From Sulfuriferula nivalis (GTDB lineage: Bacteria; Pseudomonadota; Gammaproteobacteria; Burkholderiales; Sulfuriferulaceae): a stretch of DNA of 64,000 nt. The stretch spans positions 868,001 through 932,000 of the forward strand of contig NZ_AP021881.1 of the NCBI RefSeq assembly GCF_009937995.1. The letters are read 5' to 3'. Under the pieces are notes generated by a model, which was not told where the DNA came from, did no database searches, and saw nothing but the letters and a program-made list of their open reading frames with translations. Positions 1-64,000 of this stretch are shown in pieces (positions within the stretch are counted from its first letter, which is position 1; every line of letters begins with the position of its first letter). A program made the position numbers and the translations under genes.

Positions 1-1
1 T

Positions 2-715
<714 letters not shown>

Positions 716-834
716 TCTGTAACGCTTTGTAACATTTTATTCTGCTTGTGAAATATTCTGTATGTATTTGATCGGCATAATATGCACGTCAGCCCGACAA
801 CTTATTAACTTTATTCAGTATTTAGGAGTCAGCA

Positions 835-1185
835 ATGAAAAAATCCAGTTTAGTCTTATTAGTCTTGGCAGCAATGAGCGCTTCAGTGAGCTTTGCTGAT
901 GATACAACTCCCAGTATGGACAGTGCGCAGGCACGTGCACAAACATTCCAGAGTTTGACCCCTGAACAACAGCAAGCTGCAATCAATGCAGCTAAACAGC
1001 AAGGTCAGGCAACAGCACAACAAAAACAGGAAAACTGGAACAGCATGACGCCAGAACAACAACAAGCGCAAAAGCAAACCATGCAATCCAATATGCAAAG
1101 TAAAATGGGTGAAATGAAATCCAAAATGCAATCGCGTATGGGTAGCGGCGGTGGCGGTATGATGCGTAGCCGTATGGGTATGTAA
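835..1185 (+). CDS. small exported Gln/Met-rich protein
   Basis: A 116-residue protein with a clear Sec signal peptide (Lys-Lys, then a hydrophobic stretch, cleavage after about residue 21, SFA-DD), so it is probably periplasmic. The mature part has two copies of an LTPEQQ/MTPEQQ motif about 30 residues apart, in a Gln-rich helical region. The last 35 residues are very rich in Met, with Gly, Lys and Arg. The TPEQQ motif resembles the LTxxQ motif of Spy/CpxP chaperones, but the protein is too short and divergent to assign to that family. A good ribosome binding site (taggag) precedes the ATG and a strong terminator follows. Function unknown; the Met-rich tail could bind copper(I) or serve as an oxidant sink, which is inference. 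Confidence 0.8.
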   Translation: MKKSSLVLLVLAAMSASVSFADDTTPSMDSAQARAQTFQSLTPEQQQAAINAAKQQGQATAQQKQENWNSMTPEQQQAQKQTMQSNMQSKMGEMKSKMQSRMGSGGGGMMRSRMGM

Positions 1186-1201
1186 TTTACTCAGTCTTAA
1201 C

Positions 1202-1238
1202 AAAAAAGCCCCAAGGATGACGACTTGGGGCTTTTTTG
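1202..1238. terminator. bidirectional rho-independent terminator
   Basis: A perfect stem (aaaaaagccccaag paired with cttggggctttttt) around an 8-9 base loop, with A-run and T-run on its two flanks. It can stop transcription from the small exported gene on the plus strand and from metE on the minus strand, which converge here. Confidence 0.9.
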
Positions 1239-1242
1239 TTGC

Positions 1243-3549
1243 CTAGCGCATGGATTTTGCGGCAAGCACCATGTTTTGTAATGCAGTGCTGGTTTCTGCC
1301 CAGCCTCGGGTTTTTAGCCCGCAATCTGGGTTGACCCACAGGTGCTCGGCGGGGATGACTTCAGCGGCTTTTTTCAATAGGCGCACCATTTCATCGACTG
1401 ATGGCACGCGTGGGCTGTGGATGTCATACACGCCCGGGCCGATTTCATTAGGATAATTAAAATCGCCGAAGCCGCGCAGTAGTTCCATATCCGAGCGCGA
1501 GGTTTCTATGGTAATCACGTCGGCATCGAGTGCGGCGATGGCGGGAAAAATGTCGTTGAATTCTGAATAGCACATATGCGTGTGGATTTGTGTGCTGTTA
1601 TCAACGCCGGAGGCACTAATGCGGAAGGCGCGACCTGCCCAGTCCAGATAGGCATCCCAGTCACCACGCCGTAGCGGCAAGCCTTCGCGGATGGCTGGCT
1701 CATCTATTTGGATGATGCCTATATCGGCGTGTTCCAGATCCACTACTTCATCGCGGATAGCCAGTGCGATTTGTAACGCGGTATCACTGCGAGGCTGGTC
1801 GTCGCGCACGAATGACCATTGCAATATGGTGATAGGGCCAGTCAACATGCCTTTCATCGGCAAACTGGTGAGGCTTTGCGCGTATTGTGTCCATGCCACT
1901 GTCATGGCTAGAGGGCGTGATACGTCGCCGTAAATAATCGGCGGCTTGACGCAACGCGAGCCGTAGCTTTGCACCCAGCCGTTCTGACTGAATGCGAAGC
2001 CGTCGAGCTGTTCACCGAAGTATTCAACCATGTCGTTGCGCTCGGCTTCGCCGTGCACCAGCACATCCAGTCCCAGGCTGATTTGTTGTTCAACGGCGTA
2101 TTTGATTTCTTGTTGCATCGCCAGCGTGTAGTCTGCCGCGCTGAGTTCGCCACGTTTATAGCGCGCACGTGCGGCGCGGATTTCCTTGGTTTGTGGGAAC
2201 GATCCTATGGTGGTGGTCGGGTAAGCGGGCAAATTAAAACGGCTGCGTTGCGCGGCTTGGCGGGCTTGGAACGGCGCATGACGCTGGTCGGCATCAGCGG
2301 GTAAGCTGGCTAAACGTGCGTTGACAGCGGGATTGTGGATGCGCGGACTGGTGCGGCGCGAGGCGGCGGCAGTGCGGGATGCGCTGAATGCGGTTTCAGC
2401 GGCGGCTACGCCTGTGTCGAGTGCGGTTTTAATTGCGCCGAGTTCATCGAGTTTTTGCGTGGCGTAAGCCAGCCAGCTACGCAATTCGTCGTCAAAGGCA
2501 GTTTCCAGTGCTAAATCCACGGGGACGTGTTGCAATGAGCACGATGGGGCTATCCATAAACGGTCGCCGAGTTTTCCTTGTGCGGCGTGTGCGGTTGCCA
2601 ATACTGCATCCAGATCGGCGCGCCAGATATTGCGTCCGTCTATCAAGCCTAGGGATAACACTTTGTAATGCGGCAAGCGGTCGATAACGCTGGTGATTTG
2701 TTGTGGCGCACGCACTGCGTCGATGTGCAAGCCTGCGACAGGCAGGTTGCAAGCCAGCACTAAATTATCATCCAATGTGCCAAAATACGTCGCTAATAGT
2801 AGCTTGATATTGGCACTGTTGAGGATGTTGTAAGTAGGTTCAAACGCGGCTTTCCATGCTGCGGGCAAGTCCAGACACAAGATAGGCTCGTCGATTTGTA
2901 CCCATTCCACCCCTAGCTGTTTGAGTTGGCTGAGGATTTCGCCATAGACCACACGCAATTGTGGCAACAGGCTGAGGCGGTCGAAGTCGGCGGATTTTTC
3001 TTTACCTAAATACAGGAAAGTAATCGGGCCGATTAAGCTGACTTTAGGCGTGTGTCCCAAGGCAAGTGCTTCGCGTACTTCATCGAATAAACGCGTGGAA
3101 TTGAGCCTGAATTGCGTGTCGGCGTTAAGTTCAGGTACGAGGTAATGGTAATTGGTGTCAAACCATTTGGTCATTTCCAGTGCCCAAGTGCCGTAGTTAT
3201 CGTGTGGTCGTGCGCCGCAGCAACTGTCAGGGACTTCGTTGGCAACGCCACGGGCGAGGGTGAAATGGCGGTCTAGCTCGGATTCTGCGCCTGTGAAGCC
3301 GAAGCGGCCAGGCTCGCAACCTAGTAGTTGTATGTGGTTGAGCACTTGATCGTAATAAGCAAAATCGCCCACCGCGACAAAATCTAGCCCAGCATCGCGT
3401 TGCAATTGCCAATGGCGGGCGCGTAATTCGCTAGCTGTAGCTTCGAGGGCTGCATTGTCTATTTCGCCGCGCCAGAACTGTTCTAGTGCAAATTTCAGTT
3501 CGCGATGTTTACCTATGCGGGGGAAGCCTAAAGTGTGAATGGTGGTCAT
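1243..3549 (-). CDS. metE: cobalamin-independent methionine synthase
   Basis: Transfers the methyl group of 5-methyltetrahydropteroyl-triglutamate to homocysteine, the last step of methionine synthesis, without vitamin B12. The 768-residue length is normal for the two-barrel enzyme. Zinc ligands are visible: His658 and Cys660 in HTHMCYSEF and Cys743 in [22 protein letters not shown] is also present. The N-terminal half holds the typical [13 protein letters not shown]. It is transcribed away from metR, with 98 bp between the two starts and a MetR box in that gap, the arrangement known from enteric bacteria, where MetR plus homocysteine activates metE. It ends at a shared terminator. Confidence 0.98.
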
Positions 3550-3631
3550 GTTATTACTCGTTTAATGAAGATGACGTGCATTTTGCGCCGACATGCTTTA
3601 TGATACAAACGACTTAATTTTGACAAATTGA

Positions 3632-3644
3632 TGAATTTTTTTCA
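3632..3644. promoter_or_regulatory. MetR-type operator
   Basis: The sequence tgaatttttttca fits the known MetR consensus TGAA-N5-TTCA exactly. It lies in the metE/metR intergenic region, three bases before the metR ATG and about 83 bp upstream of metE. From this position it could repress metR and activate metE. The match and position are seen; regulation is inferred from the enteric model. Confidence 0.75.
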
Positions 3645-3647
3645 TAT

Positions 3648-4577
3648 ATGCTTGCGCTCAAACATTTACGTTTAATCGAGGTGCTGAATGAAGCGGGTAG
3701 TCTGACGCGGGCGGCAACGCGTCTGTTTCTCACTCAGTCTGCCCTTTCTCATCAACTGGTAGCGCTGGAGGCACATTACGGCCTGACGCTGTTTGTCCGA
3801 GCGCGACCGTTACGACTCACGCCTGCAGGTGAATATCTGCTCGGTCTGGCACAGGAAATATTGCCGCGTATAGAGACCGCCAAGCGTGATCTGGCAAGGT
3901 TGGCTGAAGATAATCAACCTGCAAAATTGCGCATCGCGGTCGAATGTCACACCTGCTACGACTGGCTGATGCCAGCCATGGACGCATATCGTGTGCACTG
4001 GCCTGAGGTGGAGATGGATCTGGTCGGTGGTTTTCATACCGATCCGCTTGCCCTGCTGGCGGAGGACAAAGCTGACTTGGTGATATTGTCTGAAATGCAG
4101 AACCAGAAGGATGTGGTGTTTAATCCGTTGTTCAGATACGAAATGCAGGCACTAATGGCGGCAGGGCATCCATTGGCGGATAAGTCTTATTTGAGCGCCA
4201 AGGATTTCAGCCAGGATACCTTGATTACCTATCCCGCCCCCGACCGATTGCTGGATCTGGTGCGGCGCGTGCTCAAGCCTTCGGGGGTCAACCCTGAACG
4301 GCGATTTGCGGAATTAACTATTGCCATTGTGCAGCTGGTTGCCAGTCGGAAAGGATTGGCGGCTTTGCCGGCCTGGGCGGTACAATCTTATCTGGAACGC
4401 GGTTATGTGGTGGCGCGCCCGATTACCAAACAAGGTTTATGGAGCGGTTTATATACCGCTGCGCGTAGCGATGATGCACAGCGCGCATTTCATAAGGATT
4501 TTGTGGCAACCCTGCAAGAACAGGCGTTCATGACCCTGCCTAGTATAGAACCTTTAGTGGAGATCGAACATGACTAA
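3648..4577 (+). CDS. metR: LysR-family regulator of methionine genes, MetR
   Basis: A LysR-type DNA-binding protein of 309 residues, the usual length. The N-terminal helix-turn-helix covers about residues 1-60 (LKHLRLIEVLNEAGSLTRAA, then LTQSALSHQL). The rest is the periplasmic-binding-like effector domain, in which MetR binds homocysteine. Its place divergent from metE, with a MetR box between them, fixes the assignment. The ATG at 3648 leaves a start consistent with family alignments. Its 3' end overlaps the next gene by 8 bp, so a VOC protein and a MazG-like hydrolase are probably made from the same transcript, which is not the usual metR context. Confidence 0.93.
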   Translation: MLALKHLRLIEVLNEAGSLTRAATRLFLTQSALSHQLVALEAHYGLTLFVRARPLRLTPAGEYLLGLAQEILPRIETAKRDLARLAEDNQPAKLRIAVECHTCYDWLMPAMDAYRVHWPEVEMDLVGGFHTDPLALLAEDKADLVILSEMQNQKDVVFNPLFRYEMQALMAAGHPLADKSYLSAKDFSQDTLITYPAPDRLLDLVRRVLKPSGVNPERRFAELTIAIVQLVASRKGLAALPAWAVQSYLERGYVVARPITKQGLWSGLYTAARSDDAQRAFHKDFVATLQEQAFMTLPSIEPLVEIEHD

Positions 4578-4893
4578 ATCTGATGAGTTGGATGTAATCC
4601 ATCATGCAGCAATTCCTGTAACTGATGTCGCTGCCAGTGTGATCTGGTATCAGCAGCATTTTCGATGTGTAGTCGCCTATCAGGATGCAACCTGGGCGCT
4701 GCTTAAATTTGCCAATGTCAGTCTGGCGCTGGTGACGCCAGGGCAGCATCCGCCGCATTTGGGCGTGTTGCATGAACATGCCGAGCAATTTGGCGCGTTG
4801 ACCACCCACAGGGATAAAACCCGTTCAATCTATGTGCCTGATCCCGATGGCAATCAGATCGAAATTATGGATACACAGAGCGTAAAACGTTAA
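4570..4893 (+). CDS. VOC (glyoxalase/bleomycin-resistance fold) protein
   Basis: A single-domain vicinal-oxygen-chelate protein of 107 residues. The start HHAAIPVTDVAASVIWYQQHF and the end YVPDPDGNQIEIMD are the two paired beta-alpha-beta modules of this fold. Candidate metal ligands are the first-module His and the Glu of IEIMD. The family includes glyoxalase I, dioxygenases and antibiotic-binding proteins, so a precise function cannot be given. It overlaps the metR 3' end by 8 bp and the following gene by 1 bp, which points to translational coupling in one operon. Confidence 0.85.
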   Translation: MTKSDELDVIHHAAIPVTDVAASVIWYQQHFRCVVAYQDATWALLKFANVSLALVTPGQHPPHLGVLHEHAEQFGALTTHRDKTRSIYVPDPDGNQIEIMDTQSVKR

Positions 4894-5243
4894 TGGATAT
4901 CATCGCATTGCAGCAAAAATTAACTGAGTTTGCCAACGAACGCGAGTGGAATGAATTCCATACACCGAAAAATCTGGCAATGGCACTGGCTGGCGAAGCA
5001 GGCGAGTTACTGGCTGAGTTTCAGTGGCTGAGTGCAGAACAATCATGCGCATTAACCACTCAGCAGTTGACTGCCGTTAAATATGAAATGGCGGATGTAT
5101 TGCTGTATTTGTTACGACTGGCGGATAAGCTGGGTGTGGATCTGGAACAGGCTGCTTACGAAAAAATAGCGTTAAACGCAGAGAAATATACTATAGCCTT
5201 GGCCAAGGGAAATGCGCTTAAATATAATCAGCTAGAGGAGTGA
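4893..5243 (+). CDS. MazG-like nucleotide pyrophosphohydrolase
   Basis: An all-alpha NTP pyrophosphohydrolase of 116 residues, close to the RS21-C6/dCTPase branch. The magnesium-binding pattern is visible: EAGELLAEFQW (ExxE-type helix) and later YEMADVLLYLLRLAD (ExxD). REWNEFHTPKNLAMAL is the usual N-terminal helix of this group. Such enzymes remove non-canonical or excess nucleoside triphosphates. It shares one base (TAATG) with the upstream VOC gene, so both are probably expressed with metR. The exact substrate cannot be read from the sequence. Confidence 0.9.
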   Translation: MDIIALQQKLTEFANEREWNEFHTPKNLAMALAGEAGELLAEFQWLSAEQSCALTTQQLTAVKYEMADVLLYLLRLADKLGVDLEQAAYEKIALNAEKYTIALAKGNALKYNQLEE

Positions 5244-5254
5244 CGGGGAAAGGC

Positions 5255-5330
5255 TGGTGGGTGCTGAGGGGTTCGAACCCCCGACAATCGCCTTGTAAGG
5301 GCGGTGCTCTACCAACTGAGCTAAGCACCC
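5255..5330 (-). tRNA. tRNA-Val (anticodon UAC)
   Basis: A 76-base cloverleaf on the minus strand with a 7-bp acceptor stem (GGGTGCT/AGCACCC), a D arm, an anticodon loop CTTACAA, a T loop TTCGAAC, and the 3' CCA encoded in the DNA. The anticodon UAC reads valine codons. The outermost anticodon-stem pair (C27 with A43) is a mismatch; all other stems pair, with one G-U in the T stem. Confidence 0.95.
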
Positions 5331-5521
5331 ATGCGGTTTAATGCTTGGGTCGTTGCTGTATTGTTACCGTGCAACGAGGCCGTAATTTAACCACAGCCGT
5401 GAGTTAAAGTCAACTCATTCTGTTGTTGAGCTTCGGATAGACTAAAATTGCCTGCATGAAATTGGCTGGTGCTGTGGTACAGTGGCAGGTTGATTTAAAA
5501 AATAATAATTAGGGAACGAGA

Positions 5522-6811
5522 ATGTCCAAATCGAACAATACTCATCTGAATACGATAGTGTCGGATCATATTGCCCCAGAAATTTTGCTGATAGAAGATC
5601 AACATTCTCTGGCACATATGACGGCAGCGATGTTGTATGAGCGTTGGGATTTTGCGGTTACGATAGCGACTACCAAACAACAGGCTCAGGATATTATTCG
5701 GAAAAAGCCTGGAGTTTTTTTTCTGGCAGTGAGTGATTTGAACCTGCCAGATGCGCCTCATGGTGAGATTATTGATGTATTGACGGCTGCTAAACTGCCA
5801 TTTATCGCCCTTACGGGTATGTTTAATGAGCAGATGCGCAACGACATTATGAGCCGTGGTGCAATTGACTATGTGTTGAAAGACACAATTAATGCCTATG
5901 AATATATCGTTGAGCTAGTCGGGCGTTTGCATAAAAACACCTTAACCAAGGTGCTGGTGATTGATGACTCCGCTTCTGTGCGAGCAATGTTGCAGGAAAT
6001 GCTCAGAATACAGTTTATTCAGGTGGTAACAGCTGAAAATGGGCGTGAGGGTATTACCAAATTATGGCAGCAGCCGGATATTAAACTGGTACTGGTTGAT
6101 CATGAAATGCCAGTCATGGATGGCTTTACCTTTTTATCTACGGTCAGGCGTAAGTTGAGTAAAGTACAACTTGCGGTAATAGGCATTTCGGGCAGCGAAA
6201 ATAAACAGTTATCAGCGCAGTTCCTGAAGATGGGCGCGAATGATTTTATCGCCAAGCCTTTCAGTTATGAAGAACTGGCGTGTCGGGTTCGGCAGAATCT
6301 GGAAATGCAGGAGGGTATAGAAGCGGTGCGTTATATCGCCTTTCATGATTATTTGACTGGCTTATTAAATCGCCGTGCCTTTTTTGAGCAGGGTGCGGTT
6401 CTGTTTAATCAGAACATCAAGCATGCCAATCCACTTGCTGTAGCTGTTATCGATATAGATTTCTTCAAAAAGATTAATGATGCCTATGGGCATGATGCCG
6501 GTGATATTACGCTGAAACATTTTGCGGCTATTCTGGTGGAACACTTCGGCGCGAACCTGGTTGCCCGTATTGGTGGTGAAGAGTTTGCGGTGCTGATAGA
6601 CGAGACCACTAATGTGGAAGCACGTTTTGAAGCGTTGCGACTCCACGTTGCCAGCGCTATCGTTGATTTTAACAATATGCAGATCGCTTACACTATTAGC
6701 ATAGGGTTAACTCAGCAGTCACAGTCAGGTCTCAATGCCATGCTGAAACTGGCTGATACCAATTTGTATACGGCTAAAAATTCAGGACGTAACCAGCTGG
6801 TTGCGGTGTAA
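5522..6811 (+). CDS. PleD-like response regulator, REC-REC-GGDEF diguanylate cyclase
   Basis: A 429-residue cytoplasmic protein with two receiver domains and a C-terminal GGDEF domain, probably making cyclic-di-GMP after phosphorylation. First receiver about residues 20-135 (acidic LIEDQ, acceptor Asp72 in SDLNLPD, Lys120). Second about 143-260 (VIDDS, Asp193 in LVDHEMP, Lys245 in AKPF). The GGDEF domain spans about 270-429, with HDYLTGLLNRRAF and an intact active-site GGEEF at 351-355. The inhibitory RxxD site that normally lies just upstream is absent: residues 342-345 read FGAN. No histidine kinase is nearby. A purine-rich ribosome binding site precedes the ATG. It converges with the efflux operon, 8 bp away. 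Confidence 0.94.
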   Translation: MSKSNNTHLNTIVSDHIAPEILLIEDQHSLAHMTAAMLYERWDFAVTIATTKQQAQDIIRKKPGVFFLAVSDLNLPDAPHGEIIDVLTAAKLPFIALTGMFNEQMRNDIMSRGAIDYVLKDTINAYEYIVELVGRLHKNTLTKVLVIDDSASVRAMLQEMLRIQFIQVVTAENGREGITKLWQQPDIKLVLVDHEMPVMDGFTFLSTVRRKLSKVQLAVIGISGSENKQLSAQFLKMGANDFIAKPFSYEELACRVRQNLEMQEGIEAVRYIAFHDYLTGLLNRRAFFEQGAVLFNQNIKHANPLAVAVIDIDFFKKINDAYGHDAGDITLKHFAAILVEHFGANLVARIGGEEFAVLIDETTNVEARFEALRLHVASAIVDFNNMQIAYTISIGLTQQSQSGLNAMLKLADTNLYTAKNSGRNQLVAV

Positions 6812-6819
6812 ACGAGCTT

Positions 6820-8187
6820 TTATTGCCAGTCGCCACCCAGCGCGGCAGCCAGTTTGACGCTGGCGGCCATGCGCCGATTGGCTATGCTGAGTGCTGAATT
6901 TTCGGCGCTGAGTAGTGTTGTTTGCACCGTGATTACGTTGTTGTAATTGACCATCCCCGCCTTGTACTGATTAAGTACGAGTGTCACCGCCAGTTTTGCA
7001 GATTGTACAGTCTGGTCTTGAACCTGCGCCTCATTTTCCAGTATGCGTAATGTCGCCAAATTATCTTCTACCTCCTGAAAGCTGGTCAGTACGGTTTGTT
7101 TATATGCGGCCACACTGGCGTCATAGCTGGCGATGGCTTGCGCCGTTTGCGATTTACGCAGGCCGCCATCAAAAATGCTCTGTGCCAGCGCAGGGCCTAT
7201 AGACCAGATGCGACTGGGGGCGGTAATCAGATCCGCCAGACTGCTGCTCTGGTATCCTCCAGATGCGCTCAGTGACAGGGTCGGAAAATATGCAGATTTG
7301 GCGATGCCGATTTGCGCGTTGGCTGCTGCCATACGTCGTTCGGCGGCGCTGATGTCGGGCCTACGTTCCAGTAAAGCGGATGGCAGTGTCGTGGGTATGG
7401 CAGGTACGGTTGCTGTATATGCTACTGGCGCAATTGAGAAGCTTGAAGCGGGTTGTCCGATTAACAGGGCTATGGCATGTTCGGTTTGCGCACGTAACAC
7501 ACCTAAATCTATTAATTGCGCTTGAGCCGCACGTAATTGAGTTTGCGCCTGGATTAAATCGGCCTTAGCTACCATGCCTACCGCATATTGATTTTGCGTC
7601 AGTTGTAATGAGCGTTGATAAGCTGCGACGGTATCAGTTAACGAATATTTTTGTGCATCGAGTATGCGTAATTGCCAGTAGTCCTGTGCAAGGGCAGCCT
7701 GTGCACTCAGCCTTGCTGCGCGTAAATCGGCGGCGCTGGCCTGTGCGCTGGCTTCGTTGGACTCTACAGTACGCCGCACACGCCCCCACAGATCAGGCTC
7801 CCAGCTGGCATTTAGCGACAGGTTCTTGATGTCAGGAGTGGTATTGCTGGAGCTACGTGTTGCGGAGGCATTTGCGCCTATGGTAGGGAAATAAGCCGCA
7901 CGTGCCGACTGTATCAGTGCGCTGGCCTGACGATATCGCGCTTCAGCCTGTGCCAGATTCTGGTTGGATATATCAATCTGATCAATAAGCTGGTTCAGCA
8001 GCGTGTCGTTATAGATAGCCCACCAATGCTGCCCCAGCTCATTATCGTGTGGCTCGGCGACTTTCCAGTCTTTAGACTCTTTGTAAGCAGCAGGAATGTC
8101 CATAGTCGGGCGTACATAGTCGGGGCCAACGGCGCAGCCACCTAATAACGTTACAAGAATTAACAGGCTGATGGGCTTGATAGTCAT
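6820..8187 (-). CDS. RND efflux outer membrane lipoprotein, NodT/OprM family
   Basis: The TolC-like outer-membrane channel of a tripartite efflux pump. From the ATG at 8187 the protein has a lipoprotein signal with lipobox LLGGC, then AVGPDYVRP, typical of the NodT group, and two long OEP repeats ([14 protein letters not shown] and later the QNQYAVGM and [13 protein letters not shown] motifs). A longer reading frame exists upstream to 8241, but the 8187 start gives a proper signal peptide and overlaps the mdtC stop as ATGA. About 455 residues. Last gene of the mdtA-mdtB-mdtC operon. Confidence 0.93.
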
Positions 8188-11100
8188 ATAGCTTCCAATG
8201 CAAGTGTGCCGGGTTCGCCACGGTGGAATTTTGTACGCCACCAGATACTGAAACGATCCAGATAAAGGTAAACAACAGGGGTGGTGTACAGCGTCAACAA
8301 CTGGCTCATGATGAGTCCGCCAACGATGGAAATACCCAGCGGTGTGCGTAATTCTGCGCCATAGCCAGTGCCGAATGCGAGCGGCAGCGCCCCCAGCATC
8401 GCCGCCATAGTTGTCATCATGATCGGGCGGAAGCGCAAACTACATGCGGCGAAAATCGCGTCATGTGGCGATAAACCCTGATCGCGTTCAGCGGAGATGG
8501 CAAAGTCTATCATTAGTATGGCGTTCTTTTTGACGATACCGATAAGCAATATCACACCTATCATTGCCATCAGGCTGAAGTCGATTTTCATCAGCATCAA
8601 AGCCAGTAAAGCGCCTACACCTGCAGAGGGTAACGTAGACAGGATGGTAATCGGGTGGATATAGCTTTCATACAGTATGCCCAACACAATATAAATGGCG
8701 AGCAATGCCGTTAACATGAGCACAGGCATAGTAGCGAGTGAAGACTGGAAAGCGTTGGCCGTACCTGCAAACGTGCCATGTACATCGGTAGGGACACCTA
8801 ATTTGCTCATTTCATTATTAATAGCGATGGTTGCCTGAGATAGCGATATGCCAGGGGCCAAGTTGAAGGAAATGGTTGCGGCGACAAACAGCCCCTGATG
8901 GCTAACCGACAATGCCGTGTTAGTCGAACTGAAATGGGCAAATGCTGACAGCGGGACTTGTGGTTCTGCGCTGGTAGACAGTGTTTGAGCCAATGTCGAA
9001 TTCGTACTCAGCTTGCCGTTGGCAGTCAGTGACGGTGCAGTGCTTAATGCTGAACTGGTTGGCGACAGGCTGGTACTGCGAGTTGTCGCGCTGACATAGG
9101 TTTGATTGAGAATGTCGGAATTTTGTGTATAAGCAGGCGCAGCTTCCATGACTACGTGATATTGATTCATACCACTGTATATGGTTGAAATTTGGCGCTG
9201 GGCAAATAAATCATTCAGGGTGGCATCTATGGTTTGCGGCGTGACACCCATGCGCATTGCTGTATCTCGATCAATGATCAGGCTGGTTTGCAAGCCCTTG
9301 TTATTCTGGTCGCTGTTGACATCAGTGAGTTCAGGCAAGGTGCTGAGCGCGTTCTGGATGATGGGCTGCCAAGTACGCAATTGCTGGATGTCATCAGATT
9401 GCAAAGTGTATTGATAAGCTGCATCACTGGGGCGACCACCTACACGTATATCAGCCATAGGTTGTAAAAACAGCTTGGCGCCAGGTATATGATTGAGTTT
9501 GCGGCGCAGACGTGCAATGACCTGGTCAGCTGAGACTTTACGCTCTGTTAAGGGTTTGAGGACGATAAACATAGTGCCGCCTGAACCGCGGCCACCCCCA
9601 CTGAATGCAATGACATTCGCGACCGCTGGGTCGGATTTGACGATGCTGACAAAAGTATTGAGTTTGTCGCGCAGGGCGGTAAAAGAAGTCGCCTGGTCAA
9701 CCTGTATGCCACCCATGAGCCGCCCGGTATCTTGTTGCGGAAAGAAGCCTTTAGGAATGGTTTTATATAAGTGTATGTTGAGCGCTATCGTGCCCAGCAA
9801 GATGAGTATCATAAGTGGAGCAAATTTGAGCGCCCATGTCAGTGAGCGTTGATAGGCATGCAACACGCTGTTGAACATGCGTTCAGTTGCATTAAAAAAG
9901 CGCCCTTGCTTGTGTTCGGGTTCATATCTCAATAAGCGTGCGCACATCATCGGTGTGGTCGTTAACGACACCACCAGTGAAACCAATATTGCCGCAGAAA
10001 GGGTGATGGCAAATTCATGGAATAAACGCCCGACAATACCGCCCATAAGCAGCAGTGGAATAAACACCGCTATCAGTGACAAACTCATAGCAAGTACGGT
10101 AAAGCCGACTTCGCGTGCACCTTTGAGCGCAGCATCATAAGGTTTCATACCTGCCTCGATATGACGGGAAATGTTTTCCAGTACTACGATGGCATCGTCA
10201 ACTACAAAGCCAGTGGCGATAGTCAGTGCCATTAACGACAAATTATCCAGGCTGTAACCAAATAAATACATGATGCCAAACGTACCGATCAGCGACACAG
10301 GTACGGCGACAGCAGGTATTAGCGCTGTCCGCCCATTACGCAGGAACATGAATACCACCATGATGACCAGCGCAATTGAGATTACCAGCGTATGCTCAGT
10401 ATTAATGAGTGAAGCGCGTATGGTAGGGGTACGATCCATGACAATTTCAAGATTAATGGACGCGGGTATGGATGCCTGTAATTCCGGCATCAGCGCATGT
10501 ACCTTATCGACTATCTGGATAATATTGGCACCTGCCTGCTGTCTTAAAACTAATAGGATTGCTGGCTTACCGTTGGATGATCCTGTGTTGTGGACATCGC
10601 TTACCGAGTCAGTCACCGTTGCCACGTCCTCTACCCGTACAGGTGCCCCATTGCGATAGGAAATGATTAAGGGCCTGTAATCAGCTGCGGTACTGGCCTG
10701 ATCATTGGCGTAAATTTGCCAGTTTTTATCACCCGCTTCCAATATACCCTTGGGGCGATTGGCATTGGTGGCAGCAACCGCGGTACGCACGTCGGCACTG
10801 CCTATGCCGTATTTGTTCAGCGCCGTGGGGTTAAGCTCTATACGTACCGCAGGTTGTGAGCTGCCGCCTATGGTAACACTGGCTACGCCCGTAATTTGTG
10901 CCAGTTTCTGTGCCAGTATGGTATCGGCAATATCATACATTTTCCCCTTGCTCATGGTGTCGGAGGTGAGTGCCAGAATAATCACCGGGGCGTTGGCTGG
11001 GTTTTCTTTTTTATAGGTGGGATTGCTGGGCATGCCTGTGGGCAACAAAGTGCGTGCTGCGTTAATCGCAGCCTGTACGTCGCGTGCTGCACCATTGATG

Positions 11101-11399
11101 TCGCGGCTCAGATCGAATTGCAGGGTAACCTGCGTGCGACCTAATGAGCTTTGTGATGTCATTTCGGTGACGCCTGCTATGGTGCCAAGCGAGCGTTCCA
11201 GCGGTGTGGCGATGGTCGATGCCATAGTTTCCGGGCTGGCGCCTGGCATATTTGCATTAACTTCTATGGTCGGAAAATCTACCTGCGGCAATGGCGCAAT
11301 TGGTAACAGTGTGAATCCGACCAGACCTGCCAGCACCACTGCGATAGTCAACAGTATGGTGGCAATAGGGCGTTCGATAAAAGGGCGCGAGATATTCAT
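8184..11399 (-). CDS. mdtC: RND multidrug efflux permease, MdtC-like
   Basis: Inner-membrane proton-driven drug transporter subunit of the MdtABC type. The start at 11399 ([17 protein letters not shown]) matches the family and sits 7 bp after mdtB; an upstream in-frame extension to 11492 has no such support. About 1071 residues with 12 predicted membrane helices and two large periplasmic loops. The central proton-relay helix contains [16 protein letters not shown]. Compared with the adjacent MdtB paralogue it has a Ser/Thr-rich insert at about residues 768-811, in the second porter loop. MdtB and MdtC normally form a mixed trimer. Confidence 0.95.
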
Positions 11400-11406
11400 G
11401 CGCGAA

Positions 11407-14400
11407 TTAAGGCTCGGTATGGGTCTGAGCCGTGGCGGTTTCCGCATCTGCACGCGGGAATTTAGCCCTGACATAGCGTGACCAGCGATCAAAAGTCAGA
11501 TAGATAACAGGCGTAGTAAACAGCGTTAATACTTGCGAAACCAGCAGTCCACCGACCATGGTAATCCCCAGCGGCTGGCGCAGTTCTGCACCGATGCCGC
11601 CACCCAGCATGAGTGGCAGTGCACTCAGCAATGCTGCCATGGTGGTCATTAATATGGGTCGGAAACGCAGCAGGCAGGCCTGGTAAATAGCATCCCGTGG
11701 CGATAAGCCCTGATGCCGCTCAGCATCCAGCGCAAAGTCTATCATCATGATGGCGTTTTTCTTGACGATACCGATCAGCAAAATAATGCCGATGATGCCG
11801 ATGATGCCCAGATCATTGCCCGAAATAATCAGCGCCAGTAAAGCACCTATGCCAGCAGATGGCAGTGTGGAGAGTATGGTAACAGGGTGTATGTAGCTCT
11901 CATACAACACGCCGAGCACGATATACATGGTGATAATAGCCGCGAGTATCAGCCACAGGGTGTTGCTCAATGACGCCTGAAAAGCCAGTGCCGCGCCCTG
12001 GAAAGTAGTCATGATGCTGATCGGTATGCCGATTTCCTGTTCCGCTGCAACGATGGCTTTCACCGCTGCGCCCAGCGAAGTGTTGGCAGCCAGATTAAAT
12101 GAGATAGTCGCTGCCGAAAATTGGCCAATATGATTGACGACCAGCGGTGCGGTGCGCTCACTGACGCTGGCGATACTGGAAAGTGGAACCTGTCCGCCGC
12201 TGGCCGTGACCACGAAAATGCTGTCGAGAGCGGGTAATCCGGCACTGAATTCAGGTTTGACTTCCATCACCACACGATACTGGCTGGACTGAGTATAAAT
12301 CGTTGAAATCAGCCGCTGGCCAAAAGCGTTGTATAAGGCATTGTCGATGGCTGCTGTGGTGATACCCAGACGCGAAGCCGAATTGCGGTCTATCTGGATA
12401 TAAGCTTGCAAGCCTTGGTTTTGCAGGTTGCTGGCGACATCCGCCAGTTGCGGTAATTGCTGTAACTTGGTCACCAGCTTGGGAACCCAGGTAGCGAGTT
12501 CAGCCGCATTTACATCTTGTACGCTAAATTGGTACTGAGTGCGGCTGATACTGGATTCCAGTGTTAAATCCTGCACTGGCTGCATAAACAGTGTAATGCC
12601 CGGCACATTCTGGTTGAGCTTGGGTTGCAGGCGGCGGATGACTTCTGTGGCACTGACACTGCGCTGATCCTGAGGCTTGAGATTGATGAGGAAACGGCCG
12701 CTGTTCAGGGTGGTATTGGTGCCATCAACGCCTATAAAGGAAGACAGACTGGCAACAGCAGGATCTTGTAATACAGCATCGGCCAGCGCTTGCTGGCGTT
12801 GGGACATGGCTGCAAATGAAATGGATTGCGATGCTTCTGAAATGCCCTGAATAGCGCCTGTATCCTGAGTTGGGAAGAAACCTTTAGGCGTGAAAATATA
12901 GAGGACGACGGTGAGGGCGACCGTACCTGTTGCAACAGCCAGCGTCAGCGTTTGGCGGTTGAGTACCCATTGCAGCGCCTTGCCATACTGCGCAATGACC
13001 GCGTCAAACCACGCGCCGCTGCGGCGGTAGAATGCGCTTTGTTCTGCTTCCGGTGTATGGCGCAATAACTTGGCACACATCATCGGTGTGAGCGTGAGAG
13101 AAATAAAGGCGGATAACAAAATCGCCACTGCCAGGGTGATGGCGAATTCACGGAATAAGCGCCCGACGACATCACTCATAAACAGTAGTGGAATCAGTAC
13201 AGCTATCAGCGAAAACGTCAGCGAAATAATGGTGAAACCGATTTGTTCCGCGCCTTTTAACGCTGCCTGCAGTGGTTTCATGCCTTGCTCAATGTAGCGG
13301 CTGATGTTTTCTATCATCACAATCGCATCATCGACGACGAAACCCGTGGCGATGGTCAGTGCCATCAGGGTCAGGTTGTTAATTGAAAAACCTATTAAAT
13401 ACATGATGCCGAATGTGCCTACCAGCGATAAAGGTACGGCTATACTGGGGATGAAGGTAGCGGGTACGTTGCGCAAAAAAAGGAATATCACCATCACCAC
13501 CAGCACCACTGCCAGCATGAGCTCATGTTCGACATTGGTGACTGAGGCGCGAATGGTGGTGGTGCGGTCAGTCAGTAGTTTGACCTCGATAGCGCCGGGT
13601 AAGGACGCCTGCAAATCAGGTAATATTTTTTTGATTTCATCGACGACTTTAATGACATTGGCGCCAGGCTGGCGTTGAATATTCAGAATAATCGCAGGGG
13701 TTTTGTTAGCCCATGCTGCCAGCCTGATATTTTCCGCATCATCCACCACGTCGGCCACATCTGCAATGCGGATAGGTGCGCCATTTTTATAAGCGATAAT
13801 CAGATTGCGATATTCATCCGCAGATTTGAGCTGGTCGTTGGCATCGATAGTTGAGGCCTGCGTTGCGCCATTGAAACCACCTTTGGCCTGATTGACGTTG
13901 GCATTGCCGATAGCGGTGCGGATATCGTCGAGATTCAAACCCAGTGCCGCAACTGCACGTGGATTAAGTTGCACACGTACAGCAGGGCGCTGCCCACCAG
14001 ACATGCTGACCAGACCAACTCCCGCGACTTGTGAGAGTTTTTGTGCCAGACGGGTATCGATCAGATCATGCACTTGTGGCAAGGGTATGGTTTTGGAAGT
14101 AATTGCCAGGGTCAGTATCGGTGTGTCGGCTGGATTTACTTTGCTGTATATCGGTGGCGATGGCAGATCCGACGGTAATAAATTATTGGCAGCGTTGATT
14201 GCCGCCTGCACTTCCTGTTCGGCGATATCCAGACTCAGATCCAGACTGAATTGCAACGTAATCACCGAAGCCCCACCCGAACTGGTGGAGAGCATCTGAT
14301 TCAGCCCTGGCATTTGCCCGAATTGCCGCTCCAATGGCGCAGTAATCGACGATGTCATCACATCCGGGCTGGCACCTGGATACAAGGTCACGACTTGAAT

Positions 14401-14532
14401 AGTAGGGTAATCAACTTCAGGCAGTGCAGAAAGCGGCAGTTGCTTATAGCCAAGCAGACCCGCCAGCAAAATTGCCAGCATCAGTAAAGTGGTGGCAATA
14501 GGGCGGAGTATGAACGGGCGTGATGGATTCAT
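11407..14532 (-). CDS. mdtB: RND multidrug efflux permease, MdtB-like
   Basis: Inner-membrane RND transporter of 1041 residues, the normal length for MdtB. It begins [20 protein letters not shown], the typical first membrane helix, and carries [16 protein letters not shown] in helix 4 with the paired Asp residues of the proton relay. It is paralogous to the following mdtC gene over its whole length but clearly diverged, so this is an old duplication seen across Proteobacteria. It starts 18 bp after mdtA ends, in one operon with mdtC and the outer-membrane lipoprotein. Confidence 0.95.
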
Positions 14533-14550
14533 GCTGAGGCTATGTGCCGA

Positions 14551-15879
14551 TTATTGTTGTGGTGCAGATTTGTGCGTATTAGTAGTGGCACTCTCTTGGG
14601 TTGTTACACCTGCGTCATCATGTCGCTGATGCTTTTTGTGTCCCTGAGACAGTTTGGCAGAATCTGCCAGTGCACCCGCCGCACTGCGGGTTATCGGCTT
14701 CACTTTGCTGCCATCATGTAATTTATCCACGCCGTCTACAACGACAGTTTCACCTGTTGTGATGCCTTGATTAATGGCGGTGAGCTCGTTTTCTGATGGG
14801 CCAGCAGTGACAGGGCGTATGCTGATAGTGTTGTCTGCTTTGACTATGTAAACAAAATTGCCATTATTGCCACGTTGTATCGCTGCGGTAGGAATGACTA
14901 TCGCGTCGTGACGGGTGTGGAGTAATACGCGGATATTGACGAACTGGTTAGGGAACAGCGCATAGTCGTTATTGGGAAATTTGGCTTTCAGTTTAACCGT
15001 GCCTGTGGTGCTGTCGACGACGTTATCCATGGTGACCAGTTCACCGTCGGCCAGTTTGTTTTGCTGATCTCTATCCCATGCTTCTACGCTCAGCGTTTTG
15101 CCAGCCTGTAGCTGTTTCATGACCGCAGGGATGTTGTCTTCAGGGATGCTGAATACCGAGGTGATCGGCTGAAGCTGGGTAATCACGACGATACCGTTGG
15201 CATCCGAAGCATGGACGATATTGCCCAGATCAACCTGACGCAAACCCAGACGACCACTGATGGGGGCGGTAATATGCGCGTAATCCAATTGCAGTTTGGC
15301 ATTAGCTAGTACACCTTTGTCAGTCTGCACCGTGCCCATATACTGTTTGACCAGTGCGGCTTGCGTATCCACTTGCTGGCTGGCGATAGAGTCTTGTTTG
15401 ATCAGTGTTTGATAGCGTTTCAGGTCTATTTGTGCGGCTTGCAGCAATGCGCTGTCACGTGCTGTCTGACCTTCAGCTTGCGCCAGTGTTGCCTGATAGG
15501 GGCGGGTATCCAGTTCAGCGAGAACAGCGCCGGCTTTGACGACTTGCCCTTCCTTGAAATTGATTTTCATTAATTGACCATCAACCCGACTTTTCACGGT
15601 AGTTGTTGCCTCGGGCGTGACACTGCCTAAACCAGATAAATAAATATGCACATCAGCTGTTTTTGCTTGGGCAACACCTACGGGTGTAGTCGCATTTTTG
15701 CCACCACCTTTGCCGAGCTCGGCGCTGTTGGTTTGCGCTGTTTTAGGTGTGCTATCCCGTCCCCAAATAAAATAAGCTGCTATACCCAATACGATAATAA
15801 GTATCCACCAGCGGCCAAATATGCCCGTGGATTTATGCGGCATGGTTTTATGATGTGTATCAGTATCGTCAGGGGTCAT
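14551..15879 (-). CDS. mdtA: RND efflux periplasmic adaptor, MdtA-like
   Basis: Membrane-fusion protein linking the RND transporter to the outer-membrane channel. 442 residues: a short cytoplasmic N-terminus, one membrane anchor at about 25-42 (WWILIIVLGIAAYFIW), then barrel-sandwich, alpha-hairpin and beta-barrel domains (VKSRVDGQLMKINFKEGQVV; DYAHITAPISGRLGLRQVDLG; FPNQFVNIRV). The C-terminal 45 residues are Lys/His/Thr-rich and probably disordered. First gene of the four-gene efflux operon. No regulator is next to it; the 210-bp upstream gap holds the terminator of the Spy-like gene. Confidence 0.94.
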   Translation of the reverse strand: MTPDDTDTHHKTMPHKSTGIFGRWWILIIVLGIAAYFIWGRDSTPKTAQTNSAELGKGGGKNATTPVGVAQAKTADVHIYLSGLGSVTPEATTTVKSRVDGQLMKINFKEGQVVKAGAVLAELDTRPYQATLAQAEGQTARDSALLQAAQIDLKRYQTLIKQDSIASQQVDTQAALVKQYMGTVQTDKGVLANAKLQLDYAHITAPISGRLGLRQVDLGNIVHASDANGIVVITQLQPITSVFSIPEDNIPAVMKQLQAGKTLSVEAWDRDQQNKLADGELVTMDNVVDSTTGTVKLKAKFPNNDYALFPNQFVNIRVLLHTRHDAIVIPTAAIQRGNNGNFVYIVKADNTISIRPVTAGPSENELTAINQGITTGETVVVDGVDKLHDGSKVKPITRSAAGALADSAKLSQGHKKHQRHDDAGVTTQESATTNTHKSAPQQ

Positions 15880-16046
15880 GTTGGGTCAGTATGCTGAAAT
15901 CAGTTACAGGGATAGTTATTAATCGGCACTCAATCAAGTGCGTATAAGTACATTATGTCAAAACGATAAATGATGCATGAGAATTCTTACAGCTTGATGA
16001 AAACACAGCCTACGTGGCCGTATCACCGCAATTGTACGATAAATTA

Positions 16047-16080
16047 TGCAAGTCTCAGCGTGCGGCATCTGAGACTTGCA
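16047..16080 (-). terminator. hairpin after the Spy/CpxP-like gene
   Basis: A perfect 12-bp inverted repeat (tgcaagtctcag and ctgagacttgca) with a 10-base loop, beginning 10 bp after the stop codon at 16090. On the minus strand it is followed by taatttatc, a weak T-rich tail. It probably ends the chaperone transcript upstream of the mdtA promoter. Confidence 0.7.
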
Positions 16081-16089
16081 CTGGCTTAC

Positions 16090-16602
16090 TTAGTTCTTGG
16101 TGCCGTTTGTCGGGCCATTGCCCATACCAGGTGCGTCACCATGATGACCAAAATGCTCATGCTGTTCATGGCTGAAATGCTGATCCATGATTTTTTGTTG
16201 TTCAGGCGTCAGCACTGCATAGAATTTTTTCAGATTGGCTGATTGCTCGGCCATCCGTTCCTGCATTTTTTTCATGAATTCCATGCGTTGATCCATACGT
16301 TCCGGCGCAGTCATTTTAGCCATGTCCTGCTTGTCTGGATGGTGCATGGCTGATTTGTCAAACATGGATTTTTCCTGGTCAGTAAAGGTTTTCCATGCGC
16401 CTTCCTGTGCAGGGGTAAGTTTGAGTTCGTCGTGCAGTTTGGCTTCGCGCTGTTGCATATGTGCTGCGAACTTGGCGCGTTGTTCTGCGGTTGGTGGTGA
16501 ATAATCGTTGCTAAATGCGACACTGCTATAGCCAACGATGCCCATCGTACTAATACCTATGGCAGCGATACCCATTAATAATTGTTTATTGAGTTTGAAC
16601 AT
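16090..16602 (-). CDS. periplasmic Spy/CpxP-like LTxxQ protein
   Basis: A periplasmic protein of about 171 residues, with a signal peptide (MFKLNKQLLMGIAAIGIST, cleavage near VAFS). It has two LTxxQ motifs, LTPAQ and LTPEQQ, about 70 residues apart, the hallmark of the Spy/CpxP family of ATP-independent periplasmic chaperones and stress modulators. The C-terminal tail is rich in His, Gly and Asn (HEQHEHFGHHGD), a possible metal site. The start at 16602 gives the signal peptide; an upstream in-frame start does not. It lies upstream of mdtABC; in E. coli both spy and mdtABC belong to the BaeR regulon, so the neighbourhood may mean shared envelope-stress control. Confidence 0.88.
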   Translation of the reverse strand: MFKLNKQLLMGIAAIGISTMGIVGYSSVAFSNDYSPPTAEQRAKFAAHMQQREAKLHDELKLTPAQEGAWKTFTDQEKSMFDKSAMHHPDKQDMAKMTAPERMDQRMEFMKKMQERMAEQSANLKKFYAVLTPEQQKIMDQHFSHEQHEHFGHHGDAPGMGNGPTNGTKN

Positions 16603-16773
16603 GATAAATCCTTTCAACGATATGGTGATTGAGCAGAAAACCTGCACAGGATTGATTAAAGCGCACAGTTGTTTCAGCCATCTTTCAAGTTACTGTCAGT
16701 TTGTATCACTTTACCCTATCGCCGAGGCTGATTTGTATCGTAATGTATCGAGCGGGCTAGTTGATGAATTAAG

Positions 16774-18825
16774 TTACAAATCAAGCTGCTGATTATTGAA
16801 ACAAAGCTCCAGCAATTCTCCGATATTGTTCACGGGTGGCGAGCATTGCGTACCCTGACAGATCCAGGCACTGATGTGTGGTAATAGCGGTTTTGCCAGT
16901 GCTGCTGGCAGCCCATCAATTTCGCCTTCCAGCGTGAGGATGAACTTGTCTGGTGCGTAGTGCTGGTATAGCTGGTGACGCCAGTCCTCGCTCAGGCCTG
17001 ACGGGCTGCGCAAGATGATGATTTGCGGTGGTAATAAATGTTCCTGCAAGGTCATCAGCAGGCTGGAAAAGCCGCCGGGATGTCTGGCCAGTGCGGGGTA
17101 ATATAGCTTCAGGGTGCGTTCAGCAGCATCCAGATAATTTACTTCGCCGAGCAGATACCCCAGACGTTGTAGCGCAAAAGCCGCAATGCCGTTACCTGAT
17201 GGCATGGCGTTATCGTGGCCGGGCTTGGGGCGGTGGATGAGCTGTTCGTGATCATGGCTGGTGAAGTAAAAGCCACCTGATTGTTGATCCTCGAATTGTG
17301 CCAGCAGCGTGTCGGCAAGCTCGCGCGCAAATTCCAGATCACTCAGCCGGAATTCTGCCTGTAGTAATTCCAGTAGCGCATCAAGCAGAAATGCATAGTC
17401 GTCAAGATAAGCGTTCAGATGTACCTTATCGTCCTTGGCAGTCGCCAGCAGACGTCCGTTTTGCCACATTTTGCTATGGATGAAATCCACGGCCTGTTGT
17501 GCTGAAGCAATCCAGTCGGGCTGGTTCAGTATGCGTCCTGCATGTGCCATGCCCTTGATCATCAGCGCGTTCCAGCTGACCAGTATTTTTTCATCACGCC
17601 CAGGTCGTATTCGACTGGCACGTGCAGCAAGTAGTTTCTGCTGTGCGCTGGCAAGTAGCTGTTCAGCCTGTATTAACGGCATATCGAGTGCGCTGGCAAT
17701 GCTGTCCAATGGCTGCGATACGACCAGATTCCAGTGTTTGCGCTCAAAATTGGGTGGCTGATCCAGTCCATAATACGGTGCGGCAATCGCGTATTCCTCC
17801 ACGCTTAACAGGCTGGATACTTGCTGCGGTGTCCACACGTAAAACTTGCCTTCTTCGTGTTCGGAGTCCGCATCCAGACTGGAATAATAGCCGCCTTGTG
17901 GCGCCTGCATTTCGCGTATGACCCAGTCAGCTATGCCATGGACTGTGCGCTTAAATAGGGTTTCGTCGGTCAGCACACAGGCATCGGTATACAGCGTCAG
18001 CAGCGGGCCGTTGTCGTACAGCATCTTTTCAAAGTGGGGGATAGCCCAGTGGTCATCCACGCTGTAGCGGCAGAAGCCACCACCTAACTGATCATAAATG
18101 CCACCTTCAGCCATTTTGCGCAGGGTGTGCAGCGCCATGTGCTGCGCGCTGGTATCGCTGTTGCGTGCAGCGTGACGGAGTAAAAACTCCATATCGGTTG
18201 GATGCGGAAATTTGGGCGCTTTGCCGAAACCGCCATAGACACTATCGAATGATTTTTGTAAATCACCACAGGCAGCAACCATGGGTGCGGTGCTGAAGCT
18301 GACCTGACCCTGCGCGCTGGGCAGGGTGGTGTCGAATGCCTGTAACAGCGAAGCATTCTGTGCGGCAATATCCTGCTGGCGAGTGCTATATATATTCACG
18401 ACCTGCTGCATCAGCGAAATAAATCCGGGCAGGTTGTGGCGTGCCTGCTTGGGGAAATAAGTGCCGCCGACGAATGGGGTCTGATCCGGCGTCAGAAATA
18501 GCGTCAGCGGCCAGCCGCCGTTGCGCTGGGTGAGCATGTAATGGGCGGTCTGATAAATTTGGTCGAGGTCAGGGCGCTCTTCGCGATCCACTTTGATATT
18601 GATGAAGTGCTCGTTCATCACTGCCGCGACTTCGGCATCCTCGAACGACTCATGCGCCATGACATGGCACCAGTGGCAGGCAGAGTAGCCGATAGACAGC
18701 AGTATCGGCTTGTTTTGCTCCCGCGCCAGTCGCAGTGCTTCTTCCCCCCACGGATACCAGTCGACCGGATTGTCGGCGTGCTGTTGTAAATACGGGCTGG
18801 TTTCCTGAGCAAGTCGGTTGGTCAT
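16774..18825 (-). CDS. thioredoxin-domain protein, DUF255/YyaL family
   Basis: A 683-residue protein of the YyaL/SPATA20 family. The N-terminal DUF255 thioredoxin-fold domain (about 1-165) carries a CxxC site at Cys50 and Cys53 in [14 protein letters not shown]. The rest is an (alpha/alpha)6 barrel related to glycosyl hydrolase and epimerase folds, with [20 protein letters not shown] and [11 protein letters not shown]. Family members are widespread, but their reaction is not established. No signal peptide, so cytoplasmic. No operon partner is evident: the next gene in the same direction starts 86 bp upstream. Confidence 0.93.
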
Positions 18826-18911
18826 GGTAGGCTCGATAATTGGAGATGAAAGGAATACGGTAGCAGTTTTCCCGGATTATTTCAGCAAGTCTTCATGTGG
18901 TTATATCCGGA

Positions 18912-19412
18912 TCAAGGCGCTGACTGCGGGTTGAGTATATGCGTTCCACGTTCGACCCGGTCTTCCAGTTCGCCGATGTATGCCGCCAGTGTGTTTTCCG
19001 ATTGCGCCAGTGCGGTATGGAAATCGGCATCCAGCCGTTCCAGTCTGGCCAGTACATCTGCCTTGGCTTCCGCATCCAGCTCTGCCTGCTGCTTGAGTGA
19101 CATTTCCATGTAGCTGCGCAGTTCGGTGAAACGTGATGCCTCGGCCTGATCCGCCAGTTCGCGATTGGCATGCAGTTCTCGCGTGTGACGGCGGGTGTCG
19201 AGCAGTACCGTGGTCTGCAGATAGAGTATAAATATCAGGAACAAGACTGTGAGCAAGACCAGTAGCCCAAGCATGACCAGCCCCAGTGGCGCTTGCACGC
19301 TGGTGATACCGAGGGAGAGTTCCGTAGGTGTGACGAGGACATTCCAGTTGAGCGCGGCAAAAGCTGAAATGGCAAGCAGGACGATCAATAACAACAAGGT
19401 GCGGATTTTCAT
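18912..19412 (-). CDS. LapA-like (DUF1049) membrane protein with coiled coil
   Basis: A 166-residue inner-membrane protein with two N-terminal membrane helices, about residues 4-25 (a strongly hydrophobic stretch ending in LNWNVLV) and 43-67 (LGLVMLGLLVLLTVLFLIF). A charged C-terminal helix rich in Glu, Ala and Leu follows and probably forms a coiled coil. The layout matches the LapA/DUF1049 family, but the C-terminal part is longer than in E. coli LapA, and no lapB or ihfB is adjacent. Function here not known. Confidence 0.75.
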   Translation of the reverse strand: MKIRTLLLLIVLLAISAFAALNWNVLVTPTELSLGITSVQAPLGLVMLGLLVLLTVLFLIFILYLQTTVLLDTRRHTRELHANRELADQAEASRFTELRSYMEMSLKQQAELDAEAKADVLARLERLDADFHTALAQSENTLAAYIGELEDRVERGTHILNPQSAP

Positions 19413-19567
19413 ACTTGATCCAGTCTGTAGTGAGTGACGATAGAACTAGATGTTACTAGCTAACGTGCGGCAAAGATAATGCAATTTGCCTGATGATGGA
19501 TATGGGTGTCAGGAATGTTCGACTCTGCCTGTTTCTCAAGGGTGAAACTGGTTATATGCCAGCAAGA

Positions 19568-20299
19568 TTAGCCGCGCTGGTAAAGGATGGGGGCTGTTAG
19601 CGCAGACAACGTGATGCACTGCCGACCCTGAGCATCGAAGTTGGCAGGGTTGAGCCACTGCTGGAATGCTGCGTTGAGTGCAGGCCATTCCTGATCGATT
19701 GCGGCATACCATGCGGTATCGCGATTGTGGCCCTTGCTCACGGTAGCTTGGCGGAACACGCCTTCGAATGACAGGCCTAGACGCTGGGCGGCAGCACGTG
19801 AGGGTGCGTTAAGTGCGTTGCATTTCCATTCATAACGCCGGTAGCCCAGCGCAAAGGCTCGCTGCATCAGTAGGTACATGGCTTCGGTAGCGGCGGGGGT
19901 GCGTTGCAATAGTGGTGAATAATTGAGGTGGCCGACTTCGATGGAACCGCTGCTCGGGGTAATGCGCAAATAGCTGGCAACGCCGACAGCGGCTTCGGTG
20001 GCAAGATCGACAATGGCATAAAACTGCGGATCAGAGCTGCTGTAGTTGTGCTCCAGCCAGTTATGGTAGCTGGAAAAATCTGCAAACGGGCCATATGGCA
20101 GATAAGTCCAGTTGCGGCCATCAGCATCGAGCTGGTAGGCGGCAAACAGGCTGTGTGCGTGGCGTGCCGGGTTGAGCGGCTCCAGACGACAAAAGCGCCC
20201 GGTCATGATCTCGTGTGGCGGGTAGGGCGGCGGCTGCCAGTCAGGGACAGCGGCGCCCAGCGGCTGATCTAGATATGGTGAGGTGATGCTGTCAGCCAC
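19568..20299 (-). CDS. GNAT-family acetyltransferase
   Basis: A RimJ/RimL-like N-acetyltransferase of about 244 residues. The conserved core is [22 protein letters not shown] near the start, [30 protein letters not shown] (beta4-alpha3, acetyl-CoA site) and [29 protein letters not shown]. Family members acetylate protein N-termini, amino acids or antibiotics; the substrate is not predictable. The start is uncertain: a GTG at 20299 overlaps the ybjQ stop by 8 bp, and a TTG at 20317 would also work. The overlap suggests translational coupling with ybjQ. Confidence 0.88.
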
Positions 20300-20633
20300 G
20301 GTTGTGTTCCGGCTCAACGATCACGGCGGTGCCATAGCACAGCACTTCGGTGAGACCGGGCATCAGCTCGGTCGCATCGTAACGCATGCCGATGATGGCG
20401 TTGGCGCCAAGTTGCGTAGCGTGCTGGCACATCAGGTGGTAAGTCTCGGCACGAGCTTGTTCGCACAGGTTGGTATAGATGGTGATATTGCCGCCAAATA
20501 CCGATTGCAGACTGCCGAACAGACTGCCGACGATGGAACGCGAGCGCACCATGATGCCGCGTACTACCCCCAGATTGCGGACTGTGGTGTATCCGGGCAG
20601 CGTCAGTGCTGTGGTAACCATGGAATCTTGCAT
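20292..20633 (-). CDS. YbjQ/UPF0145 family protein
   Basis: A 113-residue cytoplasmic protein of the UPF0145 family, which assembles into pentamers in solved structures and has sometimes been called heavy-metal-binding. Signatures: [16 protein letters not shown] near the start and [14 protein letters not shown] in the C-terminal half. The ATG at 20633 has an excellent ribosome binding site (aaggag, 6 bases before it). The gene overlaps the GNAT gene downstream. No biochemical role is established for the family. Confidence 0.9.
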
Positions 20634-20731
20634 TTGTATCTCCTTGCTTGTTTGATTGCAGACGGTTGCCAGATCGCAGTCTATTTTATACGTTGAAATC
20701 GGAGGGGAGTAATTCCGATTCCGGTATTACG

Positions 20732-21136
20732 CTAGTAACAGCCATTCCCCTGTGCCGACCAGCTTTCAACGATGTTGGCCGCTGAAATCTTGAACAATAC
20801 CTTGCAGAAATATTCGTAACTGGATAATGGCGTGGTTCGTTGTGTTGGTATTGACATCCAGCTGCCACCACCATTGGCACCGGGTACAAACATCGGCTGC
20901 ATGGTTGTATACGAGTTACCACCGCGGGTCACGGACTGGCTGTTGGAATACTCGAATACTTTAGCACCGGTAGAGAGCGTAAAGGAACTGGTGGGCGGGC
21001 CTTTTGCCAGTACCAGATCATCGGCGTTCTTACCGACATATATATCCAGACTCTGGTTAAAGGTGGCTTTACGTTGCTCCATTGAAACGCAACCGGTCAG
21101 CATGGTGAACATCAGAATGGCAATTATCAGGCGCAT
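20732..21136 (-). CDS. small lipoprotein of unknown function
   Basis: About 134 residues from the ATG at 21136, with a lipoprotein signal peptide and lipobox MLTGC, then a mature part with YVGKNADDLVLAKGPPTSS and a Gly/Ser-rich section. Two further upstream starts (ATG 21148, TTG 21166) remain possible; none has a strong ribosome binding site. Two Cys residues near the C-terminus may form a disulfide in the periplasm. Likely anchored in the outer or inner membrane. I do not recognise a named family beyond small lipoproteins with an SmpA/BamE-like GxxxxDLxxxxGPP pattern. Confidence 0.78.
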   Translation of the reverse strand: MRLIIAILMFTMLTGCVSMEQRKATFNQSLDIYVGKNADDLVLAKGPPTSSFTLSTGAKVFEYSNSQSVTRGGNSYTTMQPMFVPGANGGGSWMSIPTQRTTPLSSYEYFCKVLFKISAANIVESWSAQGNGCY

Positions 21137-21216
21137 GGCAGGGCTCATAATGTGTATAGATTGCAAGGCTATCAGTTTTCTCTTGATGGATGTGTATGCT
21201 ACACCTTCAGCGTAAT

Positions 21217-22236
21217 TTAGGTGGAAACGCTAATGCTGATATCAGTAGGTGCGCTGGTGTCTACGGCGGGGATGGTAGTGCTGGCTGTGTCAGCGTCATT
21301 TGCTGCTGCGTTATCCTGTACCGATGCTACTGTCGCAGCTATCTGCTCGATCGGATTGCCAGATTCGCTCAGGGAACGAGCCAGTTCAAGCATTTTGTTT
21401 TCAGTATCTTTTATATCCTTGTTGTGACTGCCTAGCTTGTTTTTGAGCAGAGCAAGCACGGCACGCAGCGATTTTAGCGCATCCTGTAATGCGGCTTTCA
21501 GTTCCTTGTCGGTAGCATTGCCAGTTTGACTGCCAGTGTGGTTGATGCGGCTGAACTCAGCTGCATAAGCAGCCAGAGCATGGCTAGTGTTGCGTGGTGA
21601 TGCAGTTGAAGCAGATGGAGTGCCAGTAGCCATTCCAGTAGTGGCTGTCACCGATGCATCTGTCGTCGTGGTTGTAGATGCATTGGAGCTGGTGGCCGTG
21701 TCAGTTGTCGTGCTTGCAGTTGCTACGGCTGATGTTGATATATCAGTGTTGCTTGCTGTTACGCTGGCGGTGGTTGAATCAGTATTAGCCGCGCCGCCAT
21801 TTTCTGCCAGTAGTTTTCCCAAAGCGGCCAGCTGTTTAGCGATGTCTTTTAGTTGAGCCGCCAGCGCCTTGGCCTGCGCTGGCGTGGCGCCTATTGCCAT
21901 TTGTTTTAGCATATTCAGTATCTGCTTTAGCATGGCTGCCTTTTCAGTAGCCATGCGTTTTGACAAATCTTTGGCCGATGCTGGCATGGCGCGCATTGTA
22001 GCTATGGCGCTCTTCATTGCGTCCAGCTGTTTGGCCTGGTATGCGGTCGTGCTTGCGATGGCTGCGGCAAGGGTGACACTACTGGAGGATATATCTGCCC
22101 CAGCATAGGTGGTCGCCACGCTCGTATTAGCCGTACTCGGCGCCAGGCTGGCCGCACTTGTCTTTTGTAGCTGACTGGCGGCGAGGCTGGAAAAAGTAGC
22201 CTGCAACACAGTCTGGCTGGAAGAATATAGTTTCAT
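21217..22236 (-). CDS. Thr/Ala/Ser-rich protein of unknown function
   Basis: A 339-residue protein with strong composition bias and no signal peptide or membrane helix. Four parts can be seen: a Ser/Ala-rich N-terminus (1-70), an amphipathic Lys/Met/Ala/Leu helix (70-147), a low-complexity Thr/Ser/Ala stretch (150-215), and a Lys/Leu-rich helical segment (about 240-290) before a second Thr/Ala-rich tail. A good ribosome binding site (aagga) precedes the ATG at 22236, and the frame is intact, which supports a real gene. The layout of helices joined by Thr-rich linkers resembles secreted or flagellum-associated proteins, but I recognise no family. Confidence 0.7.
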   Translation of the reverse strand: MKLYSSSQTVLQATFSSLAASQLQKTSAASLAPSTANTSVATTYAGADISSSSVTLAAAIASTTAYQAKQLDAMKSAIATMRAMPASAKDLSKRMATEKAAMLKQILNMLKQMAIGATPAQAKALAAQLKDIAKQLAALGKLLAENGGAANTDSTTASVTASNTDISTSAVATASTTTDTATSSNASTTTTTDASVTATTGMATGTPSASTASPRNTSHALAAYAAEFSRINHTGSQTGNATDKELKAALQDALKSLRAVLALLKNKLGSHNKDIKDTENKMLELARSLSESGNPIEQIAATVASVQDNAAANDADTASTTIPAVDTSAPTDISISVST

Positions 22237-22331
22237 TGGATAGATTCCTTAACCACATATACTTACAACGGCATTTTGGCGAAGGACTTGAGTTTTTATA
22301 TCGGCTGTAACGATTTATGCAATGGTGAAAA

Positions 22332-22967
22332 CTATGAATGCAACAGCCAGACAGTTTCAGTTGATGGCAGACGACCTTTAAATCCACCTGCAACCTCACC
22401 GCTTTCGATAGATTTCACTTGATAAGTAGAACCATAATGCAGGTTTACTTCGTCTGCGTTAACTGAAAAAGGTGGGCCATCTGCCAGCTGCTGATCATAT
22501 TCATAAGTAATCAGCAATTGGGGTGCCGCTTTGGTGATCCCTATCAGGTGTGACGCATATCGCGCCCGCGTACCTGCAGGCAAGGCAACTAACGCAGCGC
22601 GATCATATATTGCGTTGACGGAACCCAGGTGTTCAGCGGTGACATCGAAAATATCCCCGACGAATATGGTTATATTTTCTGCACTGTAGTGGGTTAAATT
22701 CCCCACTTTGGCAATGTCTGGTGTCACTCCAAGTTCTTCAAACAATGCGTTAATGGCGAGTTCACTTAATTCCGCGCCAACAACCTGATAATCGTTGCCA
22801 AGCAGCCATGCTATATCCCGCGTCTTGCCACACAACGGCAGAAAGATGCGACTGCCCTGAGGCAGATTCAGTTTTGCTAAGTGTGCAGTGAGTAACGGAT
22901 TCGCCTCTCCAGTATGAAAACCGATTTCACCGCGTTCCCATTTTTGATGCCAAAAACTTGCTTCCAT
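22332..22967 (-). CDS. tpm: thiopurine S-methyltransferase
   Basis: A SAM-dependent methyltransferase of 211 residues, close to the 218 of Pseudomonas TPM. Signatures: FWHQKWERGEIGFH at the N-terminus, RIFLPLCGKTRDIAWLL (SAM-binding glycine loop of this family), and IYDRAALVALPAGTRARYA. Bacterial TPMs methylate thiopurines and have been linked to selenium and tellurium methylation. The ATG has a strong ribosome binding site (aaggag, 5 bases away). It is divergent from a MerR regulator, and its promoter overlaps a palindromic operator, so metal, metalloid or electrophile induction is likely. Confidence 0.95.
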   Translation of the reverse strand: MEASFWHQKWERGEIGFHTGEANPLLTAHLAKLNLPQGSRIFLPLCGKTRDIAWLLGNDYQVVGAELSELAINALFEELGVTPDIAKVGNLTHYSAENITIFVGDIFDVTAEHLGSVNAIYDRAALVALPAGTRARYASHLIGITKAAPQLLITYEYDQQLADGPPFSVNADEVNLHYGSTYQVKSIESGEVAGGFKGRLPSTETVWLLHS

Positions 22968-23051
22968 GTAAGCTCCTTAAAGGGTTTCAGATATAAATAA
23001 CATGACCACTACTTATTGTCCAAAGTGTTGAACATGGTCGTGTTATGAACT

Positions 23052-23082
23052 AGGATACAAGTTAAAGTCGACTTTAAGTCAA
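23052..23082 (-). promoter_or_regulatory. MerR-type tpm promoter with a 16-bp palindromic operator in a 19-bp spacer
   Basis: On the minus strand, reading toward tpm, there is a -35 TTGACT (23082-23077), a 19-bp spacer (23076-23058) and a -10 TATCCT (23057-23052). The spacer holds the perfect palindrome ttaaagtcgactttaa (23062-23077, overlapping one base of the -35). Overlong 19-20-bp spacers with a central dyad are the hallmark of promoters activated by DNA distortion by MerR proteins. The merR gene starts 25 bp away in the other direction. Confidence 0.82.
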
Positions 23083-23106
23083 GCATTAATTAATACAGGT
23101 GAAATT

Positions 23107-23532
23107 ATGGATATAGCCGAGGTCGCAAAGGCGACTGGATTAACTGCCGCTACCCTGCGGTTTTATGAAGAAAAAGGACTGATACAGTCAACTGGCAGGA
23201 AAGGTTTGCGTCGATTATTCAGCAGCAGCGTGACAGAGCGTCTGGCACTGATATCGCTGGGGCGCAGCGCCGGATTTTCGCTTGATGAGATAGCGGAAAT
23301 GTTTACACCAGAAGGGGTGAATATTAATAGAGCGCTACTTTTAGCCAAGGCAGATGAGTTGGACAGAAAAATCAAGGAACTGACCGCTATGCGTGAAGGA
23401 CTTCGCCATGCCGCCGTTTGCACAGCCCCCAACCATTTTGAATGCCCGAAATTTCTTCGTTTCCTGCGAGTGGCAGGTACAAATCGAATCAGGCAAACCA
23501 GCAAATTGAAAAGTGATGGAATTAAGAAATAG
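23107..23532 (+). CDS. MerR-family transcriptional regulator
   Basis: A 141-residue MerR protein. The N-terminal winged helix (IAEVAKATGLTAATLRFYEEKGLI) covers about residues 1-70, followed by a dimerisation helix. The C-terminal loop has Cys105 and Cys113 with a 7-residue spacing (AVCTAPNHFECPKF), plus His110. CueR uses two Cys at the same spacing to bind copper(I). Whether these bind metal here is inference. The tail (residues 120-141) is basic. It is divergent from tpm and its operator sits between the two genes, so it probably controls both. Confidence 0.9.
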   Translation: MDIAEVAKATGLTAATLRFYEEKGLIQSTGRKGLRRLFSSSVTERLALISLGRSAGFSLDEIAEMFTPEGVNINRALLLAKADELDRKIKELTAMREGLRHAAVCTAPNHFECPKFLRFLRVAGTNRIRQTSKLKSDGIKK

Positions 23533-23599
23533 GTAGAGCTAGTTTTTGCATTTCAATAAATTGTTTGGATGTGCAAATTGAACTACATACCTTCCCTGA

Positions 23600-24526
23600 T
23601 TACTCGCTTTCCACTTCCAGATAGGTTCGATTGGCATTGCCTCCGCTTAACAGCTGAAAGTTTTTCAAATAACTGTAAGCACTTTGATCTAGCGTATCGA
23701 CTGCCGTCTGTAAATCAACTCCATCGTCAATTGCCTTGCGCATATGATTGCGCAATAGCAACAGATAATCCCTGGTGTCATGTTGCGCGCGGGCAATATC
23801 GCATACTTGTCCATGTCCCGGTACGATTATCAGCGGCTGGAGTTTTTCAATTTCTGCGAATGAGGCTAGCCAATCCCTGGTATTGCTGAATGGCCATATT
23901 CCCAGCATGCGATCGACGAAAATCAGATCACCACTAAACAGGATGCGTTTGCTTGGCAACCAGACCACGTTATCACCTGGTGTGTGCCCGCCATAGAAAT
24001 ATAATATCTGTATATCCTCACCACCCAGCTTCAGCGTTTCCATCTTGTTTATCAAATGTGTAGGATAGGTCGCTCGCGTACCAGTAAATTTGTCTTTTAA
24101 CTCAGGCTGCAGTGCTGTCAGCTCCGCGGCACCTCGATCCTGCATATCTGCAAGCGCCTTACTGCTACTAATAATTTCTGCACCGATTTCCTTGAAATAG
24201 CTGTTACCCAACCAGCGATGGTCTTGTCCGCCAGTGTTGATCACGTACTTCACTGGCTGCGTCGTAATATGTTTAATTGCTTGGTGCATGGCTTTCGCCA
24301 CCAGATAACTTGAGCCGCTATCCACTACCACTACCCCTTGCGCAGTGACAATAAAACCCGCATTGGCATTCATGCCTGCGTTTTCATAAGTACGCATCCC
24401 GGTATCGCCGATGAATGCATAAACATTGGGTGCCACCTTTTGTGGCGTAAAGACAAACGCATTGGCAGTCCCAGTCAGGAACCACAACGCGATAACCAGC
24501 AGTAAAATAGTATGCTTAATTTTCAT
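23600..24526 (-). CDS. exported metallo-beta-lactamase-fold protein lacking HxH
   Basis: A 308-residue protein with a signal peptide (cleavage near residue 23, GTANA-F) and a metallo-beta-lactamase fold. At the position of the canonical HxHxDH motif it reads INTGGQDHRWLGN, so Thr98 and Gly100 replace the two His ligands. Asp102 and His103 remain, as do His181 (GGHTPGD), Asp200 (FSGDLIF) and His238 (VPGHGQV). It may bind one metal or act on a different substrate. The family includes the SoxH and quinoprotein-relay hydrolases of sulfur and methanol oxidisers. The start is the ATG at 24526; a TTG at 24532 is also possible. It converges with merR. Confidence 0.88.
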   Translation of the reverse strand: MKIKHTILLLVIALWFLTGTANAFVFTPQKVAPNVYAFIGDTGMRTYENAGMNANAGFIVTAQGVVVVDSGSSYLVAKAMHQAIKHITTQPVKYVINTGGQDHRWLGNSYFKEIGAEIISSSKALADMQDRGAAELTALQPELKDKFTGTRATYPTHLINKMETLKLGGEDIQILYFYGGHTPGDNVVWLPSKRILFSGDLIFVDRMLGIWPFSNTRDWLASFAEIEKLQPLIIVPGHGQVCDIARAQHDTRDYLLLLRNHMRKAIDDGVDLQTAVDTLDQSAYSYLKNFQLLSGGNANRTYLEVESE

Positions 24527-24678
24527 ACGCAATCTTTCTGTAATTTTGAAGTGCCCCTCACTTTATACTAAAAGCCAGTGAGTAATGGGTAGTGCAGAAC
24601 GAAATTTATCGTGATGTTATCAATCAGTTGTGCACTGAAAATGCTGCTTTTCTAGACCTGACCTCGAAGTGGCATTGC

Positions 24679-25779
24679 TTAGTAATTATCACTAGAAAAA
24701 TCATCAATATGCACACCATTTGGGTTGTTGGCACGATAAAGACTTAATTGGTTAACTGATATTCGATGTCTGGCACGGGGATTCAGGTACAGCCATGAGG
24801 GCATCTGATGGGCAATGCTCGAATCAGCATCTAATGGCCAGACATTTACAAAAAATATAGCAGACAATAGACACGAAGCGTCAGAAAGAGTTACGTCATC
24901 AGCTACGCTTGAACATACTGTGTTTGCGGGAGTCATGTCTGTCGAGAATTGCATGAAAGCACGGCGGGCAAGTGAACGAGTAAACGCTGTATCTATACCT
25001 GAAAAATCATTGTGAATGGCTAGTGAGTTAAACCAAGGGTGAATGACAAATATCAACACAAAAGGGGCGTTTTTTGTGAACTGCTTCGCATACTTAAATG
25101 GGTAAAGAGCATTTTCCTGTGCTAGGAGATAGGGATCAATAATACGGCTGGAAATGGAAACTGGAGATTTTTGAACCAGCCGGATCTTAAGTCTGCCAAA
25201 CTGCATCATGTTTTTTTCTTTTAATTCAACAGCTATGCTTGATGCGGACTTAATTAATTCCTGGAGTTTTTCAGAAGAAATGTCCCATGATTCTTCGATT
25301 AAAATTTGTTCGTTTGGAATCAAGTCTTCAAGTAATTCCTTTAATCTCTGGACAAGATGCCCATTAAAGCCGAAAGCTTTTACATCAAAATAGGTTTCGT
25401 AAAGCTTTATCTTTCCATCAAGTGTTGACCCGTTTTTAGATAGAACCTCATTGGCTGGCATGTGAATTTGAGTATCTATAGTCGTATAGCAACGAGCAAG
25501 CCAGTCATATGCCGCAAGCTCAGCGAAAGCACCATAGGTGTTTTTGCCAATTAAATTGCAAAGAAGGTCGCTGGTATTTTTATTTGTTGAGAATCGTTTT
25601 TTTACCAACTCATCAGTAGCTCGGACAATTAAGTTGCAATGAGCGTCGCAACTGGCAAGATTTAATGCATTGTTATTTAGCTGGGAATTTTTGATAAGCG
25701 ACTTTAGGTTCATTGCAGATATCACGTCACTTGCGGCTGCGAGTTTATCAATCCAATCACCAGTAGTACTTATTTGCAT
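24679..25779 (-). CDS. uncharacterised protein with a PD-(D/E)XK-like motif
   Basis: A 366-residue protein of no family I recognise. Residues 83-134 carry Glu87 (GAFAELAAYDWL), Asp121 (STLDGKIKL) and Asp132-Val-Lys134 (YFDVKAFG). The order and spacing (E, then D-x10-DxK) match the active site of PD-(D/E)XK nucleases such as restriction and repair enzymes. The rest has a helical N-terminus and a C-terminal half with no clear domain. A good ribosome binding site (aaaggga) supports the ATG. The coding sequence is visibly richer in A/T than its neighbours, a possible sign of transfer. It lies 74 bp after the DUF2288 gene in the same direction. Confidence 0.7.
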   Translation of the reverse strand: MQISTTGDWIDKLAAASDVISAMNLKSLIKNSQLNNNALNLASCDAHCNLIVRATDELVKKRFSTNKNTSDLLCNLIGKNTYGAFAELAAYDWLARCYTTIDTQIHMPANEVLSKNGSTLDGKIKLYETYFDVKAFGFNGHLVQRLKELLEDLIPNEQILIEESWDISSEKLQELIKSASSIAVELKEKNMMQFGRLKIRLVQKSPVSISSRIIDPYLLAQENALYPFKYAKQFTKNAPFVLIFVIHPWFNSLAIHNDFSGIDTAFTRSLARRAFMQFSTDMTPANTVCSSVADDVTLSDASCLLSAIFFVNVWPLDADSSIAHQMPSWLYLNPRARHRISVNQLSLYRANNPNGVHIDDFSSDNY

Positions 25780-25853
25780 GATTTCCCTTTTATGCTTTAA
25801 ATCAATTCAGCATGTTTGCTATTTCCAGTAATTCTGTTGTGTCATATTTGATT

Positions 25854-26156
25854 TCAATGACCCCGCTCCTGCACCAATATCCAAGGCGCGACCACCACTG
25901 TCCAGATCGCAGGCTTACGCTGTTCCCAGTCCATTGCAGTTTCGTCGTCGAGTTTGATGAGTTGGCCGCTGCTCATCCATGCATGAACGTTAGCAGTGTC
26001 GTTGGTGGCGATGTGGGCGGCGACTTCGACCAGGTCTAGCTGGCTACTGACCAGGATTAACTGGCCTTTGGCGAAGAACGGGAGTAGTTCTGCCCAGTCG
26101 GCTTTGGCGGTTTCGGTGTTGAGTTTGGCGCGCATTAATTCTAGTGGGGTGGTCAT
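25854..26156 (-). CDS. DUF2288 family protein
   Basis: A small cytoplasmic protein of 100 residues. It starts MTTPLELMRAKLNTETAKADWAE, continues GQLILVSSQLDLVEVAAHIA and HAWMSSGQLIKLDD, and ends WTVVVAPWILVQE, the layout of DUF2288. The ATG at 26156 has a ribosome binding site (aagga) that overlaps the end of rmuC; an upstream in-frame start at 26204 would run into rmuC. Function unknown. It is the third gene of a uvrD-rmuC-DUF2288 run. Confidence 0.85.
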   Translation of the reverse strand: MTTPLELMRAKLNTETAKADWAELLPFFAKGQLILVSSQLDLVEVAAHIATNDTANVHAWMSSGQLIKLDDETAMDWEQRKPAIWTVVVAPWILVQERGH

Positions 26157-26166
26157 GCTGATTTCC

Positions 26167-27618
26167 TTATTCTTCTTCAGGCAGTAGCGGTGGTGTTGGG
26201 GCACGCAGGTGCTCGAGGTCGACTGCTTCTATCTGGCTGAAACGTTTGCTGATTTTCTGGCTGGTGATGTGGACATCTTCGGCGTCTTTGTTGGCCATGC
26301 GGATGTGGTCGGCGAGCTTTTTCATGCGTTCGTCGAAACGGATGAAGTCTTTGCCCAGCTTGGATAGTTCGTCCTTGATGATGTGTACCTGACGGCGGGT
26401 TTCGACGTCTTTGATGACGGCGCGGGCGGTGTTGAGTACCGCCATCAGCGTGGTCGGTGATACTATCCATACCCGGCGTGACATGGCGTATTCGACCAGG
26501 TCAACGTGGTAGGCGTGGATTTCGGCGAATACGGCTTCGGCGGGGATAAACATGACGGCGCCGTCTGAGGTCTCGCCTTCGATGATGTATTTGTTGGCGA
26601 TGTCGTCTACGTGTTTTTTAATATCGGCTTTGAATGCGCGGGTGGCAATGGCGCGGTCGCCTTCGGCCATGTCACGGGCGAACATGCGGTTGTAGTTTTC
26701 CAGCGGGAATTTGGAATCGACGGCAACGCGACCAGTCGGCTCGGGCAATACCAGCATGCAATCGGCGCGGCTGCCGTTGGAGAGGGTGGCTTGGAATTCG
26801 TAGGCGTCGGGCGGCAGGATGTTGCGTACCAGACCTTCGAGTTGCACTTCGCCATAGGCACCGCGCGAGCGTTTGTCGCCTAGCAGTTCTTGCAGGGTAA
26901 CGACGTTGCTGGTGAGGCCGTCGATTTTCTTCTGCGCTTCGTCTATGGTGGCGAGGCGCGCCATGACATTGGCAAAGGTTTCGTTGGTTTTCTTGAAGCC
27001 ATCATCCAGGCGCTCGGTGACTTTGCCGGATATTTCCGCCAGCCGCGTGTCAACACCTTTGGCCAGTGTTTCAACGGCGGCGGCGAGCTGGGCGCTGGCC
27101 TGCTGCATGGTGGTCTGGATTAGCGTCTGTTCGGCGCGGGCTTGTTCGGCCAGCGTTTGCAGGGTTTTGCTGAGGAATTCGGCTTGTGCGGTTTGCAGAC
27201 CTGCGGCAAATTCGCTCAGTTGCTGATTGAGTGCAGTGCGGCTGTTGGCCAGCTCGGTCGCTTGCGATTGCGCCAGCGCGTGCATGGCTGTGCTCATGGC
27301 TTCGCGGTTGGTGGCGAGCTGGGTGGATTGCTCCAGTTGCAACACCTGTACCGCGCTGCGCGTGCTTGCCAGCTCGGTGCTGATCTGGGTGCGCAGGCGG
27401 TCGGATACATCTAATAACACCGCCTGAGTGCGGTCAGATTGTGTGCCCAGACCTTGATGCAGATCACTCAGCATAGCGCGGTGGCGTTGTTCCAGACCCG
27501 AGTCGAGCTGGGCGGGGAGTTGCGCCAGTGTGCTTTGCAAGGTGTTGATGCGTAGCGCCAGCCAGATGAGGATGGCCAGGGCGATGAGTACAGCGATTAG
27601 GGTGAGTGTGATGAGCAT
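26167..27618 (-). CDS. rmuC: DNA recombination protein RmuC
   Basis: A 483-residue RmuC protein, which limits inversions at short inverted repeats in E. coli. One N-terminal membrane helix (about residues 4-24), a long coiled-coil region (about 25-235, Gln/Ala/Leu-rich), then a PD-(D/E)XK-related core: GSRADCMLVLP, VAVDSKFPLENYNRM, and the conserved YIIEGETSDGAVMFIPAEAVFAE. It lies 1 bp after uvrD and 10 bp before the DUF2288 gene, so the three genes probably share a transcript. Confidence 0.95.
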   Translation of the reverse strand: MLITLTLIAVLIALAILIWLALRINTLQSTLAQLPAQLDSGLEQRHRAMLSDLHQGLGTQSDRTQAVLLDVSDRLRTQISTELASTRSAVQVLQLEQSTQLATNREAMSTAMHALAQSQATELANSRTALNQQLSEFAAGLQTAQAEFLSKTLQTLAEQARAEQTLIQTTMQQASAQLAAAVETLAKGVDTRLAEISGKVTERLDDGFKKTNETFANVMARLATIDEAQKKIDGLTSNVVTLQELLGDKRSRGAYGEVQLEGLVRNILPPDAYEFQATLSNGSRADCMLVLPEPTGRVAVDSKFPLENYNRMFARDMAEGDRAIATRAFKADIKKHVDDIANKYIIEGETSDGAVMFIPAEAVFAEIHAYHVDLVEYAMSRRVWIVSPTTLMAVLNTARAVIKDVETRRQVHIIKDELSKLGKDFIRFDERMKKLADHIRMANKDAEDVHITSQKISKRFSQIEAVDLEHLRAPTPPLLPEEE

Positions 27619-27619
27619 G

Positions 27620-29776
27620 TCAGGCAGCTTCCAGTTTCGCGTATTCCAGTGACAACCATTTTACCCCATGCGCACCGCCGAAGTTGATTTGCACGCGGGT
27701 GTCGGTGCCTTGTCCTTCGACGTTGATGACTACGCCGACGCCAAATTTGGCATGGCGTACGTTCATCCCCATGCGCCATGGTGAGCTGCTGTGTTGCTTT
27801 GCTGTGCGTGGAGCGGGGGTGGCGTATTGTTCAACGGCTGGCGCGTAGCCCTTGTTGATGGGTTTTAATAGCTCGACGGGGATCTCATCGAGGAAACGCG
27901 AGGCGATGCCGTAGCGGGTCTGGCCATGCAACATGCGGCTTTGCGCGTGGCTGATGTACAGTCTGCGCCGTGCGCGGGTGATGGCGACATACATCAGGCG
28001 GCGCTCTTCTTCCAGCCCGTCTCTTTCGCTCATGGATTGTTCGCTGGGGAATAAGCCTTCTTCCAGCCCGGTCAAAAACACTGCGTGAAATTCCAGACCT
28101 TTGGCTGCGTGGACAGTCATTAATTGCAATGCGTCATGGCCTTCACCTGCCTGATGCGTACCTGCTTCCAGTGCAGCATGAGCGAGGAAGCTCGCCATCA
28201 AGCCGCCATTGTCTTCGGCGTTGGCGATGGCGTCGGCATCGTTGATGAACACAGTGGCGGCGTTGATGAGTTCGTTCAGGTTATCAACGCGATCTTGCCC
28301 GTCTTTTTCCGCGACGTAGTGCGCCATCAGTCCGCTGGCTTGCAAAATGTGCTCGATGGCTTCGGGCAAGGTCACGCCTAACGTAGCTTCCTGCATGGCG
28401 CGGATAAGGTGGACGAAGCCAGCCAATCCTTTGCCCGCGGGCGCATCAGCATATTTGGCATAAGCGGTTTTCCACAGGCTGGATGAACTTTGCTGCGCTG
28501 CGTCGATGAGCTGTTCCAGCGTGCGCGCGCCTATGCCTCGAGTGGGGAAATTGACCACGCGGGTAAATGCGCCGTCGTCGTCAGGGAAAGCCAGCAGGCG
28601 TAAATACGCCAGCGCGTGTTTGACTTCCTGCCGCTCAAAAAAGCGCAGGCCGCCATAGACTTTATAAGGCACGCCTGCGCTGAACAGAGCGTGTTCCAGC
28701 ACGCGTGACTGCGCGTTGGATCGGTACAGCACGGCTATGTCGTTGAGGGCTATGCCCTCGCGGTGCAGGGCTTGTGCTTCTTCGGCGATAAAGCGTGCTT
28801 CTTCCTGATCGTTGTAAGCCAGGTAAACGCGGATGGGTTCACCTGCGTCGGCGGACGTCCACAAGTTTTTACCCAGCCGAGTTGGGTTCTTGCTAATGAG
28901 CGCATTGGCGGCGTCAAGGATATTGCCGTGGCTGCGATAGTTTTGTTCGAGCTTGATGATATTGTCATGCGCATAATCACGCTGAAACTCATTCATGTTG
29001 CCGGTGTGTGCGCCACGAAAAGCGTAGATGGACTGGTCGTCGTCACCCACCGCCATCAATGCGGAATCCATGCCGGCGAAATGCTTGAGCCAGCGATATT
29101 GCAGGCGGTTGGTGTCCTGAAATTCGTCCACCAAAATGTAGCGGAAACGTTGCTGATAATGGCGGCGGATGGCATCGCTGCGTGCCAGCAGTTCTTCGCT
29201 GCGCAACAGCAGTTCAGCAAAGTCCACAACGCCCTCGCGGTTGCATTGCTCGTCGTATGCGGCATAGAATTCAACCAGACGGCGCATGTAGGGGTCGTAA
29301 GATTCGACATGCTGCGCGCGCAGTCCCGCGTCTTTGTTGTTGTTGATGAAGTTCTGAACTTTTTTTGGCTCGAATTTATCCGTATCCACATTCATGGATT
29401 TGAGCAGGCGTTTAATCGCAGAAAGCTGATCGGCGCTGTCGAGAATCTGAAACACCTGCGGCAAACCAGCTTCATGGTGATGCGTGCGCAACAAACGATT
29501 TGCCAGGCCATGAAACGTGCCTATCCACATGCCGCGGGTGTTAATCGGTAACATCGCACCGAGACGAGTCTGCATTTCTTTTGCGGCTTTATTGGTAAAC
29601 GTCACCGCTAAAATACCCAGAGGAGAGGTTTGTGCAGTTTGCAGCAACCAGGCAATACGCGTAGTCAGTACACGAGTTTTACCGCTGCCAGCACCTGCGA
29701 GGATGAGTGCGGATTGGTGTGGCAGGGTGACTGCGGCGAGTTGTTCTGGATTTAATCCATCGAGTAATTGAGGCAT
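27620..29776 (-). CDS. uvrD: DNA helicase II, UvrD
   Basis: A superfamily 1 helicase that unwinds DNA 3' to 5' in nucleotide-excision and mismatch repair. 718 residues, usual for UvrD/PcrA. Motif I is AGAGSGKT (Walker A, about residues 28-35), motif II VDEFQDTN, motif III GDDDQSIYAFRG, motif IV QNYRS, motif V TVHAAKGLEF, motif VI YVAITRARRRL. The last 60 residues form the Tudor-like tail (RHAKFGVGVVINVEGQG) that contacts RNA polymerase in UvrD. Divergent from a rhodanese gene, with 51 bp between starts. Confidence 0.97.
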   Translation of the reverse strand: MPQLLDGLNPEQLAAVTLPHQSALILAGAGSGKTRVLTTRIAWLLQTAQTSPLGILAVTFTNKAAKEMQTRLGAMLPINTRGMWIGTFHGLANRLLRTHHHEAGLPQVFQILDSADQLSAIKRLLKSMNVDTDKFEPKKVQNFINNNKDAGLRAQHVESYDPYMRRLVEFYAAYDEQCNREGVVDFAELLLRSEELLARSDAIRRHYQQRFRYILVDEFQDTNRLQYRWLKHFAGMDSALMAVGDDDQSIYAFRGAHTGNMNEFQRDYAHDNIIKLEQNYRSHGNILDAANALISKNPTRLGKNLWTSADAGEPIRVYLAYNDQEEARFIAEEAQALHREGIALNDIAVLYRSNAQSRVLEHALFSAGVPYKVYGGLRFFERQEVKHALAYLRLLAFPDDDGAFTRVVNFPTRGIGARTLEQLIDAAQQSSSSLWKTAYAKYADAPAGKGLAGFVHLIRAMQEATLGVTLPEAIEHILQASGLMAHYVAEKDGQDRVDNLNELINAATVFINDADAIANAEDNGGLMASFLAHAALEAGTHQAGEGHDALQLMTVHAAKGLEFHAVFLTGLEEGLFPSEQSMSERDGLEEERRLMYVAITRARRRLYISHAQSRMLHGQTRYGIASRFLDEIPVELLKPINKGYAPAVEQYATPAPRTAKQHSSSPWRMGMNVRHAKFGVGVVINVEGQGTDTRVQINFGGAHGVKWLSLEYAKLEAA

Positions 29777-29827
29777 GATAGACTGGTCTCAGCGGGCAAA
29801 AAGCCCTAATCAAAAAGGAACATTATA

Positions 29828-30208
29828 ATGGCTAAACAACTAGGATGCTTTGTTAAAGAGGCGCGCAGATACATTACCGAATGGGATGCGGAAAGCGCAG
29901 ATGAAAAGCTGGCCGCAGGCGGTGTGCTGGTAATTGATGTGCGTGAGCCGGATGAATTTAACAGCGGACATATTGCAGGCGCGATCAATATTCCACGGGG
30001 CACGCTGGAAGCTTCGGCTGATGCGACGACCAAACACAGGCATCCTGACCTGTGCCATGCACAGGATAAACCGATATTGCTTTACTGCCACTCTGGTGCA
30101 CGCTCCGCCATGGCTGCATATGTGCTCATGCAAATGGGTTTTAACCAGGCATATTCGCTTGCGGGTGGTCTTGAATGCTGGGAGGCCGAGGGGCTGGCGT
30201 TGGAATAG
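29828..30208 (+). CDS. single-domain rhodanese
   Basis: A 126-residue sulfurtransferase. The active-site loop is CHSGARS with Cys87 as the persulfide carrier, and the CH2A-type motif VIDVREPDEFNSGHIAGAINIPRG is present. No signal peptide is seen, so it is cytoplasmic. Such proteins move sulfane sulfur between partners; in sulfur-oxidising bacteria they work with TusA and DsrE-type proteins, but the donor here is unknown. The ribosome binding site aagga is well placed. It is divergent from uvrD and converges with the outer-membrane gene. Confidence 0.93.
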   Translation: MAKQLGCFVKEARRYITEWDAESADEKLAAGGVLVIDVREPDEFNSGHIAGAINIPRGTLEASADATTKHRHPDLCHAQDKPILLYCHSGARSAMAAYVLMQMGFNQAYSLAGGLECWEAEGLALE

Positions 30209-30263
30209 GGTGGTGCGGCAGAAACAGTGATGCTGGCTGTGTTCAGGTCAGTTCGAGTAATGA

Positions 30264-31103
30264 TTACCACAAATAGATGTAAGACAAGGTGATGCTGTTC
30301 ACCTTATTGGAAGTGTTGGTAGCCATGATGGTATCTTGATACAGTAATCGCAGATATTGATGCTTGTCAAAAGCATAACGTATGATGGTGCCGGTTGATA
30401 ATGCGTTTTGTTGCAGATTGAGGTCGTGATTGTTCAGGCTGACATCACCGCCATGCAGATAAAAAGTATCCAGGCTAGCCCATATTCGTGGCGTAAATTT
30501 GTAACTGCTGTGTGTTTCAAAGTGGTAAAGATTATCTTGTGCTAATACATTGCCATGGTAATAATCATTGTTATCGCCATAATGGGTAAATCCACCCACC
30601 ATCTCTAGTAGTAGTCCGTTATGTGCCCATCCCGCCTGGCACTCGCTTTTTTCTGTATAACGGTTACCCCCTGTATTCAGCATGTTGTTCGAATTATATG
30701 CACCTACAGGTAGTGTTACAAAAACGGCACATGCCGAAGTCCATCCGTTTTTATCATGAAGTGCGTATTGTTGTGGTGTCAGGGCGGGCATGTTGTACAT
30801 CCCCCATGCAAACATAAGTACAGGGTCGCCATAGCCATTTGTTCGCGTTGATTGCTGCTTTAGACTTGTATATGGCACGATCAAACCGATAGCAGCTAAA
30901 TCGCTACCGATGTTGAAATAATGCGTATGCCTGAGTAATTCTGTTTGGTTGTCAGTGTGTGTGCTTGGGGAGGTAATCTCGCTATAAGTTAGCCTGCCTT
31001 CAGTTACATCAGATCCCTCAGGCATGAGTATGTAATTTCGGGCATCAGTGGCAAAAGCGGGTGTCGCAAAAAACACAGACAGGATGATAACTGTATATCG
31101 CAT
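30264..31103 (-). CDS. outer-membrane beta-barrel protein, phenol-degradation MetA/transporter-like
   Basis: A 279-residue exported protein with a signal peptide (MRYTVIILSVFFATPAFA). The mature part shows alternating beta strands rich in Tyr, Asn and Trp and ends in YIYLW with a terminal aromatic residue, typical of outer-membrane barrels. IPYTSLK-like and YGDPVLMFAWGMYN segments fit the PF13557-type group of putative porins, known from meta-cleavage operons. Substrate unknown. A very strong ribosome binding site (tggaggtgac) precedes the ATG. Confidence 0.8.
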   Translation of the reverse strand: MRYTVIILSVFFATPAFATDARNYILMPEGSDVTEGRLTYSEITSPSTHTDNQTELLRHTHYFNIGSDLAAIGLIVPYTSLKQQSTRTNGYGDPVLMFAWGMYNMPALTPQQYALHDKNGWTSACAVFVTLPVGAYNSNNMLNTGGNRYTEKSECQAGWAHNGLLLEMVGGFTHYGDNNDYYHGNVLAQDNLYHFETHSSYKFTPRIWASLDTFYLHGGDVSLNNHDLNLQQNALSTGTIIRYAFDKHQYLRLLYQDTIMATNTSNKVNSITLSYIYLW

Positions 31104-31202
31104 GTCACCTCCACTAAACCATTAATTTATGGTCAGGTAGTTGAGTTTACTCCACCCCGTTTGTGCTTGTAAATTTGTTACAGGGTGTGAATAAAATACG
31201 CT

Positions 31203-32321
31203 TCAATTATTTTGCAGACTCAAACAATGCGCCAATATTGGTACACATAAATCTTTGCCTAATTGCTGGCTACGTATGGGACTCCAGCCATACGTGGTGT
31301 CGGGACGGTTGTTGTGGTCTTTGAATGGCATCTCCAGTGTGAGTGAGACACAGCCAAAGGTGTGGCCAACATACTTGGAGGCAAGAGTCAGCATTTCGTC
31401 TGAAAATCTGTCGGGTGCGTAGCCATATGCGGTCTGAAAATCAGGTGTGGTAGAGGCTAATAGCTGGGTAAAAGTCTGTTCCTGCGCGAGGCTGGCAGCA
31501 GGGTAGTCGGGGATCATGCCGCAGCCGTCGGTAAAGACATGTGGGATGGTTTCGTCGCCGTGGATGTCAAGAAACAGACTGACTCCGGTTGTGTGCATCT
31601 GGTTACGCACGTGATAGACCTCGGGGCTGTTATTCAAGCTGGGATACATCCATTCCCGATTCAGGTTGATACCTGCGGCATTGCTGCGCAGGTTGCCGTG
31701 AATTGCGCCATCCGGGTTCATATTAGGAATAATGTGCAGCGTAGCAAGTTGTGCGATTTGGCGTGCGATAACATCGTTATTGTTAAATAGCCGATTTATT
31801 AAGCCTTCTATCAGCCATTCGGTCATTGTTTCGCCAGGGTGCTGACGTGCGATTATCCAGATAGGTAATGGACCTGTACCCCACGTAACGCAATCTATGG
31901 GGCGGTCTTCTATCGTAGTGCCCAGGCTGCTGACGTGAGCATGGGTGTTGGCAAATGCGATTAAGTCGCGGTGGCGTTCGTAGGGGTAAGGCGCAAAATA
32001 GGCGATGAAAATATTATTGTGGATGGGGGTGTGCTGCAGAGTCAGCACTTGCCCGTCGTAGTCGGTTTGAATGCGAAACCATGTTTGGCGGTCATAGCTG
32101 GCAACAGCCTGATAACCTTCCCAACCTTGTGGATAGGTGCAGTTCCCAGCATTTTCCAGCCTGATTGTGAGTGGAGTGTTACGTACATCCTGAATGCGGA
32201 AATAAAACCATTGACGAAATTCGCAGGCATTGTCGGCGCGGATATTGAGGCGGATATTGTCGGGCTGGCCAGCATCGATAATGTCGATTGCGCCTGCATC
32301 AAATTGGCTGGTTATGTACAT
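31203..32321 (-). CDS. M14-family zinc carboxypeptidase (cytosolic-type, AGBL-like)
   Basis: A 372-residue metallocarboxypeptidase. The N-terminal 110-130 residues form the beta-sandwich of the cytosolic carboxypeptidase branch. Zinc ligands are in RQHPGETMTEW (HxxE) and FLDIHGDE (His). The pattern NMNPDGAIHGNLRSNAAGINLNREW holds substrate-binding Asn and Arg residues, and the catalytic Glu is in LTLEMPF. No signal peptide, so cytoplasmic. Bacterial members of this branch have no settled substrate. It is 54 bp after pdxJ, in the slot where acpS is often found in related genomes. Confidence 0.9.
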   Translation of the reverse strand: MYITSQFDAGAIDIIDAGQPDNIRLNIRADNACEFRQWFYFRIQDVRNTPLTIRLENAGNCTYPQGWEGYQAVASYDRQTWFRIQTDYDGQVLTLQHTPIHNNIFIAYFAPYPYERHRDLIAFANTHAHVSSLGTTIEDRPIDCVTWGTGPLPIWIIARQHPGETMTEWLIEGLINRLFNNNDVIARQIAQLATLHIIPNMNPDGAIHGNLRSNAAGINLNREWMYPSLNNSPEVYHVRNQMHTTGVSLFLDIHGDETIPHVFTDGCGMIPDYPAASLAQEQTFTQLLASTTPDFQTAYGYAPDRFSDEMLTLASKYVGHTFGCVSLTLEMPFKDHNNRPDTTYGWSPIRSQQLGKDLCVPILAHCLSLQNN

Positions 32322-32342
32322 AGTTTGACTCGCAAGGCTGCA

Positions 32343-32360
32343 TTCCCGTTTGCACGGGAA
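32343..32360. repeat. short inverted repeat between pdxJ and the carboxypeptidase gene
   Basis: ttcccgt-ttgc-acgggaa forms a 7-bp hairpin with a 4-base loop. There is no T-run after it on either strand, so it is not a clear rho-independent terminator. Confidence 0.45.
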
Positions 32361-32375
32361 GGGTGAAAAAGTGAA

Positions 32376-33113
32376 TTATACCGCGGGGTTAAGCGCTGCG
32401 GTCAGCATCAGTTGCTTCATATCGCGTATTGCAGCTTCCCAGCCTACAAATAGCGCCTGGGCAACAATGGCGTGACCAATGTTGAGCTCGGCGATATTGG
32501 GTATCGCGGCGATAGCTTGGACGTTGTGATAATGCAGGCCGTGTCCAGCGTTGACTTGCAGACCAAGCTGATGGGCATAGGCAACAGCATCTTTGATGCG
32601 TTGCAATTCTTCAGCCTGTTCGCTACGGCTGGTGGCGTCGGCAAATTTTCCAGTGTGAATTTCTATCACGGGCGCGCCACAGGCATGAGCAGCAGCAATC
32701 TGGCGTTCGTCTGCATCGATGAATAACGACACGCGTATGCCGGCATCGGCGAGTATGCCGCAAGCACGTTTAACTTTGTCTACTTGTCCAGCGACATCTA
32801 GCCCGCCTTCGGTGGTGAGTTCTTCACGACGTTCCGGTACTAAACATACATCTTGCGGTTTAACACGGCAGGCAATGGCCAGCATTTCATCAGTTACAGC
32901 CATTTCCAGATTCATGCGTGTGGTGAGGACGCGACTCAGGGTGTCGACATCATGATCCTGAATGTGGCGGCGGTCTTCACGCAGATGCAAAGTAATCGCA
33001 TCCGCACCAGCAGATTCAGCAACCAGTGCGGCTTGTACGGGGCTAGGGTAACGTGTGCCACGTGCCTGACGTATAGTTACGATGTGATCAATGTTGACAC
33101 CGAGTTGTATCAT
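32376..33113 (-). CDS. pdxJ: pyridoxine 5'-phosphate synthase
   Basis: Condenses 1-deoxyxylulose 5-phosphate with 3-amino-2-oxopropyl phosphate to pyridoxine phosphate (vitamin B6). 245 residues, TIM barrel. Signatures: [17 protein letters not shown] at the start, [30 protein letters not shown], and VNAGHGLHY near the C-terminus. Its start overlaps the recO stop by 4 bp (ATGA). The recO-pdxJ pair is a conserved arrangement in Betaproteobacteria. Confidence 0.97.
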
Positions 33114-33862
33114 AGTTGTTGTAAATCCTTGAGTAGTTCCCGCGCATGCAAGGTTTGCCCTGCGAGGTGGTGGTTAATGATGTGGCGCATGAGCTGTTTG
33201 CCTTGTTGCAGACTGACTGGGTCGTCGTAATTGCCTTGTGCCAAGTCTAACAAGGTTTTGCCGCGCAGGGTAATGCCTGATTCGCTGTTAGGCTGACATA
33301 CTGCACCGCGTTCGCAGATGTAGGTGTAATAATCATCGGCAAGAATTGCACTGTGGCTATCTGCAGTGTGTGTAAATGGCTGGGCATAACCCAGTTCGGC
33401 TAGCAGTTTTTGTTCAAACTGACGCAGAATAACAGCGTAGCCCGTTTGGGTTAAATGCGGCGTGGCGAGCGCGCGTAAGGTGGCGAGATAATGCTCAAAT
33501 AAAGCAGGGTGCGGATCGTCGCGGGCGAGTAATTTGAGCAGCAGTTCGTTGATGTAAAAACCACACAATAAGCCCATGCCTTGCGGTATAGGTAGACCAC
33601 CTTGCCATTCTGCGCTGTGCAGTGTGCGTAATTCGTTTTTACCCGCATAGGAAATTAATAACGGGGTAAACGACAGTATCAGTCCGCGTAATTGCGCCCG
33701 TGGGCGCCGTGCACCGCGCGCAACCATGGCAACACGGCCGTGTTCCTGAGTGAATACTTCAGCAATCAGGCTGGTTTCGCGGAAAGGGTAGCTATGCAAC
33801 ACCAGACCCAGCGTGTTATCCACGCGTCCGCGTTCATGTGTGCTGGGCAGACGTGCGTTCAT
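33110..33862 (-). CDS. recO: DNA repair protein RecO
   Basis: Loads RecA onto SSB-coated single-stranded DNA in the RecFOR pathway. 250 residues: an N-terminal OB fold ([21 protein letters not shown], then [19 protein letters not shown]) and a helical C-terminal part with [23 protein letters not shown]. It follows era by 9 bp and overlaps pdxJ, giving a tight era-recO-pdxJ operon. Confidence 0.95.
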
Positions 33863-33871
33863 ACGACTATT

Positions 33872-34768
33872 TTAATCATAGCCCAGTTGTTTGAGTATGC
33901 GTTCGCTATCAGCCCAGCCACCTTTGACCTTGACCCATAGCTCCAGATAAACCTTGCCGCCGAACAGGCGCTCCATATCCAACCGTGCAGCCGTGCCGAT
34001 TTCCTTGAGCTTGCTGCCCTGATGGCCGATGATAATGGCCTTCTGATTTTCCTTATCGACAAGGATGGTGGCGAAAACGCGGCGCATATCGCCTTCCTGT
34101 TCGAATTTTTCTATCATTACGCTGGCGGAGTAGGGCACTTCTTCACCTGACAAGCGGAATACTTTTTCACGCACCATTTCGGCAGCAAGAAAACGCTCGC
34201 TTTTATCGGTAATGTCGTCCTCGTCAAACATGGCTTCGGCTACGGGTAAATAGCTGCGGATGGTCGTCAGCAATCGCGGCACTTGCTCGCCATTGCGGGC
34301 GGAGATGGGCACGATGGCAGCGAATGGGAATATCTCATTCATCTCAGCCATAAATGGTAACAGGCTGTCTTTATCTTTAACCAGATCCTGCTTGTTAAGC
34401 ACCAGAATCACGGGGATATCTTTAGGCAGTAAATCCACCACCTTCTGGTCACGGCTATCAAAGCGCGTACCTTCGATGACGAACAGTACTACGTCGGTCG
34501 AGTGCAAAGCATCCACTACGGTTTTATTCATACCGCGATTTAACGCGCTGTCGTATTGAGTCTGAAAGCCGGGAGTGTCGACAAAAATATACTGTGCGTC
34601 TGCATCAGTATATATGCCATGGATACGATGTCGCGTAGTCTGCGCCTTGCGCGAGGTAATGCTGACTTTCGCACCGACGATGTGATTGGTCAGTGTGGAT
34701 TTGCCCACGTTAGGGCGACCAATAATGGCGATATAACCAGTGCGAAAATCGGGATTGCTGGGGTTCAT
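33872..34768 (-). CDS. era: GTPase Era
   Basis: A small-subunit ribosome assembly GTPase of 298 residues. G motifs: GRPNVGKST (P loop), DTPGF, NKQD; the C-terminal KH domain ([20 protein letters not shown]) binds 16S rRNA. In most relatives era follows rnc directly; here rnc is more than 5 kb upstream, separated by five other genes. A 93-bp gap separates it from the DUF4139 gene, so it may have its own promoter or read-through from there. Confidence 0.97.
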
Positions 34769-34861
34769 GGTGTGGACCGTGTGGCTGTAAATATAGGTGT
34801 TATTTTACTCGCTTTCCTGATTGCTCGCCTGCTTTCTGGCTGTTTGGGTAAACAGCTGTGA

Positions 34862-36280
34862 TTAGTATTTTACTCTGACACGGTATGTTAAGCTGGTTTG
34901 CCCCTCTGCAGGAATAATCACCGACCACATCGCTGTGTTGGCGTTTGCTTTGATGTGAGGTTGTGATTCACTGAGGATGCTCCAGTCGCCGGGAATGGGT
35001 TCAAATACGCTGACGGTAACAGCTGTCGCTTTGGCGTTATGCAGAATGATTTGGTAGGCCGATTCGTAGCTGTTGCGTGCGCCGGCAACTTTCTGGAAAT
35101 CGGTCTGTTTTTTGTCGGCATAGACGTCGAACGCATCGCCCAATTTTAGTCGGACGGTGTCATTTTTTGCGGTGTGGTCTATGCTGTCTTCGCCTATAAA
35201 CTGGGCGTTGCCAGCGTTGTCTTTCTGGTAGATACGCATGATGCCTTTAGGTAACGGCACACCCAGATTACCGCCTTTGTTGTCAAAGCTGATGTAGACG
35301 CTGGCTTTGAGTTTTTGTCCTAAATCACCTGTTGCTCCTTGATAATAATATTCTGCACCGCGTAGTTCCAGTGTTTTGCGTACGCTGATTTGTGGGGCGG
35401 TGAGCAGAGCAACTTGTTTGGTTTGCTGGTTGTTTAATGTGGTAGTGCGTCCCAGGCTGTAGAGGTGATATTCAAACAGCCCTTCCTGTGCCATGTTAGC
35501 ACTATCCACTTTCGCCACGCTCATGGCTCCGCGTGCAACCATCTCTGGGCGTAGCTGTTCGCTGACTCGGTGGACGTCACCTGCAACAAATTGCAACTTG
35601 GCATTGGGGTAGCTGGTTCCGCTTTGGTTGTTGATAGTAACCCAGCCGTTCAAATCCATTTTTGTGTCATTGGCGCCGAGTTCGGCGACGTAATCGGCAC
35701 GCCACGATAAGCCGCCCGTGAGGTAGGATAATTCCAGATTTTGACTGGCGGCTTTGTTGGCGATGACGGTCATGGTCAGCGTGGGTTGATCACGCAGATT
35801 ATCGGGTACGCCTGCATAGACGATGCGCCCGTTGATGCCTGTTTCTACGCGGTCAGCATATTTCAGCACGACACCACTGTTGGCCGCCAGTATGGTGGCA
35901 GTTTCACGGGTTTCTGTACCTGTGACTGGGTTGGTTTTGACGACTGTAACGCTATTGCCGACATTTTTTTCCAGCAGTTTTTGTGGCGTAAGCAGGTCAT
36001 AATCGAAATTCTGTTCCAGTAACCGTATGCCGGCGGCATCGTTGATGTTGCGTAGCAGGGCGGTTTCGGGACGTATGCGTGCGGATACATCGCGCCATGC
36101 CAAGCGGTTGGTGTCAGCAGACAGGCCGACTTTGCGCTGGTCTTTGACCAAGGCTAAATCATCATTGTAAATAGTGAGCGCCAGTTCGCGTTGATCGGCG
36201 AGGGTGGTGGTTTTTTCGTCCATCCCCGTAGCGTATGCGTGGCTGGCAAAAAGCAGGCTGATGATAAGCGCTAATTTCAT
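34862..36280 (-). CDS. exported DUF4139-domain protein
   Basis: A secreted or periplasmic protein of about 472 residues, with a signal peptide (MKLALIISLLFASHAYA). DUF4139 forms a beta-rich domain (SYLTGGLSWRADYVAELG; LNGWVTINNQSGTSYPNAKLQFVAGDVHRV). The start at 36280 is chosen because it gives the signal peptide and overlaps the pgl stop as ATGA; an upstream in-frame start at 36373 lies within pgl. Function of the family is unknown. It probably shares a transcript with pgl. Confidence 0.87.
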   Translation of the reverse strand: MKLALIISLLFASHAYATGMDEKTTTLADQRELALTIYNDDLALVKDQRKVGLSADTNRLAWRDVSARIRPETALLRNINDAAGIRLLEQNFDYDLLTPQKLLEKNVGNSVTVVKTNPVTGTETRETATILAANSGVVLKYADRVETGINGRIVYAGVPDNLRDQPTLTMTVIANKAASQNLELSYLTGGLSWRADYVAELGANDTKMDLNGWVTINNQSGTSYPNAKLQFVAGDVHRVSEQLRPEMVARGAMSVAKVDSANMAQEGLFEYHLYSLGRTTTLNNQQTKQVALLTAPQISVRKTLELRGAEYYYQGATGDLGQKLKASVYISFDNKGGNLGVPLPKGIMRIYQKDNAGNAQFIGEDSIDHTAKNDTVRLKLGDAFDVYADKKQTDFQKVAGARNSYESAYQIILHNAKATAVTVSVFEPIPGDWSILSESQPHIKANANTAMWSVIIPAEGQTSLTYRVRVKY

Positions 36281-36972
36281 ACATTTTCCTTTACGCATAC
36301 GGGTTCTAACAACACATCGACGCCTGTTTTTACTGCAATCGCAGCCGCCGGGATGGGGTCGCCACGCTGCCATGCTGCTACTGCATCACGCTTGCCAGCA
36401 CCCGTTACCAGAAACAGTGCGGCGCGAGTGCCGTTCAGACAACGTACTGTGAGGCTCACTCTGTCTGCAGGTGGCTTGGGGGCATTGTGTACGGCGATGG
36501 CTGCTGCAGGGTTATCTGGATCAAACTGGTCTGGGAACAGGCTGGCGGTGTGGCCGTCTTCACCTAGGCCTAGTAGCACTAAGTCAAACATTTCCACTTG
36601 TTGTAGTTGTTCGGCGTAATCGGCCGCCGCTATTTCTGCGCCGCGTTCAGCATGGATGGTATGGATGTGAGTTGCAGGAATAGGGCAATTCGCCAGCCAG
36701 GCTTGTGTCGCCATGTGGCTGTTGCGGTTGATATCATCGGCGGGCAGGCAGCGCTCATCACCATACCAGATATGCCAGCATGACCAGTCGGTCTCCAGAT
36801 TTGTCAGTCGTTCGTATAAGGCTTTGGGCGTGTTGCCACCTGCCAGCACGATGTGAAATTCACCTCGGATGCTGATGGCGCGTTCAGCGGCCTGGGCGAC
36901 ACCAACTAAGGCAGCGGTGACGACATCGGCGACAACTAGCCAGCGAGTTTTTGCTAAATTTTCTTGTGACAT
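36277..36972 (-). CDS. pgl: 6-phosphogluconolactonase
   Basis: Hydrolyses 6-phosphogluconolactone in the pentose phosphate pathway. 231 residues of the DevB/SOL type: LAGGNTPKALYERL, WYGDERCLPADDINRNSHMA, LLGLGEDGHTASLFP and VTGAGKRDAV are all conserved. No zwf gene is nearby. Its 3' end overlaps the DUF4139 gene by 4 bp. It is part of the block inserted between rnc and era. Confidence 0.95.
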   Translation of the reverse strand: MSQENLAKTRWLVVADVVTAALVGVAQAAERAISIRGEFHIVLAGGNTPKALYERLTNLETDWSCWHIWYGDERCLPADDINRNSHMATQAWLANCPIPATHIHTIHAERGAEIAAADYAEQLQQVEMFDLVLLGLGEDGHTASLFPDQFDPDNPAAAIAVHNAPKPPADRVSLTVRCLNGTRAALFLVTGAGKRDAVAAWQRGDPIPAAAIAVKTGVDVLLEPVCVKENV

Positions 36973-37036
36973 TACGGCGATTCCTGATGATGAGGTTTAT
37001 CGTCGTAGCGTAACATATTTCACAGATAGACGGGAT

Positions 37037-37060
37037 GATGCCACAGGGAACTGTGGCATC
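37037..37060. repeat. perfect hairpin in the gap between pgl and the ene-reductase gene
   Basis: gatgccacag-ggaa-ctgtggcatc is a perfect 10-bp stem with a 4-base loop, 20 bp after the ene-reductase stop. No T-run follows on either strand, so it may end transcription with a factor or protect the 3' end of the mRNA rather than be a classical terminator. Confidence 0.6.
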
Positions 37061-37079
37061 GGGATAGTGCAGAATTAAC

Positions 37080-38168
37080 TTAGGCGGCTAGTGTCAGGCT
37101 AGGGTAGTCTGTATAGCCCGCTTCATTGCCACCGTAAAATGTGCTGGCATCAGGCGTATTGAGCGGCGCATTTTGGGCAAAACGCTCGGCGAGGTCAGGA
37201 TTGGCAATGTAGAGGCTGCCAAATGCAACCAGGTCGGCTGTGCCTGAGCTAATCGCTGCATTTGCTTTATCTAACGTATAACCACCGTTGGTCATGTAAG
37301 TGCCCTGATAGGCGGCACGTAATTGTGCGAAATCGAATGCTGGTTTGGGCTGGCTGGCATCATGTCCTGCCCATTCTGTTACGTGCAGGTAAGCTAGCTG
37401 GAATGGACTGAGTGCTTGAGCCACGTAGTCGAATGTGGCTTGAGGGTTGCTGTCGCTCATGTCGTTAAATGGATTGATAGGGGATAAACGCACGCCGACT
37501 CGGTCTGCGCCCCATACGTTAACAACTGCCTGGGTGATTTCCAGTAAGAAACGTGCACGATTTGCAAGTGAACCGCCGTATTCGTCGGTGCGCTGATTGC
37601 TGCCGTCACGGATAAACTGGTCAATCAGATAACCGTTGGCACCATGGATTTCTACGCCATCAAAGCCGGCCTGCAATGCATTTTGTGCTGCCTGAGAAAA
37701 TTCAGCGACGACGACTGCAATTTCGGCTGTCGTGAGTTCATGTGGGGTAACAAATGCCTGTACGCCTTCCATGGTGTGGGCATGACCTTCTGCACGTATA
37801 GCCGAAGGCGCAACTGGCTGCATGTTGTCTGGAAGCATGGATGGATGTGAGACGCGGCCACAATGCCAAAGTTGCAGAAAGATGCGACCACCGCGACTGT
37901 GTACGGCAGCCGTGACTTGCTGCCAGCCTGCGATTTGTGCATCGCTGTATATGCCTGGTGTGCCCAGATAGCCAACGGCTTTTGCCGTGATTTGTGAGCC
38001 TTCGCTGATGATTAGCCCTGCTGTAGCACGTTGGCGATAGTATTCAACGTTCATTGCGCGTGGCGCATTGTTTTCATCAGCACGACAACGGGTGAGCGGT
38101 GCCATGACGATGCGATTGGTAAGGGTATAGCGACCTAGTTTGATCGGGGTAAATACATTGGTAGTCAT
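37080..38168 (-). CDS. old yellow enzyme family ene-reductase (NemA-like)
   Basis: An FMN-dependent oxidoreductase of 362 residues that reduces activated C=C bonds or nitro compounds with NAD(P)H. TIM-barrel signatures: NRIVMAPLTRCRA at the N-terminus, EIHGANGYLIDQFIRDGSNQR with the His/Asn substrate pair and Tyr, and DEYGGSLANR. Related to N-ethylmaleimide reductase of E. coli. It starts 18 bp after the pirin gene, so the two form an operon that faces a divergent LysR gene. This suggests induction by electrophiles, which is inference. Confidence 0.95.
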   Translation of the reverse strand: MTTNVFTPIKLGRYTLTNRIVMAPLTRCRADENNAPRAMNVEYYRQRATAGLIISEGSQITAKAVGYLGTPGIYSDAQIAGWQQVTAAVHSRGGRIFLQLWHCGRVSHPSMLPDNMQPVAPSAIRAEGHAHTMEGVQAFVTPHELTTAEIAVVVAEFSQAAQNALQAGFDGVEIHGANGYLIDQFIRDGSNQRTDEYGGSLANRARFLLEITQAVVNVWGADRVGVRLSPINPFNDMSDSNPQATFDYVAQALSPFQLAYLHVTEWAGHDASQPKPAFDFAQLRAAYQGTYMTNGGYTLDKANAAISSGTADLVAFGSLYIANPDLAERFAQNAPLNTPDASTFYGGNEAGYTDYPSLTLAA

Positions 38169-38186
38169 GGTGGTGTCCTTATTGTG

Positions 38187-38885
38187 TCACTGTGGGTGGA
38201 TGTCAAAAAGCAATATTTCTGCCTGGTCCTGGGTGCTGATAGTGATGCTGGTGGTATCTTCTATAGTGATTGCATCCCCTGCGCTAAGGGTCAACTCGTT
38301 AATCATGATGCTGCCAGTTGCAACATGCAGATAACCAGAGCGAGCCGGCGCGAATTGATGGGTAAGCTCGCTGCCTGCTGACAGATTGGCTGCGTATAGC
38401 TTCAAGTCTTGATGCAATGGTATCGGTGCACCTTCGGGCGCAGCAATCAGCAAGAGCCTATCCTGCTTGTCCTGTACGCTAAAATTTTGTTGTGCATAGC
38501 TGGGTGTAATGCCGCGTTGAGCTGGTTGTATCCATATTTGTAGCAAGTGTACAGGTGTATCAGCCGATGGATTGAATTCACTATGCTGTATGCCTGTGCC
38601 TGCGCTCATCTTTTGTACATCACCTGCTTGTATTATCGAGCCGTTACCCATACTGTCTTTATGCGCGAGCGAGCCTGACAGCACATAAGTGATAATTTCC
38701 ATGTCGCGATGAGGATGGGTCGGGAAGCCTGCGCTGGGCGCAATATAGTCATCATTGATCACGCGTAAGCTACCGAAGCCCATTTTTTTGGGGTCATAGT
38801 AGTCAGAAAAAGAAAAGCTATGCCAGCTTTCCAGCCAGCCATGTTGGGCGTGACCACGTTGATTTGCAGGGTATAGGGTAAGCAT
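38187..38885 (-). CDS. pirin family protein
   Basis: A 232-residue bicupin of the pirin family (YhhW-like). The N-terminal cupin has the metal-binding set HPHRDMEIITYVLSG (two His) plus GTGIQHSEFNPS (His and Glu), so iron or another metal probably binds. Members include quercetin 2,3-dioxygenases and redox sensors. It heads the operon with the ene-reductase and is divergent from a LysR regulator, with 96 bp between starts. Confidence 0.93.
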   Translation of the reverse strand: MLTLYPANQRGHAQHGWLESWHSFSFSDYYDPKKMGFGSLRVINDDYIAPSAGFPTHPHRDMEIITYVLSGSLAHKDSMGNGSIIQAGDVQKMSAGTGIQHSEFNPSADTPVHLLQIWIQPAQRGITPSYAQQNFSVQDKQDRLLLIAAPEGAPIPLHQDLKLYAANLSAGSELTHQFAPARSGYLHVATGSIMINELTLSAGDAITIEDTTSITISTQDQAEILLFDIHPQ

Positions 38886-38947
38886 GATGATTTCTCCTGA
38901 TGTTGATGCTATTTAGTTTAGTATTGAAATAATCTGAATGATAGCGA

Positions 38948-38964
38948 ATAATTCTGCATATTAT
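38948..38964. promoter_or_regulatory. possible LysR-type operator between pirin and lysR
   Basis: ataat-tctgcat-attat is a 17-bp interrupted palindrome in the divergent region. A second pair, tattgaa at 38922-38928 and ttcaata at 38966-38972, encloses it. AT-rich dyads of this kind are usual for LysR proteins, but the spacing is not a strict T-N11-A. Weak support. Confidence 0.4.
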
Positions 38965-38981
38965 GTTCAATAAATTTGATA

Positions 38982-39878
38982 ATGAAGCTAAATCTTGATC
39001 ATTTAGTAGTCATTGATGCCATTGCAACCCACGGCAGTTTTGCGGCTGCTGCACAAATATTGCATAGGGTGCCGTCAGCGCTGACTTATAGCGTGCAGAA
39101 GCTGGAGCAGGATTTATCGGTGCAGCTATTTGACCGTAGTGGTCATCGTGCTGTGTTAACAGCGGCTGGTGTAACTTTGCTACGTGATGGGCGCTATCTG
39201 TTAGATGCCGCACGTGAGCTTGAGTCACGTGTGCAACGTATTGCTGCTGGCGTTGAAGTCGAGCTGCGTATTGCGGTTAGTGATTTGATAGATTGGCAGT
39301 TGTTATATGTTGGGCTGAATGCATTTTATGCGCAAGGATTCGGTACGCGATTGCGTGTAAGCACCGAGGTGTTTGGCGGTTGCTGGGATGCGCTGGTTGA
39401 CGGACGGGCTGATCTGGTAATCGGCGCACCTAGTGATGGACCTGGGGGTGGTGGATATGTGACGCACGCGATGGGGGTAGTGGATTTTGTTTTTGCTGTT
39501 GCACCAGATCATCCGTTGGCAGATTATCCTGAACCATTGCAGGTTGTTGATATTGTCAAGTTTCGGGCAGTCTCGGCTGCAGATAGTTCTCGGCAATTAC
39601 CTGCTCGTACATCAGGCCTGATTAATGGGCAGGATGTGCTGACCGTGCCCCATATGACGGCGAAATTGTTAGCTCAGGAAGCAGGTTTGGGTGTTGGTTA
39701 TTTGCCTAAGGCTTTGGCCATGACGGCACAAGCTAATGGGCGTCTGGTAATTAAGACTGTAGCCGAACCTAAATCCAGTGCGCAGTTTTTTATGGCGTGG
39801 AACAGCCATCATCATGGCTTGGCACTGGCTTGGCTGGTTGATTATTGGAAGTCACATCCACTGTGGGAGAATGCTTAA
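38982..39878 (+). CDS. LysR-family regulator
   Basis: A LysR protein of about 299 residues. N-terminal helix-turn-helix HLVVIDAIATHGSFAAAAQILHRVPSALTYSVQKLEQDL, then an effector domain ending in LAWLVDYWKSHPLW. The ATG at 38982 is preferred over a TTG six bases upstream; neither has a strong ribosome binding site. It is divergent from the pirin and ene-reductase genes and so probably controls them. It converges with rnc, 16 bp away. Confidence 0.92.
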   Translation: MKLNLDHLVVIDAIATHGSFAAAAQILHRVPSALTYSVQKLEQDLSVQLFDRSGHRAVLTAAGVTLLRDGRYLLDAARELESRVQRIAAGVEVELRIAVSDLIDWQLLYVGLNAFYAQGFGTRLRVSTEVFGGCWDALVDGRADLVIGAPSDGPGGGGYVTHAMGVVDFVFAVAPDHPLADYPEPLQVVDIVKFRAVSAADSSRQLPARTSGLINGQDVLTVPHMTAKLLAQEAGLGVGYLPKALAMTAQANGRLVIKTVAEPKSSAQFFMAWNSHHHGLALAWLVDYWKSHPLWENA

Positions 39879-39894
39879 GCGTTGGTTTGAGGCG

Positions 39895-40572
39895 TTATTT
39901 GCTAAGCGCTTCATACGCGCTCTGTGCAGCGGCTTGTTCAGCTGCTCGACGACTGTTTGCAGTGCCTGTGGTCAGGATAGAGAGTGCAGGTATGTTGCAA
40001 CTGATGCTGAAAATTTGCTCATGCGCATGCCCCGTTGCATTGATGAGCTCATAGTGTGGCAGTGGCAAGTGTCTACTTTGCAAGGCTTCCTGTAGCAAGG
40101 TTTTAGGATCTTTAGCGGGTGTAGCAGGGTCGATAGCGGCGATACGTTTGGCATAGAGCTGTTGAATAATTAGCTGAGCCTGATCAAAATTACTATCGAG
40201 CAATATCGCACCAAATAATGATTCTACAGCGTCTGCCAGTATGGATGGGCGATTGCGTCCGCCGCTTTTAACTTCGCCGTCACCAAGACGTAAGTGCTCG
40301 CCGAGTGCCAGTGCGGTGGCAATTTCATGCAGGGTTTGCTGGCGTACAAGATTGGAGCGTAGTCGTGATAAAACACCTTCTGGTAAATCAGGGAAGTGAC
40401 TATACAGTTGCTGGGCAATCGCACAGTTGAGGACGCTGTCACCCAAGAATTCGAGGCGCTCATTGTGCGGCGTACTAAAGCTACGGTGGGTGAGCGCCTG
40501 TACGAGTAGTTGCGGCTGCTTGAAGGTGTAGCCCAGCGCGCGTTCTACAGGGTGTAAATCAGGGTGCGCCAT
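39895..40572 (-). CDS. rnc: ribonuclease III
   Basis: Cleaves double-stranded RNA, including rRNA precursors. Catalytic signature NERLEFLGDSVL, then ILADAVESLFGAILLD with the metal-binding Asp and Glu; the C-terminal dsRNA-binding domain spans about residues 150-225. The start at 40572 (MAHPDLHPVERALGY) overlaps the DUF4845 stop by 14 bp; in-frame starts at 40578 and 40620 would overlap more. It is the last gene of the rpoE-to-rnc run; era does not follow here. Confidence 0.95.
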   Translation of the reverse strand: MAHPDLHPVERALGYTFKQPQLLVQALTHRSFSTPHNERLEFLGDSVLNCAIAQQLYSHFPDLPEGVLSRLRSNLVRQQTLHEIATALALGEHLRLGDGEVKSGGRNRPSILADAVESLFGAILLDSNFDQAQLIIQQLYAKRIAAIDPATPAKDPKTLLQEALQSRHLPLPHYELINATGHAHEQIFSISCNIPALSILTTGTANSRRAAEQAAAQSAYEALSK

Positions 40573-40930
40573 TGGCATCGGTTGTTGGTGCGAAGTCAAT
40601 GTAGATACCAATGTTGTCAAATAGTGGTTTTTCTACGTGATATTTTGCACTGAGCGTGAGTTTGCCATTGTCACGGGAAATATCTACATCATCAGCTTTG
40701 ACACTGGTGATATTGTCTATGCTGGAGCGACGGACATACGATTCACGAATTTGTGATGGCTTCGCATCCTGCATTTGTGGATCGGCAACCATAGCATTGA
40801 AGACTTTTTTTATTGAAACATATTCGATATATGGGGGGATGACTTTCATTACTACCAGAGCAATAAATACTAAACCCATAGCTACAAAAAACATCCCAAA
40901 TAAACTGATACCACGTTGTTTGTTACGCAT
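40559..40930 (-). CDS. DUF4845 membrane protein
   Basis: A 123-residue protein with one membrane helix near the N-terminus (GISLFGMFFVAMGLVFIALVV), then a periplasmic part. It resembles type IV pilin-like N-termini in hydrophobic profile but has no clear prepilin site. DUF4845 lies between lepB and rnc in many Betaproteobacteria, as here. Function unknown. It begins 12 bp after lepB. Confidence 0.9.
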   Translation of the reverse strand: MRNKQRGISLFGMFFVAMGLVFIALVVMKVIPPYIEYVSIKKVFNAMVADPQMQDAKPSQIRESYVRRSSIDNITSVKADDVDISRDNGKLTLSAKYHVEKPLFDNIGIYIDFAPTTDANGAP

Positions 40931-40942
40931 GTTATGCCCTCT

Positions 40943-41749
40943 TTATTCTATGAAATGACCAATACGTTTCAAATTATCAAAGTTAAACCAGATCATGAAA
41001 GCACGACCAACTATGTTGCGGTCTGGAACAAATCCCCAGTAGCGACTGTCATTGCTGCTGTCACGATTATCGCCCATCATGAAATAGTAGCCTTGCGGTA
41101 CTTTGCAAGTGAATCCTTCGTCATTGTAATCGCAATTCTGGCGATGTGGGAATTGGCTGTTTACCTGGTCAACAAAGACGGTTGGTGTATCGGGAAGAAT
41201 CAGGATTTTATGGGTATGTTCACCCAGTTTCTCGGTGTATTGGTTAGCACTGACAGCATTCAGGTTGCTATCGACATAGCTGAAAATGCCGTCACTCTCT
41301 TGTGAAATAGCCTTGCCATTGATAGTCAGTTTTTTATTGTAATAACGTACCGTGTCGCCCGGTACGCCTACCACACGTTTGATGTAGTCCAGACTGGGAT
41401 CTTGTGGATAACGAAACACCATCACATCACCGTTTTTAGGTTGGCTGACTTCTAAAATTTTGGTGTTGATGACAGGGATGCGGATGCCGTAGGTGTATTT
41501 GTTCACCAGAATAAAATCGCCAACCAGCAAGGTAGAGAGCATAGAGCCGGACGGGATTTTGAACGGCTCTACCAGAAATGAGCGCAGCATGAAGACAGCG
41601 AGTATGACGGGGAAAAAGCTCTGGGCATATTCTGCTAAGACTGGCATTTTCGCGTCTTTAGTGCGCTTTGGTTTGAAGATAAGACTGTCAATTAGCCAGA
41701 TTACGCCAGTGACAACCAATGCTACAAACATAATGAGTGCAAAATCCAT
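40943..41749 (-). CDS. lepB: signal peptidase I
   Basis: Removes signal peptides from exported proteins at the outer face of the inner membrane. 268 residues, with two N-terminal membrane segments. The catalytic Ser69 is in IPSGSM and the catalytic Lys in YIKRVVGVPGD; GDNRDSSNDSRYWGFV is the conserved C-terminal box. It starts 12 bp after lepA. Confidence 0.97.
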   Translation of the reverse strand: MDFALIMFVALVVTGVIWLIDSLIFKPKRTKDAKMPVLAEYAQSFFPVILAVFMLRSFLVEPFKIPSGSMLSTLLVGDFILVNKYTYGIRIPVINTKILEVSQPKNGDVMVFRYPQDPSLDYIKRVVGVPGDTVRYYNKKLTINGKAISQESDGIFSYVDSNLNAVSANQYTEKLGEHTHKILILPDTPTVFVDQVNSQFPHRQNCDYNDEGFTCKVPQGYYFMMGDNRDSSNDSRYWGFVPDRNIVGRAFMIWFNFDNLKRIGHFIE

Positions 41750-41761
41750 GGGGTTAAATCC

Positions 41762-43555
41762 TTATTTATCGCCAACTTGCAGAATTGCGAGGAAGGCTTC
41801 TTGCGGAATTTCTACGTTACCTACTTGTTTCATGCGCTTCTTACCTGCTTTTTGTTTCTCCAGCAATTTACGCTTGCGACTGATATCGCCACCATAGCAT
41901 TTTGCCAGCACATTCTTACGTAGTGCTTTCACATTTTCACGAGAGATGATTTGTGCACCAATGGCTGCCTGAATTGCTACGTCGAACATTTGACGTGGAA
42001 TTAACTCACGCATTTTTGAAGCCAGCTCGCGTCCTTTGTATTGGCTGGTGGCACGGTGGACGATCAGCGAGAGCGCATCGACCTTTTCGTTGTTGACCAG
42101 GATATCCAGCTTCACCAAGTCCGCAGTGCGATATTCTTTGAAATCATAATCCAGTGAGGCATAGCCACGTGTAGCTGATTTAAGTCGGTCAAAGAAGTCC
42201 ATCACGACTTCATTCATCGGCATGTCGTAATTGAGCATGACTTGACGTCCCATGTACTGCATATTTGTCTGCGTGCCGCGTTTTTGCGTACATAGCGTCA
42301 TTACGCTGCCGAGATACTCCTCTGGTACGAGGATGGTCGCGGTAATCATGGGCTCACGTATTTCTTCGATTTTGGAGAGCTCAGGTAATTTTGATGGGTT
42401 TTCAATATGGATGACTTCGCCACCTTTCATCACTACCTCATAAATAACGGTAGGGGCAGTGGTGATGAGATCCATGTCGTACTCACGCTCTAAGCGTTCT
42501 TGTACGATTTCCATGTGCAGTAAGCCAAGGAAACCGCAACGGAAGCCAAAGCCTAATGCTTGAGAGACTTCTGGCTCATATTGCAAAGATGCATCGTTGA
42601 GCTTGAGTTTTTCCAATGCATCACGCAGTGCGTCGTAGTCATGTGATTCAACAGGGTATAGACCTGCAAAAACTTGCGGCTTGATTTCTTTGAAACCAGG
42701 CAGTGCTTCAGTGGCTGGATTGCCATCCAGAGTGACAGTGTCGCCAACTTTGGCAGCTTTGAGTTCTTTGATACCTGCGATGATAAAGCCTACGTCGCCA
42801 GCTGATAGCTCGGTAAGTTGACGTGCTTTCGGGGTGAATACGCCGACTTGTTCAACCAGATGGACCGTTTTGGTCGCCATTAAACGGATTCTTTGTTTAG
42901 GTTGTATGCGTCCATCAAATACACGCACCAACATTACTACGCCGACATAGTTATCAAACCAGGAGTCGATAATTAATGCTTTTAGCGGTGCATCAGGGTC
43001 ACCTTGGGGTGGCGGGATTTTGCTAATAACGGCTTCGAGAATGTCTTCTATGCCTATGCCTGTTTTAGCAGATGCATGAACTGCATCACTGGCATCAATA
43101 CCAATAATGTCTTCGATTTCCTGCATGACCCGTTCAGGTTCAGCGGCGGGGAGGTCGATTTTGTTGAGTACCGGAACGACTTCCATACCTAATTCGGTTG
43201 CGGTGTAGCAGTTTGCAACCGTTTGTGCCTCTACACCTTGGGATGCATCAACTACCAATAACGCGCCTTCACATGCTGATAGTGAACGGCTGACTTCGTA
43301 GGAGAAATCGACGTGACCTGGGGTGTCAATTAAGTGCAACTGATAAATCTGGCCGTCACGCGCCTTGTATTCCAATGCTGCAGTTTGCGCTTTGATGGTA
43401 ATGCCACGTTCACGTTCCAAATCCATAGAATCGAGAACTTGTGCTTCCATTTCACGTGCAGATAACCCGCCGCAGAGTTGGATAATGCGATCTGCTAAGG
43501 TGGATTTGCCGTGGTCAATATGGGCAATAATGGAGAAATTTCGTATGTTTTTCAT
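41762..43555 (-). CDS. lepA: elongation factor 4, LepA
   Basis: A ribosome-bound translational GTPase that back-translocates or aids initiation. 597 residues from the ATG at 43555 ([20 protein letters not shown], with the P loop). DTPGHVDF and NKIDLP complete the G motifs, and the C-terminal LepA domain ends in [19 protein letters not shown]. An in-frame extension to 43591 has no family support. The gene follows a small glutaredoxin-like gene by 51 bp. Confidence 0.97.
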
Positions 43556-43606
43556 CAATAAAAAAGGCACACACGGTGCGCCTAGGGGCAATCTGAAGTC
43601 ATGATT

Positions 43607-43852
43607 TTAACGGATTTTCGATAAATAATCTGTAAGCGCGGCTTCATCAAGGAAATAATGGCAAATTTCATTGTCATCAGCCCCTGTCAGGACAGGGATT
43701 AATGCGCCATAACGTTCTTCCAGTTCAGGGCTGGTGTCTATGTCTAATTCAATAATTTCGAATCCATAGCGTTGTTGATATGGGGCGAGTTTAGCCAGCA
43801 AATCATGGCATAAGTGACAGTAAGTGCGTAAATAGATTTTAAGTTGGGTCAT
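43607..43852 (-). CDS. glutaredoxin-like protein (DUF836)
   Basis: An 81-residue thioredoxin-fold protein with a CHLC redox pair in YLRTYCHLCHDLL and a cis-Pro in GALIPVL. The family is found beside lepA or degP in many Betaproteobacteria. Its partner is unknown; a dithiol-disulfide role is inferred from the CxxC. It begins 37 bp after degP ends. Confidence 0.88.
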   Translation of the reverse strand: MTQLKIYLRTYCHLCHDLLAKLAPYQQRYGFEIIELDIDTSPELEERYGALIPVLTGADDNEICHYFLDEAALTDYLSKIR

Positions 43853-43889
43853 GATATATTTGCGGCGGGGATTACCCCGCCTGTTAAGT

Positions 43890-45275
43890 TTATTCTATAT
43901 GCACAGGAAGGTAGAGGCGTGACTCATCGCGCATAATTAATAGGGCAATACTGCTGCCTTTGTTGGTTTTATCTATGATTTTATTAAATTGAACCACGCT
44001 ATCGATACTCGTGTTACCGACGGCCAAAATAATATCACCTGTCTGTATACCCGCACGTGCGGACATACCATCACTGTTTTGTACGACTATGCCATGGGTA
44101 ATGCCGATTTGATCACGTTCTGCAGGAGTGATGTTGGCCACCATTAAACCGATTTTGTTGGCAGTATGATCAGTTTGTGCGTCACCATTTTTAGCGATGA
44201 CATCTGACTTCATTTCGACAACGGTCACCGGGACTGTGATTAACTCACGATTTCGCCATATTTGTAGTTTAACTGTCGTGCCTGGTTTAGTCATTGACAC
44301 CAGGTTAGGTAAATCGAGTGAGGTTTTTATGGGCTGGTCGTTAAGTTTGACGATAATGTCGCCAGATTTGAGCCCCGCTTTGGCAGCTGGACTGTCTTTC
44401 TCAACTTCAGATACTAGTGCGCCTTCAGCGGAATTGAGACCAAATGCACTGGCGTTACCCGCGTTCAGTTCCTGGATGACGACGCCGAGTTTGCTGCGCT
44501 GAACTTTGCCGTGAGTTTTGATCTGGTCCGCGACTTGCATCGCTACGTCAATTGGAATCGCAAATGAAAGTCCCATGTAACCGCCGGAGCGTGACAGGAT
44601 TTGGGAGTTAATGCCGACCACTTCACCTTTCATGTTAAACAGAGGGCCACCTGAATTGCCTGGATTGATGGCAACGTCAGTTTGGATAAAGGGAACAAAA
44701 TTCTCACTGGGTAGTGAGCGGCCTTTGGCGCTAACGATACCTGCGGTGACTGAATTTTCAAAGCCAAAGGGCGAGCCGATGGCCAATACCCATTCGCCAA
44801 CTTGTAGTTGTTGTGGGTTGCCTATGGGTACTTTGGGGAGGTTGTTGGCTGCAATTTTTATTAATGCAATGTCGGAACGGCTGTCCGTGCCGATAACTTT
44901 AGCTTTTAGTTCACGTTTGTCAGTCAGTTTGACGATGACTTCATCTGCACCATCAACTACGTGTGCGTTAGTGAGTATGTAGCCATCACTGCTGATAATA
45001 AATCCAGAGCCGCTGGCCTTGATGGGGACTTCGTGGGATTTTCCGTGTGCACCCTGTGGTGGCATGAAACGACGGAAAAAATCGAACATTTCATCATTTG
45101 GCATGCCAGGCATGGTCTCAAAACCATTGCGTGTTATTACCAGCTGAGTCGTTGTAATATTTACTACTGACGCGCCATGATCTTTGACCAGTTCAGTAAA
45201 ATCTGGAAGATCTTTCGCTTGCACATAAAAACTGAAATTCAATAAAAAAAACATAAAAAACAATACTCTTCTCAT
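43890..45275 (-). CDS. degP: periplasmic serine protease, DegP/MucD type
   Basis: A 461-residue HtrA protease with a signal peptide (cleavage near VQA-KD). Catalytic triad: His in ILTNAHVVDG, Asp in DSRSDIALIK, Ser in NPGNSGGPLF. Two PDZ domains follow (LGVVIQELN and the C-terminal GIVVQNSDGMSARAG). It degrades misfolded envelope proteins. Its start overlaps rseC by 4 bp. Membership in the rpoE-rseABC operon is the usual betaproteobacterial and pseudomonad (mucD) arrangement. Confidence 0.95.
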   Translation of the reverse strand: MRRVLFFMFFLLNFSFYVQAKDLPDFTELVKDHGASVVNITTTQLVITRNGFETMPGMPNDEMFDFFRRFMPPQGAHGKSHEVPIKASGSGFIISSDGYILTNAHVVDGADEVIVKLTDKRELKAKVIGTDSRSDIALIKIAANNLPKVPIGNPQQLQVGEWVLAIGSPFGFENSVTAGIVSAKGRSLPSENFVPFIQTDVAINPGNSGGPLFNMKGEVVGINSQILSRSGGYMGLSFAIPIDVAMQVADQIKTHGKVQRSKLGVVIQELNAGNASAFGLNSAEGALVSEVEKDSPAAKAGLKSGDIIVKLNDQPIKTSLDLPNLVSMTKPGTTVKLQIWRNRELITVPVTVVEMKSDVIAKNGDAQTDHTANKIGLMVANITPAERDQIGITHGIVVQNSDGMSARAGIQTGDIILAVGNTSIDSVVQFNKIIDKTNKGSSIALLIMRDESRLYLPVHIE

Positions 45276-45763
45276 CGTTTGACCTCCTTCAGTATAAATG
45301 TGCCCGCATGGGCGTTACGTAAAATAACAGGCTGGTAATGAGGGTTGCGACTGGCGTGCTGATTGAAGCGGAAGAGCCATAGTGCGCTAATAGTGAATCC
45401 TGATGCCGCGCCTATGATGGACGCTAAATCTGCATTGATGTTGGGCATGAGATAATGTGCAGTGATCGCACCGATAAAGATCAGTATGAGTGGCAGCATA
45501 TAGACGACAGCAGAACCTCGTAGTACTGCGCCGTCCTCTATGCCAATGATCACCTCGTCACCAATGCGGCTGGAAATAGCATTAATCACACGGTAGTTTT
45601 TTGTTTTGATAGTGAATATCTGGCCTATTTTGTCTGCACCACAACCTGCGCTGGGCGTTGAGCCTGCGCTGCTGCTGCAGCTGCTGCAAGAGCCTCCTGA
45701 CATAGGTTCAACTAATGCCATACCGTCTTCGACTGCAACTACTCTGGCCTGCATTTCTATCAT
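45272..45763 (-). CDS. rseC: RseC/MucC-type protein
   Basis: A 163-residue inner-membrane protein with a Cys cluster at the N-terminus (Cys26, Cys29, Cys41) and two membrane helices at about 87-105 and 113-131. The family is linked to the sigma-E system and to SoxR reduction. It overlaps rseB and degP by 4 bp each, so it is co-translated with both. Confidence 0.88.
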   Translation of the reverse strand: MIEMQARVVAVEDGMALVEPMSGGSCSSCSSSAGSTPSAGCGADKIGQIFTIKTKNYRVINAISSRIGDEVIIGIEDGAVLRGSAVVYMLPLILIFIGAITAHYLMPNINADLASIIGAASGFTISALWLFRFNQHASRNPHYQPVILRNAHAGTFILKEVKR

Positions 45764-46713
45764 GGTGCGGTTTCTTGCGACAGGTTTTCGACCATAAACA
45801 TGAGTGTGGCTGGTGGTACTTCACCTAATGCGGTTATCTGATACTGACCGATTTGGTGCGCATACAGGCTCATCAGACCTTGACTGGTCAAACCTGTCGG
45901 TGGTGGATTGCCGACTTGTTCTAGCGGTTCAATAAAAATGGATACAATGGAGAGTCCATCGCCATAAACTTGATGAATAACACTATGTTGTTTGCCTGGC
46001 AGTTCACGCAGGTTTTCTCTGATAAAAAGGTATCCAGAGGGCAATTTATGTACTCTCCAGTTGGATTTTGTCTCGACCTCCTTGCTTGGGATAGTGATGG
46101 CTTTTTTGCTTAAATAGCCGGCCTGAAATTGACTGCGTTCGGGTGCTTGTCCTATATCAACTTGTGAAAAAGTAAATTCGCCAGCATCCCTTAATTTACC
46201 GTCCAGTTTAATGAATTTAAGTAATAAACCTGTTTCTGCATCTGACCAAAGTTGGTATGCATATCGGTAGCCATCATTAGGCAGCAGGTTTAATCCTATA
46301 CTGTTACGATTGGCAATGGTTGATGTGCCCAGGCTTTTAATGGTGTAGTTTTCGGTGATGCTGGTTGTGTTGATAGGTAGTAGTTCAGGGAAAAATTGAT
46401 GATGTTGGCGGCGCTCCACCTTAACTTCATTACCATTTGGAATGTAGCAATAAACTGCATCATTCACGCGTACAAAAGCATGTGGTGGGCCTGATAATAT
46501 GTCGAGCTTGGCTAATTCGCCTGCGCTATCTATACGATGTGCTATATGTGATATGTCTACGTGGCCATCGTGTTGATACATGAAAGTGCCGTCATAACTC
46601 AGCTGAGCTGTAGCTTTGGCAATGCGGCTCAGGGTAGCATTGAGGTTGTTGCTGTCTGTTGCTGCGGTGGCTGGTAAACAAAAACAAGTCAAGCAAATCA
46701 ACAACCATTTCAT
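45760..46713 (-). CDS. rseB: RseB/MucB periplasmic regulator of sigma-E
   Basis: A 317-residue periplasmic protein with a signal peptide (cleavage near residue 17). It protects RseA from cleavage until stress releases it. Signatures: SYDGTFMYQHDGH at the start, and the C-terminal small domain (LREL-PGK-HSVIHQVYGDGLSIVSIFIEPL). It overlaps both rseA and rseC by 4 bp. Confidence 0.92.
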   Translation of the reverse strand: MKWLLICLTCFCLPATAATDSNNLNATLSRIAKATAQLSYDGTFMYQHDGHVDISHIAHRIDSAGELAKLDILSGPPHAFVRVNDAVYCYIPNGNEVKVERRQHHQFFPELLPINTTSITENYTIKSLGTSTIANRNSIGLNLLPNDGYRYAYQLWSDAETGLLLKFIKLDGKLRDAGEFTFSQVDIGQAPERSQFQAGYLSKKAITIPSKEVETKSNWRVHKLPSGYLFIRENLRELPGKQHSVIHQVYGDGLSIVSIFIEPLEQVGNPPPTGLTSQGLMSLYAHQIGQYQITALGEVPPATLMFMVENLSQETAP

Positions 46714-47249
46714 CGATTGCGCTCCGCAGGGATTTCATAACTGGCATTAACGAATGGAGAGTTAACCCCCGCTGAATAATCGCGGTGGGCAGCTATGAAT
46801 TCATTCAACTGAGTTGGGTCTATCTGTGCTGTTTGTATGACAGGTTGTTGGGCACTTGGGGTGTTGGCTGCCAATGTTGATGAGTGTATTGGATCAGAGG
46901 TTAAATTGAGTGCGCTCCAGCTCACCAGCATAACTGCGGCAACTGACGCAGCAACGGGCAGGGCATACTTATGCACCAGAGATTTACGTTGCGGTGCGAG
47001 TAGCGTGGGCTCATTAGCGAGTTGTGCACTGACGCGTTGTGCAATGCTAGACGCATGCATCGGTGTCTGGCGTAGGGCATCACCGATAAGATGATAGGTT
47101 TGCCATTGCGACTCAAGGTCATTGTCGCGTTTGTAATCGCGCAGAAAGGTATCGAACTGTGCTGAGTCCAATTCGCCATCAATTGCAGCGGAAGTAATGT
47201 CCGACTGTTCTGCTGCGCCAGTGCTGTCTAATTTAGCTGTATTTTGCAT
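46710..47249 (-). CDS. rseA: anti-sigma-E factor RseA/MucA-like
   Basis: A 179-residue single-pass inner-membrane protein. The N-terminal cytoplasmic part (ITSAAIDGELDSAQFDTFL and WQTYHLIGDALR) binds sigma-E. One membrane helix lies near residues 89-109 (YALPVAASVAAVMLVSWSAL), and the rest is periplasmic and binds RseB. It is 9 bp downstream of rpoE, in the same operon. Confidence 0.9.
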   Translation of the reverse strand: MQNTAKLDSTGAAEQSDITSAAIDGELDSAQFDTFLRDYKRDNDLESQWQTYHLIGDALRQTPMHASSIAQRVSAQLANEPTLLAPQRKSLVHKYALPVAASVAAVMLVSWSALNLTSDPIHSSTLAANTPSAQQPVIQTAQIDPTQLNEFIAAHRDYSAGVNSPFVNASYEIPAERNR

Positions 47250-47258
47250 GATAAATCC

Positions 47259-47858
47259 TTACCATCGTGTGTCTGTATTAGTGCCCAAAATAGGGCGCAA
47301 CCTTGCTGCAATTGCTTCGCGCGCACGAAATATGCGCGAACGTACTGTGCCTATCGGGCAGTTCATGGTTTCAGCTATTTCTTCATAACTTAGCCCTTCA
47401 ATTTCGCGCAATGTGATTGCCGCGCGCAAATCTTCAGGTAATGCTGCCATTGCATCGTTAACCACTTGCCCGATTTCCTTGGACAGAAGCTCGCTTTCGG
47501 GCGTGTTGAGTTCCTGTAGTGCTTCTGCACCTTCGAATCCTTCTGATTCTTCAGCGTCAAATTCAGTTACCGTCGGCGCGCGACGACCGCGAGCCATTAA
47601 ATAATTCTTTGCGGTATTGATGCCTATACGATATAGCCATGTATAAAAAGCGGCATCACCACGGAAACTGCTTAATGCTTTATACGCTTTGATGAAAGTC
47701 TCTTGTGCGATGTCCTCAACTTCGTGCGAATCGCGCACGAAGCGAGACAGCAGTCGCGCCAAACGACGTTCATATTTCACCACCAGTAAATCAAATGCGC
47801 GTTTGTCACCACGCTGCACTCGTTCCACTAGCTGTTGATCGAGTTCACGATCAGTCAT
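47259..47858 (-). CDS. rpoE: RNA polymerase sigma-E factor (RpoE/AlgU)
   Basis: An ECF sigma factor of 199 residues that directs the envelope-stress response. Region 2 contains RLLSRFVRDSHEVEDIAQETFIKAYKAL, and region 4 contains LPEDLRAAITLREIEGLSYEEIAETMNCPIGTVRSRIFRAREAI, the typical AlgU/RpoE pair. A sigma-E-type promoter lies about 90 bp upstream, so the operon is probably self-regulated. First gene of rpoE-rseA-rseB-rseC-degP. Confidence 0.97.
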   Translation of the reverse strand: MTDRELDQQLVERVQRGDKRAFDLLVVKYERRLARLLSRFVRDSHEVEDIAQETFIKAYKALSSFRGDAAFYTWLYRIGINTAKNYLMARGRRAPTVTEFDAEESEGFEGAEALQELNTPESELLSKEIGQVVNDAMAALPEDLRAAITLREIEGLSYEEIAETMNCPIGTVRSRIFRAREAIAARLRPILGTNTDTRW

Positions 47859-47924
47859 TATGCGTATTCATCCCTGAATTCTTGTCATGATGGCAACGTC
47901 ACCATCTTAATGTTATTTGTGAAT

Positions 47925-47952
47925 AAAGACTGCTGTTGTGCTGGGAAAGTTC
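47925..47952 (-). promoter_or_regulatory. sigma-E-type promoter upstream of rpoE
   Basis: On the minus strand there is GAACTT (47952-47947), a 17-bp spacer, and TCTTT (47929-47925). GAACTT is the sigma-E -35 element; the usual -10 is TCTGA, so the -10 is only a partial match. The start of transcription would lie about 60 bp before the rpoE ATG. Confidence 0.6.
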
Positions 47953-47972
47953 AGTAATTAAGTGATTAAAAT

Positions 47973-48002
47973 AAAAAAAGCGGCGAAAACGCCGCTTTTT
48001 TT
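47973..48002. terminator. rho-independent terminator of the DsrE-like gene
   Basis: A perfect 13-bp stem (aaaaaaagcggcg and its complement) with a 4-base loop aaaa, 15 bp after the DsrE-like gene and before the rpoE promoter. It ends in a 7-base T-run on either strand, so it works in both directions. Confidence 0.93.
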
Positions 48003-48017
48003 ATTGAATCTTGATGC

Positions 48018-48386
48018 TTAGTAGCACAAGGTTACAACATCTTCATCCATAGCTTGCTGGATTACATATGCGCCACCAATTGTTTCTTCGATTTCTGGAA
48101 TCAGATCGTGACCCCATAGTTCCAAGGTTGGGGTGCAAACCTTGAATTTTACGCCAGCTTCGTGTGCGTCTTTGATAAAGTCATACACGCTCTTAGGTGA
48201 GCCTTCTTGAACAAATAATTTTTCCGCGAAGCCTTTAACAGCCAATTCGCCAGAACGTGCAGTCAAGATTACTTCAACTTCATATTCCATCGCAGCCGCA
48301 ACAGTTGCTTGGAAAAATGGTGCGCCCAATTCAGAAGGATTCGCTGGATCGGTGTTGACCATCATAATCATTAGCTTATCAGCCAT
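48018..48386 (-). CDS. DsrE-like sulfur-transfer protein
   Basis: A 122-residue protein of the DsrE/DsrF superfamily. It starts MADKLMIMMVNTDPANPSELGAPFFQA and has Cys84 in FKVCTPTLELWGHDL and Cys121 at the penultimate position. In DsrE and relatives a Cys at the Cys84 position carries persulfide sulfur. The ATG at 48386 has a ribosome binding site (ggag) at the right distance; the ATG at 48398 would lie upstream of it. Monocistronic, with its own terminator, divergent from rlmM. Confidence 0.87.
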   Translation of the reverse strand: MADKLMIMMVNTDPANPSELGAPFFQATVAAAMEYEVEVILTARSGELAVKGFAEKLFVQEGSPKSVYDFIKDAHEAGVKFKVCTPTLELWGHDLIPEIEETIGGAYVIQQAMDEDVVTLCY

Positions 48387-48666
48387 GTGTTTCTCCATAA
48401 GTTAAATAAAAGTGATGCTTAATTACGTCAAAAAAAGCCTTTGGATTATAACAATAAATTCAACTTGTGACGATATTTTAATTAGCATCTGCTAATGCTC
48501 TGTTGCTATAAGTTGATGATTTTAGTTTCTTGTGGCATTGCAGGAGGCATATTGCGCGCCCCACGAGGAACTGGATTTTGTTATTACACAGGCCCAACTT
48601 AATTAATCAATTTTTAGCACCGCTCATTAGCCGTTATACTGTCGCTATTTTAGGAAAGTGTGTCGC

Positions 48667-49743
48667 ATGAGCCAAATGGATGCATTGTTGTTATATTGTC
48701 GCGCGGGTTTTGAGAAAGAGTGTGCGGCTGAAATTATCGCGAATGCGGCGCAATTGGGTGTTCATGGTTATGTTAAGGCAGAGCCAGGTTCGGCGTGGGT
48801 GCTATTTCAATGTGCATCGGCTGAAGAGGTTAAGCTTTTGACGACGGAATTGCCCTTTTATCGTCAAATCTTTGCGCGTCAGTGGATATGTGTGTCACCT
48901 TTAATTGAAGGTCTGCCTGAAGGTGACAGACTGACAGCTGTGCGTGCACGTGTCGCCGAACTGGTGCCACGTTATAGTGAAATTTGGGTAGAAACACCTG
49001 ATACTGATGCGGCTAAAACGCGTTTGGGTTTCTGTGGTCGTTTCACCAAACCCTTAACCAATGCGCTGGAGAAAAAGAATCAGTTGGCTTTGGGAAGCAG
49101 TGCGCCACGCTTGCATGTATGTTTTGTGGCGGATGATGCGGCCTTTGTCGGCGTAATTGATGCAGATAATTCTTCACCGTGGTTTATGGGTATCCCCCGT
49201 GTGCGCGTAGGTAAGGATGCACCTAGTCGTTCTGCCGGTAAGCTGGTTGAAGCGTTGATGGTGATGATACCGGAAGATCGTGCGCATGAATTGAAAGCTG
49301 GCATGCGTGCCGTGGATTTGGGAGCCGCACCTGGTGGTTGGTCGTGGGTGCTGGCTTTACGCGGTATTCGGGTCACAGCAGTTGATAATGGGCCGATGGC
49401 GGCAGTAGCGATGGCGACCGAAATGATAGAGCATGTGCGTGGTGATGGCTTTAGTTACCGCCCACATCGCCCAGTGAACTGGCTGGTATGTGACATGGTG
49501 GAAAGTCCTTCACGTATTGCGCAACTAGTCGCTGAATGGATAGCGCGTGGGCATGCGCGTCATGCGATCTTCAATTTGAAATTGCCGATGAAAAAGCGTT
49601 TGGAAGAGGTGCGTCGCTGTGCGGATATTATTGAACAGCGTCTGGCGCGTGAAGATATAAACTATAGTATCGAAATCAAACATCTGTATCACGACCGGGA
49701 AGAAGTAACAGTGTGTCTGATGCAGGATAAAGCGGTGCGCTAA
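48667..49743 (+). CDS. rlmM: 23S rRNA 2'-O-ribose C2498 methyltransferase
   Basis: A SAM-dependent RNA methyltransferase of 358 residues. The N-terminal THUMP-like region begins ALLLYCRAGFEKECA. The catalytic Rossmann domain has VDLGAAPGGWSWVLALRG (SAM loop), and the C-terminal IFNLKLPMKKR carries the conserved catalytic Lys. The ATG at 48667 fits the family; a GTG at 48658 is a weaker choice. It is followed 12 bp later by the DUF2238 gene. Confidence 0.95.
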   Translation: MSQMDALLLYCRAGFEKECAAEIIANAAQLGVHGYVKAEPGSAWVLFQCASAEEVKLLTTELPFYRQIFARQWICVSPLIEGLPEGDRLTAVRARVAELVPRYSEIWVETPDTDAAKTRLGFCGRFTKPLTNALEKKNQLALGSSAPRLHVCFVADDAAFVGVIDADNSSPWFMGIPRVRVGKDAPSRSAGKLVEALMVMIPEDRAHELKAGMRAVDLGAAPGGWSWVLALRGIRVTAVDNGPMAAVAMATEMIEHVRGDGFSYRPHRPVNWLVCDMVESPSRIAQLVAEWIARGHARHAIFNLKLPMKKRLEEVRRCADIIEQRLAREDINYSIEIKHLYHDREEVTVCLMQDKAVR

Positions 49744-49755
49744 CAGGGGATGATC

Positions 49756-50370
49756 ATGTTCGATACACGTACAATTGCATTTATTTTTGTATTGCTGGTG
49801 TTGGCATGGTCGGGTTACCAGCCACATGATTATTTCACATGGGTGCTGGAAGTTACACCAGTGTTTGTTGCAATACCTGTGTTGATTATGACACGCAAGC
49901 GTTTTCCATTGACGCCATTAAGCTATATGCTGATTGCGGTGCATGCCACGATATTAATGATAGGTGGTCACTATACCTATGCCGAAGTACCGTTATTTAA
50001 CTGGCTGCGTGACACGTTCGATTTGTCTCGTAATCATTACGATAGATTGGGGCATTTGGCGCAAGGTTTCGTTCCCGCGATGATTGCACGGGAGATCCTG
50101 TTGCGTAAGACGCCGTTGCAAGCAGGGAAAATGCTGTTTTTCCTGGTGACTTGTGTATGTCTCGCAATTAGCGCCAGCTATGAATTGATAGAGTGGGCGG
50201 TTGCTGAGATGAGTGGCAGTGATGCAACTGCATTTTTAGCCACCCAAGGGGATGTCTGGGATACGCAAAATGATATGTTGATGGCGCTTATTGGGAGTGT
50301 GCTGGCGCAGTGGTGGCTGGCAGAAAAGCAGGCTCGGCAGTTGCATCAGTTGTTGCTGGTGCGTCAGTAA
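49756..50370 (+). CDS. YjdF-like DUF2238 membrane protein
   Basis: A polytopic inner-membrane protein of 204 residues with about five or six helices. Family marks: GGHYTYAEVPLFNWL, RNHYDRLGHLAQGFVPAMIAREI and DVWDTQNDMLMALIGS. The ATG at 49756 has a ribosome binding site (agggg) 6 bases upstream; the ATG at 49750 is too close to it. It is likely cotranscribed with rlmM. Function unknown. Confidence 0.88.
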   Translation: MFDTRTIAFIFVLLVLAWSGYQPHDYFTWVLEVTPVFVAIPVLIMTRKRFPLTPLSYMLIAVHATILMIGGHYTYAEVPLFNWLRDTFDLSRNHYDRLGHLAQGFVPAMIAREILLRKTPLQAGKMLFFLVTCVCLAISASYELIEWAVAEMSGSDATAFLATQGDVWDTQNDMLMALIGSVLAQWWLAEKQARQLHQLLLVRQ

Positions 50371-50675
50371 AAATCCCCAAAAGCTTCCTCAAGATTATCA
50401 GAATAATGCTGGGGATATTAAAGTGCATGCCACACCTACTTTACTTCATTTCGATTGATGTGATATTTAATCCACAAGCGGAATGGCTAATGCGAAAATA
50501 GGGACGTTAAGGCAAATGTTGGTGGTTCGATTTTTGCTTGTTTTTATGATGAGGCAATAGCTTAAATTGTACTCAGCGTGTGTGTCGCCCGTTGGAATGT
50601 GGTGCAACTGGGTGCGCATAAAATTATTGTGAAATATTTGCCGCGATTTATGCAATTGAATGTAAGGGAATAAAC
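50371..50675. other. 305-bp intergenic region before gltA
   Basis: No gene is visible. The first 50 bp contain atcccc and ggggat as a loose inverted repeat around about 35 bases, perhaps a weak terminator for the DUF2238 gene. A possible gltA promoter is TTGTGA at 50627-50632, a 16-bp spacer and TATGCA at 50649-50654, but it is a poor match. A ribosome binding site (aaggga) lies before the gltA ATG. A small RNA cannot be excluded. Confidence 0.4.
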
Positions 50676-51974
50676 ATGAGTGCACCAACTAAAGTAACGT
50701 TGACGTTTGATAATGGACAGCCGCCGATAGAATTACCTGTGACTGCAGGTACGCTGGGGCCGAATGTGATTGATATACGCAGTTTGAGTCAGCATGGTTA
50801 TTTGACTTATGACCCGGGTTTTATGGCGACAGCAAGCTGTTCATCGCAAATTACCTATATCGATGGTGATGAGGGTTTGTTGTATTACCGGGGTTATCCG
50901 ATAGAGCAATTAGCAGAGCACGCTGACTTTGTTGAAGTGTCCTATTTGCTTATATTTGGCGAGTTGCCTACACCTGAACAAAAACAGGCATTTGAACACG
51001 GTGTGCGTCGTCACACTATGTTGCATGATCAAGTGAATAACGTGTTTCGTGGTTTTCGTCGTGATGCGCACCCAATGGCGGTTATGGTGGGTGTTACTGG
51101 TGCATTGTCTGCGTTCTATCATGATGCAATGGATGCATTTGATGTGCATAGTCGCGAAATCTCAGCTTATCGGTTGATGGCAAAAGTACCCACAATTGCA
51201 GCGACATCATATAAATACAATATGGGTCAGCCATTTGCATACCCGCAAAATCATCTGGGTTATGCTGAAAACTTCCTATATATGATGTTCTCCACACCAT
51301 GTGAGCCCTATGTGGTAAACCCTGTGTTGGCGCGGGCATTGGATAAGATATTGATTTTGCATGCTGATCATGAGCAAAATGCATCAACGTCGACCGTGCG
51401 TCTGGCGGGTTCTTCTGGTGCTAACCCATTTGCCTGTGTTGCGGCGGGGATGGCTTCATTGTGGGGGCCGTTACATGGTGGCGCGAATGAAGCGGTGCTG
51501 AAAATGCTGGAAGAAATAGGCGATGTGTCGCGTATTCCTGAATTTGTGGAACGCGCTAAAGACAGAACCAATCCGTTCCGTTTAATGGGTTTTGGACACA
51601 GGATTTATAAAAATATGGATCCGCGTGCGGCGGTGATGCGCCAGGCTTGCCATGAAGTGTTGGATGAATTGAATCTGAATGATGATCCGTTATTCAAAAT
51701 CGCGATTGAATTGGAGAAAATTGCATTGCAGGATGAGTACTTCATTGCTAAGAAACTATACCCTAACGTGGATTTCTATTCAGGTATTGTGTTCCGTGCT
51801 CTAGGCATTCCAACGACCATGTTTACTGCAATTTTCGCGATGGCGCGAACTGTAGGCTGGGTTGCGCAGTGGAACGAAATGTTGTCGGATAAGGGGCATC
51901 GTATTGGCCGTCCACGTCAGCAATATACAGGTGTGGCGCGGCGTGATTATGTGCCTATAGATAAACGAGGATAA
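50676..51974 (+). CDS. gltA: citrate synthase
   Basis: Condenses oxaloacetate and acetyl-CoA in the first step of the TCA cycle. 432 residues, the hexameric type II (enteric) length. Catalytic residues appear in [30 protein letters not shown] and VDFYSGIVF (the conserved Asp). It is 3 bp upstream of sucA, so gltA-sucA-sucB form one operon. No sdh genes are present upstream. Confidence 0.97.
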
Positions 51975-51977
51975 ATC

Positions 51978-54680
51978 TTGGGGATACAGTCAAGTGCGCC
52001 TGATCAAGCCAATTGGCTGGAGTCACTCTATCAACAATACCTGCTTAATCCAGACTCGGTCAGTTCGGATTGGCAGGTTTATTTTAATAGTTTAAACGCA
52101 GTATCATTTAGTCCCAGTGTTACAGCATGTGACCGACGACAAGTCGATGTGCTCAGGTTAATCAATGCATACCGTTTCTTAGGTGTGCGTCTCGCGCAAT
52201 TAGATCCATTACAGCGCTATCCATTACCCAATATTCCCGAATTAGACCCCGCTTATTATGGTTTGACAGCCGCGGATATGGCAATGCAGTTTGATACTGG
52301 CTCTTTAGTCGCGTCAGATCGCGCTAGTTTGGCTGAGATTCTAGAGATATTGCAACGTACCTATTGTGGCAGTTTGGGCGTTGAATATATGTATATCAGC
52401 GACATTGTGCGTAAACGCTGGTTACAACAACGCTTAGAAGGTTGTCTGGCTACGCCGCATCTGGATACGGCTACGCAGCAAACTATATTGGAAGACTTAA
52501 CCACTGCGGAGACGCTGGAGCGTTTTCTTCATACACGTTACGTCGGACAAAAGCGATTTTCATTAGAAGGCGCCGAAACGCTAATTCCTATGTTGCAGCA
52601 GCTGATTTCGGGTGCGGCAGTGCATGGTGTTGAAGAGATTGTGCTGGGTATGGCGCATCGAGGCCGTATTAATGTGTTGGTTAATGTCTTGGGTAAGCCA
52701 TTAATGCAAATATTTGATAGTCACCATCAAGATGCTGCGGCTTTGTCAGGCGACGTGAAATACCATCAGGGTTTTTCTACAGATGTCATTACACCCAATG
52801 GTAATGTGCATCTGGCATTGACTTTCAATCCATCCCATTTGGAAATCGTTCATCCTGTTGTGCGTGGGTCCGTTCGTGCGCGTCAACAGCGTCGAGGTGA
52901 TGTGTTGGGCAATGAAGTGATGCCGGTGATTATTCATGGTGATGCGGCTTTCTCAGGGCAGGGCGTGGTGATGGAAAGCTTGAATATGTCCGAGACGCGT
53001 GGATATGATACTGGTGGAGCGGTTCATATCGTGATTAATAATCAAATTGGATTTACGACTTCTGACACACGGGACAGTCGTTCTTCATTATATTGTACCG
53101 ATGTGGCCAAACTGATAGAAATGCCAGTGTTACATGTAAATGGTGATGACCCAGAGGCAGCTATTCTTGCAGTGCAAATCGCACTCGACTATCGGCGAGA
53201 GTTTCATAAAAATATACTTATCGATTTGGTGTGTTTTCGTCGTCATGGTCACAATGAGCAGGATGAACCTGCAGTGACGCAGCCATTGATGTATCAGAAA
53301 ATAAATGCGCACTTGGGTGTGCGGCAATTGTATGCAGATAAATTGTTAGCAGCTGGTCTTGCACCTGAATTGCCAGCACAGTTGATAACTAACTACCGAG
53401 AACGGCTGGAAACTGAAGAACGCATAGTCGCACCCGCTGTATCGTTGTATAAGCGCAGCTATGCGGCGCATTGGGATTCTTATCGGCAACATGACTGGCG
53501 ATCCCCGGCCGATACAGCTGTATCGGCTAATCAATTGGAGGAATTTGGAGAGAAGATTACTGCTGTGCCTGATGGCTTCACTTTACATCCTCGAGTAGAA
53601 AAAGTGGTTGTGGATAGACGTGCGATGGCGCATGGTGAGCAACTGGTTGACTGGGGGATGGCGGAAAATTTGGCTTATGCCAGTTTGTTGCGTGATGGCT
53701 ATCCAATCCGGATTGCAGGTCAAGATAGTGGACGTGGCACATTTTTCCATAGGCATGCGGTATGGCACGATCAGCATCGGGAACGTTGGGATGCAGGGGA
53801 GTATCTCCCGTTGCAGCACATTTACCCCAATCAACCTCATTTTATAGTGATAGATACGCTGTTATCCGAGTTGGCTGTGCTGGCCTTTGAATATGGTTAC
53901 GCCAGCGCTGAGCCAGATGAACTGGTGATTTGGGAAGCGCAGTTTGGCGATTTTGCTAACGGTGCTCAGGTGGTAATAGATCAGTTTATTGCGAGTGGTG
54001 AAGCTAAGTGGGGGCGCTTATGTGGACTGACCTTGTTGTTGCCCCATGGGCAAGAGGGGCAGGGGCCAGAACATTCATCTGCCCGGTTAGAGCGTTATCT
54101 GCAATTGTGTGCGAACGATAATATACAAGTATGTCAGCCCAGTAATGCAGGGCAAATGTTTCATTTGCTACGACGACAAATGCTACGGCCTTATCGTAAA
54201 CCATTGATAGTGATGACGCCAAAAAGCTTGCTACGCGCCAAGCAGGCTAATGTACCGTTGGCTGCGTTAACAGATGGCGGCTTTGCAGCACTGATAGGTG
54301 AAACTCAAACGTTAGCTGATGTGCGGCGCATCGTTTTATGTAGTGGTAAAGTCTATTATGACTTGTTGGCCGGTCGTGAACAGCGTGGAATTAATGATGT
54401 TGCATTGGTACGGATTGAACAGCTTTATCCATTTCCACGTGTAGAGTTATCTGCATTACTGGCGGATTATGCTGTCGGTGTCGAGGTTGTCTGGGTACAA
54501 GAAGAGCCGCAAAATCAGGGCGCCTGGTTTGCGATCCAGCATCACATTCTGGCTTGTTTGCATCTTAATCAGACATTGCGTTATATCGGGCGAGATTTTT
54601 CTGCATCGCCTGCAGTGGGTTATCCCGATGTATATGAAGCACAAAAGCAAGCGTTTATCGAAGAGGTATTTGTTGCATGA
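51978..54680 (+). CDS. sucA: 2-oxoglutarate dehydrogenase E1 component
   Basis: The thiamine diphosphate-dependent E1 of the 2-oxoglutarate dehydrogenase complex. 900 residues, slightly short of E. coli SucA (about 933). The N-terminal segment [22 protein letters not shown] binds E2 in this class. [20 protein letters not shown] and [12 protein letters not shown] are the thiamine diphosphate-binding and active-site parts. The start is a TTG at 51978, supported by a ribosome binding site (cgagga) 6 bases upstream that overlaps the gltA stop; no ATG is close. It overlaps sucB by 4 bp. Confidence 0.96.
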
Positions 54681-55750
54681 TTATTGATGTCAAAACACCT
54701 GAACTATCGGATTCCATCACTGAAGGTACTTTACTGGAATGGCATAAGCAGATCGGTGAACAGGTGCAGCGAGACGAAACCTTAATTGATTTGGAAACGG
54801 ATAAGGTGATACTCGAAATTTCGGCACCTTGTTCTGGCACAGTAGTAGAGCTGCTGCGTGAAAATGGCGCAGTTGTGACTGCGGGTGAAGTAATTGCTCG
54901 TATCAATGATGGCGATGAACGGACTGCAATCGAAGTGCCGGTGGTAGTGACGCCACTCGTTGTACCTGTTCAGGTTGTGGCGCCTATTGTGCCGGTAGCT
55001 GTGGCGCAGCCAATCGTGACAACTGTAGTCATACCCCCCGCAGCACCACAGATTAAGTCGCACAGGCAGGCTATGAGTCGCTTACGTCAACGTATTGCCG
55101 AACGATTGGTAAGCGCGCAACATACAGCTGCAATTCTGACAACGTTCAATGAAGTCAATATGCAGCCAATTAAAGACCTGCGTGAACGTTTTCAGACTGA
55201 ATTCGTGCGGGAGCACGGCGTAAAACTGGGTTTCATGTCGTTTTTTGTGAAAGCAGCAGTGTTAGCACTTAAACAGTTTCCAGTGATTAATGCAGCGATT
55301 GATGGCACAGATATTGTGTACTACGACGAATATCATTTAGGGATTGCGGTATCGACTACACGCGGGCTGGTGGTGCCTGTGCTACGTAATGTGGATCAAT
55401 TGAGCTTTGCGCAGATAGAACAGGGTATTGCGGATTTGGCTCGACGAGCTGAAGCTATGCAATTAGATTTTGATGAGCTGCAAGGCGGTACTTTCTCGAT
55501 TAGTAATGGAGGTGTATTTGGTTCGTTACTTTCTACACCAATTATTAATCCACCTCAGTCGGCTATTTTGGGTATGCATACGATACAAGAACGACCTATA
55601 GCAGAAAATGGACAAGTGGTGATTCGTCCTATGATGTATGTAGCATTGTCCTATGACCACAGATTGATTGATGGTCGTGATGCGGTGAAGTTTCTGGTGG
55701 AAATGAAAACCGCGCTGGAAGATCCAGCGCGGTTGATGTTAGCGTTGTAA
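54677..55750 (+). CDS. sucB: 2-oxoglutarate dehydrogenase E2 (succinyltransferase), short form
   Basis: A 357-residue dihydrolipoyl succinyltransferase, about 50 residues shorter than E. coli SucB (405). One lipoyl domain (about 1-78, lipoyl Lys43 in [11 protein letters not shown]), a Val/Pro/Ala-rich linker (about 79-125), then the catalytic domain (about 128-357, [11 protein letters not shown] at its start; His328 and Asp332 in [10 protein letters not shown]). Between linker and catalytic domain there is no peripheral E1/E3-binding domain, which bacterial SucB normally has. No lpd gene follows; purA comes next on the other strand. The gene overlaps sucA as ATGA. Confidence 0.95.
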
Positions 55751-55760
55751 ACCGTCTGGG

Positions 55761-58263
<2,503 letters not shown>

Positions 58264-58264
<1 letters not shown>

Positions 58265-58449
58265 CAGCGCACCATTATCAGTATCAGTAAGCCCATAATC
58301 ATGGAGAAAAGACCAGCTATACGCAATTGGTCATTGTTTAAGTCTATCATTTTAGTGAAGGTTTCACGCCAAAAATTTGGTGCAATCAGCGGCAAAATGC
58401 CCTCGATGATAAATACGAGGGCAAATGCGCTGCCTAACTCAATCAGCAT
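58264..58449 (-). CDS. DUF2065 small membrane protein
   Basis: A 61-residue protein with two membrane helices (GSAFALVFIIEGILPLIAP and RIAGLFSMIMGLLILIM). It abuts hflC with no gap and overlaps hisZ by 1 base. DUF2065 is regularly found next to hflC in Proteobacteria, so a link to HflKC is likely but untested. Confidence 0.88.
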
Positions 58450-59322
58450 TTATTGATTAGCTTTCGGCGATTTCATATATTTAAAGAAAGCAGAATTTGG
58501 TTCCAAGACCAGTACGTCCGTTTTGTTCTTAAAGCTTTGGCGATAAGCATCCATGCTTCGATAGAAAGCATAAAACTCAGGATTCTGTGAGTATGCGGCA
58601 GCATAGATAGTGCTCGCTTTAGCATCTCCTTCACCTTTGACGTGTTGTGCATCGCGGTATGCTTCAGCAATAATAATTTCGCGTTGTCTATCGGCGTCTG
58701 CACGAATTTGTTCTGCTTCGGCGGAACCGGTAGAACGCAATTCATTGGCAACACGTTTACGTTCTGCTTCCATGCGGCGGTAAACAGAGTCGCTTACTTC
58801 TTGCGGTAAATCAACGTGCTTAATACGGACATCCATGACTTGTACGCCGATTTTGCGTGCATCCTGATCAGCTTTTAAACGCAGCGAAGCCATAATTTCA
58901 TCACGTTCGCCAGATACAACTTCATGCACGGTGCGTTTACCGAATTCAGCACGCAGACTATCATTGATAGTCTGCTGCAACCTTGTTTGCGCACGGGTTT
59001 CGTCACCGCCAACGCTGACATAGTACTGTTCAGCGTCGATGATGCGCCATTTGGCAAAGTAATCAACCAAGACATTTTTCTTTTCTGACGTAATAAAACG
59101 ATCCGGGTCTGCTGGATCTAACGTCAAAATGCGGGTATCAAAATAACGTACATTTTGTAGTATGGGCAGTTTAAAGTACAAACCTGGGGTTTTGTTGATA
59201 GTGACAACTTCACCTAACTGGAAAACCATTGCATTTTGACGTTGGTCTACAGTGTATATGGTCATGCTGGCAAGTATGAGTACACCCAGCAAGGTGGCAA
59301 TAATAATATTGAAGTTTTTCAT
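58450..59322 (-). CDS. hflC: HflC, SPFH-family membrane protein
   Basis: A 290-residue SPFH (prohibitin-like) protein that forms the HflKC complex around the FtsH protease. One N-terminal membrane helix (FNIIIATLLGVLILASMTIYTV), then the SPFH domain and a coiled coil (SGSAEAEQIRADADRQREIIIAEAYRDAQ). It overlaps hflK by 4 bp. Confidence 0.96.
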   Translation of the reverse strand: MKNFNIIIATLLGVLILASMTIYTVDQRQNAMVFQLGEVVTINKTPGLYFKLPILQNVRYFDTRILTLDPADPDRFITSEKKNVLVDYFAKWRIIDAEQYYVSVGGDETRAQTRLQQTINDSLRAEFGKRTVHEVVSGERDEIMASLRLKADQDARKIGVQVMDVRIKHVDLPQEVSDSVYRRMEAERKRVANELRSTGSAEAEQIRADADRQREIIIAEAYRDAQHVKGEGDAKASTIYAAAYSQNPEFYAFYRSMDAYRQSFKNKTDVLVLEPNSAFFKYMKSPKANQ

Positions 59323-60509
59323 GGTCTATCCTCCCGATCACGACTGCGGAAGGCATCGCGTGAGCGCCCTGTTTCTGTCGTGCTAGGATCGCTGGCAGCG
59401 GGTTTGGTTATGTCTGGAACTGAGGTGGTGTTTGGAGCCGGAGCCGTGGTTGGAGCGGTTCCTGGCGCGCTTATTTGCATCAGTTTGTCGAGCGGCAAGT
59501 AAAGCAGGTTGTTACCTCCTTTGCTGCTGTCGACCAGTACCTTGCTGGTGCTGGTAAGTACTTGTTGCATCATGTCCATATACATACGGTCGCGAGTGAC
59601 AGCAGGTGCTTTGCTATATTCAACCAGCACCTGTTTGAAGCGACTAGCCTCACCTTCAGCGTTAGCGATGATGGATTGTTTATAACCGTTGGATTCTTCA
59701 CTTAAGCGTGCTGCCATGCCTCGTGCTTTAGGAATGACGTCGTTGGCATAAGCTTGCCCTTCGCTTTTTAAACGTTCGCGATCTTGACCGGCTTTAACTG
59801 CATCATCAAACGCAGCTTGTACTTCCTGTGGTGGTTGTGCATTTTGCAGAGTGACTTTACTGATGCTGATTCCCGTTTTATAGCGATCTAGTGCATCTTG
59901 TATGTTTTTAGTGGCGCGTGCAGCGACATCAGCTCGACCTTCGTAGAGCACATAATCCATTTTACTTTTGCCTACTATTTCACTCATGACGCTCTCGGCA
60001 ACTTGACGTACAGCATCGTCAGGAGAGCGGTTGCTAAACAAATAGTCTTCTGGATTTTTTAGTGTGTATTGCACAGCAAATTGTATATCAACGATATTTT
60101 CATCATCGGTGAGCATGAGCGATTCTTTTAACATTTTGCTTTTGACATTATTGCGATAACCCACTTCGACAGTACGAACTTGTTCAATATTGACTACTTC
60201 TACTGATTCGATAGGCATAGGCAAATGCCAGTTTGGGCCTGGTTGTGTGGTTTCGACGAATTTTCCAAAGCGTAGTACAACACCTCGTTCACCAGTGTCT
60301 ACGATGTAGAATCCAGAAGCCAGCCAGATTGCAACAATCACAGCTGCAATGATGCCTAATCCACCTGCATTAAATCCTGGTGTATTGTTTCCATTAGAAG
60401 GTTTACCACCGAATAGCGTGTTTAGTTTGGCGTTGAATTTTTTCCAAAGCTCATCTAAATCGGGTGGGCCTTCATTTTTTTTGCCCCATTGCGGGTCATT
60501 CCATGCCAT
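59319..60509 (-). CDS. hflK: HflK, SPFH-family membrane protein
   Basis: A 396-residue partner of HflC. The N-terminus has a Gly/Asn/Pro-rich cytoplasmic stretch, one membrane helix at about 51-70, the SPFH domain (GERGVVLRFGKFVETTQPGPNWHLP) and a coiled coil. The C-terminal 55 residues are Pro/Ala/Thr-rich, then Arg/Asp-rich, and probably disordered. It begins 2 bp after hflX ends. Confidence 0.96.
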   Translation of the reverse strand: MAWNDPQWGKKNEGPPDLDELWKKFNAKLNTLFGGKPSNGNNTPGFNAGGLGIIAAVIVAIWLASGFYIVDTGERGVVLRFGKFVETTQPGPNWHLPMPIESVEVVNIEQVRTVEVGYRNNVKSKMLKESLMLTDDENIVDIQFAVQYTLKNPEDYLFSNRSPDDAVRQVAESVMSEIVGKSKMDYVLYEGRADVAARATKNIQDALDRYKTGISISKVTLQNAQPPQEVQAAFDDAVKAGQDRERLKSEGQAYANDVIPKARGMAARLSEESNGYKQSIIANAEGEASRFKQVLVEYSKAPAVTRDRMYMDMMQQVLTSTSKVLVDSSKGGNNLLYLPLDKLMQISAPGTAPTTAPAPNTTSVPDITKPAASDPSTTETGRSRDAFRSRDREDRP

Positions 60510-60511
60510 GC

Positions 60512-61669
60512 TTAATCCAATTCTGGGTGATATTCGTTGTTTACAATGTTTGCTTGAGTGGTTCTTGCTGCAGGTAGCATAAAGTCTTGTTTGATTGCGG
60601 CTAAAGTTTCACGTAAGTATGCCACACCTAGTCCAGTTTTAGCACTGAGTCGAATTTCCTGAATTTTACCATATTCATCACGGGTCATGCCCGCTGTCGT
60701 GGCGCATAAGTCTATTTTGTTCATAATCAGAATCTGAGGTACGTTAGCCGCGCCGATTTCTGCCAGTACTTTATTGACTTCAATAATGTGTTTGTCGCGC
60801 ATCGGGCTGGCTGCATCAACAACGTGTAATAGCAAATCTGCTTGTATTGTTTCTTCTAATGTTGCGCGGAAGCTTTCTACCAGTGTGTGAGGTAAGTGGG
60901 TGATAAATCCTACTGTGTCTGAAATGACTAGCTCACCAACGTCTGGCAGAAATAATTGACGTGTGGTGGTGTCCAACGTGGCAAATAACTGGTTGGCAGC
61001 ATAGCTGTCGGCGTGAGTCAGTACGTTAAATAAACTTGATTTTCCTGCGTTGGTGTAACCTACCAATGATATCGACATCACACGGTTGCGACTTCGTGCA
61101 CGACGTTGTATGGCTCGCTGCTGCTTGAGCTTAAATAATCTGTCTTTAAGTAGTTTAACGCGTTTGCCTATCAAACGTCGATCTGACTCTAGTTGAGTTT
61201 CGCCCGGTCCGCGTAATCCTATACCGCCCTTTTGTCTTTCCAGGTGTGTCCACCCTCGGATTAGACGAGTGGAAATGTGGGCAAGCTGGGCAAGTTCTAC
61301 TTGTAATATGCCTTCTGAGCTTTTGGCGCGGCTGGCGAAGATGTCTAGTATGAGTGTGGTTCTATCTACTACGCGGCATTTTAACGCTGCTTCAAGATTG
61401 CGCTCTTGCGCTGGAGATAGGGCGTGATTGAATATCACCACGCCTGCTTCAGTTGCATTCACCATGCTTGCAATTTCTTCAACTTTGCCAGAGCCTGCAA
61501 ATAAGGCAGGATCGGGGCGTGCGCGTTTGCCTTCGATTAAAGCTATGATGCTTAAGCCAGCACTTTCAGCGAGTCTGTGTAATTCCTCTACACTGTCTTG
61601 GTAATCGGCATCACCAAAATTTATGCTGACTAATAGTACGCGTTCGCTACCACTGTGTCGTTCAAACAT
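60512..61669 (-). CDS. hflX: GTPase HflX
   Basis: A ribosome-rescuing GTPase of 385 residues. The N-terminal HflX domain contains HALSPAQERNLEAALKCRVVDRTTLILDIFA and RGPGETQLESDRR. The G domain has GYTNAGKSSLFN (P loop), DTVGFI and NKIDL. It follows hfq by 12 bp, the classical hfq-hflX-hflK-hflC order. Confidence 0.97.
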   Translation of the reverse strand: MFERHSGSERVLLVSINFGDADYQDSVEELHRLAESAGLSIIALIEGKRARPDPALFAGSGKVEEIASMVNATEAGVVIFNHALSPAQERNLEAALKCRVVDRTTLILDIFASRAKSSEGILQVELAQLAHISTRLIRGWTHLERQKGGIGLRGPGETQLESDRRLIGKRVKLLKDRLFKLKQQRAIQRRARSRNRVMSISLVGYTNAGKSSLFNVLTHADSYAANQLFATLDTTTRQLFLPDVGELVISDTVGFITHLPHTLVESFRATLEETIQADLLLHVVDAASPMRDKHIIEVNKVLAEIGAANVPQILIMNKIDLCATTAGMTRDEYGKIQEIRLSAKTGLGVAYLRETLAAIKQDFMLPAARTTQANIVNNEYHPELD

Positions 61670-61681
61670 CCGTTACCGAGC

Positions 61682-61924
61682 CTAAATTGTCGCTGCTTGC
61701 AATGGTACTGGGCGGGATGGCACGATGGTGGAGATAGCGTGTTTATATACCATTTGGGTGACCATGTTTTTGAGCAATATGATGTATTGATCATATGCTT
61801 CAATCTGGCCTTGTAACTTGATACCATTAACCAAATAAACTGACACAGGAACGTTATCAGTGCGTAAAGTTTCCAGAAAAGGGGTTTGTAATAGCAACCC
61901 TTTATTGTTTTTAACTGTGTTCAT
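61682..61924 (-). CDS. hfq: RNA chaperone Hfq
   Basis: The Sm-like hexameric RNA chaperone that pairs small RNAs with mRNAs. 80 residues. Sm1 is in [27 protein letters not shown] and Sm2 in [13 protein letters not shown]. The N-terminal segment ([20 protein letters not shown]) is a few residues longer than the usual MAKGQSLQDPFLNAL; the ATG has a ribosome binding site (gggag) nine bases upstream. First gene of the hfq-hflX-hflKC run. Confidence 0.97.
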
Positions 61925-62157
61925 AAAATTTAGTTCTCCCTATACTTTTTGTAATGAATTAAGTGCTGTTACATATTAAAGACGTATTTTTAACTAACTG
62001 GTTCACTGTGAGAGTAATTAAATCTAATGTGCACGTGGATTTAAGGCATCCATATCCGAGTTTGTCTTTGCATTTTAATACCAATATCGTATGCTTGCAT
62101 TGTAGCAGTTTGGTTGCATGGCTTAATTAAATTTAATAAATAATAGCGGAGATAATA

Positions 62158-63807
62158 ATGAGTGATTGCACCCAGTTCCCAGCTTGGAAAGAATTGCGGG
62201 ATCATAAAAGGGATATGGCTAAAATCCAGATGCGTTTTCTTTTTGCCGAGGATCCAAAGCGATTTAAGCGCTTTTCTATGGATGCTGTTGGCATACTGCT
62301 TGATTATTCAAAAAACAGAATTACCAATACAACGATGCGTTTGTTAACGCAGATTGCGTTGGATGCTGAATTGCCAAATGCAATTGAAGCCATGTTTGGT
62401 GGTGAAAAAATTAATCGAACTGAGGGTCGAGCGGTTTTGCACACGGCGTTACGTAATCAGTCAGGCAATCCGGTGCTGGTTGATGGTGAGGATGTGATGC
62501 CTTTGGTGCGAGGCGTATTGGCGCGTATGCGGGCTTTTACGGATGCGGTGCGAAGTGGTGAATGGCTGGGGCACACAGGTAAGCGAATTACTGATATTGT
62601 TAATATCGGTATTGGTGGTTCGGATTTGGGTCCAGTGATGGTAACTCAGGCGTTAACATACTATGCGCAAGCAGGTCTAAAAGCGCACTTTGTGTCTAAT
62701 GTCGATCCTAGTCAGATGATGGAGACATTGGCAGTTGTTAATCCAGAAACGACTTTATTTATTGTTGCGTCCAAGACGTTCAGTACGCCTGAAACTTTGC
62801 TTAATGCTCAGGCTGCGCGGCGTTGGCTGGTAAAACAGCTTGGTACTGAAAAGGCTGTTGCCAAACATTTTGTGGCGGTTTCGACTAATACTAAAAAGGT
62901 TCAGGCATTCGGTATTGACACAGCTAATATGTTTGAGTTCTGGGATTGGGTGGGTGGACGTTATTCTATCTGGTCAGCAGTCGGTTTGCCTGTGGCGTTG
63001 ATGATAGGCATGGATAATTTTGAGGAGCTGCAAGCCGGTGGTTATGCGATGGATGAGCATTTCCGTAGTGCGCCATTAGAGAAGAATATGCCTGTCATTA
63101 TGGCATTGCTGGGAATTTGGCATAACGATTTCTGGAATGCGGATAGTCATGCAGTTTTTCCATATGATCAGTATTTAGGGCGTTTCCCTGCATATTTGCA
63201 GCAGCTTGATATGGAGAGTAATGGTAAAAGTGTTACGTTTGATGGCAAGCAGGTGCATTGCCAAACGGGACCGATTATTTGGGGTGAGCCGGGTTGTAAT
63301 GGGCAGCATGCTTTCTTTCAATTGGTGCACCAAGGCACTCGTTTGGTGCCGGCAGATTTCTTGGTGGCGGTGGAGTCACACCATCCTGTGGAACATCAGC
63401 ATGAAGTGTTGTTGTCCAACTGTTTCGCGCAGACTAAAGCGCTGATGCGGGGTAAAACGCGTGATGAGGCGCGTGTCGAATTGATTCGAGCGGGTATGAC
63501 TGGTGATAGTCTCGAAGCGTTATTGCCGCATAAGGTTTTTCCAGGTAATCGGCCTTCGAGCACTTTGCTTTATCGTAAATTGACACCACGTACATTAGGT
63601 TCTTTGATCGCTTTGTATGAACATAAGGTGTTTGTGCAAGGGGTGATCTGGAATATAAACTCGTTTGATCAGTGGGGTGTGGAGTTGGGTAAACAGCTTG
63701 CGGGTGCTATCGAAAGTGGTCTGTTGTCAGATGAGCGTGTAACTGAACATGATAGCTCGACCAATGGCTTGATGAACGCGTGTAAGCGTATGCGTGCATC
63801 AAGCTAA
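62158..63807 (+). CDS. pgi: glucose-6-phosphate isomerase
   Basis: Interconverts glucose 6-phosphate and fructose 6-phosphate. 549 residues, the usual bacterial length. Signatures: [14 protein letters not shown], the [14 protein letters not shown] segment, [15 protein letters not shown] and [18 protein letters not shown] near the C-terminus. The ribosome binding site is cggaga, 7 bases before the ATG. It is monocistronic and ends close to an inverted repeat shared with the FKBP gene on the opposite strand. Confidence 0.97.
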
Positions 63808-63813
63808 TCAAAC

Positions 63814-63843
63814 GCAGGATTGAGGTAATTGCTACAATCCTGC
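63814..63843. repeat. inverted repeat between the pgi and FKBP genes
   Basis: gcaggattg and caatcctgc form a perfect 9-bp stem with a 12-base loop, between two converging genes. Only short T-rich stretches flank it, so it is a plausible weak terminator for both. Confidence 0.55.
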
Positions 63844-63863
63844 AAACTTTGAAAATTTATTTC

Positions 63864-64000
63864 TTATTTTACGCCGAGCAATTCAACCTCAAATATTAAG
63901 GTGGCGTTAGGTGGTATTACGCCACCTGCACCGCGTGCACCGTAGCCTAATTGAGGTGGTATGGTTAACTTACGTACACCGCCGACTTGCATGCCTGCAA
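63864..64000 (-). CDS. FKBP-type peptidyl-prolyl isomerase, 5' part beyond the window
   Basis: Only the last 45 codons are inside the window. They read [16 protein letters not shown], then a Gly/Ala-rich [16 protein letters not shown] and end in EVELLGVK, the end of an FKBP domain (the LGYG and IPPNATLxFxVEL motifs). The stop codon is at 63864-63866. The rest of the gene, including any signal peptide, lies beyond the window. Confidence 0.9.

Follow-up and report, generated by a model that had tools for sequence, protein, structure and literature searches.

A MerR-type regulator and a conserved operator point to an inducible switch for thiopurine methyltransferase in Sulfuriferula nivalis

Introduction

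Bacterial tpm genes are known for the methylation of thiopurines and of selenium and tellurium, and full-text searches of the literature found no paper on a dedicated tpm regulator. A 64-kb stretch of the Sulfuriferula nivalis genome, called the window here, carries a tpm gene back to back with a gene for a small MerR-family protein. In CueR and SoxR, two members of this family, ligand-dependent DNA distortion and activation are established. The locus raises the question of whether tpm is governed by a local switch of this type and, if so, which class of compound would operate it.

Results

The tpm gene (22332-22967, minus strand) encodes a 211-aa thiopurine/Se/Te S-methyltransferase. Its product scored 257.1 bits against TIGR03840, the NCBIfam equivalog for bacterial TPMT (cut-off 223.2), matched Pfam TPMT at 3.6e-60 and the bacterial TPMT structure PDB 1pjz at 4e-41, and had thiol methyltransferases among its distant PDB matches. 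The divergent gene, 139 bp away (23107-23532, plus strand), encodes a predicted MerR-family activator of 141 aa. It matched Pfam MerR_1 (helix-turn-helix) and MerR-DNA-bind, and together with an AlphaFold2 model these matches outline a SoxR-like wing and a CX7C loop (C105/C113). The divergent regulator-tpm pair is thus real, with both genes confirmed by Pfam and NCBIfam profile matches. Adjoining the regulator, a minus-strand gene (23600-24532) encodes a metallo-beta-lactamase-fold hydrolase related to quinoprotein-relay zinc metallohydrolases; its score of 176 bits does not reach that group's cut-off of 280.

All elements of the textbook MerR-activated geometry that had been predicted on the tpm side were located. 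On the minus strand, a −35 element TTGACT (23082-23077), whose TTGAC is invariant in the 94 related loci described below, is followed by a 19-bp spacer (23076-23058) and a −10 element TATCCT (23057-23052), of which A2 and T6 are conserved. A perfect 16-bp palindrome, TTAAAGTCGACTTTAA (23062-23077, unstranded), sits within the spacer and touches the −35 element; its family-wide conservation marks it as the putative operator core. The locus thereby combines the marks of an over-spaced MerR activator, namely a winged helix-turn-helix, a MerR-DNA-bind dimer helix and a palindrome in a spacer of 19-20 bp. When the 139-bp gap was shuffled with its dinucleotides kept, 0.37% of the shuffles held so long a palindrome; this figure and the conservation together rule out a chance palindrome. 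The window holds two perfect palindromes of at least 16 bp, the other being a 20-bp one, GCCGATACAGCTGTATCGGC, at 53508-53527.

A scan around the gap found no promoter-like sites with the normal 16-18-bp spacing. Reading by eye suggested a possible conventional promoter for the regulator, TTGAAC-17-TAGGAT (23028-23056, plus strand), which has 8 of 12 consensus bases and lies under the promoter-scan threshold. This candidate overlaps the tpm −10 element, so that the regulator might limit its own expression. No other match to the operator pattern was found in the 64-kb window with up to three mismatches allowed, or in the 3.4-Mb genome with up to two. The single genomic operator indicates that the regulator has one target, and a multi-operator regulon in the S. 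nivalis genome was rejected on the same scan.

Conservation was examined with an alignment of regulator relatives, which gave 80 loci when run against 84,980 species genomes; plasmid records, class genomes and L189, a pair found via its tpm gene, brought the set to 94 distinct loci. These belong to Pseudomonadota, Cyanobacteriota, Chloroflexota, Myxococcota, Actinomycetota, Acidobacteriota and Bacteroidota. The promoter-operator lay upstream of the regulator and was directed at the divergent gene in all 94, with a spacer of 19 bp throughout. The pattern TTGACYTCAAGTYGACTTGAAGT-N3-YANNNT is nearly invariant, the full consensus being C TTGAC(C/T) TCAAGT YG ACTTGA AGT N G (C/T)A NNN T. Positions 1-5, 7, 9-11, 16, 17, 20 and 27 are invariant, and within the −10 element A at position 2 is conserved in 100% and T at position 6 in 98% of loci. 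The family half-site, CCTCAAGT, is that of the E. coli soxS promoter as read from MG1655; the window operator carries the variant CTTAAAGT. A lack of operator conservation in relatives with the regulator-tpm pair had been named beforehand as an outcome that would refute the original prediction, and the operator was kept in 21 of 21 such pairs. With 20 of 24 positions as the minimum for an operator copy, we found none near 19 same-branch tpm genes without the regulator, none beside 30 ordinary tpm loci of the class (best match 19), and none beside the tpm of a congener, G014. At L039, the region upstream of position 1501 has another MerR-family gene and a different 16-bp palindrome, CTGTAGTCGACTACAG, adjoining TTGACT; the difference indicates that the operator studied here is subfamily-specific.

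The regulator protein resembles both CueR and SoxR, and plain membership of either was rejected. CueR (TIGR02044) was its top-scoring NCBIfam model and its top PDB sequence match, at 70.1 bits against a cut-off of 147.4, a miss by a factor of two; SoxR (TIGR01950) gave 56.6 bits against 116.9, and the [2Fe-2S] motif CX2CXCX5C of SoxR was present in 0 of 94 regulators. Both loop cysteines were found in all 94 relatives and the CX7C spacing in 93, within a loop consensus CxAPSHxEC that has a nearly invariant histidine. The original comparison with CueR accordingly stood for the cysteine spacing, whereas the protein as a whole falls far under the CueR cut-off (70 versus 147 bits). The DNA-binding domain aligned better to SoxR than to CueR in 83 of the 94 regulators; that of the window regulator aligned slightly better to CueR (121 versus 109 for SoxR). 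The AlphaFold2 model (pLDDT 86) had its best PDB fold matches in SoxR (top), CadR and CueR. No second close CueR/SoxR-type regulator is present in the S. nivalis genome. The linkage to copper efflux genes that is a trait of CueR was not seen: a simple motif scan, run without a positive control, found no P-type ATPase or HMA-type cysteine motif in the ORFs flanking 93 regulators, and the single genomic operator lies at tpm.

The genes driven by the switch differ widely. Pfam and NCBIfam scans of representatives, with six gene starts corrected by hand, assigned the divergent target in 93 loci as a UbiE-like SAM methyltransferase in 36, DUF2938 in 27, TPM in 20 (21 with L189), a TehB-like SAM methyltransferase in 5, an MFS exporter in 2, TauE/SafE in 2 and another gene in 1; these partner counts are not an unbiased census, because the relatives were found by regulator similarity. 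A SAM methyltransferase of one of three families is directly driven in 61 of the 93. Beyond what the original prediction could see from the window, tpm is one of several exchangeable targets, most of the others being different methyltransferases or membrane proteins. DUF2938 is often the second gene of the same operon after a UbiE-like methyltransferase, and TauE/SafE lies behind tpm in one operon in the Nitrotoga, Calothrix and Methylomonas loci, whereas in Pseudanabaena and Methylotenera the operator faces TauE/SafE directly. Since 27 DUF2938, 2 MFS and 2 TauE targets are not methyltransferases, the targets may have something other than methylation in common.

The UbiE-like version occurs in myxobacteria, Streptomyces and Lysobacter. 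PDB matches of its enzyme were generic methyltransferases only; by general resemblance the enzyme may be a relative of MmtA. If so, the three kinds of methyltransferase on the switch would correspond to TPMT, TehB and MmtA. Bacterial selenium and tellurium methyltransferases reported so far include TPM (TPMT), TehB and MmtA (PMC11422209; PMC10382350). The module recalls tehAB in that a SAM methyltransferase is paired with a membrane protein and a TehB-like enzyme replaces TPM at five loci; it differs in that TPM belongs to another methyltransferase family and the TehB-like representative, at 31-40 bits, lies well below the TehB equivalog cut-offs of 218-303. Three Pseudoalteromonas plasmid records (L198, L199, L200) carry a LysR-family gene divergent from tpm, so that modules of this kind also occur with a regulator from outside the MerR family. 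In L198 and L200, DUF2938 is directly upstream of tpm in one operon, an independent link between DUF2938 and TPM.

The pair is rare. None of 17 congeners has a regulator ortholog. Among 369 genomes of the class, nine true regulator relatives were found, the window's included, and tpm was found in 153; regulator and tpm lie side by side only in the window and in G385. The predicted departure from the usual solitary tpm was thus borne out, an adjacent regulator being present in only 2 of 153 tpm-bearing genomes of the class. An unbiased sample of the phylum gave 17 genomes with a tpm of the window's branch, two with the full pair and one with an orphan operator. A regulator tree of 93 rows and 127 columns, in which few forks are well supported, groups the loci with TPM, TehB-like or TauE targets away from those with UbiE-like or DUF2938 targets, and the target label changes 17 times versus 47.6 in shuffles. 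The nearest relatives of the window regulator, among which methanotrophs are prominent, come from Methylomicrobium, Methylobacter, Methylovulum, Nitrotoga and a Calothrix plasmid, a set that suggests horizontal spread.

Although the window enzyme passes the cut-off of the Pseudomonas-type model TIGR03840, it lies in a branch separate from that usual, solitary tpm. All regulator-linked TPMs fall in one branch apart from the ordinary tpm of the class, mixed with unlinked copies. A private clade of linked TPMs, suggested by a first tree, was rejected, as unlinked TPMs of the unbiased sample interleave with them. The window TPM belongs to a well supported set of 11 (96%), of which nine are linked and two, in G014 and G024, have no regulator. 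G024, of the same order, keeps tpm and 22 of 24 operator positions (L050, G024:C1, about 2130-2290), and the regulator is absent after ATGGATATG. Its similarity to the window ends just past the regulator start codon (ATGGATATG...), which indicates that the regulator was lost there; G024 is thus a putative natural regulator loss that left an orphan operator. G014, of the same genus, has a tpm of 75% identity with window-like flanks and has neither operator nor regulator (L049, G014:C18, upstream of 1501), so that the regulated state differs within the genus.

Discussion

A divergent gene pair, over-spaced promoter geometry, an operator, paired cysteines, a single genomic site and exchangeable targets can be read directly from the DNA and its translations, and from these we propose the following mechanism. 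A resting regulator dimer on the palindrome between the over-spaced −35 and −10 elements would keep the tpm promoter nearly silent. The two cysteines of the CX7C loop would bind a thiophilic inducer, and the liganded dimer would twist the 19-bp spacer so that RNA polymerase transcribes tpm. TPM would then use SAM to S-, Se- or Te-methylate the toxicant or a reduced metabolite, giving a product that would be less toxic and often volatile or exportable. Activation by ligand-dependent DNA distortion is proposed here by analogy with CueR, SoxR and MerR, and the enzyme family suggests that TPM would act on thiol, selenol or tellurium species. We regard a local MerR-type activator switch for a methylation defence, working in this way, as probable. 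The inducible methylation defence of the original prediction appears well supported by the MerR-type promoter before tpm and by the operator in 21 of 21 pairs; the locus is most likely a switch with a single target, by which the methylation and export of some thiol- or chalcogen-type toxicant would be induced. Family resemblance would place the inducer among Cu(I)/Ag(I), chalcogens and thiol-reactive electrophiles and likewise guides the choice of physiological substrate; for the inducer, our first guess is Cu(I) or some other thiophilic compound.

The regulator shares with CueR the MerR-family fold and a CX7C loop followed by proline and, by analogy, would share the over-spaced promoter mechanism. 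It departs from CueR in its shorter wing region, in the conserved loop histidine of CxAPSHxEC, which is missing from the CueR loop, and in belonging to a family with a SoxR-like half-site and with tpm and other detoxification genes, not copA, as targets. With SoxR it shares the family half-site, the 19-bp spaced promoter, a gap-free alignment of the DNA-binding domain and a single divergent target (soxS for SoxR, tpm here), whereas it has a CX7C loop instead of the iron-sulfur cysteines and an enzyme, not a second regulator, as its target. Judged by sequence, these regulators form a MerR subfamily, hitherto uncharacterised, in which one operator serves exchangeable, putative detoxification cargo.

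These mixed features leave room for other signals. The regulator could be a functional CueR analogue that binds Cu(I), Ag(I) or Au(I), with tpm, DUF2938 and flavodoxin as copper-stress accessories and not a chalcogen response, which we hold to be possible though doubtful. The CX7C spacing and the rank of CueR among NCBIfam models and PDB sequence matches speak for it, and in the A. pittii mutant CAB009 only six genes fall (PMC7296048 Table 3), four of which are copA with its HMA partner and an adjacent pair of DUF2938 and flavodoxin genes; in A. baumannii L061 (1851-2919) the regulator is divergent from a pair of that kind, DUF2938 and a flavodoxin-family gene. That correlation, however, is single and post hoc and compares strains without added copper, and no further support for the DUF2938-flavodoxin operon was found in published A. 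baumannii copper papers. The missed cut-off also tells against a CueR analogue, as does the motif scan of the flanks of 93 relatives, which, without a positive control, gave no P-type ATPase or copper-chaperone-like pattern. It is somewhat unlikely in our judgement that the regulator works in the manner of SoxR and senses natural products that are redox-active or electrophilic, such as dithiol, quinone and phenazine antibiotics, which the methyltransferases, MFS proteins and DUF2938 would inactivate or export. The soxS-type half-site, the 83 DNA-binding domains nearer to SoxR and the top fold match point that way, as do the antibiotic-producing hosts of the UbiE-like version and the MFS exporters that are sometimes targets; but a common operator means a common reading of DNA, not a common signal, the iron-sulfur motif is absent throughout, and the SoxR cut-off was missed (57 versus 117 bits).

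We consider it improbable that the switch responds to sulfide, to persulfide or to a surplus of thiol, with TPM and TauE/SafE as an outlet for the methylation and export of sulfur metabolites. TauE/SafE is co-operonic with tpm in three genera and the target itself in two, and thiol methyltransferases are among the distant structural matches of the window TPM, yet no more than 5 of the 93 loci have TauE/SafE, which is absent from the window and has broad substrates. That tpm and the regulator are chance neighbours around an incidental palindrome has a negligible likelihood: a same-genus tpm with neither regulator nor operator lies in a partly syntenic position and tpm is mostly a solitary gene, but 94 loci from different phyla keep the operator and 21 of them hold the pair, and this conservation refutes it. 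Methanotrophs, it may be added, are known to make methylated selenium volatiles, in strains other than the carriers of the pair (PMC5554269).

Since in its relatives the switch drives other methyltransferases or membrane proteins, it may be a general on-switch for a methylate-and/or-export defence. We tentatively suggest, as a conceivable reading somewhat short of an even chance, that this MerR subfamily is distinct, though as yet without a name, and joins a reading head of the SoxR type to a CueR-like CX4HX2C sensor loop. It would act as a mobile on-switch, having time and again acquired different chalcogen/thiol methyltransferases (TPM, UbiE/MmtA-like, TehB-like) and partner membrane proteins (DUF2938, TauE/SafE). 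If true, several phyla would share an inducible regulon for S/Se/Te methylation, in which DUF2938 would take part; we found no paper that pairs DUF2938 with MerR, and this would be its first functional context. Should the inducer be a chalcogen or Cu(I), the switch would be a ready-made biosensor part. With one operator sequence and exchangeable cargo, the switch lends itself to reporter tests of what naturally induces it and hence of what bacterial TPM is for physiologically.
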